Assembly (NCBI GenBank): GCA_009772965.1
Contig: WPAF01000001.1
Coordinates: 142,894-183,860 of the forward strand
From: Candidatus Saganbacteria bacterium
Lineage (GTDB): Bacteria > Margulisbacteria > WOR-1 > XYC2-FULL-46-14 > WPAF01
Direction of reading: 5' to 3'
Length of the DNA stretch: 40,967 nucleotides
The notes under the pieces are model-generated. The model saw only the letters and a program-made list of their open reading frames with translations, did no database searches and was not told the DNA's origin. Positions 1 to 40,967 of this stretch are shown here, piece after piece. Every line of letters starts with the position of its first letter. Positions within the stretch are counted from its first letter, which is position 1. The position numbers and the translations under genes were made by a program.

Positions 1-299
1 TTTTTTTTATAAATATCACTTATGTCAAACTCGGGCTTATTCGCAACGGCTATAACCCCTTGCGTAGTTATTACAGAAGATAATAGCTCTGTTTCTTGTT
101 TTGATATCTTAATCGTTTTCTTATTTTTATCTTTTACCCATTTAACAAGCGGGCTTTCTTTCGCATACAGCAAAAAACAAATCAGGTCATTTGCTTCCCT
201 GATCAAGCGCTCGCCTTCAATTACAAATTCACTTGCCTTCTTTTTTTTAAGCAAACTCAAGGCAAGCCGAACCTCAGCAATATTGGACGTTGGGTTCAT
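1..299 (-). CDS. SpoU/TrmH-family RNA 2'-O-methyltransferase, N-terminal part (cut by window edge)
   Basis: The visible 99 residues match the substrate-binding domain that precedes the knotted SpoU methyltransferase domain in 23S rRNA and tRNA 2'-O-ribose methyltransferases (RlmB/TrmH type). Key stretches are FVIEGERLIREA at residues 25-36 and TTQGVIAVA at 78-86, the latter corresponding to the usual S-x-T-x-T-P-Q-G-I-x-A-V signature. The SAM-binding trefoil-knot domain lies beyond position 1 and is not seen. The ATG at 299 has no Shine-Dalgarno sequence. A TATAAT box lies exactly 6 nt upstream, so the mRNA is probably leaderless. It diverges from the secreted-protein gene at 358. Which RNA and nucleotide are modified cannot be told from this fragment. 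Confidence 0.8.
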   Translation of the reverse strand, partial: MNPTSNIAEVRLALSLLKKKKASEFVIEGERLIREANDLICFLLYAKESPLVKWVKDKNKKTIKISKQETELLSSVITTQGVIAVANKPEFDISDIYKK

Positions 300-305
300 T
301 GTAAA

Positions 306-334
306 ATTATACACTCAGCAGGTTGCTTTTTCAA
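306..334 (-). promoter_or_regulatory. Sigma-70-type promoter of the rRNA methyltransferase gene (leaderless)
   Basis: On the minus strand a TTGAAA -35 box (334-329), a 17-bp spacer and a perfect TATAAT -10 box (311-306) are followed by six bases and then the ATG at 299. With the normal -10 to +1 distance, transcription would start on the A of the start codon. The -35 box directly abuts the -35 box of the divergent promoter. Confidence 0.75.
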
Positions 335-351
335 TTTAATAATAATAGAAT
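323..351 (+). promoter_or_regulatory. Promoter of the secreted-protein gene (leaderless, GTG at +1)
   Basis: TTGCTT (323-328), a 17-bp spacer and TAGAAT (346-351) are followed by six bases and the GTG start at 358. The spacing is the same as in the divergent promoter, and there is no ribosome-binding site between the -10 box and the start codon. The two -35 boxes are adjacent (323-328 and 329-334), so both genes may share a regulator or compete for polymerase. Confidence 0.6.
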
Positions 352-357
352 TAGGCT

Positions 358-2691
358 GTGAAAAAAACACTTATCTTATTGGCATTCTTGGCGCTTTCTC
401 TAAATGCTAATGGCTTGATATATGAAGATAGCTCAGATAATATTTATCTAATCCACAATAACAAAATAAATGTATCCCAAGACCTTGGCAAAAGCTGGAT
501 CCTCCAAGCGCCAATTTCGGCTGAGGCGGCAATTTGCGAAAGATCCGATAAAAAAGCATTAATCTTTTATGTGTTTAATAATTCGCTCTTTCTAAAGGAT
601 TCAGCCAATCTTAAAGAAAGCAAAAATATATATACTTTCGCATCTTCGCCGGAAAGCAGCTTGGCATATTTAGACAATAATACATTAAATTTATTTTATC
701 TAAAAAACAAATATTTGTTTTATGCTCAATCCACGGATTATGGGAATCTATTCTCACAGCCGCAAGCCATTAATAATAATATTCCGGTTGATTTGTTTTC
801 GGCGGGCGGCAATACTTTAGCCTTTGCTTCAAACAATAGGATATTACTGGTTAAATCAAATAATGGCTGGGAGCTTCCAGCTGAAATATACCAAACCTCC
901 AGCCAAATCCAGGAAATAAAAGTTTACAATAATGATGCCTTTTGGATCGAAAAAGCAAAAGACAACAAATATTCAGTATTTATGCGGCATGGCAATAAAC
1001 AGCAAATCATTCATGAAAGCTATGATCAAATAAAAGGCATAGATTTCCCGGTAAGCAACACTATGTCTTTTTATTTGAATAAGAATAATGTGTCGGTTCC
1101 TTTTTTCCTCACAATTGGAGATAATAATTATTCAAAAGCGCGTCAAGTTAAGGAAACCATGCTGGACGGCGAAGCATACCTGGGTATTATTAGTATTTCT
1201 GATGTTATCTCCTCTGCTTGGATTTATAGGGAAAAAGTTTATTTTGAAAAGCTTAAAAACAATCCTCCCGCAATATTGTCGTTTGATTTTCCTAAATATA
1301 CCAATTTAAAAACATTCAAATATAAAATCGGGGCTATTGACGACGATGCCGATCCAATAAGCTACGGCTTCGAAATATATAAAGAAGCCGGTAAAATCCT
1401 CACAATTTCAACAAGCTCAGCTGAGGGGCAAATATTTACCTCACTCTCTGACGGAAAATACACCATCAAAGCAATCGCAAAGGACGCGGTTTCACAAAGC
1501 ACGCCAACCAATGCCCAGGAAATAAATATTGATACAATCCCGCCATACTTTAAAATAACCGAGCCCGAAAATGGTTCAATCGTTAATATAAATCCAATCT
1601 TGGTTAAGGGGGAAGTGGCTGAAGAGGCAAAAATATCAATTAATTCTGTTTTATTTGAAAGGACAGGATTAACCTTTTCTAAAAGCCAATTTTTAGTAAA
1701 AGGTGAAAATATTATCAGTATCACTCTCACCGACGAGGCCGGGAATTCCGCCCAAGATAAACTAATAATCACTTACAATCCAGACGCGCCAATATTAAAA
1801 GTTAATAAACCGCAAGAAAGCGGCTGGTATAAGGGCGGCTCGACAATTTATCTTGAAGTTGAAACGGCTGATAATGATATTGTCGATGAAACTGAAGTCC
1901 AATTGGCAATTGATGGGCAGGCGCTGGATCAAACCCTTACTTATTACCTGGAGGATAAAAAAGCCAGTGGCTTTGTGAGCCTTCCAAAACTTTCCCAAGG
2001 CATCCACAAGCTGCGGTTTTTGATAAAAGACGCGAATAATAACGCGGGAAGCGCTTTCTACCAGCTAAAAATTGACGCCCTTCCCCCAATGATATCGCAA
2101 AAAGACGCTGTTATGTCATTTGGACAATTAACAATTCCTTTCGAAGAAAAAGAAAGCGGCATAGATATTTCCGGGACAAGCTTAAATATAACTTGCGGGA
2201 GCTCAGAAGTTGCCGGCAAAATAAATCATGAAAATGGAAATATTGTTTTCAAGCCGAAATCAAATTTTTTAAGCTTGCAGTACAAAGTAAGCATCAAGGC
2301 CAGGGATTTGGCTGGCAACATTGCAAATGAAGAATCTTTTACAATCTCGCCAAACAATTCAACCGTTTCAATCCTGCAAAACGCTGGAGAATTGAGTATC
2401 TTATCGCTCATCAACGGACCAAACCCTTTTAGCCCGATAAAAGATATCACCGCAGTTATTAAATATTTATTGTCAAAAACAGGCGATATAAAACTTTTTA
2501 TATATAATATTGATGGGTCGTGCATTTTCATAAAAGAAGTTAAGCAAACTTCATCAGGAAGTGTTTCATGGGATGGCAAAGACTTATTTGGACAAGCCGT
2601 CCCTCAAGGAGTTTATCCATATCTTCTCTTTGCCAAAGATAATATAGGAAAATCTGAAGTTAAGCGCGGAAACATCATTGTGCTTCAGTAA
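358..2691 (+). CDS. Secreted multidomain protein with Asp-box, Ig-like and FlgD-like C-terminal domains
   Basis: This is a 777-residue protein with a clear signal peptide (two lysines, then a hydrophobic stretch at about residues 4-15, ending near ANG at 17-19). The N-terminal half has sialidase-like Asp-box motifs: SQDLGKSW at 40-47 and a weaker STDYGNLF at 125-132, so a beta-propeller is likely. The middle holds Ig-like or cadherin-like segments, for example around DTIPPYF and DEAGNSAQD. The last 95 residues (683-777) resemble the FlgD-type Ig domain, with PNPFSP, then SWDGKDLFGQ and QGVYPY. In other phyla a similar domain serves as a C-terminal sorting or anchoring module. The product is probably cell-surface or extracellular; the ligand is unknown. 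The GTG start fits both the signal peptide and the promoter spacing. Its stop codon overlaps that of the convergent gene at 2685. Confidence 0.7.
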   Translation: MKKTLILLAFLALSLNANGLIYEDSSDNIYLIHNNKINVSQDLGKSWILQAPISAEAAICERSDKKALIFYVFNNSLFLKDSANLKESKNIYTFASSPESSLAYLDNNTLNLFYLKNKYLFYAQSTDYGNLFSQPQAINNNIPVDLFSAGGNTLAFASNNRILLVKSNNGWELPAEIYQTSSQIQEIKVYNNDAFWIEKAKDNKYSVFMRHGNKQQIIHESYDQIKGIDFPVSNTMSFYLNKNNVSVPFFLTIGDNNYSKARQVKETMLDGEAYLGIISISDVISSAWIYREKVYFEKLKNNPPAILSFDFPKYTNLKTFKYKIGAIDDDADPISYGFEIYKEAGKILTISTSSAEGQIFTSLSDGKYTIKAIAKDAVSQSTPTNAQEINIDTIPPYFKITEPENGSIVNINPILVKGEVAEEAKISINSVLFERTGLTFSKSQFLVKGENIISITLTDEAGNSAQDKLIITYNPDAPILKVNKPQESGWYKGGSTIYLEVETADNDIVDETEVQLAIDGQALDQTLTYYLEDKKASGFVSLPKLSQGIHKLRFLIKDANNNAGSAFYQLKIDALPPMISQKDAVMSFGQLTIPFEEKESGIDISGTSLNITCGSSEVAGKINHENGNIVFKPKSNFLSLQYKVSIKARDLAGNIANEESFTISPNNSTVSILQNAGELSILSLINGPNPFSPIKDITAVIKYLLSKTGDIKLFIYNIDGSCIFIKEVKQTSSGSVSWDGKDLFGQAVPQGVYPYLLFAKDNIGKSEVKRGNIIVLQ

Positions 2692-4067
2692 GCGCCAAAA
2701 GCAAAAATAACCGTGGGTATTGTTTTAAATAAAATTTTAATATCGAGCCAAAGCGACCAGTTTTCTATATAATAAATATCTAACCTTACCATATCCTCAA
2801 ACGGCAAAAGTGATCGGCCTGATACCTGCCACAAGCCGGTAATTCCCGGAGCAATTCTCAGCCTCTTTTTTTGCCATGGCGAATACTTAATAACTTCCCG
2901 CGGAAGCGGCGGCCTTGGGCCGACCAAACTCATATCTCCGATTAATACATTAAATAATTGCGGCCATTCATCAATTGATAACCTTCTAAGCCATTTGCCG
3001 ATTCTAGTAATTCTTGGGTCTTTTTTAATTTTAAAAATATGCCCTTCGGTTTCAGACAATTGCGCAAGCTTAGGCAATAAATCCTCGGCATCAATTACCA
3101 TTGAACGGAATTTAAACATTTTAAATGTTTTCCCGTCTTTGCCTACCCTTTCCTGCGCAAAAAATATCGCCCCCTTTGAATCCATTTTTATTAAAATAAT
3201 AACAATTAAAAACAAGGGCGAAAGCAAAATTAAAAGCTTAAGCGATAAAATAAAATCCATTGTCCTTTTTATTAATGCTTTAAATCCCTTTAAGCCAATT
3301 TCACTGATTGTAATGAGGGGGATGCCGCCAACCTCTTCAATATCAACCCTTGAGGCAATAATTTCTAGAATCCCGGGGACAATTTTGAAGCTTACCTTTA
3401 ATACCTCGCACTCGGTAATAATATCCAATATTTCCCGATAAGAGATGATATTTGTCGCAAAAATAACCTGGTCTATTTTTTCACTCACAATAATGTTTTT
3501 AATTTGTGATGTAGTTCCAACGATTGGCAAATTTGCAATTGTTTTTCCGGTATTTTTTGGATCGTTATCAATAAATCCTATCGGCAAAGCACCCAAGGCT
3601 TTATCAGCAAGTAATCTTTGGGCCAAAGTCTGACCCATTTCCTCCGCGCCAAGGATAAGTACCCTCTTTGTTTTAAACCCTAAACTATTTATCCGGTTTT
3701 TAACCCAGGCGTAAATTATTCTTTCAACGGAAAGCAGGACAAAAGACAAAAACCAGGCGTTTATTATAACCAATCTCGAAAACCAAAAACCTCGGTAAAG
3801 AAAAAGAAAACCAAACAAAGCAAATGAGGCAAATAGTGTGGAAAATAGTAAGATCGCAATTTCATCAAATAAATCCTTTTTTTCATATACGCCAAAAAGC
3901 TTAAAAATCGCAAGCCATAAAACAACTATAAAAACAAGCGTCCCGGAATAATCATTAAATCCCCTTGAAATTGCGGGAAAAATATTAGCAAGATAATTAA
4001 ATCTCAACAAATAAGCAGCAACAAATGATATTAATATTAAAGGGGCGTCAAGTATTATTTTAACCAT
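2685..4067 (-). CDS. Polyprenyl-phosphate sugar-1-phosphate transferase (WbaP/WcaJ type, priming enzyme)
   Basis: This 460-residue membrane enzyme of the exopolysaccharide polyprenyl glycosylphosphotransferase family would move a sugar-1-phosphate from a nucleotide sugar to undecaprenyl phosphate, the first step of glycan unit assembly. About four membrane segments lie in residues 1-120, followed by a Rossmann-like region (VLILGAEEMG) and the catalytic domain from about 267. That domain shows KRTMDF, QERVGKDGK, KMFKFRSM, SIDEWPQLFNVL, GDMSLVGPRP and PGITGLWQVSGR, all hallmarks of the family. A GAGGAG ribosome-binding site supports the start. It overlaps the preceding gene by 13 nt and is the last gene of the polysaccharide operon. 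The sugar substrate cannot be inferred. Confidence 0.9.
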   Translation of the reverse strand: MVKIILDAPLILISFVAAYLLRFNYLANIFPAISRGFNDYSGTLVFIVVLWLAIFKLFGVYEKKDLFDEIAILLFSTLFASFALFGFLFLYRGFWFSRLVIINAWFLSFVLLSVERIIYAWVKNRINSLGFKTKRVLILGAEEMGQTLAQRLLADKALGALPIGFIDNDPKNTGKTIANLPIVGTTSQIKNIIVSEKIDQVIFATNIISYREILDIITECEVLKVSFKIVPGILEIIASRVDIEEVGGIPLITISEIGLKGFKALIKRTMDFILSLKLLILLSPLFLIVIILIKMDSKGAIFFAQERVGKDGKTFKMFKFRSMVIDAEDLLPKLAQLSETEGHIFKIKKDPRITRIGKWLRRLSIDEWPQLFNVLIGDMSLVGPRPPLPREVIKYSPWQKKRLRIAPGITGLWQVSGRSLLPFEDMVRLDIYYIENWSLWLDIKILFKTIPTVIFAFGAY

Positions 4068-6376
4068 TCAAACTCCTCTTTTGCCCTTATTTTATCTCCT
4101 CGTTTTAAGTATATAGTCCCTAATGCATTATGGATATCCGGGTTTTTTGGCTCAGCAACCATGAGTTCCTGAAATAATTTAAATGCTTCATCAAGTTTAT
4201 TTGCGTTAATCAATTTCCAGCCCATTTTTATTTTACCTTCCATAAGATTCGGATTAATCTGGTTGGCTTTTTCATAATGAGCCTGCGCTTCTGCCATCTG
4301 GCCCATTTTTTCCTTAACATTCGCTAAAGTCAGATGGGCTTCAGCGTAGTACGGGTCAATTTTGAGCGCTTTATTGGCAAATTCCACAGATTGGAGCAAA
4401 TTCCCTTTTATTAAATAAATCCTTGATGTGATATAAAAATTATCAGCATTGAACGGATCAACTTTCATGCCATAAGCAAATATGTCGATAGCTTTTTTTA
4501 CGGTTTTTTCTTTTTCTTCTCCCTGCATCCTTTGGGATAAATTAATTAATGTAATCCCATAATGGGTAATTGTGCCGCCCTCATACGGGAATATTTTTAC
4601 CGCTTTTTCATAGTTTGGCAAAGCTTCCGATAAATTGCCAATCTCAGAAAGTGATTTTGCGGTTTTAAAATATAAATCTGCCCGAAACTGCAAGAACATC
4701 ATAAAAATTATAAATATCGCACTTATTAAAATAATTGCAACTGGCAGCCAGGGGATATCTTCAATTGAGAAAGATTTTTTCTCCTCTTCTATTTCACTCC
4801 CATCACAAGCTAGAATCATTCCCCAAATTATCCAAAAAAGCGATGTAATAGCAATTACGCCAAAGCTGAATTGGTTTTGGATTAGATATGTTGAAGCCGC
4901 CGCAAGAATTGCGGCAATAAGCGCCTTTTTATTTGGATCCGCATTTTTCCATTTGATTAAACCGGTTTTAAAAACTAAATAAATTATTATTAAGTAAGTA
5001 AATAGCCCAAGCAGGCCTTTTGTTACAGGGACATCAAATGTTTCATTATGGCAGCGGTCTTGCTTAACATGGAAGTCCTCTTTAAATCTAAATAATTCAG
5101 TTTCATACCTTGGGAAAACCATTTTTAGCGCTTCAGGGCCGATTCCAAAAACAGGATTGTCTGAAATTATCCTAAAAGCGCTCTTCCATGTTTCACCCCT
5201 GCTTCCGGCCGCGCCCTTTAATTCCACATTCTTTTTTGCCTTTAATTCAATACCTTTTCCATTTTGCTCTATTGTTTTTTTACCGGAGGCTGATTCATCT
5301 CCAATTTTTATCTCCTCTGAAAATCTTTGGAAAGGAGAATAACCCGGATTTAATATTGTTACCCCTGTTATTAATAATATTAAGATGAACAAAGCGGAAA
5401 GTTTCTTCCATTGAAGAAAAATAACATTTTTTGGTACAAGAAGGAAAAACAACGCCAATCCAACAATAAAGCCAAGATACGCGCCTCGGCTCTGCGTATA
5501 AAAAAAGCAAATATAATTTAAACCCAAACTTGCCAATAAAACAATATCAAATATCATTTTTGGAATATTGGAGCATTGATAGGCAAAAAGCACCGCAAAA
5601 GCGGCCATCGCCAAAAAGCCAAAATACCAAAGGAATACATTCATTCCATTTTGTGAATATATAGAAGCAATAAATATTATTGGGGCAAGCGTTAACCACA
5701 GAACGGGGAGCAGTTGCTTCTCCCATTTAATGCTGGATATTACCGGTTTTTTGTTTTTTTTGGACTTATCGTCAATTTTTTCCTGCTTTCCCGGGATTTC
5801 AAGAAACAAAAACATCATCAAAAAGAAAGCCATTAAAATGTACGCGGCTAAAAAGTTGGGCTGGCCAATTGTGGATATGACCCTTTGCCAGGTAACCACT
5901 CCTCCCCAAGCATATGGGTCAAGGTTTTGCCTCTGTATAATGCCGTAAATTGACATTATTGCTGACGTGGGAACAATAGACGCAATAAGCAATTTTACTT
6001 TATTCAATCCAGCAAAATAGTTTGATACTATAAAGAACAATAGCCCATAGCAAAACCAGGTAATTAGACCCTCATATCTCCCATAAAACCCCCAAAAACT
6101 TATTAAAGAATTAACTGATGCCAGGGTTGCCGCGGAAACAATCAGTAAAAAGGATAGGATTGGCCAATCAAGAATTGTCCTTTTAAAATTATATTTTCCG
6201 CCAAGCAGTAATTTGTAAAGCCATATAACAAGAATTACAATCAATGCGCCCCTTAAAAAGGCAGATTTTGTGCCTGAAAATACAATTCCGATTCTCCTGT
6301 CAAATATAATCGGGAGTAGGAAAAATAATCCCAAAAAAAGGATTTCAATCGCTTTATCAAAGTATTTTAATTTCAT
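4055..6376 (-). CDS. O-antigen ligase/polymerase-like membrane protein with C-terminal TPR domain
   Basis: This 773-residue protein has a many-pass membrane part (about residues 10-560) of the Wzy/WaaL superfamily. It includes the large loop with SRGETWKSAF, GIGPEAL and the CHNETFDVPVTKGLLGL region, which corresponds to the family's H-N-x-(Y/F)-(L/F) element. A soluble tail from about 564 to the end carries four to five tetratricopeptide repeats (for example ALKIDPYYAEAHLTLANV and EPKNPDIHNALGTIYLKRG). Proteins of this shape polymerise or ligate glycan units at the membrane, or glycosylate proteins. It overlaps the glycosyltransferase gene before it by 20 nt, and AGGGGGT lies just upstream of the ATG. 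Whether it is the polymerase or a ligase is unresolved, because the operon has a second family member at 9388-10731. Confidence 0.8.
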   Translation of the reverse strand: MKLKYFDKAIEILFLGLFFLLPIIFDRRIGIVFSGTKSAFLRGALIVILVIWLYKLLLGGKYNFKRTILDWPILSFLLIVSAATLASVNSLISFWGFYGRYEGLITWFCYGLLFFIVSNYFAGLNKVKLLIASIVPTSAIMSIYGIIQRQNLDPYAWGGVVTWQRVISTIGQPNFLAAYILMAFFLMMFLFLEIPGKQEKIDDKSKKNKKPVISSIKWEKQLLPVLWLTLAPIIFIASIYSQNGMNVFLWYFGFLAMAAFAVLFAYQCSNIPKMIFDIVLLASLGLNYICFFYTQSRGAYLGFIVGLALFFLLVPKNVIFLQWKKLSALFILILLITGVTILNPGYSPFQRFSEEIKIGDESASGKKTIEQNGKGIELKAKKNVELKGAAGSRGETWKSAFRIISDNPVFGIGPEALKMVFPRYETELFRFKEDFHVKQDRCHNETFDVPVTKGLLGLFTYLIIIYLVFKTGLIKWKNADPNKKALIAAILAAASTYLIQNQFSFGVIAITSLFWIIWGMILACDGSEIEEEKKSFSIEDIPWLPVAIILISAIFIIFMMFLQFRADLYFKTAKSLSEIGNLSEALPNYEKAVKIFPYEGGTITHYGITLINLSQRMQGEEKEKTVKKAIDIFAYGMKVDPFNADNFYITSRIYLIKGNLLQSVEFANKALKIDPYYAEAHLTLANVKEKMGQMAEAQAHYEKANQINPNLMEGKIKMGWKLINANKLDEAFKLFQELMVAEPKNPDIHNALGTIYLKRGDKIRAKEEFEWLK

Positions 6377-7439
6377 TTATAAACCCCCTTATCTTCTTTT
6401 CAAATACGGAAATATCAAACTTCTTTGCATGCTCAATTATCTCATAAGAATTAAAACTCATGGCATTAAATTGATTAACAGCATTAATCAGAGATTCCTC
6501 GTTTTGCAAATTAAACAATACTCCTGTTTTGCCGGAAATTGTGGTTTCCCTTGCTCCTCCGCCGTTAAAAGCAATTGTCGGCCTGCCTGAGGCCGCGGCC
6601 TCAAGCGGGATTATACCAAAATCTTCCCGTCCAGGGAAAACAAGAGCTTTACATTCAGATAATAATTCTACCGCTTTTTGCTCAGAAACGTAGCCCATAA
6701 ATTCTATATTTGAATTGGCAATTGATTTTAATTCTCCAATTGCAGGTCCTTCCCCCGCAATTTTAAGCGGTATTTTTAATTTATTAAAAGCTTTTACGGC
6801 AATATCAATTCTTTTATAATGAAGCAATCTTGATAAAATTAAAAAATAACCCTTAACGTCCGTTGAGGTTTTAAAGCGGGCGCAGTTTACCGGCGGATAA
6901 ATTACAACTGAATCTCTTTTATATATTTTTTTTATTCTTTCTTTTACATAATTAGAATTCGCAATGTAATGATCAACATTATCAGCTGTTTTTAAATCCC
7001 AGCTTTTTAAATAAGGAGTTAATAAAGCTAAAACAAATTTTAAAAGCGGGTTGTTTTTTTCAGGTAAATACTCTTCCTGCATCCAAATGAATCTTGCCGG
7101 CGTGTGGCAGTAGCAAACATGGATCTGCCCCTTTCTCTTATTAATTCCCTTAGCATAAGCAGAAGATGAAGAAAAGATTAAATCATATTGGGAAAGGTTA
7201 AAACTTGAAAACGCAAAAGGATAAAGCAAAAAATACATCCTGAATTCTTTATCCATATATGGCCAGTTTTGAAGGAATGAGGTTTTTATATCGGCGTCTT
7301 TTAACTCATCAGATAGTTTTTTGGACAAAGCCGCAGCCGTATAAATTGGGGCATTAGAGAATATTTTATGAAGCGCAGAAACAACTCTTTCCGCCCCCCC
7401 CATCTGAATCAGATAATCATGGACAAGAGCAATTTTCAT
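6357..7439 (-). CDS. Family 4 (GT-B) glycosyltransferase
   Basis: This 360-residue GT-B enzyme adds a sugar from a nucleotide sugar to the growing lipid-linked glycan on the cytoplasmic face. The N-terminus has the acceptor-side motif HDYLIQMGGAERVV (residues 8-21), typical of WbaZ-like mannosyl or rhamnosyl transferases. The C-terminal half has ILSRLLHYKRIDIAV and the EX7E donor-site motif in REDFGIIPLEAAASG. The start overlaps the rfbD stop by 4 nt (ATGA). The specific sugar is not determined; mannose or rhamnose type acceptors are common for this N-terminal motif. Confidence 0.88.
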   Translation of the reverse strand: MKIALVHDYLIQMGGAERVVSALHKIFSNAPIYTAAALSKKLSDELKDADIKTSFLQNWPYMDKEFRMYFLLYPFAFSSFNLSQYDLIFSSSSAYAKGINKRKGQIHVCYCHTPARFIWMQEEYLPEKNNPLLKFVLALLTPYLKSWDLKTADNVDHYIANSNYVKERIKKIYKRDSVVIYPPVNCARFKTSTDVKGYFLILSRLLHYKRIDIAVKAFNKLKIPLKIAGEGPAIGELKSIANSNIEFMGYVSEQKAVELLSECKALVFPGREDFGIIPLEAAASGRPTIAFNGGGARETTISGKTGVLFNLQNEESLINAVNQFNAMSFNSYEIIEHAKKFDISVFEKKIRGFINEIKIL

Positions 7440-8287
7440 TTTGCGGTTAAATATGCTCTCAGGGCTTCCCGCCAGTTCCTCATGGGGCTTAATCCCGCTT
7501 TTTCAAGGCGAGAATTCTCTAACACGGAATATTTCGGACGTTTGGCTTTTGTAATATATTCCCCCGCAGATATTTTTTCAATTGCAGCTTCTTTTTTAAT
7601 CAATTTAAATATTGAATCGGCAAATTCAAACCAGGAGCATTGCCCCTCGTTTGTTATATGATAAAGCCCATAAATGTTTTTACCAATTAACTCATAAATT
7701 TTATCCGCCAAATCCTTTGTATAGGTGGGGCTGATTATTTCATCGCTTACAACTTTCATTTTTTCCCCAGTTTTGGCCTTTGCCATCATATTTTCCACAA
7801 AATTCCCGCCGCCTTTTCCCATGCATCCAGATTCTCCATATAATCCCGAAGTGCGGATAATATAATATTTTTTGCAAATATATTTAATAAACTGCTCGCC
7901 TGCTAACTTTGAAATCCCGTAAGCGGTTTTTGGATCTGGCGCGTCAGACTCGTTATAGGGGGTTCCCTTTTCTCCGCTAAACACATAATCAGTTGAAATA
8001 TGGACAAGTGCAGAATTAATTTTATTGGATATTATTGAAAGGTTTTTTGCCCCATGCGCATTAACCTTGCAGGCTTCAAGGTCATTGTCTTCACAATCAT
8101 CAACCCTGTGATAACCAGCCGTATTTATAATGAGATCCGGCTTATTTTTCAATAAAACACGGCTAGCCGCATCAAAATCGCAAATATTAATTTCTTTAAT
8201 TGTCAAAGGGATTTGATCTTTTTGGGGAATAACTTTCAATAAGTCTGAACCAAGCTGGCCGTCAGCGCCAATAATAGCAATTTTCAT
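7436..8287 (-). CDS. rfbD: dTDP-4-dehydrorhamnose reductase
   Basis: This 283-residue extended SDR enzyme reduces dTDP-4-keto-L-rhamnose to dTDP-L-rhamnose with NAD(P)H. It has the family N-terminus IIGADGQLGSDL (5-16), DLIINTAGYHRVDDCE (51-66), the VHISTDYVFSG active-site strand (95-105), and the YGISK catalytic Tyr-Lys pair (Tyr123, Lys127). It lies 6 nt after the rfbC-like gene. RfbA and RfbB, which make the 4-keto intermediate, are not encoded in this window and should lie elsewhere if the product is really rhamnose. A related reductase for another deoxysugar is possible. Confidence 0.88.
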   Translation of the reverse strand: MKIAIIGADGQLGSDLLKVIPQKDQIPLTIKEINICDFDAASRVLLKNKPDLIINTAGYHRVDDCEDNDLEACKVNAHGAKNLSIISNKINSALVHISTDYVFSGEKGTPYNESDAPDPKTAYGISKLAGEQFIKYICKKYYIIRTSGLYGESGCMGKGGGNFVENMMAKAKTGEKMKVVSDEIISPTYTKDLADKIYELIGKNIYGLYHITNEGQCSWFEFADSIFKLIKKEAAIEKISAGEYITKAKRPKYSVLENSRLEKAGLSPMRNWREALRAYLTAK

Positions 8288-8293
8288 TTTTAT

Positions 8294-8758
8294 TCATCTG
8301 CTTTTTACTGTCCAAATATCCTCAAATTCATCAACTGATTTGCGAAATTCGTCCGGTTTTGCCTTATTATAAAGCTCAGTTGGAATATTTATAACCCCAG
8401 AAAACGCAGATATTGCCATTTGGCCATGCCAAACAAAAGGCGGAATTATCAAAAGCGCATCTTCGCCCTTTTCGCCAAGGATTTCAACCTGATATTTGCC
8501 CTTCGTCTTTGAATTAGGGCGGTCATCATAAAGCCCTATTTTTGTAGTTCCAAACGGCACATAAAAATAATCAGTTTGGATTTCATGCAAATGCCAGGCT
8601 TTTACAACCCCTTTATAACAAGTGGCAATATACACCTGCCCAAATTTATTAAAGAATTTATCATCAGACCTCATTAGTTCGGTAACATAACCCCTATCAT
8701 CAGAATTCCTTTTCAATGCAATCTTTTGAACCCCTTCAATTTTTGCAAATTCAACCAT
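8294..8758 (-). CDS. dTDP-4-dehydrorhamnose 3,5-epimerase-like cupin
   Basis: This 154-residue cupin is related to RfbC/RmlC, which epimerises C3 and C5 of the dTDP-4-keto-6-deoxyhexose. Visible features are KRNSDDRGYVTELM (16-29), AWHLHEIQTDYFYV (54-67) with the metal- or substrate-side histidines, and the IIPPFVWHG strand (104-112). It is shorter than classical RmlC (about 180 residues) and resembles the short WxcM/RmlC-like group, so a ketoisomerase role cannot be excluded. The start was chosen at 8758, 8 codons inside the longest frame, because AAGGAG sits at normal distance before that ATG. It pairs with rfbD downstream. Confidence 0.78.
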   Translation of the reverse strand: MVEFAKIEGVQKIALKRNSDDRGYVTELMRSDDKFFNKFGQVYIATCYKGVVKAWHLHEIQTDYFYVPFGTTKIGLYDDRPNSKTKGKYQVEILGEKGEDALLIIPPFVWHGQMAISAFSGVINIPTELYNKAKPDEFRKSVDEFEDIWTVKSR

Positions 8759-8804
8759 AACTATTTTCTCCTTCCGCAACAATTTGGGACGAGGTTATTT
8801 TAAC

Positions 8805-9404
8805 CTATAATAGCCAGCCCTTCAACAGATATTGGACAAGCGCCATGTATTCGTAAATCACCGGCTGGGTATCTTCATGGCTTAACCACCATTTTTCTTT
8901 ATTCCACTTGGACTTTTGCACTGGATAAACAATCGTTTTAATGCCGTGTTTTAAGTACATTTTTCTTGCAGTTAAAGACATCCTTCTCATATGATATGGA
9001 GAAGATATGATAATTATCTTTTTTGCTTCTAATTTCCTTAGAATATCCAAAGAAAATTTAATATCTTCATAAGTGGATTCTGATTTATCCTCAAGGTAAA
9101 TATCCTTATCTGGAATCCCATAAGATTTAGCCTGCTCTTTCATATTTTCAGCATAGGTTAAATGCCAAACCGCAGGGCCTCCGCTCATAAGTATTTTAGG
9201 AGCCCACTTATCCTTGTATAGCTTTACCGCCTGGCTAACTCTTTCTCCATTTGGATCCCCAGCCAAAACCAAGATAACATCAGATTTTTCAAGTTTGTCT
9301 TGTACAACCAAATAGTCAGCCATTTTCTGGAGAACTAGCGGCGCAGCCAGGATAAGCCCGATAATTACAAGGGCTATAACTACTACTTTATTTTTTAGTT
9401 TCAT
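8805..9404 (-). CDS. YdcF/SanA-like DUF218 membrane-anchored protein
   Basis: This 199-residue protein has one N-terminal membrane anchor (about residues 7-27) and a DUF218 domain. The conserved points are DVILVLAGD (42-50), ILMSGG (71-76), the E-x-x-S-T-x-E-D element (ESTYED, 109-114) and SSPYHMRRM (134-142). Relatives such as SanA, ElyC and YdcF affect envelope integrity and undecaprenyl-linked glycan metabolism, but the biochemistry is not settled. The ATG at 9404 is chosen because of the AAGGAA sequence in front of it and because the 16 upstream in-frame residues overlap the preceding gene. Its place inside the glycan operon fits an envelope role. Confidence 0.78.
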   Translation of the reverse strand: MKLKNKVVVIALVIIGLILAAPLVLQKMADYLVVQDKLEKSDVILVLAGDPNGERVSQAVKLYKDKWAPKILMSGGPAVWHLTYAENMKEQAKSYGIPDKDIYLEDKSESTYEDIKFSLDILRKLEAKKIIIISSPYHMRRMSLTARKMYLKHGIKTIVYPVQKSKWNKEKWWLSHEDTQPVIYEYMALVQYLLKGWLL

Positions 9405-10731
9405 ATTTTTCCTTATTATTGTTGTATATTCCAATTGCAAATAATAAGCCAATTGCTATCCAGGTATAATTATGAACAAATATTCCAAAGAAAAAACCTT
9501 GGGTTGCTAACCCTATAAATGCCCCAATAATAGTTAAATTAATGATATTATTCTTCTTTATTGCAAATGTTGCCTTAAGGGCATTAAAAAATATTATCAA
9601 TATTGGAGAAATAAACAAAATGAAGCCAACAATTCCGGTTTCAGCAAGAACTTCTAAATATGAATTATGTGGCTTAGCAATATAAGGTTTTGTATCAGCA
9701 TCCTTTGGAATAAATTGGTTATAAAGAAATCCATAATTACCAAATCCAACGCCAATTAACGGGCGATATAGAAATTGATTTATTGCCGTTTTTGCCAGCC
9801 AAAATCTTTCAAGTTTATCATCATTCCTTGGGTACTGTTTTGTCGTCTCATGATATTTAATATCTTCTTTTAGCTGCCAAAAATAAAGCTTTTTAAATCT
9901 CAATTCTTCAAAATAATGGGGGTTCATCAGTTTACAAATAGCAAGGAATAATGCAGCAACAATTAAAACACCAGCAATATTTTTAAAATGGACTAATTTG
10001 AGATTTTTTAATATTTGCCAAGATAAAAAGACTAAAGCAAAAAACATCCCAATCCATGCCCCCAATGAAAATGTCATAATAAATGCAAGGAAAGCAATAA
10101 ACAAGAAAACTGTATTTAGCAAGGTTGGATTTGAAATAAATTTGATTATAATCAGCGGCAATCCAAGCAGAAGAAAATTGCCAAACACTTGAGGTTCAGT
10201 GGCAGTACCTTGAAGCCTTGTAGCATTAACCAAAATACAATCAGGTAGGATTCCGGCTAAAACAGCAAATAACATGATTATCCCGCAAAGGCTTGCGGCA
10301 ACAGCTGAAGTTGCAATAATTTCTATCGAATTATTAAGTTTTTCTTTTGAAGAAATTATCTTTGATACAACCCAAATAGTTAGGATGTTAAATATCAAAT
10401 AAATTAGTGTAAATACGTTATAGATGTGCGGGGCTTTAAAGCCAATTGCATTTTCAAGTGTTATACCGTCAATTGAATGCCAATTTAACAATAAGCTCAA
10501 ACCAGCAGTAATAACAAAGGCTCCAAATAGCCCAAATACCGGATGCACGCTTAAACTCTTATTTTTAATGTCCTCATAAACCTGAATTATTATTAATGCC
10601 ATCAGGAGGCCATAATGGAAAAAGCCAAAATATAATGGTTTTACAAAAATTACCTGCCAGGGAGATACCGCCAAAAAGGGCATCAAAGCAAGCCAAAAAT
10701 AAAATATTGGAAACTTAAGCTTACCGATCAA
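9388..10731 (-). CDS. O-antigen ligase/polymerase (WaaL/Wzy family)
   Basis: This polytopic membrane protein of about 447 residues has the Wzy_C signature: GVGFGNYGFLYNQF followed by KPHNSYLEVLAETGIVGF, containing the conserved H-N-x-Y/F-L-x-x-x-x-E-x-G. Such proteins transfer or polymerise undecaprenyl-linked glycan. A TTG start at 10731 is preferred: AAGGAG lies six bases before it and the overlap with the preceding stop is only 11 nt. The alternative ATG at 10764 has no visible ribosome-binding site. With the TPR-fused relative at 4055-6376 the operon has two members of the family, which would suit one polymerase and one ligase. Confidence 0.83.
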   Translation of the reverse strand: MIGKLKFPIFYFWLALMPFLAVSPWQVIFVKPLYFGFFHYGLLMALIIIQVYEDIKNKSLSVHPVFGLFGAFVITAGLSLLLNWHSIDGITLENAIGFKAPHIYNVFTLIYLIFNILTIWVVSKIISSKEKLNNSIEIIATSAVAASLCGIIMLFAVLAGILPDCILVNATRLQGTATEPQVFGNFLLLGLPLIIIKFISNPTLLNTVFLFIAFLAFIMTFSLGAWIGMFFALVFLSWQILKNLKLVHFKNIAGVLIVAALFLAICKLMNPHYFEELRFKKLYFWQLKEDIKYHETTKQYPRNDDKLERFWLAKTAINQFLYRPLIGVGFGNYGFLYNQFIPKDADTKPYIAKPHNSYLEVLAETGIVGFILFISPILIIFFNALKATFAIKKNNIINLTIIGAFIGLATQGFFFGIFVHNYTWIAIGLLFAIGIYNNNKEKYETKK

Positions 10732-11893
10732 TTTTCTCTCCTTTAACCATGAGAAAAGATGCAATTACTTTTATTAAATCATCAGCTGATATTTCACTTA
10801 TACATTTTACCCCCCCACAGCCATTTTCACAATAACAAGGCGCGCAGTTGATTTCATTTCTAACTAAAGTAATCTTGGGACTGTTTGGCTGCCATTGTCT
10901 ATAATCAGTCATTCCTCCAAAGATGATAATTCCATTTATCCCCAACAATGCCGCTAAATGCCCTGCCATTGAATCAACGCCAATAAATAACTTTGCTTTT
11001 GACATTAGGGCAAAATATTCCCAAATATTTAAACGGCCTGAAATATTATGCGCGGATTCAGTCATTTTAGCCATGATGTTTGATATTAGCTGACTATCTT
11101 TCTTATCCCCGGCAAAAACCACTGAATAATTATACTTTTTTAAATAATCCGCAATTATTGCCCACTTTTCATTTTGCCACAATTTTGCTTGATTGCTTGA
11201 GCCGGGAGCAATAATAATCATAGCTCTAATGTTTTCTTTTCTTAACAACTCTTCTACTTTATAAAAATGTTCCTGCGCAATAATTAGCTCAAAAGAAGTT
11301 CCTTCCGCATCAATTATCCTAGCTAGTTTGTTAAAATTATCTTGAAGATGAAGATTATAATCGAATGCGATTTCGCCATTCAACAAAAAGCCTAACCCGC
11401 CGCTCGAGAATCCAAGCCTGTATTTAACTCCGCCTAGAAACATTAATGGGATACCCGGCGACCAATGGGGCCGAAAATCAACGCCAATATCATAAGCATT
11501 CTTTCTAAGAAGAAAAATAATATTTGTTATTTGCCTAAGATCACTTAATATCTTAAAAATAATATTATTTTTGCTTTTGTCCATCCTAAAGCTCGTATAA
11601 GGGATAATTCTGTTGATATAAGGGATTTCTTTCAGCAATTCTATATTCCAAGGCCCAGCTAAAACATCAATTTCAGCTTCCCCATACTTCGCCTTAATCG
11701 CTTTTATTGCCTCAAGCGTCATCAGCATATCGCCAATTTGATCAACGCGGCAAATTAAAATCTTTTTTATGTTTTCCGGCTTTTTCTTTTTTTTAATTGA
11801 AAAAAACAGCAAATCACCGACAAAATCAACAATTGTAAAAAACAGCACTAGGAGTTTTCGGTTTTTAAAGTAATAATCGCGTTTCTTGTTCAA
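10721..11893 (-). CDS. Glycosyltransferase family 9 (heptosyltransferase-like)
   Basis: This 390-residue GT-B enzyme resembles lipopolysaccharide heptosyltransferases of family GT9. Recognisable are ICRVDQIGDMLMTLEAIKAI near residue 46, IIIAPGSSNQAKLWQNEKWA in the donor domain, and FIGVDSMAGHLAALLG followed by IIIFGG. A Cys-rich tail (CAPCYCENGCGGVKCI) is also typical of part of the family. The start is TTG, with AAGGAA in front, and it overlaps the flippase gene by 29 nt. Because the operon contains GDP-heptose synthesis genes, a heptose donor is a reasonable inference, but GT9 members normally use ADP-heptose, so the donor is open. Confidence 0.82.
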   Translation of the reverse strand: MNKKRDYYFKNRKLLVLFFTIVDFVGDLLFFSIKKKKKPENIKKILICRVDQIGDMLMTLEAIKAIKAKYGEAEIDVLAGPWNIELLKEIPYINRIIPYTSFRMDKSKNNIIFKILSDLRQITNIIFLLRKNAYDIGVDFRPHWSPGIPLMFLGGVKYRLGFSSGGLGFLLNGEIAFDYNLHLQDNFNKLARIIDAEGTSFELIIAQEHFYKVEELLRKENIRAMIIIAPGSSNQAKLWQNEKWAIIADYLKKYNYSVVFAGDKKDSQLISNIMAKMTESAHNISGRLNIWEYFALMSKAKLFIGVDSMAGHLAALLGINGIIIFGGMTDYRQWQPNSPKITLVRNEINCAPCYCENGCGGVKCISEISADDLIKVIASFLMVKGEKIDR

Positions 11894-13334
11894 TTGTTTT
11901 TTCCTTGAATATCGACTTAAAAACAGCTAAATCATTCTGCTTAATTACTTTAAATAAAAACAATGCCAGCAGGTAAATTACCAAGCCTGGGAAGATCATT
12001 AACCAAATCGAAGCAAATCTTTTAAAATATAGAACCATGGCTCCCATCAAAAATCCCGCCAAACAAACAGGAAGCAAGGTCTTTAGAATAATATTTTCTT
12101 GTATTTTATATTTAGTTTTTGACGCATAATAAAAAACGGAGACGCTTAAAAACAACTGGGATAAAACAGCCACGCCGCAGGCGCCAAGATAACTGTACTT
12201 TGGGATTAGAATGAAATTCAACAAAATGTTCAATATTACGGCAAAGCCTGCGATTTTCGTTAATAACAATTGCTTATTTATAGAAATGAGAAGCTGGACA
12301 GACGCGCTGTTTATATAAACCAGAACCGCCGACCATATTAATATTTTAAGTGCAATTACTGAGGGCAGATATTCAGTTCCAAATAATAATGGAATGATTT
12401 TGTCCGCCAATAGAGTAATGCTTATTCCAATTGCCGCTCCAATTATCGCCAAATATTTAAAATATTTCTCAAAAACAAAAGAGAGCTTTTTCTCCGATTC
12501 CATGAAATATTTTGACATTAACGGAAAAATTGCCAAATTAAACGCCGTTGGGATCAAAAGCGTGGCCACAATTAATCTTGACGGCACATTATACCAGCCA
12601 ACAGTCATATCCCCTTTCATGATAGAAAGCATTACGGTATCTATCCAATGGTAAATCAAGTCAAATACGCCAATTAAACCAAACGGCAAAGCCTGAAAAA
12701 ATGACATTTTGATAAATTCCCAATCAAATTGGAATTGAAAACGCTTAAACTGGAGAATATATAAAACAAAGGAATAAATAAAAATTGCAGCATATAAAAA
12801 CAAATAAAGCAGCGCAAAACCAAAAACATTCAAATCCATTCTTATAATTACCAGGCCGCCAATAAGCAGCAAGAAGGCTTTAATAATTAAGCCAACAGCT
12901 TCATATTCCATTTTTTCAAATGTTTGAAATGCCGCAAAAACAACTTCAGAGAAAGCTCTAAATATCATTGCTAAAGCAATAATATAAACAATTATTTTAC
13001 TCCTTATCGGATAGCCCAAAATATTAATAACCGTTATAATTAAGCAATAAATAAAAACTGAGATTCCGATTTTTGATGTGGCAATGTTGTTAAAATATTT
13101 TGGCAGCAGCATGCGATCGCGGGCAATTTCCCTGATCATTAACCGCTTAAATCCTAAATCCAGAAAAATACTGAAAATATCTGAAAATGCTATGGCAAAA
13201 AACAATACTCCAAAATCACCAGCCCCAAGATATCGTGCCGTATAAATAAAGAAGATAAAATTCGCAAGATAGCCAATAATCTGAGCCAGGACATATGAAC
13301 TGATATTTTTTGCCGTCCGCCTAATTACATTCAT
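11865..13334 (-). CDS. Polysaccharide flippase (Wzx-like, MOP superfamily)
   Basis: This 489-residue protein with about 12-14 membrane segments begins RRTAKNISSYVLAQIIGYLA and then TARYLGAGDFGVLFFA, the standard N-terminus of RfbX/Wzx flippases. It would move lipid-linked glycan units from the inner to the outer leaflet of the cytoplasmic membrane, where the Wzy/WaaL-like proteins of the operon act. It overlaps the oxidoreductase gene by 4 nt (ATGA). Confidence 0.88.
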   Translation of the reverse strand: MNVIRRTAKNISSYVLAQIIGYLANFIFFIYTARYLGAGDFGVLFFAIAFSDIFSIFLDLGFKRLMIREIARDRMLLPKYFNNIATSKIGISVFIYCLIITVINILGYPIRSKIIVYIIALAMIFRAFSEVVFAAFQTFEKMEYEAVGLIIKAFLLLIGGLVIIRMDLNVFGFALLYLFLYAAIFIYSFVLYILQFKRFQFQFDWEFIKMSFFQALPFGLIGVFDLIYHWIDTVMLSIMKGDMTVGWYNVPSRLIVATLLIPTAFNLAIFPLMSKYFMESEKKLSFVFEKYFKYLAIIGAAIGISITLLADKIIPLLFGTEYLPSVIALKILIWSAVLVYINSASVQLLISINKQLLLTKIAGFAVILNILLNFILIPKYSYLGACGVAVLSQLFLSVSVFYYASKTKYKIQENIILKTLLPVCLAGFLMGAMVLYFKRFASIWLMIFPGLVIYLLALFLFKVIKQNDLAVFKSIFKEKTIEQETRLLL

Positions 13335-14602
13335 ACTTTAATTTTATGCGCCTTTCCCACAACTTGATCCATATTGTGATACTCATATTCCGCAAACCTG
13401 CCATTTAATGGTATGCCGATTGAATTAAAATAATCCCTAAATAAAGAAGTATTATTTTTAAAGTCCAGATCGTGCACTACATACCCGTATTTCATCCTTT
13501 TAACATCTGTTTCGCATACGTCTTTTTTATCAATTAATCCTTCTCGATATAGGCCATCCACTACTTTGCTGGATATTTTTTCATCAGATAGCTCATGTAC
13601 TCCATCATTTGGATTTGTTGTAATTTCCGCAACTATAGAATATTTCCCTTCAGGGGAATACCATTGCCCCATATATGAGTGGAAACATATTCGGTGGAAA
13701 ACAATTTCTTTCTGCGGGAAATAGACTGCAAACTTATCATTATTTTTCTTTTTATCAATTCCCAACAAAACCACCGTCAACGAATTATATTTAAGCTTAT
13801 TTATAGCGCTTTTGACATTAGAAGGGATTTCTTCCAAGGCCTCGGCAAGATCAAAGATAGGCATAGAAGATATAATCCGATCATAAGTTATTTCTGTTTT
13901 TCCATCTGATACTATCCACTGGTTCCCATTCTTTTTTATCTTTGAAACATTAAATCCCTTGCGAACCTTTTTCAACTTGGATTCAAACGCGGATATTAGC
14001 GCTTGGATGCCGCCTTTTAACGGATAATGAAAATACAACTGGTGCGTATATCCCTCAGTATCAATCCCCAAAGCCGACTTAATCACATCCTCAATCGGAG
14101 GTTTAGGGATTCGCTCCACCCACTCAATCCCCATTTTTTCAGCTTTTGTATTCCATATTTTTTCGTTGTAAGGTATAAGATATTTTTCTGCCAAGCCGCC
14201 GCCAAATGTATGATATATCCACTCTTTAAAATTATTAGGTTTTGGATGCTTATTTTCAATAAAGCCATAAAGGCAATCATAAATATCCTCTTTATCAAGC
14301 GTTGAAAGCCCGTTTTCAAAAGGATATTTGACAAACCTGTTTTTAAACCAAATCTTATTGTTTCGATATAGTTTTTGGATATTATCGCCAAGCATTTTTA
14401 ACATTATATCGAGTATTTCAACATCCTTTGAAAAGATTATATGCCCGCCTAGATCGTAGCTAAAACCATTTTTTAAAAAAGACCGGCAAAGCCCTCCGCA
14501 TTCATCTTCCTTTTCTAAAACTTCTACATCGAGGCCTTTTTCCTGTAAGAAATATGCGGCCGAAACACCTGCCAGCCCGCCACCTAATATTCCAACCTTC
14601 AT
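13331..14602 (-). CDS. FAD-dependent amine-oxidase/UDP-galactopyranose-mutase-like oxidoreductase
   Basis: This 423-residue flavoprotein has an N-terminal dinucleotide-binding motif, GILGGGLAGVSAAYFLQEKG (4-23), followed by EVLEKEDECGGLC and SYDLGGHIIF. This arrangement is shared by protoporphyrinogen-oxidase-like and UDP-galactopyranose-mutase-like proteins found in polysaccharide loci. It shows KYPFENGL, PYNEKIWNTKAEKMG and YPLKGGIQALISAFESKL, typical of the group annotated as NAD(P)-binding or protoporphyrinogen oxidase-like proteins near glycosyltransferases. A true mutase function would need the UGM active-site arginines, which cannot be confirmed by eye. The start overlaps the gmhA stop by 4 nt. 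Confidence 0.75.
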   Translation of the reverse strand: MKVGILGGGLAGVSAAYFLQEKGLDVEVLEKEDECGGLCRSFLKNGFSYDLGGHIIFSKDVEILDIMLKMLGDNIQKLYRNNKIWFKNRFVKYPFENGLSTLDKEDIYDCLYGFIENKHPKPNNFKEWIYHTFGGGLAEKYLIPYNEKIWNTKAEKMGIEWVERIPKPPIEDVIKSALGIDTEGYTHQLYFHYPLKGGIQALISAFESKLKKVRKGFNVSKIKKNGNQWIVSDGKTEITYDRIISSMPIFDLAEALEEIPSNVKSAINKLKYNSLTVVLLGIDKKKNNDKFAVYFPQKEIVFHRICFHSYMGQWYSPEGKYSIVAEITTNPNDGVHELSDEKISSKVVDGLYREGLIDKKDVCETDVKRMKYGYVVHDLDFKNNTSLFRDYFNSIGIPLNGRFAEYEYHNMDQVVGKAHKIKV

Positions 14603-15180
14603 TTCAATCTACCCGCTTCTATTTCCCCTAATAAATATAAATGTATTAAATGTTCTAGCATTAGATGAAGATCTTCTATCCTCTCCATATTATCAGATGG
14701 GACAATTAAATATGTCTTTGCTAAATCCTTTATTTTGCCGCCATTAAAGCCGGTAAAAGCTATAGTTTGCGCGCCATTTGAATTGGCATATCCAATGGCA
14801 TTTAAAATATTTTTAGAATTGCCGCTGCCGGTAAATGCAATTACTAGATCATTGCTTTCTAGGAGCGGCTCTAATTGTGATTTAAATATTTCATCATAAG
14901 AAGAAGCATCATTTGCCAATGCAGTAATAATTGGGATATTATCGGTTAGGCCGATAATCTTGAATTTTTTACTGCCTTTTACCGCGCATCCTTTGGCAAA
15001 ATCGCAAACAAAATGAGAGGCCGTTGCGGCGCTGCCGCCGTTGCCCATCACAAATATTTTTCTCTGTTCTTTGAAAGCCCTAATGATTTGGTTTACAACA
15101 GCTTCAAGCTGGTCAAATGGAACTTTATCAATGCTTTCAATTAGCTTGCTCTTATAATTTTCGGCAAATTCCCTCAACAT
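14599..15180 (-). CDS. gmhA: Sedoheptulose-7-phosphate isomerase
   Basis: This 193-residue SIS-domain enzyme converts sedoheptulose 7-phosphate to D-glycero-D-manno-heptose 7-phosphate, the first step of activated heptose synthesis. The phosphosugar-binding loops VMGNGGSAATASHF (44-57) and AFTGSGNSKNI are clear, and the C-terminal helix has the family's H-L-x-L-E-H pattern in DLHLMLEHLIHLYL. The length is typical of GmhA. A near-perfect AGGAGG ribosome-binding site precedes the ATG. The kinase and guanylyltransferase for the next steps are encoded directly upstream. Confidence 0.92.
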   Translation of the reverse strand: MLREFAENYKSKLIESIDKVPFDQLEAVVNQIIRAFKEQRKIFVMGNGGSAATASHFVCDFAKGCAVKGSKKFKIIGLTDNIPIITALANDASSYDEIFKSQLEPLLESNDLVIAFTGSGNSKNILNAIGYANSNGAQTIAFTGFNGGKIKDLAKTYLIVPSDNMERIEDLHLMLEHLIHLYLLGEIEAGRLK

Positions 15181-15188
15181 AAATCCTC

Positions 15189-16169
15189 CTAATCTGAAAC
15201 ATAAATAATCTTGCTTCCCTGCGGCTCAAAACAAAAATCAACCTGCTTTAGCGGATAAAGGGTTGACTTAATATTATTTTGTATCTCTTGCGGGACATGA
15301 AGCAAAATAAACCCGCCTCCCCCAGCACCAAGTATTTTACCACCCAAAGCTCCTGCTTTTATCGCTTTCCCGTAAATATCATCAATTTCTTCGTTTGAAA
15401 TGCCACTGGCTAGCGTCTTTTTTATTTTCCAGGATTCATCTAACAATTTTCCAAATTCGATTAAGGAATTGTTTGATTCCAATATCTTTTTTCCTTCAAG
15501 CGCTAACTCTTTTAATTTCTTCAATTCATTAATCTTGCTGGTTGAGGAGTTGGATTTTTGCTCAGCAAGTATTGAGTTGGCTTTCCTTGTTATTCCTGTA
15601 TAAAAAAGCATTAAACTGTTTTGAAGCAATTCTTTTTTTTCCCGGCTGATGACCACCGGATCCACAAAAACTGATCCATCCCTATTAAATTGGACAAACT
15701 GGAGCCCGCCATATGCCGCAATATATTGATCCTGCTTCCCTATTGGTTCGCTTATTACATCAATCTCGATCCGGCAGGCCTCATTTGCAAGCTTTTCGGA
15801 TGAAATATGCTGGCCTTTATAAGCATATAAGGCATTTAAAGCTCCTACCGTAAAGGTGCTTGAAGACCCTAAACCAGTGCCTTGAGAAGGGATGTCCGCA
15901 ATGCTAGTTATTTCAATGCCGCCGGTAACACCTGTCAACCTCATCGCTTCGCGTATTAGATCGTGTTTTACTTCATCAAGAGTTTCAACTATTTCCGTCT
16001 TTGAATAAGAAATGCGTATGTGATCATCAAATTTCCTGTTTACTGTAATAAAAATATACTTATTTACCGCGCTTGAAAGAATTGCGCCGCCTTCATTTCC
16101 ATAAAATTCTCTCAAATCCGTCCCTCCGCCAAAAAAGCTTATCCTCAACGGCGTTCTCGAAATAATCAT
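15189..16169 (-). CDS. hddA: D-glycero-alpha-D-manno-heptose 7-phosphate kinase
   Basis: This 326-residue GHMP-family kinase begins with RTPLRISFFGGGTDL (5-19), the signature of HddA-type heptose kinases. Other marks are the ATP loop QGTGLGSSSTFTVGAL (96-111), IGKQDQY, and GALGGKILGAGGGGF near the C-terminus. It phosphorylates heptose 7-phosphate at C1, giving the 1,7-bisphosphate that GmhB would dephosphorylate. No gmhB is present in the operon. The start overlaps hddC by 4 nt (ATGA). Fucokinase-like sugars are an alternative substrate, but the neighbouring gmhA and hddC argue for heptose. Confidence 0.88.
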   Translation of the reverse strand: MIISRTPLRISFFGGGTDLREFYGNEGGAILSSAVNKYIFITVNRKFDDHIRISYSKTEIVETLDEVKHDLIREAMRLTGVTGGIEITSIADIPSQGTGLGSSSTFTVGALNALYAYKGQHISSEKLANEACRIEIDVISEPIGKQDQYIAAYGGLQFVQFNRDGSVFVDPVVISREKKELLQNSLMLFYTGITRKANSILAEQKSNSSTSKINELKKLKELALEGKKILESNNSLIEFGKLLDESWKIKKTLASGISNEEIDDIYGKAIKAGALGGKILGAGGGGFILLHVPQEIQNNIKSTLYPLKQVDFCFEPQGSKIIYVSD

Positions 16170-16912
16170 TTAAGCACCTTTTTAATGATCTCTAATCTTT
16201 CTGGAGTCCCAAGGTCATAATATCTTTGCGAAGAAATATACGCGCATAGTTGTTTCTTTTTTATCAATTCCGGATAAACATCACCCTCAAGGGAAACAAA
16301 CTTGTCTTTTTCTATTATACCCAAAATCTCTTTTTTAAACACATAAACTCCCGCGTCGATATATTTAAAACACGCAGGCGAGATTACCTCAATCTCGCTA
16401 CGCGATTCGATCAGTTGATTCCCTATTTTTAACGGCTCTCTTTTTCCGTAAGCAATAACCATTTCATCTTGGTCAATGGCAGTATTTTCTTCAGCAGTCC
16501 ATTCTGAATGATCATAGGCAACCATCAACCCAGTCTTATTCTTTTCTTTAAATTTCCTTAAAACATCTGTGTAATCAATTGGCAAATAAGTATCTCCATT
16601 TAAAACAAAAAATTCATCCTCAAGCAAATTATCAGCAAGTTTAATGGCGCCTGCCGTGCCTAAAAACTTTTTTTCAACAGAATATCTGATGTCAACGCCG
16701 TATTTTTTCCCATTTCCAAAATAATCACTGATTTTATCCGCAAGATATCCTGTGCAAAGAACAACATTTTTAATACCAGATTTCTTTAAGTATTCAATAA
16801 TATATAAAATAAACGGCTTGCCGTTAATATCAATCATCGGTTTAGGAATATTATCTGTCAACGGCTTAAGCCGGGTGCCGGCGCCTCCCGCAAGAATTAC
16901 TGCCTGCTTCAT
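16166..16912 (-). CDS. hddC: Heptose-1-phosphate nucleotidyltransferase (HddC-like)
   Basis: This 248-residue sugar nucleotidyltransferase has the nucleotide-binding motif LAGGAGTRLKPLTDNIPKPM (7-26), GTAGAI, and the metal site VLNGDTYL (103-110). The gene order epimerase, hddC, hddA, gmhA indicates GDP-D-glycero-D-manno-heptose formation from heptose 1-phosphate. Mannose-1-phosphate guanylyltransferase relatives look similar, so substrate assignment rests on context. It overlaps both neighbours by 4 nt, so expression is probably translationally coupled. Confidence 0.8.
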   Translation of the reverse strand: MKQAVILAGGAGTRLKPLTDNIPKPMIDINGKPFILYIIEYLKKSGIKNVVLCTGYLADKISDYFGNGKKYGVDIRYSVEKKFLGTAGAIKLADNLLEDEFFVLNGDTYLPIDYTDVLRKFKEKNKTGLMVAYDHSEWTAEENTAIDQDEMVIAYGKREPLKIGNQLIESRSEIEVISPACFKYIDAGVYVFKKEILGIIEKDKFVSLEGDVYPELIKKKQLCAYISSQRYYDLGTPERLEIIKKVLK

Positions 16913-17850
16913 TCGCCAAGCATCCTATTTATGGCAACAACAATAGCTTGCTTTGAACTGTATTTTGCCTTGAATCCCAGCTTATTTATTTTTTTTACAT
17001 CAAGGGACATCTGCGGGACATCCCCTGGCCATCCCCTGCTGCCGCCAGTGTATTTAATGTTTGCTCCGGCTAACTCCATATTTTCAATTAACAATTCAGC
17101 TATTTCTCTGATACTGATGCGGTCATCACAGCCAAGATTATAAACATTGAATTGCTCCGTGGCATTATTCATTAAAAAAAGCATAGCATCAATGCAATCA
17201 TCAACCAATAAATATGATTTTGTTTGTTTCCCGTCTCCAAGTATTTCCAGCTCTTTGGGATTTTTCTTCAACTTATTGATAAAATCGTAAATAATACCGT
17301 GCGTTCCCCGTCCGCCAACAATATTGGCAAAACGATATATCCAGCATTTCATATCAAATGTATGGCAAAAAGATGTGGTTAAGGCTTCGCAAGCCAATTT
17401 ACTCGCTCCATAAAGCGATATCGGGTAAAGCGGGCCGTAATCCTCAGGCGTCGGCATTAAGCTTGGTTCGCCGTAAATAGTTGAAGTTGAAGAAAAGGCA
17501 ATCTGTTTTACTCCTGCCAGCCGCATTGTTTCTAAGACATTATATGTGACGATTGTATTTTGCTTAAGGTCAGTATCAGTATGCGATATCCCATAACGGA
17601 TGTCAGGGTTAGCGGCAAGATGAAAAACAATATCATGGTTTTTTATCGCTGACTTTAAATTATCAAGATCAAGAAGATCAGCTTTAATAAGCTTAAAATA
17701 GCTTTTACTGGTGTGACGGGCAATAAATTTTTCTTTTCCGGAACTTAAATTATCATACACAGTTATCTGGCAGCCTTCATCAGCCAACCGGTCAACCAAA
17801 TGGCTGCCTATAAAGCCAGCGCCGCCAGTAATGAATACCCTCTTAGGCAT
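16909..17850 (-). CDS. NAD-dependent nucleotide-sugar epimerase (GalE/WbpP-like SDR)
   Basis: This extended SDR of about 313 residues has the NAD-binding start [17 protein letters not shown], then [19 protein letters not shown], the STSTIYGE strand, and YGASK as the catalytic Tyr-Lys pair. Proteins of this type interconvert UDP-sugars at C4 (glucose/galactose, glucuronate/galacturonate, or the GlcNAc series) or act as dehydratases. The start was set at the ATG giving [10 protein letters not shown], because family members begin there; a TTG 13 codons upstream also exists. That ATG overlaps the uxs stop by 8 nt. With ugd and uxs beside it, a UDP-pentose or UDP-uronate 4-epimerase role is possible but not shown. 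Confidence 0.82.
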
Positions 17851-18769
17851 TCTTAAACCATTCGATGGTCTTTTTAAGCCCTTCTTCAAGATTTACTTTT
17901 GGCTCCCAGCCAAGCAGTTTTTTTGCTTTTGAAATATCAGGCCTCCTTTGCTTGGGATCATCTTCAGGCAAAGGCATTTTTTTTGTCTTAAGCTTAACTC
18001 CCGCAATATTCGACACTTTTTGAGCCAACTCAAGCATTGTAAATTCATTTGGATTGCCAAGGTTAATTGGGGTTTCAATATCTGAGTGCATCACTTTATA
18101 GATGCCGCTAACTAAATCAGAAACAAAACAAAAGCTTCTTGTCTGTTTGCCGTTGCCGTAGATAGTAAGAGGTTCGCCATTTAAAGCTTGGCTGATAAAA
18201 TTCGGCACAACCCTTCCATCTTTTTTTTTCATTCGCGGGCCGTATGTATTAAAAATCCGGATTATTTTGACGTCAATGTGATTGTGTCTTTTATATGCCA
18301 TCGCCGTAGCTTCTGAAAATCTCTTTGCTTCATCATACACGCTGCGAGGGCCAATGGGATTTACATGCCCCCAATAATTTTCCTTTTGAGGTGATACCTC
18401 CGGGTCTCCATATACTTCTGAGGTTGAGGCAAGCATGAATTTTGCTTTTTTAATCAAGGCTAGCTCTAAGGCATTAAACGTCCCAAGCGAGCCGACTTCT
18501 AACGTTTCAATGGGATGGCTTAAATAATCAACCGGGCTGGCAGGAGATGCAAAGTGCAAAACATAATCAATTTTATCTTTATAATCCAAATATGAAGATA
18601 TGTCATGTTCAATAAATTTCAATTTATTATTTCCTTCATGATGTTTTATATTATGAAGCGACCCTGTTAATAAATTATCAACACAAATAACTTCATGGTC
18701 ATCCTTTAAAAAGAGATCAATCAGGTGAGAACCAATAAACCCCGCGCCACCGGTTAATAGTATTTTCAT
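17843..18769 (-). CDS. UDP-glucuronate decarboxylase (UDP-xylose synthase)
   Basis: This 308-residue SDR is strongly like UXS enzymes, which turn UDP-glucuronate into UDP-xylose with bound NAD. Diagnostic stretches are [48 protein letters not shown], the [20 protein letters not shown] block with its YxxxK pair, and [15 protein letters not shown]. It overlaps the ugd gene by 4 nt, and Ugd supplies its substrate. The product presumably feeds a pentose-containing surface glycan. Confidence 0.9.
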
Positions 18770-20064
18770 CTGCCTATACCAATATATTTAAAACCCATCT
18801 CCCTGATACGTTTCGGGTCATAAATATTTCTGCCGTCAAATATAACCGGATTTTTAACTATTTTCTTGACTTTCTCAAAATCCAGATCCCTAAATTCCGG
18901 CCATTCGGTAGCAAGGACAATCGCATCAGCGCCTTTTAAAGCTTCATATATATCCTTACAAAATTGGACATTTGGAAGTGTTTTCTTCGCAGTGGTTTCT
19001 GCGGCAGGATCATAGGCTTTAATTATTGCGCCCTTTTTAGTAAGAGAATTAATTATTTTCAAGGATGGGGCATCCCTTAAGTCATCTGTTTCCGGTTTAA
19101 ATGAAAGCCCCAGCAATACAATCTTTTTCCCTCTAATATTCTTAAGGGTTTTAATAATTTTGCCAATGAATGCATCAATTTGAAATTCATTAACCTCAGA
19201 AACTGAATTTAATATCTGCGGGTCATAGCCATTTTCACGGGCAAGGTGCAACAGGGCTGAAATATCTTTTGGAAGGCATGATCCTCCGTAACCTAATCCG
19301 GCGTTTAAAAACTCCCGACCAATCCTTTTATCCATTCCCACCGCATATGCAACCTCTTTAATGTCTGAGCCAACACGCTCGCAAATATTAGCTATTTCAT
19401 TAATAAATGAAATTTTAGTCGCCAAAAAAGCATTTGACGCGTATTTGATAAGCTCCGCGCTTTTTACAGAAGTAAAAATAATCCTGGCATTTAATGAGCG
19501 GTATAACTCCGTGATGATATTAAAGGCTTTATTGTTTGACGCGCCAATGACAATCCTATCGGGATTTAAAAAATCTGAAATTGCCGAGCCTTCCCTTAAA
19601 AATTCCGGATTTGAAACAACAGAAAAATATTTTTCAGATACATTGTTTTCAACCAGTATTTTTGTGACAATATCACCCATTCCAACCGGCACAGTGCTTT
19701 TGTTTACAATCACTTTAAATGATTTATTTCCTTTGATATTTTTGGCGATATCTTTTGCTACTTCAAAGACAGCTGTGACATCAGCTTGCCCGTTTGCTTT
19801 TGGGGGTGTGCCTACTGCAATAAAAATTACGTCTGCCTTCTTAACGGCATGGCTTAAATCCGAGGTAAATATAATTCTCCCTGCCTTATGGTTCCGCATG
19901 ACCATTTCAGGAAGCCCCGGCTCATAAAATGGGACTTCCCCTTTTTCAAGAATTAAAAGCCGTTCTTTATCTTTATCAACGCAAATAATGTCATTGCCAA
20001 GATTCGCAAAACAAGCCCCCGTTACCAACCCTACATATCCTGTCCCAATTACTGCTAATTTCAT
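18766..20064 (-). CDS. ugd: UDP-glucose 6-dehydrogenase
   Basis: This 432-residue enzyme oxidises UDP-glucose twice to UDP-glucuronate. It has [19 protein letters not shown] (5-23), [39 protein letters not shown], and the active-site Cys263 in [10 protein letters not shown]. The ATG at 20064 is chosen because AGGAGG lies just upstream and the family starts there; the longer frame adds 16 unlikely residues. The next gene, uxs, uses its product. GDP-mannose dehydrogenases are related, but the partnership with uxs favours UDP-glucose. Confidence 0.92.
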
Positions 20065-20118
20065 CCTTTCCCTCCTATTTATTATTGTCGCCCTATCTAT
20101 TGCGGCTGTCAATGGCTT

Positions 20119-21159
20119 TCATTCCTCTAAGGAATCAGATATTTTTCCTTTTAGAATTAAACTGCGGATGTTTTTAAACCAGGCAAAAACATTTTCAAAA
20201 ATAAAATATACTATCGGCTCATAAACTAAATCCATACAGCCAACAAATTTTACCAACTTGCCGTTAAACCCTTTTTTAAACCTCCAGACGCCATATAAAG
20301 GGTGCCCTAGCTTTGGGTTTGATGGTATTCCCCAAAGATCATACAATTCATACCCTTTTGCCCTTTTTATTATTTCCCAATGGATAGCATGGTTTGGCAT
20401 AACATTGCGATGGGAAGATTTTGAGGCTCCGTACATATACCAAATCCTTTTGTTAAAATAAAAATTGATGACTGCGGCGATCGGTTCTTTATTAAGATAT
20501 GCGATAAATACTTTTGCCATATTATTATTTCCCATTAGCGACAATATCTTTTGGTAGTAGCTTTTAGGATGGATTAAAAAATTATCCCTTCCCGCGGTTT
20601 CTTTATACAAATCATAAAAAATATCAACCCCAATCTGGCCGGATAATTCCTCAACAATCACTCCTTTTTTTTGCGACAGGCGGATGTTATAGCGTGTTTT
20701 TTCCTCAAAACTTAAAAGCAAAGTTTCTAAATCTTTTGTTAGGTCAATAAAGTATGTTGAACGAGGCTGTATTTGTTTTTTATTAATCTTGAGGCCTTTT
20801 TTTATGAATAGATCAATTCTATTAGAATCGCTATCTTCAATCTCCGGGTCTATTTTTAAGGCAATCGCGGCATGTTTTTTTGCTTCTTCTTTTATTTTTT
20901 GCAGTAAATACTCGAGAGCTCCGGCATTGTCAAATATTGGGCCTCGGGGGGCATAGAACAAGCATTTATTTATATAGGGAAATTTGCGTTTGAGCAATAA
21001 AATAGAAGCGGAGATGCTATTATTTTCTCCAACTGCTATCCTAATCGGATCCCAACCCTGGGATTTTTTTATCTCTCCCCACTCCCAAGTTTGAAGGATT
21101 TGGGGGGATTTTTCCACAAAGCTGTCCCATTGGTCTTTTGATGCGGTAATAAGTTCCAT
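20119..21159 (-). CDS. FemAB/FemX-like aminoacyltransferase (GNAT fold)
   Basis: This 346-residue protein is of the lipid II:glycine glycyltransferase (FemX/FemAB) type. Typical features are [20 protein letters not shown] at about residues 18-37, [45 protein letters not shown], and the C-terminal [20 protein letters not shown] and LYDLWGIP. Classical members add amino acids to the peptidoglycan precursor using aminoacyl-tRNA; others occur in exopolysaccharide or exosortase-linked loci. It is the first gene of the 17-gene operon, starting 45 nt from the divergent pabA. A TAAAAT box 11 nt before the ATG may be its -10, with no good -35. The true substrate is unknown. Confidence 0.8.
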
Positions 21160-21186
21160 CTTACTAAGTTATTTTATCATTCATCA

Positions 21187-21195
21187 TGTTATAAT
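21187..21195 (+). promoter_or_regulatory. Extended -10 promoter of pabA
   Basis: TGTTATAAT is an extended -10 box (TG, one base, TATAAT). No convincing -35 is seen, as is common with extended -10 promoters. The ATG of pabA lies 9 nt after the -10 box, so the predicted transcript has only about three bases before the start codon and no ribosome-binding site. Confidence 0.6.
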
Positions 21196-21204
21196 TACAG
21201 GGTT

Positions 21205-21774
21205 ATGATTATAATGATTGATAATTACGATTCTTTTACATATAACCTTGTCCAATACTTTATGGAGCTTGGCGAGGAAATTAAAGTCTTTAGAAACGAT
21301 AAAATAACAATTGATGAAATAGAAAAGCTAAAACCGGCAAAAATAGTCATTTCTCCCGGCCCCGGGGAGCCAAAGAACGCAGGCATATCCTGTGAAATTA
21401 TAAAGAGTTTTAAAGGAAAGCTGCCAATTCTTGGAGTCTGCCTTGGGCACCAAAGCATAGGATATGTTTTTGGTGGAAAGATTATCAAGATTATCAAAGC
21501 AAAACAAATTATGCATGGGAAAACTTCAAAAATCCATCATGACGGCAAAACAATTTTTAAAGGGCTGCCAAATCCCTTTATTGCGACCAGATACCATTCC
21601 CTCGTTGTGGAAAGAGAAACATTGCCTGAGGTTTTGCAAATTTCAGCATGGACGGATGATAATGAAATTATGGGATTAAGGCATAGGGAATTTGTTGTCG
21701 AGGGCGTCCAGTTCCACCCGGAATCAATCCTTACTTCTTCGGGGAAGGATCTTTTGAAGAACTTTTTGCTTTAA
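21205..21774 (+). CDS. pabA: Aminodeoxychorismate/anthranilate synthase glutamine amidotransferase subunit
   Basis: This 189-residue class I glutamine amidotransferase releases ammonia from glutamine for the chorismate-amination partner (PabB or TrpE) in folate or tryptophan synthesis. The catalytic triad is visible: Cys79 in GVCLGHQS, and His171 and Glu173 in [14 protein letters not shown] at 49-56 is the oxyanion-loop region. No pabB or trpE is nearby, so which pathway it serves is undecided. Its last 91 bp are repeated at 22376-22466. The present C-terminus (KNFLL, stop) is probably a product of the element inserted after it; the ancestral end would have been [10 protein letters not shown]. 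The truncation loses only about five residues past the active site, so function should be kept. Confidence 0.9.
21678..21768 (+). repeat. 91-bp direct repeat, copy 1 (3' end of pabA)
   Basis: This stretch is identical base for base with 22376-22466. It encodes the last part of PabA, from within GLRHRE through QFHPES to KNFL. Sequences outside the repeat differ at once on both sides. The spacing between copies is 698 bp, with 607 bp of unique sequence between them. Confidence 0.95.
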
Positions 21775-21793
21775 TAGGTTCGCTCTTTCCTGA

Positions 21794-21803
21794 CTTTGAC
21801 CAA
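21794..21803 (+). repeat. Left inverted terminal motif of the DUF559 element
   Basis: CTTTGACCAA is the reverse complement of TTGGTCAAAG at 22369-22378. An adjoining CTAATTAG on the left matches ACTAATT on the right, so the similarity extends imperfectly inward. The last three bases of the right copy belong to the pabA-derived repeat. Confidence 0.65.
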
Positions 21804-21844
21804 GCTAATTAGCGAAAAAACGCATACTAAGGCGGCTTAAAAAG

Positions 21845-21855
21845 CCCTCACCCAT
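21845..21855 (+). repeat. Inner inverted repeat CCCTCACCCAT (left)
   Basis: This 11-bp sequence is the perfect reverse complement of ATGGGTGAGGG at 22342-22352. It sits between the terminal motif and the hairpin on each side of the element. Confidence 0.7.
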
Positions 21856-21885
21856 AAATATCAATAAGTAACCATATCCAATTCA

Positions 21886-21906
21886 CCCTCTCCCGGAGGG
21901 AGAGGG
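21886..21906. repeat. Left palindromic hairpin of the DUF559 element
   Basis: CCCTCTCCC (21886-21894), a three-base loop, then GGGAGAGGG (21898-21906): a perfect 9-bp GC-rich stem. It is not followed by a T-run, so it is more likely a structural or recognition element than a simple intrinsic terminator. It could still slow transcription leaving pabA. Confidence 0.75.
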
Positions 21907-21926
21907 ATTAATCATTTGGCGAATAG

Positions 21927-21937
21927 TATAATATAAT
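21927..21937 (+). promoter_or_regulatory. -10 region of the DUF559 gene
   Basis: Two overlapping TATAAT boxes (21927-21932 and 21932-21937). The second lies 7 nt before the ATG, again leaving almost no leader. No good -35 match is seen. Confidence 0.45.
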
Positions 21938-21944
21938 AAGAAAA

Positions 21945-22316
21945 ATGAAAGAAATAAAAAAGATATTCGCCAGGACTTTACGAAAAGAGCAAACAAAAGC
22001 AGAAAAGATTGTCTGGGAATTGCTCAGGAAAAGAAAGTTTATGGATTTGAAATTTAGGAGACAACATGTAATAGAAGGTTTTATCCTGGATTTTTATTGC
22101 CATGAGCTTAAACTTGCGGTTGAAATAGACGGGGGAATTCATGAAAGAAGAAAAGATTATGATGAAGTAAGGCAGGAAATAATTGAATCTGAAGGGATTC
22201 AAATCATAAGATTTACAAACAATGAAATTATCAATAATAAAAGGGATGTTTTAAATAAAATCGAAAAATCCATCAATTATCGACCACTCCCTCTCCCTTT
22301 GGGAGAGGGAGATTAA
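21945..22316 (+). CDS. DUF559 endonuclease-domain protein (Vsr-like PD-(D/E)XK fold)
   Basis: This 123-residue protein belongs to the DUF559 family, related to very-short-patch-repair endonucleases. The core is visible: TKAEKIVWELLRKRKF (17-32), FRRQHVIEGFILDFYC (37-52) with Asp49, and KLAVEIDGGIHERR (56-69) with Glu60, Asp62 and His66. A final strand follows, IQIIRFTNNEI (85-95). It lies inside an element bounded by inverted motifs. Its last residues, RPLPLPLGEGD, are encoded by the right hairpin, showing that gene and palindrome have evolved together. DUF559 genes are often seen near similar palindromes, but the role of the protein is not established. DNA nicking or cleavage to promote spread is an inference. 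Confidence 0.85.
   Translation: MKEIKKIFARTLRKEQTKAEKIVWELLRKRKFMDLKFRRQHVIEGFILDFYCHELKLAVEIDGGIHERRKDYDEVRQEIIESEGIQIIRFTNNEIINNKRDVLNKIEKSINYRPLPLPLGEGD
22287..22311. repeat. Right palindromic hairpin, overlapping the DUF559 gene end
   Basis: CTCCCTCTCCC (22287-22297), loop TTT, then GGGAGAGGGAG (22301-22311): a perfect 11-bp stem. It shares the CCCTCTCCC core of the left hairpin and codes for the last residues of the DUF559 protein. Confidence 0.8.
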
Positions 22317-22341
22317 CGATTGTTTTTCTTTTAAGATCAAA

Positions 22342-22352
22342 ATGGGTGAGGG
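22342..22352 (-). repeat. Inner inverted repeat ATGGGTGAGGG (right)
   Basis: Perfect reverse complement of the 11-bp sequence at 21845-21855, on the other side of the nuclease gene. Confidence 0.7.
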
Positions 22353-22368
22353 AAAAAGCGCGTACTAA

Positions 22369-22378
22369 TTGGTCAAAG
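22369..22378 (-). repeat. Right inverted terminal motif of the DUF559 element
   Basis: TTGGTCAAAG is the inverse of CTTTGACCAA at 21794-21803. It runs three bases into the second copy of the 91-bp repeat, so target sequence may have contributed to the end. Confidence 0.65.
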
Positions 22379-22466
22379 GCATAGGGAATTTGTTGTCGAG
22401 GGCGTCCAGTTCCACCCGGAATCAATCCTTACTTCTTCGGGGAAGGATCTTTTGAAGAACTTTTTG
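22376..22466 (+). repeat. 91-bp direct repeat, copy 2
   Basis: Identical with 21678-21768. The minus strand of its right part also encodes the last residues of the FmdB-type protein ([11 protein letters not shown], stop at 22429). This is why it looks like the original genomic end of both genes. Confidence 0.95.
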
Positions 22467-22487
22467 TCTCTTTATTATAATCATTAA
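22376..22487 (+). pseudogene. pabA: Displaced ancestral 3' end of pabA
   Basis: Reading on from the repeat in the PabA frame gives NFL, SLYYNH and a TAA at 22485-22487. Joining 21205-21677 to this segment restores a slightly longer PabA whose 3' end overlaps the convergent fmdB-type gene by 59 nt. The fragment now has no start of its own and is not expected to be translated. Confidence 0.75.
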
Positions 22488-22647
22488 TATGAAAGCCTGA
22501 ACCTTTAAAAATAATACCAGCCGCGGAAATCAAGCGTTTAACAGGGCCCTTGCATTTTGGGCAGAATTTCAGCGCTTTTTCAGACATATTCTGAAAAGTT
22601 TCAAAAACATATCCGCATTCCTGGCATTTATAATCGTATAATGGCAT
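22429..22647 (-). CDS. FmdB-family putative zinc ribbon protein
   Basis: This 72-residue protein starts [16 protein letters not shown] and carries two CxxC pairs (Cys8/Cys11, Cys29/Cys32), as in FmdB/CxxC_CXXC_SSSS regulatory-type zinc ribbons. The tail is Ser/Lys-rich. The function of the family is poorly defined; regulatory roles have been proposed. It is the last gene of the serS operon, 6 nt after serS. Its 3' end lies inside the second copy of the pabA-derived repeat, so it once overlapped pabA tail-to-tail. Confidence 0.85.
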
Positions 22648-22653
22648 AATTTT

Positions 22654-23901
22654 TCACTTTAAATAAGGTTTTAACACTTCTGGCACTTCAAAGCTTCCAT
22701 CTCTATTTTGATAATTTTCTAAAATTGCCGCGAACGTGCGCCCAACCGCAAGCCCTGAACCATTTAACGTATGGAGATATTCCGGTTTTGATGCGCCTTT
22801 TTTATAACGAATTCCAGCCCTTCTGGCTTGGAAATCCTCGAAATTTGAGCAGGAAGAAATTTCGCGGTATCTGTCTTCTGACGGGAACCAAACCTCTATA
22901 TCATATGTTTTAGCGGCAGCAAAGCCCAAATCCCCCGCGCATAATGCCACAATACGATATGGCAGTTCCAATTTTTGAAGGATTTTTTCAGCATCCAATG
23001 TCAGCTTTTCAAGCTCATCATAAGAATTTTCCGGCTCAACAAATTTAACCAGCTCAACCTTATTAAACTGGTGCTGGCGCATTATACCTCTGACATCTTT
23101 TCCGTATGATCCGGCTTCTTTCCTGAAACAAGGGGAAAAACAGCAGTATTTTTTGGGAAGCCCTTCAATTATTTCATCCCGGTGAAGATTAGTCACAGAT
23201 ACTTCGGCAGTTGGGATTAAATAAAATGACTCATCCTTTGTGCAAAACATTTCTTCCCCGAATTTTGGCAGCTGGCCTGTCCCGATCATGCATTCTTTTT
23301 TTACAAGAACCGGGGCAAAAACTTCTACGTACCCATTTTCTTTTGTGTGGGTATCAAGCATAAAATTGATTAACGCCCTTTCAAGCGCCGCACCCATTCC
23401 CCTATAAACCACAAAACGGGAGCCGGAAAGCTTAACTGCCTGGTCAAAACTCAGGATTCCGGCATCTTCGCCTATTTCATGATGAGACTTTGGGGTAAAA
23501 TCAAGCTTTTTTATCTCTCCCCACTTTCTTATTTCAAGATTATCCCTTTCATCCATTCCAGTCGGCACAGTGTGATGAGGGATATTAGGCATAAACAATA
23601 TTATCTGGTTAAGCTCTTCTTCGACAATTTTCAGATCCTCATCAATATCTTTTATTTTATCCCCGATTATTTTTGTTTCGGCAATAATAGATTTTGCATC
23701 TTCCCCGCTTTTTTTCATCAAACCGACTTTGTCGGAGTATTCATTCCGTTTTTTCTTTAGCTCGTCTGAATCAAAAACCAAAGTCCTCCACCTCTTATCA
23801 ACCTCAATAAATTTATCAACCAAAATAGTATCGGCTTTTCGTATTTTTAGGGCTTCCCGGACTTTATCCGGATTGTTTCTTAATAATTTCGGGTCAAGCA
23901 T
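22654..23901 (-). CDS. serS: Serine--tRNA ligase
   Basis: This 415-residue class II aminoacyl-tRNA synthetase has an N-terminal coiled-coil arm (about residues 27-105, rich in Lys/Glu) that grips the tRNA extra arm. Motif 2 is [20 protein letters not shown], followed by FNKVE, and motif 3 lies in [16 protein letters not shown]. The [15 protein letters not shown] segment is the usual serine-site region. The length is normal. It overlaps the cysS end by 8 nt, with GGAG before the ATG. Confidence 0.95.
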
Positions 23902-25312
23902 TTTTTCTCCATTTCGTGCCGTAAGCTGTATCTTCTAAGATTATACCATTATCTTCAAGCTGTTTTCTTATTTCATCAGCGCGTTTAAAGTTCTTTCCGC
24001 CTCTTGCCTGGTTTCTTTCTTCAATTAACTTTTCAATATTAAAAGATTGGTCACCGCTCGATGTTTTACCGACTAAATTAATACCAAGCAAATCGCAAAA
24101 GCCAATTATCATTTGCTTATCGTGCATCAGTGATTCTTTATCAATTTTTTCCTCTTTTACATGGTCATTAATAAATTTAACCAGCTCAAAAATAACCCCT
24201 ATCGCGCCCGCGGTATTAAAGTCATCATCCATCATTTCCCCGAATTTCCTTTTGTAAACAGCAAGCTCATCATCGGTTTCCGCGACTTCAACATCATTTT
24301 CCGCCGTCTTGACTTTGGAAATCAAAAAATCAAGATTATCAATAGTACTGGTTAGCTTTTGGTACGCTTCTTCCGCTTCTTTAAGCTGGGCGTCTGAAAA
24401 GTTCAGCGGACTGCGATAGTGGGTTGATAAAAGAAAAAATCGTACCACCATTGGATCAAATTTCTTATAAATATCAATCAAGGTAAAAAAATTGCCCAAT
24501 GATTTGGACATTTTTTGCTGGTTAATTACCACAAAGCCGTTGTGCAGCCAATATTTAACCCACGGTGCTTTTCCAGTTAATGCCTCGGTTTGGGCAATTT
24601 CATTTTCATGGTGGGGAAATTGCAGGTCAAGTCCGCCGCCATGGATATCAAACTGCTCGCCTAAATATTTCGTCGACATTACAGAACACTCAATATGCCA
24701 GCCCGGTCGGCCGTTTCCCCAGGGCGAAAGCCAATACGGCTCATCGGGCTTGGCCGCCTTCCAAAGTGCAAAATCCAAAGGATCCTTTTTGCGGGCATCA
24801 AGCTCAACCCTGGCGCCGGCTTGCTGATCTTCCATTTTATGCTTTGAAAGTTTGCCATAACCCTTAAACTTTTGCACCTCAAAATAAACATCGCCATTAA
24901 GCTCATAAGCAAAACCTTTATCCTGCAAACCTTTTATCCAACCGATCATTTCTTTGATGTGTTCTGTCGCTTTGGGATAAACATCGGCTCTCTTTATATT
25001 AAGCTTATCCATCACCTCAAAAAAAGAATTGCTGTAATGTTCGGCTACTTCAGAAATACTTTGATCATTTATTTTTGCTTTTTTAATTATTTTGTCGTCT
25101 ATATCAGTAATATTTTGGATATGTTTAACTTTATAGCCGGAATATTCAAGATGCCTTTTAATAATATCAAATGTCACATACGCACGAGCATGGCCAAGGT
25201 GGGTTTCATCATATGGAGTAATCCCGCAAACATACATCTTTACAAGCGAGGGATCAATTGGCGCAAATTCTTCTTTTTTCCGGGTTAGATTATTGTAAAC
25301 CTTAAGGGGCAT
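23894..25312 (-). CDS. cysS: Cysteine--tRNA ligase
   Basis: This 472-residue class I synthetase shows the HIGH motif as HLGH (38-41) and KMSKS (267-271). The zinc ligands are Cys29, Cys209, His234 and Glu238 (VCGITPY, HIECS, PHHENE). [14 protein letters not shown] and [18 protein letters not shown] are diagnostic. It overlaps cysE by 11 nt, linking cysteine production and charging in one operon. Confidence 0.96.
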
Positions 25313-25901
25313 TTTTTATTTCTTCCAGCCTTTTAATGCGTTTTTCTAAGTCTTCTATCACATCCGGGATATCGGCATGGGCTAAGGTTTCAATCCGTTT
25401 GCCATCGCGGATAATAATTCTCGCGGGATTGCCAACCACAGTTGAATTTTCCGGTACTATTTTAGTCACAACCGCGCCGGCGCCAATCCTTGAATTGTCG
25501 CCAATATGGATATTTCCCAAAACTATTGCATGCGCGCCTATTACTACACCGTTTCCAATAGTTGGGTGACGCTTTCCTCTTTCTTTTCCAGTACCGCCCA
25601 ATGTAACTCCTTGGTAAATTGTCACATCATCCCCAACAATAACCGTTTCTCCGATAACAACGCCCGCCCCATGGTCGATGAAAAATTTTTTCCCCAACGT
25701 TGCCCCCGGATGGATCTCAATCAAAGTTAAAATCCTCATAATCTGAGAAATAATTCTCGGGATCAAGGGGATATGCAATTTATATAAAACATGGTTAATC
25801 CTATGGATCCAAACCGCCCATAATCCCTGGTAAAGGAATACCTCAAATATATTCGCGGCCGCCGGATCCCTTTCAAAAATCGTTTTAATATCATCAAACA
25901 T
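25302..25901 (-). CDS. cysE: Serine O-acetyltransferase
   Basis: This left-handed beta-helix acetyltransferase makes O-acetylserine from serine and acetyl-CoA, the first step of cysteine synthesis. Conserved parts are [25 protein letters not shown], then [20 protein letters not shown] and GNPARII. The ATG at 25901 is preferred over a GTG at 25910, because AGGAAG stands at proper distance before it. The protein is then 199 residues, the short SAT form lacking the long N-terminal helical domain of the Escherichia coli enzyme. It has a Lys/Glu-rich tail. No cysteine synthase gene is near. Confidence 0.92.
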
Positions 25902-25906
25902 TGTTT

Positions 25907-26437
25907 TCACTTCCTATCAAAAAATGGGTTTTTACTGGAAACAGAAAGAGGTATGCCGTAGGCGACTTTTACTTCTTTGCCCAGCATCTCCATATCAACA
26001 ACTGCTTTCCCGACCGAGTACATTATTCGATTATCTACCCGATGGTTTTCAGCAACTGAAACCGCAGAGCCGATCGCAATTCCCAGATCTCCCGAATTAT
26101 AGGAGCAGATGACTCCAGCCTTTTCCGCCTCCGCGCAATTAGGCTTTCCGCAAAAGGAGCAGTATTTTAGGCCAATCGTTTTAACTTTTGTGCCGATCAA
26201 AACAATTGCCTGAGAATGCAAAATGCTTTCACAATCCCTAAGAAATGTCTGGTGGCTTTCCCTTTCCCCAATCTCTTTCATTTTCTTGGACAATTTTTGT
26301 ATTGTGTCGCCGGAAATGACTGCGATTTCCAAAAGATCAACCCCCCTGGCTTTGGGTGCAGTGCGCGCCGCCAAACACATTTTTTTTGCAATATCTAAAA
26401 CGGCTTCAATTTTAAAATCATTTTCTTTTTTAATCAT
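25907..26437 (-). CDS. DUF2148 ferredoxin-domain protein
   Basis: This 176-residue protein is of the family called ferredoxin-domain-containing (DUF2148). The N-terminal [12 protein letters not shown] (23-34) and the four cysteines Cys93, Cys96, Cys101 and Cys111 (CSFCGKPNC followed by C) are the family hallmarks and look able to bind a metal or iron-sulfur cluster. It is found mainly in anaerobes; the role is unknown. It sits between a K+ channel gene and cysE in the operon. Confidence 0.85.
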
Positions 26438-26439
26438 TG

Positions 26440-27432
26440 CTACACCATTTTTCCAAGTAATTCCAGCTGTTTGGGCATGCCAATGGCAACAATTATATCT
26501 CCCGCCTCAAGTATTGTGTTTGCCAGCGGCTGAAGGACAAAGTTGCCGGTAGATTTTCTGATGCTCAAAATATACGCGCCTGAAACTTGCCTTATTTCCG
26601 ATTCGGATAATGATTTATTAGCCAATTTAGATGTTTCTTTAATACAAAACTCTCCCATGTCCAGCTCTAAATGCTCGCTGTGCATTATCGTGTCAAAAAA
26701 ATCAACTGCAACCGGTTTCACTGCCATCGCCGCCATTCGCCTCCCAGCAATAAAATATGGGGAAATCACCCTGTCTGCACCCGCCTTTTTTAACTTTTCC
26801 TGTGTTTCTTTTTGGCTCGCCCTGGCAACAATAAAAAGTTTAGGGTTTAACGCCCGTGCCGACAATGTGACAAACACATTTGAAATATCCGAATCGGCGC
26901 ACGCGATAAGGCCAATCGCAGAAGATATCCCGGCTTCTTCCAACTTTTCATCAGAAGTTATATCGCCGATAATATGAGGTATTTTACTGCCGTTTAATTC
27001 GACAGCAGTTTCGGGCTTGTTATCAATTACAACAAATGTTTTACCTTCAGACAGCAATTCATGGGCAACCTGATGCCCAACTCTTCCATAACCGCAAATA
27101 ATATAATGGTCTTTTCTTTCAGAAATAATTTTATCCATATCTTTTTTCCTCCTAAATCCGGCGATTTCGCCCTCAACAATGATTTCAATAATTTGGCCAA
27201 GCAAGTAAACGGCCGTCCCAACACCGCAAATAATGATTCCCATGGTTAATAACTTGCCGGCGGCGTTTAATGCATGGACTTCGCGGAAGCCAACCGTTGA
27301 AAGCGTAATAACCACCATGTAAATCGCATCAAGCACCGGCCAGCCTTCGATAAAGACATAGCCAGACACTCCCGCCGCGATAAGCGCGATTAAAAGCAGG
27401 ACAGGAAGAATTAATCTTTTTAATGGGTTCAT
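26440..27432 (-). CDS. Two-TM potassium channel with RCK/TrkA domains
   Basis: This 330-residue protein has an N-terminal membrane helix (about 6-29), a pore loop ITLSTVGFREV (42-52), a second helix (about 60-82), and then a RCK NAD-binding domain starting YIICGYGRVGHQVAHEL (110-126) and a TrkA-C domain. It should form a ligand-gated K+ channel. The filter reads TVGFR instead of the usual TVGYG, so selectivity could differ. The start overlaps the methyltransferase stop (ATGA). Confidence 0.88.
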   Translation of the reverse strand: MNPLKRLILPVLLLIALIAAGVSGYVFIEGWPVLDAIYMVVITLSTVGFREVHALNAAGKLLTMGIIICGVGTAVYLLGQIIEIIVEGEIAGFRRKKDMDKIISERKDHYIICGYGRVGHQVAHELLSEGKTFVVIDNKPETAVELNGSKIPHIIGDITSDEKLEEAGISSAIGLIACADSDISNVFVTLSARALNPKLFIVARASQKETQEKLKKAGADRVISPYFIAGRRMAAMAVKPVAVDFFDTIMHSEHLELDMGEFCIKETSKLANKSLSESEIRQVSGAYILSIRKSTGNFVLQPLANTILEAGDIIVAIGMPKQLELLGKMV

Positions 27433-28058
27433 TTTATTATGTATATTGTAAAATCGCCCGGGTGATAATCATGCCGCAAAATAAAACGGTTTGACATACC
27501 CTTGGCAAAGCTCACAATTTCCTCCGGTTTTGAGTAAAAATACTGGGGTTCCCTAAAGCTATCATCCGGCAAATGATAAACCGCCTGAGACGATAAAAAG
27601 TTTGCCCCTACCGCTATATTACACAATTCAAACATTCTAAGCAACATGGAACGTATAAACTCGAGATGATGGCTTTTTTCTTCAAAAGAAATATTAAGCG
27701 CGCCGCAGCAAAAAATAAAATCAAATCTTCCTGGACTCTTGTCTGCCAGGATATCTTTTACTTCAAACCGCGCAGATGGGAATTTATTTTTTGCCGCCTC
27801 AATCAGTTTTGGGGAAATATCATAGCCGGTATATTTTAAATTATATCCGGCCTTTTTAAGATAATCGTATAAATGCCCTAACCCGCACCCCACATCAAGC
27901 ACGGATAAATCACTTTTTTTATCAACCATGTTAATAAGGTCTTCAAATACTCTATAGCGGATTCCCTGGCTCTCGGGGCTTTTCCAATCAAGGGAAAGAT
28001 AATGATCCCCATGCTGTTTGAACAACGATTCATAGTATTGTATTTGCTTGTCTTTCAT
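27429..28058 (-). CDS. Class I SAM-dependent methyltransferase
   Basis: This 209-residue protein has motif I, LSVLDVGCGLGHLYDYLK, followed by YTGYDISPKLIEAAK, which gives the SAM-binding fold. The later FDFIFCCGALNIS block is motif IV-like. The substrate is unknown, and the relatives include small-molecule and lipid methyltransferases. It is the first gene of its operon. No strong promoter is seen on this strand in the 34 bp shared with the divergent aldolase gene. Confidence 0.8.
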   Translation of the reverse strand: MKDKQIQYYESLFKQHGDHYLSLDWKSPESQGIRYRVFEDLINMVDKKSDLSVLDVGCGLGHLYDYLKKAGYNLKYTGYDISPKLIEAAKNKFPSARFEVKDILADKSPGRFDFIFCCGALNISFEEKSHHLEFIRSMLLRMFELCNIAVGANFLSSQAVYHLPDDSFREPQYFYSKPEEIVSFAKGMSNRFILRHDYHPGDFTIYIIK

Positions 28059-28086
28059 TGTTTAATTGCCAATTTATTGATATAAT
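28058..28086 (+). promoter_or_regulatory. Promoter of the DRE-TIM aldolase gene (leaderless)
   Basis: TTGTTT (28058-28063), a 17-bp spacer and TATAAT (28081-28086), with an extended TG at 28078-28079. The ATG follows after exactly six bases. No Shine-Dalgarno sequence exists between the -10 box and the start. Confidence 0.7.
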
Positions 28087-28092
28087 TCTACT

Positions 28093-29049
28093 ATGTATAG
28101 GCCGCAAATAAAAGTACTTGACTGCACAATAAGGGACGGCGGACTTATTAATGACTGCAAATTTGACGACAAATTTGTCAGGGCAGTATATAAGGCTCTT
28201 AACGAATCCGGAGTAGATTATATTGAACTCGGCTACCAGGCCTCAAAAAAAATATTCTCGCCGGATAAATTCGGCAAATGGAAATTCTGCGATGAAGACG
28301 ACCTAAGGGCAGTAACCGAAGGGATAGAAAAAAAAGCCAAGATCTCCGTTATGGTTGACATTGGCCGGGTAGAAAAAAGCGAAGTAAAGCAAAAAAAGGA
28401 CAGCATTGTAGACATGATACGCGTGGCAATGTATGTCAAAGAAGTAGACAAGGCAATTGACCTGGTAAATTACTATTCCGAAAAAGGTTACGAAACCACG
28501 GTAAACATAATGGCAATTTCAACCGCGCTGATGCCCGACCTTGAAGAAGCGCTCGCTCAATTATCAGAGACGCCGGTAAAAGCAGTTTATGTGGTTGATA
28601 GTTTTGGCGCGCTTTTTTCAGAACAAATACACTTTTTAATCGAGAAATATAAAAAATATCTTAATCCAAAAGGCATTGAAGTCGGCATCCATTGCCATAA
28701 TAACCAGCAGCTTGCTTTTGGGAATACAATTGAAGCAATCCGCATGGGAGCAAATTTTATTGACGCCACAATCTTTGGGATTGGAAGAGGCCCGGGCAAT
28801 TGCCCGATGGAGCTTTTGCTTTCTTTCCTTAAAAACCCGAAATTCAAATTAGAGCCGGTTTTGGAAGTAATTGAAAAGGAATTTCTGCCATTAAAAGAAA
28901 AAATGGAATGGGGATATATTCTCCCTTATATGATTACCGGAATACTGAACCAGCACCCCCGCACCGCTATTGCCCTAAGAAACGGAAAAGATAAAGATAA
29001 ATACGCTGACTTTTACCGAAGTTTTTCAAGCAAAGAAGAGATGGATTAG
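28093..29049 (+). CDS. DRE-TIM metallolyase (HMGL-like aldolase domain)
   Basis: This 318-residue protein has the DRE-TIM barrel signatures DCTIRDGG (10-17), VVDSFGAL (167-174), the metal-binding HCHNN (200-204) and GIGRGPGN (229-236). Relatives include 4-hydroxy-2-oxovalerate aldolase, HMG-CoA lyase and isopropylmalate synthase, all of which break or form carbon bonds next to a keto acid. The protein lacks a long C-terminal regulatory domain, so it is nearer to the aldolase group. The acceptor cannot be named. It stands alone on the plus strand between two minus-strand operons. Confidence 0.8.
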   Translation: MYRPQIKVLDCTIRDGGLINDCKFDDKFVRAVYKALNESGVDYIELGYQASKKIFSPDKFGKWKFCDEDDLRAVTEGIEKKAKISVMVDIGRVEKSEVKQKKDSIVDMIRVAMYVKEVDKAIDLVNYYSEKGYETTVNIMAISTALMPDLEEALAQLSETPVKAVYVVDSFGALFSEQIHFLIEKYKKYLNPKGIEVGIHCHNNQQLAFGNTIEAIRMGANFIDATIFGIGRGPGNCPMELLLSFLKNPKFKLEPVLEVIEKEFLPLKEKMEWGYILPYMITGILNQHPRTAIALRNGKDKDKYADFYRSFSSKEEMD

Positions 29050-29087
29050 AGAGCTTTGATTAATTCAATCCTATCGCGTAGGCACCC

Positions 29088-29107
29088 CCTGCCTGCCGGC
29101 AGGCAGG
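29088..29107. repeat. 20-bp perfect palindrome (REP-like)
   Basis: CCTGCCTGCCGGCAGGCAGG is its own reverse complement, and its flanks (ACCCC before, GTGTGGGGT after) can extend the pairing imperfectly. It lies in the 126-bp space between the convergent aldolase and folE genes, where it may stop transcription from one or both sides. In many candidate-phylum genomes similar palindromes are dispersed in intergenic DNA; this is from memory and was not searched. The rest of the gap (29050-29175) holds nothing else recognisable. Confidence 0.8.
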
Positions 29108-29175
29108 TGTGGGGTTCCCGAGAAACCTCATTTCGCAACAGTCCCCTGATTACGCGCAAAATAAATACGAATAAG

Positions 29176-29733
29176 TTATTTTATCAAAGAAAGGGCTTCA
29201 GATCGGGCTTTGGCGTCTTTTTTAAAAACGCCTCTTACCGCGGAGGTGACAGCAGTTGTCCCTGGTTTTTTTACCCCGCGCATGGACATGCATAAATGCT
29301 CAGCTTCTATCACAATTAAAACGCCTCTTGGCTTAAGCTTTTTCATCAAGCAATCGGCGACTTCGCCAGTCAGCCTTTCTTGGACCTGCGGCCTTTTGGC
29401 AAATCCTTCAACCACCCGCACTAGCTTTGAAAGCCCGGTGACAACACCTTTGGTTGGGATATAAACAACATGCGCTTTGCCAACAAATGGGACCAGGTGA
29501 TGCTCGCAGATTGAATAAAACGGGATGTCTTTTACCATCACCATTTCTTCGTGCTCTCCCTGCTTAAAAACTGTCAGTTCTTTCGCGGGATCCCGATTGA
29601 GTCCTGAGAATAATTCAACATATAATTTGGCAACCCTTCCGGGTGTTTCTTTTAGTCCTTCGCGATTAATATCTTCCCCTATCGCGATTAATATTTCTTT
29701 TACCGCTTTCTCTATCCTTTTTTGGTCAATCAT
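29176..29733 (-). CDS. folE: GTP cyclohydrolase I
   Basis: This 185-residue enzyme opens GTP to 7,8-dihydroneopterin triphosphate, the first step of folate synthesis. The zinc ligands are Cys76 and His79 ([10 protein letters not shown]) and Cys148 (HLCMSMRG). RPQVQERL and MRGVKKPGT are family signatures. Its ATG shares one base with the fhs stop (TAATG), so translation is coupled. Placing folE behind fhs joins folate synthesis with folate-linked one-carbon use. Confidence 0.95.
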
Positions 29734-31298
29734 TAAAACAACCCCTTAATCCTTCCGTCTTCTGAAATATCCATGTTTTCAGCCGCCGGATGCTTTGGCA
29801 AACCCGGCATAGTTAAAATATCACCCGTTAGAGCAACGATAAACCCTGCTCCGGCAGAGGGTTTTAATTCACGGACTGTAATTTTAAACCCTTTTGGCCT
29901 GCCAAAAACTTTTGGGTTATCGCTTAAAGAATACTGCGTCTTAGCTATGCAAACAGGTAATTTTCCCAATCCGTTATTTTCTAAAAATATGATATCCTCT
30001 TGGGCTTTCTCGCTAAATTCAACCCCATCCGCCCCATATATACTCACAGCAATTTTCCTAATCTTTTCTTTTAGCGCCTCGTCATTGCTGTACAAATAAC
30101 TGAAAAGGGTTTTTATTTCCGCCGCTTTTTCAACTTCTTGCGCAAGCTCAATCCCTCCCGCGCCACCTTTAGCCCAAACATCAGAAATTACCGCCTTAAC
30201 GCCAATTTTCCTGCATTCGCTTATTATTTTAGCCAATGATTCTTTATTATCACTTGCTTTTTTATTAATCGCGATAACTACCGGCACCCCAAAAAGTTTA
30301 ATATTTTCGACATGTTTTAAAACATTTTCATAGCCATGCCTGTCAATCGCCTGTTTTGAAACAACCAGAACTACTGCAGAGGGTTTTAATTTTCCAACAC
30401 GGCACTTGATGTCAAAAAACTTTTCCGCGCCCAAATCGGTCGCGAATCCGGCTTCGGTAATTACATAATCAGAAAGCTTGAGCGCCATTCTGGTTGCAAT
30501 AATTGAACTGCAGCCATGCGCAATATTTGCAAACGGGCCGCCATGGATAAACGTCGGCACGCCCTCATAAGTTTGAACCAAAGTTGGTTTGAGCGCGTCC
30601 CATAAAAGCAAAGCCATTGCGCCATGGGCTTTTAGGTCTGCGGCTGTTATTGGCTTTCCATCGCGGTTATAGGCAACAATAATTTTGCTTAAGCGTTCTT
30701 TCATATCCGCCACACTCGACGATAAACAAAGCACAGCCATAACCTCGGAGGATGCCGTAATATCAAACGAGCCTCTTAATGCCCTGTCATTCATATCCAT
30801 CGCACGCCTGAATACAATCCTGTTTTCATCAATGGCTAATTCATTTCCCTGAAAAATATGGTTATAGAGCATTGCCGCCAGAAGGTTATGCGCTGAAGTT
30901 ATCATATGCATATCGCCGGTTAGGTGGAGATTAATATCTTCCATCGGCAAAACCTGCGAATATCCGCCCCCTGCCGCACCACCCTTCATCCCCATAACCG
31001 GGCCAAGGGAAGGCTCACGAATGCAAACAAAAGCTTTTTTTTTCAATTTTTTTAAGCCCTGTGCCAGTCCAATAGTTGTGGTAGTTTTCCCTTCTCCCTG
31101 GGGAGTCGGCGTCATCGCGGTTACTAAAATTAGTCTGCCGTCTTTTTTGTTTTTTAATGTTTTCAATGCTTTTAATTTTATTTTTGCTTTATAACAGCCG
31201 TGAAGTTCAACATCTTTTAAGCTAATACCTGCCTTTTTAGCTACATCCACAATCAATTTCATTTTTGCTTTTTGCGCGATTTCTATATCAGATTTCAT
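29733..31298 (-). CDS. fhs: Formate--tetrahydrofolate ligase (short form)
   Basis: This 521-residue enzyme joins formate to tetrahydrofolate using ATP. The N-terminus [20 protein letters not shown] and the P-loop [20 protein letters not shown] are typical, as are [32 protein letters not shown] and GADGVEF. Common Fhs proteins are near 555 residues. Two loops are missing here: one between NDRALR and FDIT (about 20 residues shorter) and one after KQAIDRHG (about 14 shorter). Catalytic parts remain. Fhs serves purine synthesis or acetyl-CoA pathway carbon flow; no other Wood-Ljungdahl genes are seen here. It overlaps dxs by 11 nt and has AAGGGTG upstream. Confidence 0.93.
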
Positions 31299-33165
31299 TT
31301 TTCACCCTTTTATATATTCCTTTTGTGGTCAAACCAAATAATTCAAGAATCTCTTCCCTTTTTCCGTGTTCAATAAATTTATCAGGCAGCCCGATTATGC
31401 TGACGGATATTTTTTCTTTTGCCAACAGTTCCAATACCGCCGAGCCAAAGCCCCCATTAATAATCCCCTCTTCAACTGTAATAACCAAATCTGCTCCTCT
31501 GGCATATTTTAAAATCAATTTATTGTCTAATGGCTTAGCAAATCTGGCATTAATGACAATCGATCCGACATTCTCTTTTTCAAGAAGTTCTGCCGCTTCA
31601 ACAGATGGATAAACCATTGATCCCAAAGCAATAATTAAAATTTTATGCACTTTTGCAGAAAAGGCAACTTCTCCGGTGCCAATATCTGGATTTTTATAAT
31701 CTGTAGGTTTAACCCCATGCCCCTGAGCTCTTGGATATCTGATCGCAATTGGACCATTTTTGTGGTGGACTGCGGTAAAAAGCATATTTCTTAATTCATT
31801 TTCATCCTTTGGGGACATAATAACCATGTTTGGAACAGTCCTTAAAAATGCAATGTCAAATATCCCATTGTGCGTCGCGCCATCCTCCCCTACAATCCCC
31901 GCCCGATCAACCGCAAAAACAACCGGGAGGTTTTGCAATGATACATCATGCATTATTTGGTCATAAGCCCTCTGCAAGAAAGTTGAATAAACCGCGACCA
32001 CAGGAGTAAGTCCCTTTTTTGCCAGCGCCCCCGCAAAGGCAACCGCATGTTCTTCGGCAATGCCAACGTCAAAAAATCTTGAGGGATATTTTTTTTCAAA
32101 ATCTTCCAAGCCCGTCCCGTCTATCATTGCCGCTGTAACAGCAATTATCTTTTCATCTTTTTCCGCCAGTTCACACATGGTTTTGCCAAAAGTCTGGGTA
32201 TAACTCGGCGCCTTGCTTCCATTGCTTAATGAATGCCCTGTTAAAATATCGTATGCCCCTGTCCCATGAAAGCGGGTCGGCTCAGCTTCTGCCGGCAAGT
32301 AACCCTTGCCTTTCTTGGTCAATACATGAATCAGCACCGGCCCTTGAATTTCCTTGGCATGGTGAAGCGTGCTCATTAACAAAGGAATATTGTGCCCGTC
32401 AATCGGCCCAAAATATGTAAATCCCAATTCCTCAAAAATTACGTCAACTTTAAAATTCATCACAATTTGCCTGGTGCGGTCTTTTAGCCGCCGCGCCGCC
32501 TCAAAAAGCGAAACGCCGTACTTTGGTACTTTTTTAACAATACTTTCTATCCTATTTCTAAGGTCAACATATAAGTCCGAAGTCCTAACCGCGGTTAAAT
32601 AGTTTGAAATGGATCCGACATTTTTTGAAATGCTCATTTCATTATCATTTAAAATAACGATCAAATTTGACTTTAACCCGTCAACATTATTAACTCCTTC
32701 AAATGACATGCCGCCGGAAAGCGACCCATCCCCAATTACCGCAATCACGGAATAATTTTCATTCAGCAATTCTTTTGCCCTTACTAGCCCAAGCGCTTGT
32801 GAGATAGAAGTTGATGCGTGGCCAACTGTAAATATATCGTGGGGGCTTTCTTCATAATTGGGAAATCCGCTGATTCCATGATACTGCCGCAATGTTTCAA
32901 ACCTATCCAAACGGCCGGTCAGCAGCTTATGGGAATAGGCCTGATGCCCCACATCCCAAATTATTTTATCTTTTGGGGATTCAAATACAGCATGGAGGGC
33001 AACGGCAAGCTCAACCGCTCCAAGGCTTGACGCCACATGCCCGCCGGTATGAGAGGTGACTTCGATTATTTTTTGCCTAACTTCCTGCGCGATTTGCTCA
33101 AGCTGTTTGCCGGAAAGCTCTCTTAAAGCATCGGGCAGTTTTATTTTATCGAGAAGAGTTGTCAT
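31288..33165 (-). CDS. dxs: 1-deoxy-D-xylulose-5-phosphate synthase
   Basis: This 625-residue thiamine-diphosphate enzyme condenses pyruvate and glyceraldehyde 3-phosphate, the entry step of the non-mevalonate isoprenoid pathway. Recognisable are HTGGHVASSLGAVELAVALH, IWDVGHQAYSHKLLTGR, the diphosphate motif GDGSLSGGMSFEGVNN, YFGPIDGHN, DVGIAEEHAVAFAGAL and FAVDRAGIVGEDGATHNG. The length is normal. It overlaps the PAP2-like gene by 4 nt and follows ispA in the same operon. Confidence 0.96.
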   Translation of the reverse strand: MTTLLDKIKLPDALRELSGKQLEQIAQEVRQKIIEVTSHTGGHVASSLGAVELAVALHAVFESPKDKIIWDVGHQAYSHKLLTGRLDRFETLRQYHGISGFPNYEESPHDIFTVGHASTSISQALGLVRAKELLNENYSVIAVIGDGSLSGGMSFEGVNNVDGLKSNLIVILNDNEMSISKNVGSISNYLTAVRTSDLYVDLRNRIESIVKKVPKYGVSLFEAARRLKDRTRQIVMNFKVDVIFEELGFTYFGPIDGHNIPLLMSTLHHAKEIQGPVLIHVLTKKGKGYLPAEAEPTRFHGTGAYDILTGHSLSNGSKAPSYTQTFGKTMCELAEKDEKIIAVTAAMIDGTGLEDFEKKYPSRFFDVGIAEEHAVAFAGALAKKGLTPVVAVYSTFLQRAYDQIMHDVSLQNLPVVFAVDRAGIVGEDGATHNGIFDIAFLRTVPNMVIMSPKDENELRNMLFTAVHHKNGPIAIRYPRAQGHGVKPTDYKNPDIGTGEVAFSAKVHKILIIALGSMVYPSVEAAELLEKENVGSIVINARFAKPLDNKLILKYARGADLVITVEEGIINGGFGSAVLELLAKEKISVSIIGLPDKFIEHGKREEILELFGLTTKGIYKRVKNEI

Positions 33166-33608
33166 ATAACAAGATGTACTGCAACAGCTACCAAAACCCC
33201 CATAATCGCCCCCACAAAAACCTCAAACGGCGTATGGCCTATCAGTTCTTTCATTTTTTCTTTTTCAGTTATTTTTTCGGAGTAAATATCTTCAATAATT
33301 TTGTTTAAGACTACCGCCTGCTGTCCCGCGGCAAACCTCACTCCCATCGCGTCATAAAGAACAATTATGGTAAATACTACCGCAATCGCAAATAAAGAAG
33401 AACCGAATCCTTCTGTCATTCCTATCATAAGCGTCATGGCCACCGACATAGCCGAATGGGTTGACGGCATGCCGGCTGATTCAAAAAAATGCATAAAGTT
33501 AAACTCTTTTTCAGAAAAATAATAAATAATGACTTTGCTGGTTTGGGACAACAAAAAAGCAATCCCGCCGGTTACTAAAGGAATATTTGAGAAAAGAGTT
33601 GAAATCAT
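33162..33608 (-). CDS. Divergent PAP2-family membrane phosphatase (DUF212)
   Basis: This 148-residue membrane protein belongs to the divergent PAP2 group, also annotated as acid phosphatase/vanadium-dependent haloperoxidase-related. It has the ESAGMPSTHSAMSVAM block (43-58) with the conserved P-S-x-H, and then LYDAMGVRFAAGQQA. Its position between prenyl-diphosphate synthase and dxs genes suggests a polyprenyl phosphate substrate, which is inference. It overlaps both neighbours by 4 nt. Confidence 0.82.
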   Translation of the reverse strand: MISTLFSNIPLVTGGIAFLLSQTSKVIIYYFSEKEFNFMHFFESAGMPSTHSAMSVAMTLMIGMTEGFGSSLFAIAVVFTIIVLYDAMGVRFAAGQQAVVLNKIIEDIYSEKITEKEKMKELIGHTPFEVFVGAIMGVLVAVAVHLVI

Positions 33609-34468
33609 TTTATCCTCCCTACCGCAAATTCCGCGATTAATTTCAATTTATCGGCATTTTTTCCAAAACCTTTTAGTTTCGAAACAGCCAACCCAACCTG
33701 CTTTTTTGCTTCTTTTTTAGCTTTTTCAAGCCCCAAAATCCCCGGATAGGTCGATTTTTTGGCTTTTTGGTCAGCCCCGGCCGGCTTTCCTAAAACTTTT
33801 TCGCTTGAAACAATGTCTAGTATATCATCAGCAATCTGAAACGCCAAACCTAAATATCTCCCATATGAAGCAAGCAATTTGATTTTTTCTTCTCCGGCAC
33901 CGGAAAGCATCGCTCCAATCTTTACTGAAGCTTCAATCAGCGCCGAGGTTTTATTCATATGGATTGCCTTAAGCCGGGCAAAACTTGTTTCTTTTCCTTC
34001 GGCCCCTAAATCCATAATTTGCCCTTCTACAACTTTAATGGAAGCTTCACTTAATATTGCGGCGATTTTTGCGGATTTATTTGAAGGCAAATACTTTGCT
34101 AAAACATCAAAAGCTAGAGTATTTAATGCATCTCCAGCCAAAATAGCTATTTCCTCCCCAAACACCTTATGGCAGGTAGGTTTTCCCCTTCTTAAATCAG
34201 AATCATCCATTGCCGGCAAATCATCGTGGATTAAAGTAAAAACATGGATCATTTCAATAGCGCACGCGGCAGGATAAATATAATCAAGCTTTCCTTTGCA
34301 GGCTTTTGCGGATTCAACCAGCAATATTGGCCTAAACCTTTTTCCTCCGGCAAAAACAGAATATCTCATCGCCTCATATAGCTTGGATTTTCCATTTGAA
34401 AGATATTTTTTCAAATGCTTATCAATAATTTCGGCGTTTTCTTTAAAAATTAATTCAATCCCTGACAT
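33605..34468 (-). CDS. ispA: Polyprenyl (geranyl/farnesyl) diphosphate synthase
   Basis: This 287-residue enzyme builds short isoprenoid diphosphates from isopentenyl and dimethylallyl diphosphate. The first Asp-rich motif is [17 protein letters not shown] (81-97) and the second is [18 protein letters not shown] (41-49) is the third conserved block. The insertion in the first motif (DDxxAMDD) fits the bacterial farnesyl type. AAGGGAA precedes the ATG, and the gene overlaps hisF by 14 nt. Confidence 0.92.
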
Positions 34469-35213
34469 TGATTCCCTTATTTAATAGAAAATCTTTTATT
34501 TCTTTTATAGTTATCTCTCTAAAGTGCAAAAGAGATGCTAAAAGCGCGGCATCAGCATTTCCAAGAGTAAAAGCCTCATAAATGTGCTCAATGCTTCCCG
34601 CTCCCCCTGAAGCAATTACCGGTATGCCAACAGCATCAGAAATTTTTCTGGTTAGATCCAATTCATATCCGGATTTTGTGCCGTCCTTATCCATTGAAGT
34701 AAGCAAAATCTCCCCCGCCCCCATCTTTTCCCCATTTTTTGCCCATTCAACAGCATCAATACCGGTTGGCTTTCTCCCGCCATGGGTATAAACTTCCCAT
34801 TTCCCTTCTCCAGTTTTTTTTGCATCAATAGCCAGCACAATACACTGCGACCCAAACTTTTTTGAAGCTTGTGAAATAAAATTAGGGTCTTTTACCGCGG
34901 CAGTATTTATGGAAACCTTATCCGCGCCGGAGGAAAGTATTTCCCTGATTGTTTCTATGTCATTAATCCCTCCGCCGACTGTAAAGGGGATAAATATTTT
35001 ATCGGCAACTTTTTTTACTACATCAAGCATAATATAGCGTTTTTCATGTGAAGCAGTAATATCAAGAAAAACAAGCTCATCCGCGCCTTCCTTATCATAA
35101 AATTCGGCAGACTCAACAGGGTCTCCCGCATCGCGGATATCAACAAATTTTACACCCTTTACTACCCTTCCCTCCCTGACATCAAGACAAGGGATAATAC
35201 GTTTGCCTAACAT
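34455..35213 (-). CDS. hisF: Imidazole glycerol phosphate synthase, cyclase subunit
   Basis: This 252-residue barrel enzyme forms the imidazole ring of histidine together with the HisH glutaminase. It has the conserved start [18 protein letters not shown] with Asp11, the second catalytic Asp in VLAIDAKK, and [14 protein letters not shown]. The frame is open for 61 more codons upstream, but that stretch overlaps the ogt gene and does not look like HisF, so the ATG at 35213 is used. No hisH or other histidine genes are nearby. Confidence 0.92.
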
Positions 35214-35707
35214 ATTAAATATCCTTCGAGTTTTAAAAGCAGCCTTTTCATATTTACTCCTCTTGAAAATCCTCCGATATCGCCGTATTTTTTTACTACG
35301 CGATGGCAGGGTATTACAACCGGAAGCCGATTTCTTGAAAGCGCCTGGCCAACCGCCCTTACCTTTTTGGGAAAGCCAATATGCTTTGATATCCACTCAT
35401 AAGACCTGACTTCCCCTCTTGGAATCCCCATAACCGCATCCCAAACTTTAAGCTCAAAATCGGTCGATCCATCAAAGTCCATTTTTATATTAAAATCAAC
35501 TTCTTTGCCTGAAAAGTATTCAATTATCCTAAGAGAAATATCTTTTAAAGAATCGTCATTTCTTATTAACTCAATATAATGTCCTTCAAGCTCTTTTTTA
35601 ACATTTTTTATGCTGTCATACGGCAAAACAACCATATGCAGGCCTTTTTCTGAGGCAACAACCCCCATATATCCGTGTTTTGTTTTAAATATTGAGTATT
35701 TATACAC
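35207..35707 (-). CDS. ogt: Methylated-DNA--protein-cysteine methyltransferase
   Basis: This 166-residue DNA-repair protein takes alkyl groups from O6-alkylguanine onto its own cysteine. The acceptor Cys lies in the conserved VVIPCHRVV, with the helix-turn-helix arginine finger region [13 protein letters not shown] just before it and GGFSRG after. The start is a GTG immediately after the rubrerythrin stop codon, without a strong ribosome-binding site, which suggests reinitiation. Confidence 0.92.
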
Positions 35708-36283
35708 TTAATAATTTTCTGCCAGAACCTCATAATAAGCTTGAGGATGGGAACAGGCCGGGCATTCTTTTGGGGCATCCTTTCCTTCATGTACATATCC
35801 GCAATTACGGCAATGCCATTTTACGACTAACTCTTTGTAAAATACTTTGCCTTCTTTTACATTGTTAAATAGCTTGCGGTACCTTTTTTCGTGTTGTTCC
35901 TCTACTTCAGCTATTTCTTTATAAAGCTTTGCAATTTCATCAAACCCTTCTGCCTTAGCGGTTTTTTCCATGTTTATATAAATATTGGACCATTCCATCT
36001 TTTCACCATCAGCCGAAGCCTGGAGGTTTTGGGCGGTATCGCTAATCGTTCCCGCCGGATAAGTTGCAGTTATTTCTACTTCCCCACCCTCCAAACATTT
36101 AAAAAACTTCTTGGCGTGTTCTTTTTCGTTTTCCGCGGTTTCTAAAAATATCGCTGAAATTTGCTCAAACCCCGCTTTTTTGGCGGCTGAGGCAAAATAA
36201 GTGTATCTATTCCTCGCTTGGGATTCTCCGGCAAAAGCGGCAAGCAGGTTCTTTTCGGTCTTGGTTCCTTTGAGGCTTTTCAT
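35708..36283 (-). CDS. rbr: Rubrerythrin
   Basis: This 191-residue non-haem di-iron peroxidase has an N-terminal four-helix bundle with the Glu ligands (AGESQARNRYTYFA, ENEKEHAKKF, EVEEQHEKRY). A C-terminal rubredoxin domain carries two Cys pairs (CRNCGY and CPAC). It reduces hydrogen peroxide with electrons from rubredoxin. A strong AAAGGAG precedes the ATG. It lies behind fprA in the oxygen-defence part of the operon. Confidence 0.96.
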   Translation of the reverse strand: MKSLKGTKTEKNLLAAFAGESQARNRYTYFASAAKKAGFEQISAIFLETAENEKEHAKKFFKCLEGGEVEITATYPAGTISDTAQNLQASADGEKMEWSNIYINMEKTAKAEGFDEIAKLYKEIAEVEEQHEKRYRKLFNNVKEGKVFYKELVVKWHCRNCGYVHEGKDAPKECPACSHPQAYYEVLAENY

Positions 36284-36302
36284 ATCTTTTCTCCTTTCTA
36301 TT

Positions 36303-37487
36303 TTAAATTAATCCAAGTATTTTATGCTTTTCTTTTATAGCATCAGCAAGCCGATCTAAAGCCAAATAATCTTCTTTTTTTGGAAAACCTTTTGCAATCA
36401 CCGGCGGGATAATTTCAACTTTAAGATTTCCCAACATCCCGGCAATTTGCTCCGGCATTTTACCTCCCCAGCCAAAAGATCCTACAATTGAAGCATATCT
36501 AGTTTTTGGCCTCAGGGCATTGGCAAGAAAAGCCGCATACACAGCCTGTGGATGGGCTCCTGCCAAAACCGTCGGGGTTCCTAAAACAATTGTTGCCGCA
36601 TCTACCAGGGATATTGCCAACTCCCCAATATCTGTTTTTGTTAAGTTAAACGGCTTAACTATAATTCCTCTTTTTGTCAAAGCATCAATAAGATATGAAA
36701 CCATTTCCGCCACACTACCGTGCATCGATACATAAGGAAGCACAACTTCATTTTTTACATTATCAGAAATCCAGTCTTTATAAGCATCTATGATAAAGTT
36801 CGGCTTATCATGAACTGGTCCGTGGCTTGGTGCAATTAATCTGATGTCCAGGTTTTTTAATTTTTCCAAGTTGTTTTTTATATTCGTCCTAAAGGGCATC
36901 ATTATTTCCGCAAAATACCTCTTGGCTGATTCATATTTTTTAGCTTCATCACCCACATAGGGCTCTAAAGAAGCTAAGTGCGAACCAAAAAAATCACAGC
37001 TAAAAAGTATTTTCCCATCTTCGAAGTATGTAACCATGGTCTCCGGCCAATGAACCCAGGGAGTATAAATAAACTTTAGTATTTTATCTCCTAGCGACAA
37101 TGTATCCCCATCATTTACCGTGATAAACTTTTCATCAGGAATCAACAGGAGATCCATCAGCATGGTTTTACATTTGGGGTTGGTCACGACTTTTGCATCC
37201 GGATAGGCTTTTAGCGCCGCAGGAATTGAGCCGGAGTGATCCTGCTCAGCATGGTGGGCAATCAAATAATCAATCTTTAATATGCCCGCGGATTTAAGAT
37301 TTGCCAGCAATTCTTTTTCTTTGCTTGGGTCAACGGAATCAATAAGGGCGTTTTTATCTTTGCCAATTATTAGATATGAATTGTAGGTTGTGCCATCCGG
37401 CAATGGGATTAGCTCATCAAACAAACGCCGATCCCAATCAACTGCTCCAACTGAGATGATATCTTTTGCTAGTATTTTGTTAGTCAT
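36303..37487 (-). CDS. fprA: A-type flavoprotein (flavodiiron oxygen reductase)
   Basis: This 394-residue protein has an N-terminal metallo-beta-lactamase-like di-iron domain with the ligands His79, Glu81, Asp83 and His84 (HAEQDH), further His/Asp sites in WVHWPE, FSCDFFGSH and PSHGPVHD, and a C-terminal flavodoxin domain that binds FMN (from about 250, YVSMHGSVAEM). It reduces O2 to water (or NO to N2O) using electrons from the rubredoxin encoded directly upstream. Confidence 0.95.
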   Translation of the reverse strand: MTNKILAKDIISVGAVDWDRRLFDELIPLPDGTTYNSYLIIGKDKNALIDSVDPSKEKELLANLKSAGILKIDYLIAHHAEQDHSGSIPAALKAYPDAKVVTNPKCKTMLMDLLLIPDEKFITVNDGDTLSLGDKILKFIYTPWVHWPETMVTYFEDGKILFSCDFFGSHLASLEPYVGDEAKKYESAKRYFAEIMMPFRTNIKNNLEKLKNLDIRLIAPSHGPVHDKPNFIIDAYKDWISDNVKNEVVLPYVSMHGSVAEMVSYLIDALTKRGIIVKPFNLTKTDIGELAISLVDAATIVLGTPTVLAGAHPQAVYAAFLANALRPKTRYASIVGSFGWGGKMPEQIAGMLGNLKVEIIPPVIAKGFPKKEDYLALDRLADAIKEKHKILGLI

Positions 37488-37649
37488 TTAATCCTCTACT
37501 TCAAATTGGTTTTTTGCCGCTCCGCAGATTGGGCACACCCAACTGTCAGGAATACTTTCAAAAGCTGTTCCTGGAGCAACACCATTGTCTGGATCGCCTT
37601 TTTCCGGGTCATAAATATATCCGCAAACCATACACCTGTATTTTTTCAT
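37488..37649 (-). CDS. Rubredoxin
   Basis: This 53-residue protein has two iron-binding pairs, CMVCGY (Cys6, Cys9) and CPICGA (Cys39, Cys42). [19 protein letters not shown] and the DSWVCPICG region leave no doubt about the family. It is directly next to fprA (stop at 37488, fprA start at 37487) and is the likely electron donor for it and for rubrerythrin. Translation begins at the second of two adjacent ATGs (37652 or 37649), overlapping the flavin reductase stop in AAATGATG, with AAGGAG upstream. Confidence 0.95.
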
Positions 37650-38164
37650 CATTTCTCCTTTTTGATATAAGTTGGCGCATTTTCTGGAGATATTCCCTTT
37701 TTTATAAAATGATAATACGCATACGTCATTGGTTCTATTTTGCTGTCTAGGGTAACAGCGTCTTTGATAAGCCCGATAAAAACGGTATGAGTTGCGCAGT
37801 CAATTTGATCAGCTACCTGGCACTCAAGATAACCAACCGAATTATCAAGCACAACTGGGACAGCTATAATTCCCTTTTTATATTTTACGCCATCAAATTT
37901 ATTTATTTCCCTGCCCGATTTAAAGCCAAATTGGCCGATAAAATTTAGCGGTGTGTCTATATTTAAAATAGAAACAGCAAACGCCTTGCTAGAGGAAATA
38001 TAATCATGGGTCAGATTTTTTTTGTTAATGCTTACCGCCATTGTTGCCGGATCAGATGTTATTTGAAAAACAGTATTGGCAACCTGCCCATTTATCATTT
38101 CTCCTTTATTTGAAGAAATAATATATATCCCATAGCTTATCTTATAAAGGGTTTCAACATTCAT
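37649..38164 (-). CDS. Flavin reductase-like FMN-binding protein (Hrb N-terminal type)
   Basis: This 171-residue FMN-binding split-barrel protein has [20 protein letters not shown] followed by [13 protein letters not shown], the typical start of flavoredoxin or high-molecular-weight rubredoxin (Hrb) N-terminal domains. Hrb of some acetogens is a fusion of this domain with rubredoxin and passes electrons from NADH to FprA. Here the parts are two genes with overlapping stop and start. The ATG at 38164 is chosen; the longer frame runs 14 codons into dfx. Confidence 0.88.
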
Positions 38165-38169
38165 CCTAT

Positions 38170-38550
38170 TTAACCCTTTGAGGACCAAAGCCCGTGGAGA
38201 TTGCAATATTCCCTTGATGTAATCGAGGAAGCGGATATTTCAAACTCTGCTTCAGGTTTATCCCCAGGTTTTAAAAACTTCCGGTATGCCTTGCCGTCTG
38301 CAATAATTTCTATCCATTCTATAAAGTGTTTTTCTTCCATCGGGTGTGAAACCGAGCCAACTTTAACTAATACCTTATTGCCTGACTTTCCAATGATTGG
38401 AACATGCTTTTCTTTTGATGCGTCTACCGTATTTTCAACCATTTCTGTCATTGGCTGGCCGCAGCAAACAAGTTCGCCCACTCCCGCATGGATAACCTCA
38501 ACAATGTTCCCGCAAATCTCGCATTTATAGATCCCTAGATATTTTGCCAT
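38170..38550 (-). CDS. dfx: Desulfoferrodoxin (superoxide reductase)
   Basis: This 126-residue protein has the desulforedoxin-type centre I (Cys10, Cys13, Cys29, Cys30) and the superoxide-reducing centre II: His49, His69, His75, Cys116 and His119 ([24 protein letters not shown]). It reduces superoxide to peroxide, which rubrerythrin can remove. It is the first gene of the 12-gene operon. AAGGCGG precedes the ATG, and a TAAAAT at 38592-38587 may be the -10. Confidence 0.96.
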
Positions 38551-38618
38551 AATTTACCGCCTTTTATTTTTTAATCGGCCTGCACCATTTTACATCAATA
38601 AACATATTTTTTCTACCA

Positions 38619-38638
38619 GACACTATCTGACACTATCT
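38619..38638 (+). repeat. Tandem 10-bp repeat in the dfx/ABC divergent promoter region
   Basis: GACACTATCT occurs twice in a row, then GA and the TATAAT box of the ABC operon. One helical turn between copies would put a bound protein on the same face of DNA. It lies upstream of the dfx gene as well. No known regulator is recognised. Confidence 0.7.
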
Positions 38639-38646
38639 GATATAAT
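38638..38646 (+). promoter_or_regulatory. Extended -10 promoter of the ABC exporter (leaderless, GTG at +1)
   Basis: TGATATAAT, followed by six bases and the GTG start at 38653. There is no Shine-Dalgarno sequence. No clear -35 is present; the tandem 10-bp repeat occupies that area. Confidence 0.65.
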
Positions 38647-38652
38647 GATCAT

Positions 38653-39429
38653 GTGGAAATTATTAAAGTTGAAAATCTCTCGCGCCGTTTTAATAAATTC
38701 TTGGCAGTAGATTCAATATCATTTTCAGTGCAGGAGGGCGAGATTTTTGGTTTTCTTGGTCCCAACGGCGCAGGAAAAACAACCACTATCAACATCCTTT
38801 GCACACTGCTCAAGCCAACTTCAGGCAATGCATATGTTTCATGTTGCGACACCACAAAAGAGCCAAATAAAGTACGAAGCCAAATCGGGATAGTTTTTCA
38901 GGACCCCTCCCTTGATGACCGTTTGACCGCGGAAGATAATTTGCGTTTTCATGGCCGCCTATATCATTTAGGTTCTGAGGAAATAAATAAGCGTATCCCT
39001 GAAGTTTTAAATTTAGTTGAATTGTATGACCGGAAAAATGATTTTGTCAGAAAGTTTTCCGGAGGCATGAAGCGGCGTCTGGAGATTGCCCGTGGGCTTA
39101 TGCACCGGCCAAAAATCTTATTTCTTGATGAACCGACATTGGGGCTTGATCCGCAAACCCGGGCACATATTTGGGATTATATTTTAAAGATGAGAAAAGA
39201 AACCAACCTTACAATTTTTATGACTACGCATTACATGCAGGAAGCTGACGTCTGCGATAAGGCCGCAATTATTGACCACGGTAAAATTGCTGATTTAGAC
39301 ACCCCGTTAAATTTGAAATCAAAGTACAACGAACAAACACTAGAAGGGGTGTTTCTAAAAATCACGGGGCGCGAAATCCGTTCCCAGGCCGGAGAATCCG
39401 CCTGGTCACAATGGATGAGGAGAACTTGA
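38653..39429 (+). CDS. ABC-2 type exporter, ATP-binding protein
   Basis: This 258-residue ATPase has Walker A GPNGAGKTTT (36-45), Walker B KILFLDEPTLGLD, the ABC signature FSGGMKRRLEIARGL, and the H-loop in FMTTHYMQEAD. This DrrA/NodI-like class drives export of lipids, polysaccharides or drugs. The start is a GTG at the predicted transcription start. An out-of-frame ATG two bases earlier leads to a short dead end. The stop overlaps the permease start (TGATG). Confidence 0.93.
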   Translation: MEIIKVENLSRRFNKFLAVDSISFSVQEGEIFGFLGPNGAGKTTTINILCTLLKPTSGNAYVSCCDTTKEPNKVRSQIGIVFQDPSLDDRLTAEDNLRFHGRLYHLGSEEINKRIPEVLNLVELYDRKNDFVRKFSGGMKRRLEIARGLMHRPKILFLDEPTLGLDPQTRAHIWDYILKMRKETNLTIFMTTHYMQEADVCDKAAIIDHGKIADLDTPLNLKSKYNEQTLEGVFLKITGREIRSQAGESAWSQWMRRT

Positions 39430-40172
39430 TGTCAGACATTTTGGCCATATATGTGCTTTGGCTTAGGGACATAAAGCATTACTGGTATGATAAAATCAGG
39501 ATATTTGCCTCGCTTGGCCAGCCCCTGCTGATTTTATTTGTGCTTGGCACCGCGCTCACTCCAACCCTGCAGGGGGGGGTGTCTTTTTCAAAGTATATCT
39601 TTCCCGGCGTAATTTCAATGACTGTGTTGTTCACTTCTATTTTTTCCGCGATCTCAATTGTTTGGGACAGGGAATTCGGTTTTTTAAAAGAAGTGCTGGT
39701 CGCCCCTATTTCGCGCTGGTCAATAGTAGCCGGAAAAGCGCTTGGAGGATCAACCGTCGCGGTAATGCAGGGAGCTATTATGCTATTTATGGCTCCTTTA
39801 GTAGGTGTAGAATTAAACTTATTAATTATTGTAAAAAGTATTCTGGCAATGTTTATAATTGCGCTTGCTATGAATTCTTTGGGTATTGTTATTGCCGCCA
39901 GGATGAAAGAAATGGAAGGATTCCAGATGGTTGTAAATTTTATCATCATGCCGCTTTTCTTTTTGTCAGGCGCATTATTCCCAACGGATAAACTTCCGCA
40001 ATGGTTATTGCTTCTAAATAGGTTTGACCCTTTAACTTACGGAGTAGATTTATTAAGAAAAACAATAATAGGAATCAGCAATTTCCACTCGATTATCAAT
40101 ATCGGAGTTTTGCTGGTTTTTACGCTAATAATGTTCAGCATCGCGGTTTTTGAGTTTAATATAAGCGAGTAG
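39429..40172 (+). CDS. ABC-2 type exporter, permease
   Basis: This 247-residue membrane protein has six hydrophobic segments. It begins LWLRDIKHYWYDKIRIFASL, then PGVISMTVLFTSIFSAISIVWDREFGF, and ends with the LPQWLLLLNRFDPLTYGVDLLR loop typical of ABC-2 permeases. The ATG at 39429 overlaps the ATPase stop by one base and has GAGGAG before it. The cargo is unknown. Confidence 0.9.
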   Translation: MSDILAIYVLWLRDIKHYWYDKIRIFASLGQPLLILFVLGTALTPTLQGGVSFSKYIFPGVISMTVLFTSIFSAISIVWDREFGFLKEVLVAPISRWSIVAGKALGGSTVAVMQGAIMLFMAPLVGVELNLLIIVKSILAMFIIALAMNSLGIVIAARMKEMEGFQMVVNFIIMPLFFLSGALFPTDKLPQWLLLLNRFDPLTYGVDLLRKTIIGISNFHSIINIGVLLVFTLIMFSIAVFEFNISE

Positions 40173-40185
40173 CCCTGGGTAAAAT

Positions 40186-40812
40186 TTACTCTTTATGTCG
40201 ATACAAAATAATAGAAAGATTATCCTCTGCTGGACCGGCTAAAACGCTTTTCTCCATTTCTCTCGTTGCTTGTTCCGCGTTTTTTGCATCATTAAGAATA
40301 TCCATTATTTTTGACAGAGGAAGATTTACTCCGTCTGTACGAATAAAAATCCAATCTCCTTCCTGAAGAAAAACAGATGACGTAAAAACATAACTTTCCC
40401 CTTCAGGCAAATAAAGATGCCCATCTTCGCCAATTGTTACACGGGAAGCATTAATATCTACAAGTCCAAGGTCAATACGTGCGGGGCCCTGAAATCCTAA
40501 TGCATTGGTAAGTAATTTTTTTGCCGCTGCCGGAGAATAAGAAGATATGTATTGGCTAACAGTTTCCATATCTTCTTCTGAAATAGTTTCTACCTTTATA
40601 TCCAAAACCTCTTGAAAAATTGTATGCCCTTTAGAGGCAAATAATATTTCTCCATTTCTTATCACAAATATTTGCGAGTCGCCGGCGTGAACTTTTTCCA
40701 GCCAGTTTCCTCGAATTTGTACGGCAGCCAATGTTGTTATTCCTTTCATTTGTTTATCGGAATAATTTTCCCCTATTGCTAAGTCAGCGATTGCCTCCCG
40801 GGCAAGAGCCAC
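40186..40812 (-). CDS. PP2C-like phosphatase domain protein, N-terminus uncertain
   Basis: The frame encodes the middle and end of a PP2C-family (PPM) phosphatase: GITTLAAVQIRGNWLEKVHA, AGDSQIFVIRNGE, WIFIRTDGVNL and AEDNLSIILYRH. The N-terminal metal-binding DGxGG is absent from the visible part. The frame stays open upstream of the GTG at 40812 to a TAA at 40921-40923, and that stretch (KKDSFYAVRVLVEAIREEL) looks like the usual PP2C helix, yet it has no ATG, GTG or TTG start. So the GTG start is doubtful. A frameshift in the A7 run at 40892-40898 is possible. The stop is 13 nt from the permease stop. Confidence 0.65.
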   Translation of the reverse strand: MALAREAIADLAIGENYSDKQMKGITTLAAVQIRGNWLEKVHAGDSQIFVIRNGEILFASKGHTIFQEVLDIKVETISEEDMETVSQYISSYSPAAAKKLLTNALGFQGPARIDLGLVDINASRVTIGEDGHLYLPEGESYVFTSSVFLQEGDWIFIRTDGVNLPLSKIMDILNDAKNAEQATREMEKSVLAGPAEDNLSIILYRHKE

Positions 40813-40885
40813 AATATGTTTTATCGAAAGCTCTAATTTTAATTCCTCTCTTATTGCCTCAACTAGTACTCTGACCGCATAGAAA

Positions 40886-40967
40886 CTATCCTTTTTTTCT
40901 TTTATATTTTGGTCGTTTATTTACCCTTTCAAACAACACTCTGTTTTTATCTTCCAATACCCATTCG
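40886..40967 (-). CDS. C-terminal end of an ORF, possibly the displaced front of the PP2C-like protein
   Basis: The 26 visible residues read EWVLEDKNRVLF and ERVNKRPKYKRKKG, then TAG at 40888-40886. A shift of one base in the following A7 run would join it to the PP2C frame (KRKK continuing into DSFYAV). It may instead be the end of a separate upstream gene. Too little is visible to assign a family. Confidence 0.45.
   Translation of the reverse strand, partial: EWVLEDKNRVLFERVNKRPKYKRKKG

Follow-up and report, generated by a model that had tools for sequence, protein, structure and literature searches.

Two putative interlocked divergent promoters, probably of leaderless genes, in a 58-bp intergenic region of a Candidatus Saganbacteria bacterium

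Genes and features of the locus

The stretch of DNA analysed here, referred to as the window, is 40,967 nucleotides long and derives from the genome of a Candidatus Saganbacteria bacterium (G000; 1.63 Mb in 63 contigs, 94% complete), where it occupies G000:C31:142894-183860. Near its left end two genes diverge, one reading leftwards from an ATG (A at 299, minus strand) and the other rightwards from a GTG at 358 (plus strand), with a gap of 58 bp, bases 300-357, between them. The features of this region, together with three further promoters of the same type found elsewhere in the window, are listed in Table 1.

The minus-strand gene leads a methyltransferase-pheS-pheT cluster which extends to the left of the window; pheS was identified by NCBIfam and pheT by reading the sequence. 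The piece of the methyltransferase lying within the window is truncated, and its MRM3-like/SpoU substrate-binding domains scored a fraction of a bit under the Pfam cut-off; a full-length relative scored 145.8 bits against the RlmB cut-off of 160. A scaffold gap of 14 Ns is located within this gene, just left of the window (L009:2880-2893). The gene might instead start at an in-frame GTG at 314, which is less likely than the ATG. On the plus strand, the GTG at 358 is found two codons past an in-frame TAG and opens a typical signal peptide. The secreted protein has matches in 56 of the 57 genomes searched, chiefly to its FlgD/CHU_C-like C-terminal end, a tail that is probably common to many secreted proteins of the phylum. 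Neither the plasmid search nor the Rfam scan returned a match.

Table 1. Genes and putative promoter elements in the window (positions are those of the whole stretch)
Feature	Position	Strand	Remarks
SpoU/TrmH-type RNA 2'-O-methyltransferase gene, 5' part	3..299	-	ATG start, A at 299; Pfam
Intergenic region	300..357		Nearly all predicted promoter; each -35 box inside the spacer of the other promoter
-10 box TATAAT of minus-strand gene	306..311	-	6 nt from ATG
-35 box TTGCTT of plus-strand gene	323..328	+	17-nt spacer; abuts minus-strand -35 box; weak (3/6)
-35 box TTGAAA of minus-strand gene	329..334	-	17-nt spacer to TATAAT
-10 box TAGAAT of plus-strand gene	346..351	+	6 nt from GTG
Gene for 777-aa secreted protein	358..2691	+	GTG start, signal peptide, Ig-like Big_13, FlgD/CHU_C-like C-terminus
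Second leaderless-type promoter, TGT-TATAAT	21187..21207	+	9 nt from ATG of class-I glutamine amidotransferase (TrpG/PabA-like) gene
Third leaderless-type promoter, TGA-TATAAT	28078..28095	+	6 nt from ATG of HMGL-like gene (28093), 34 bp from divergent methyltransferase gene
Fourth leaderless-type promoter, TGA-TATAAT	38638..38655	+	6 nt from GTG of ABC transporter ATPase gene (38653), divergent from desulfoferrodoxin gene

Promoter elements between the two starts

The minus-strand promoter, TTGAAA-17-TATAAT, matches the consensus at 11 of 12 positions, has a spacing within the 16-18 nt of sigma70-type promoters, and was the top site of the promoter scan in the first 2 kb. Its plus-strand counterpart, TTGCTT-17-TAGAAT, agrees with the consensus at five of six positions in the -10 box and at three of six in the -35 box (against TTGACA); the scanner did not list it because its threshold for the -35 box is at least 4/6. 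The two -35 boxes meet at 328/329. At both starts a TANNNT box, characteristic of TA-led genes when found about 12 bp before the start codon, runs from 12 to 7 nt upstream, and no Shine-Dalgarno signal was seen by eye ahead of either ATG 299 or GTG 358. When the 58 bp were shuffled 20,000 times with their dinucleotides kept, a -10 box (at least 5/6) stood 5-9 nt from both ends in 99 shuffles, and -10 boxes accompanied by a -35 box (at least 3/6, at 16-18 nt) on both sides arose in 26. The sequence confirms the gap, the two pairs of boxes with 17-nt spacers and the contact of the -35 boxes as the earlier note had given them; its description of two complete promoters suits the minus strand and is generous for the plus strand, with a -35 box of 3/6.

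Conservation of the pair among relatives

In all nine genomes compared from the order the methyltransferase gene and a homolog of the secreted-protein gene are divergent and near each other, with no ORF between them in seven, one in G006 and two in G007. The ORFs inserted in the latter two genomes (L036 and L041, respectively) split the shared promoter region. The start codons are 58, 59, 60, 59, 111, 41 and 61 bp apart in G000-G005 and G008, respectively, so that five genomes from three families share a spacing of 58-61 bp. Between G000 and G001 the 58 bp are 80% identical, versus 47% and 40% for the two flanking genes over their first 300 nt. The minus-strand -35 box TTGAAA and the plus-strand -10 box TAGAAT are both retained in the sister genera G001 and G002, and the plus-strand -35 box reads TTGCCA (G001, a better match) and TTGCAT in these genera.

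Among 27 genomes with a match to the methyltransferase (the relatives at 29-47% protein identity), 16 have a -10 box (at least 5/6) 5-9 nt ahead of a fitting start and 11 do not, in a count made by eye with a second, partial match (L048) left out. By reading, a -10 box is found near the start of the secreted-protein gene in seven of the nine genomes of the order, G004 and G006 being the exceptions, and the leaderless geometry is present on both sides in six of the nine.

Leaderless-type promoters in the genome and the class

The source genome was surveyed using ORFs of at least 100 aa in 859,794 bases, which gave 745 genes, 250 of them operon-leading, with start codons that are crude ORF calls. 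An exact TATAAT is located 6-9 nt ahead of the start in 28 of the 250 leading genes, and further upstream there is about one match or fewer per position. With -10 boxes of at least 5/6 there are 52 matches at 5-9 nt, as against 22 expected from the background at 20-44 nt, and part of the 52 will be chance matches. The -10 box is preceded by TGn in 28 of these 52, compared with 20 of the 110 sites at 20-44 nt and 246 of the 4450 within coding DNA, and a TTG indicative of the -35 box peaks at 16-18 nt. A Shine-Dalgarno-like motif is depleted in the leaderless-type leading genes, where it accompanies 8 of 73, against 75 of the remaining 177 (Fisher, 7e-7).

Strong promoter-like sites at 5-9 nt number 54 of 250 in the source genome (14-19 in control windows). 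Other members of the class gave 8/29 (G005), 7/43 (G011), 4/40 (G016), 6/40 (G010) and, in a partly masked set, 5/16 (G015). Genomes of the phylum outside the class gave 0/38, 2/30, 2/20, 1/9 and 1/25, and the controls 2/295 among 80 listed loci of other phyla and 1/109 in E. coli. Judged by these counts, the habit is evident within the class and faint or doubtful beyond it; on the evidence of sequence, leaderless promoters appear to be a habit of the class to which the source genome belongs. The earlier note's reading of the two promoters as leaderless and back-to-back is accordingly well supported, by the genome-wide statistics as well as by conservation.

Within the window, the TrpG-like gene with the second promoter lies 45 bp from a divergent FemAB-family gene (21159//21205; the pair spans 20119-21774), versus 14 or 17 bp in four relatives. 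No clear leaderless-type promoter was seen in the window sequence for the minus-strand partners of the genes at 28093 and 38653.

Other divergent pairs

A -10 box 5-9 nt from the start on both sides was found in 9 of 67 divergent pairs of the source genome, versus 5 of 67 in each of two control windows and 0-5 in a further set of control windows, a modest excess for this genome alone. Five other genomes of the class together gave 9/53 (3 and 2 in control windows), the phylum outgroup 3/28 (0 and 0), a mixed set 0/57, and E. coli 0/28 (one control window, 1/28). Three of the 67 pairs, and none in five control windows, carry an exact TATAAT at both starts. The pairs of the source genome include trpC//rsmH at 17 bp and bioB//BioH-like at 35 bp and, by reading of the proteins, formiminotransferase//deacetylase at 34 bp and aspartokinase//YajQ-like at 70 bp. 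The 58-bp pair of the window is an ordinary member of this leaderless divergent set. In the source genome and the five others of the class, 8 of 17 both-sided pairs have start-to-start distances of 55-62 bp, roughly the distance that would bring two -35 boxes into contact; this bin was picked after looking and one outlier of 2966 bp was left out, so the clustering is suggestive only.

The starts of trpC and rsmH are 14-20 bp apart in 12 of the 13 genomes of the class where the pair was found: the distances are 17, 17, 17 and 14 bp in G000-G003 (L107:948-970 of G000:C49, L236, L238 and L240), 36 bp in G004, and 16-20 bp in the eight genomes of family f7. G000 and G001 have the same sequence in these 17 bp, and in other relatives rsmH adjoins other genes. 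A perfect 20-bp palindrome, CATGTTATAATTATAACATG, with 14 bp between the ATGs, stands between real genes in three genomes of two families (L337, L338 and L339). In G005 these are a PALP-fold, TrpB-like gene and one of the arginase family, and in G022 and G028 they are TrpG-like and FemAB genes; G017 and G023 have 17-bp versions of the TrpG-like//FemAB pair. Most of the palindrome and pair loci compared were hand-picked and do not constitute a sample. In CATGTTATAATTATAACATG, two overlapping extended -10 boxes would drive both genes, each start codon being 6 nt from its own -10 box, with each extended -10 box taking its TG from the final T of the adjacent gene's start codon (read CAT) and the G that follows. 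We incline, by a small measure, to the view that leaderless transcription let divergent genes in this class share minimal two-way promoters, with the 14-bp form of CATGTTATAATTATAACATG as the extreme and the window pair as a less compact version of that design, in which the -35 boxes abut.

The pattern CATGnTATAATn(6|9)ATG was met 62 times (N9) and 117 times (N6) over 57 genomes, versus 1 and 0 for the reversed pattern, palindromic sites being counted on both strands in these sums. We considered that its CAT might usually be the start codon of a neighbouring gene and rejected this: in the fetched loci an ORF of at least 60 aa begins at the CAT in only 8 of 31 cases in the class, part of which may be due to chance, and in 0 of 19 outside it. 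What the patterns chiefly register, within the class and beyond it, is therefore leaderless extended -10 promoters.

Comparison with known systems

Zheng et al. (2011, PMC3160421) reported TA-led genes, whose -10 box lies some 12 bp ahead of the start codon, for 207 of 953 bacterial genomes, and genes with such a -10 motif are put at 30-40% of the genes of Deinococcus-Thermus (PMC12340547); leaderless bacterial genes are also treated in PMC5397173. According to GeneMarkS-2, as cited in PMC9581028, 21.6% of bacterial species are predicted to use leaderless transcription, and the mode is therefore not rare. The promoters of the window resemble those of TA-led and Deinococcus-Thermus genes in that TANNNT or TATAAT lies about 12 bp before the start and would replace a leader with a ribosome-binding site; as presented in PMC3160421 and PMC12340547, these genes belong to phyla other than that of the source genome. 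The word "divergent" has 0 occurrences in the main text of either article, and the passages of PMC9581028 concerned give proportions per genome rather than the packing of divergent pairs. In the open-licence literature searched on leaderless genes of candidate phyla and on leaderless divergent or bidirectional promoters, none of the titles and abstract openings described leaderless promoters shared by divergent bacterial genes, which is weak evidence of novelty.

The bidirectional promoters of E. coli described by Warman et al. (2026, PMC12825309) have starts mostly 18, also 10 or 23, bp apart and a shared -10 box, and five that were tested are reported to compete only when one side is strongly activated. 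The window pair is like them, as far as they are described there, in sending two transcripts outwards from a short piece of DNA on which opposing polymerases cannot both bind. It does not qualify as one of them, since its -10 boxes are separate and its predicted starts, 59 bp apart, are too distant; it is therefore a close back-to-back divergent pair. The trpC//rsmH-type pairs (14-20 bp) and the trpG//FemAB pairs of the relatives resemble, by sequence, the promoters of Warman et al. more closely, but have start codons at their edges.

Interpretation and alternatives

We consider it quite probable that the 58 bp consist of two interlocked, outward-facing sigma70-type promoters, that both mRNAs are leaderless, and that the pair is one case of a lineage-wide habit, with the two promoters likely active together and not forming an inverse switch. 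The sequence, its geometry, its conservation and the genome-wide statistics are direct observations; the mechanism is read from them. Each promoter would make transcription begin on the first codon, or no more than one or two bases from it, and both mRNAs would be translated without a leader. With the leader lost through leaderless transcription, divergent genes could lie as little as 14-70 bp apart. On the 58 bp one polymerase would bind at a time, the two directions taking turns, and both promoters would most likely be jointly active at modest levels, though strong activation of one could reduce the other.

The earlier note had argued that polymerase could hardly sit on both promoters at once and that the two genes may be inversely expressed. 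The former is a reasonable inference because the predicted starts are 59 bp apart and the -35 boxes abut. The latter is not supported. That exclusion goes far enough to express the two genes inversely, as a regulatory switch, is improbable, in spite of this geometry, the 58-61 bp spacing conserved in five genomes of three families, and the competition reported in E. coli once one direction is strongly activated (PMC12825309). The minus side is a housekeeping cluster with pheS-pheT, the pair is 41 bp apart in G005 and 111 bp in G004 with ORFs intervening in G006 and G007, unrelated housekeeping pairs have the same or a tighter layout, and the five E. coli promoters, in the account given, show no basal competition (PMC12825309).

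The abutting -35 boxes form an inverted repeat, TTGN6CAA, on which a shared regulator might control both genes together. The repeat is kept as TTGCTTTTTCAA, TTGCCATTTCAA and TTGCATTTTCAA and, in another family, as TTGATTTATCAA, and the middle of the region is also conserved, but abutting -35 boxes by themselves generate such a repeat, no regulator gene adjoins, and the repeat is missing in G004, G005 and G008; we hold this to be about as improbable as a switch. Less probable still is that the -10-like boxes arose by chance in AT-rich DNA and that transcription starts elsewhere, with ordinary leaders. Lone -10-like hexamers are indeed common at a G+C content of about 39%, but the double arrangement is rare among the shuffles (26 of 20,000), the boxes and their spacing are conserved, and genome-wide TGn is enriched and the Shine-Dalgarno motif depleted.

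Implications

To Deinococcus-Thermus, Actinobacteria and the other groups known for leaderless genes, the present data add a further class that appears to use them habitually; there they also appear to set how divergent genes are packed, with start codons 14-70 bp apart and a promoter filling the whole gap. In this lineage, starts may be wrongly placed by gene finders that rely on Shine-Dalgarno motifs. As minimal two-way promoters supplied by nature, pairs of this kind would suit experiments on the sharing of DNA between polymerases and on leaderless initiation by 70S ribosomes.
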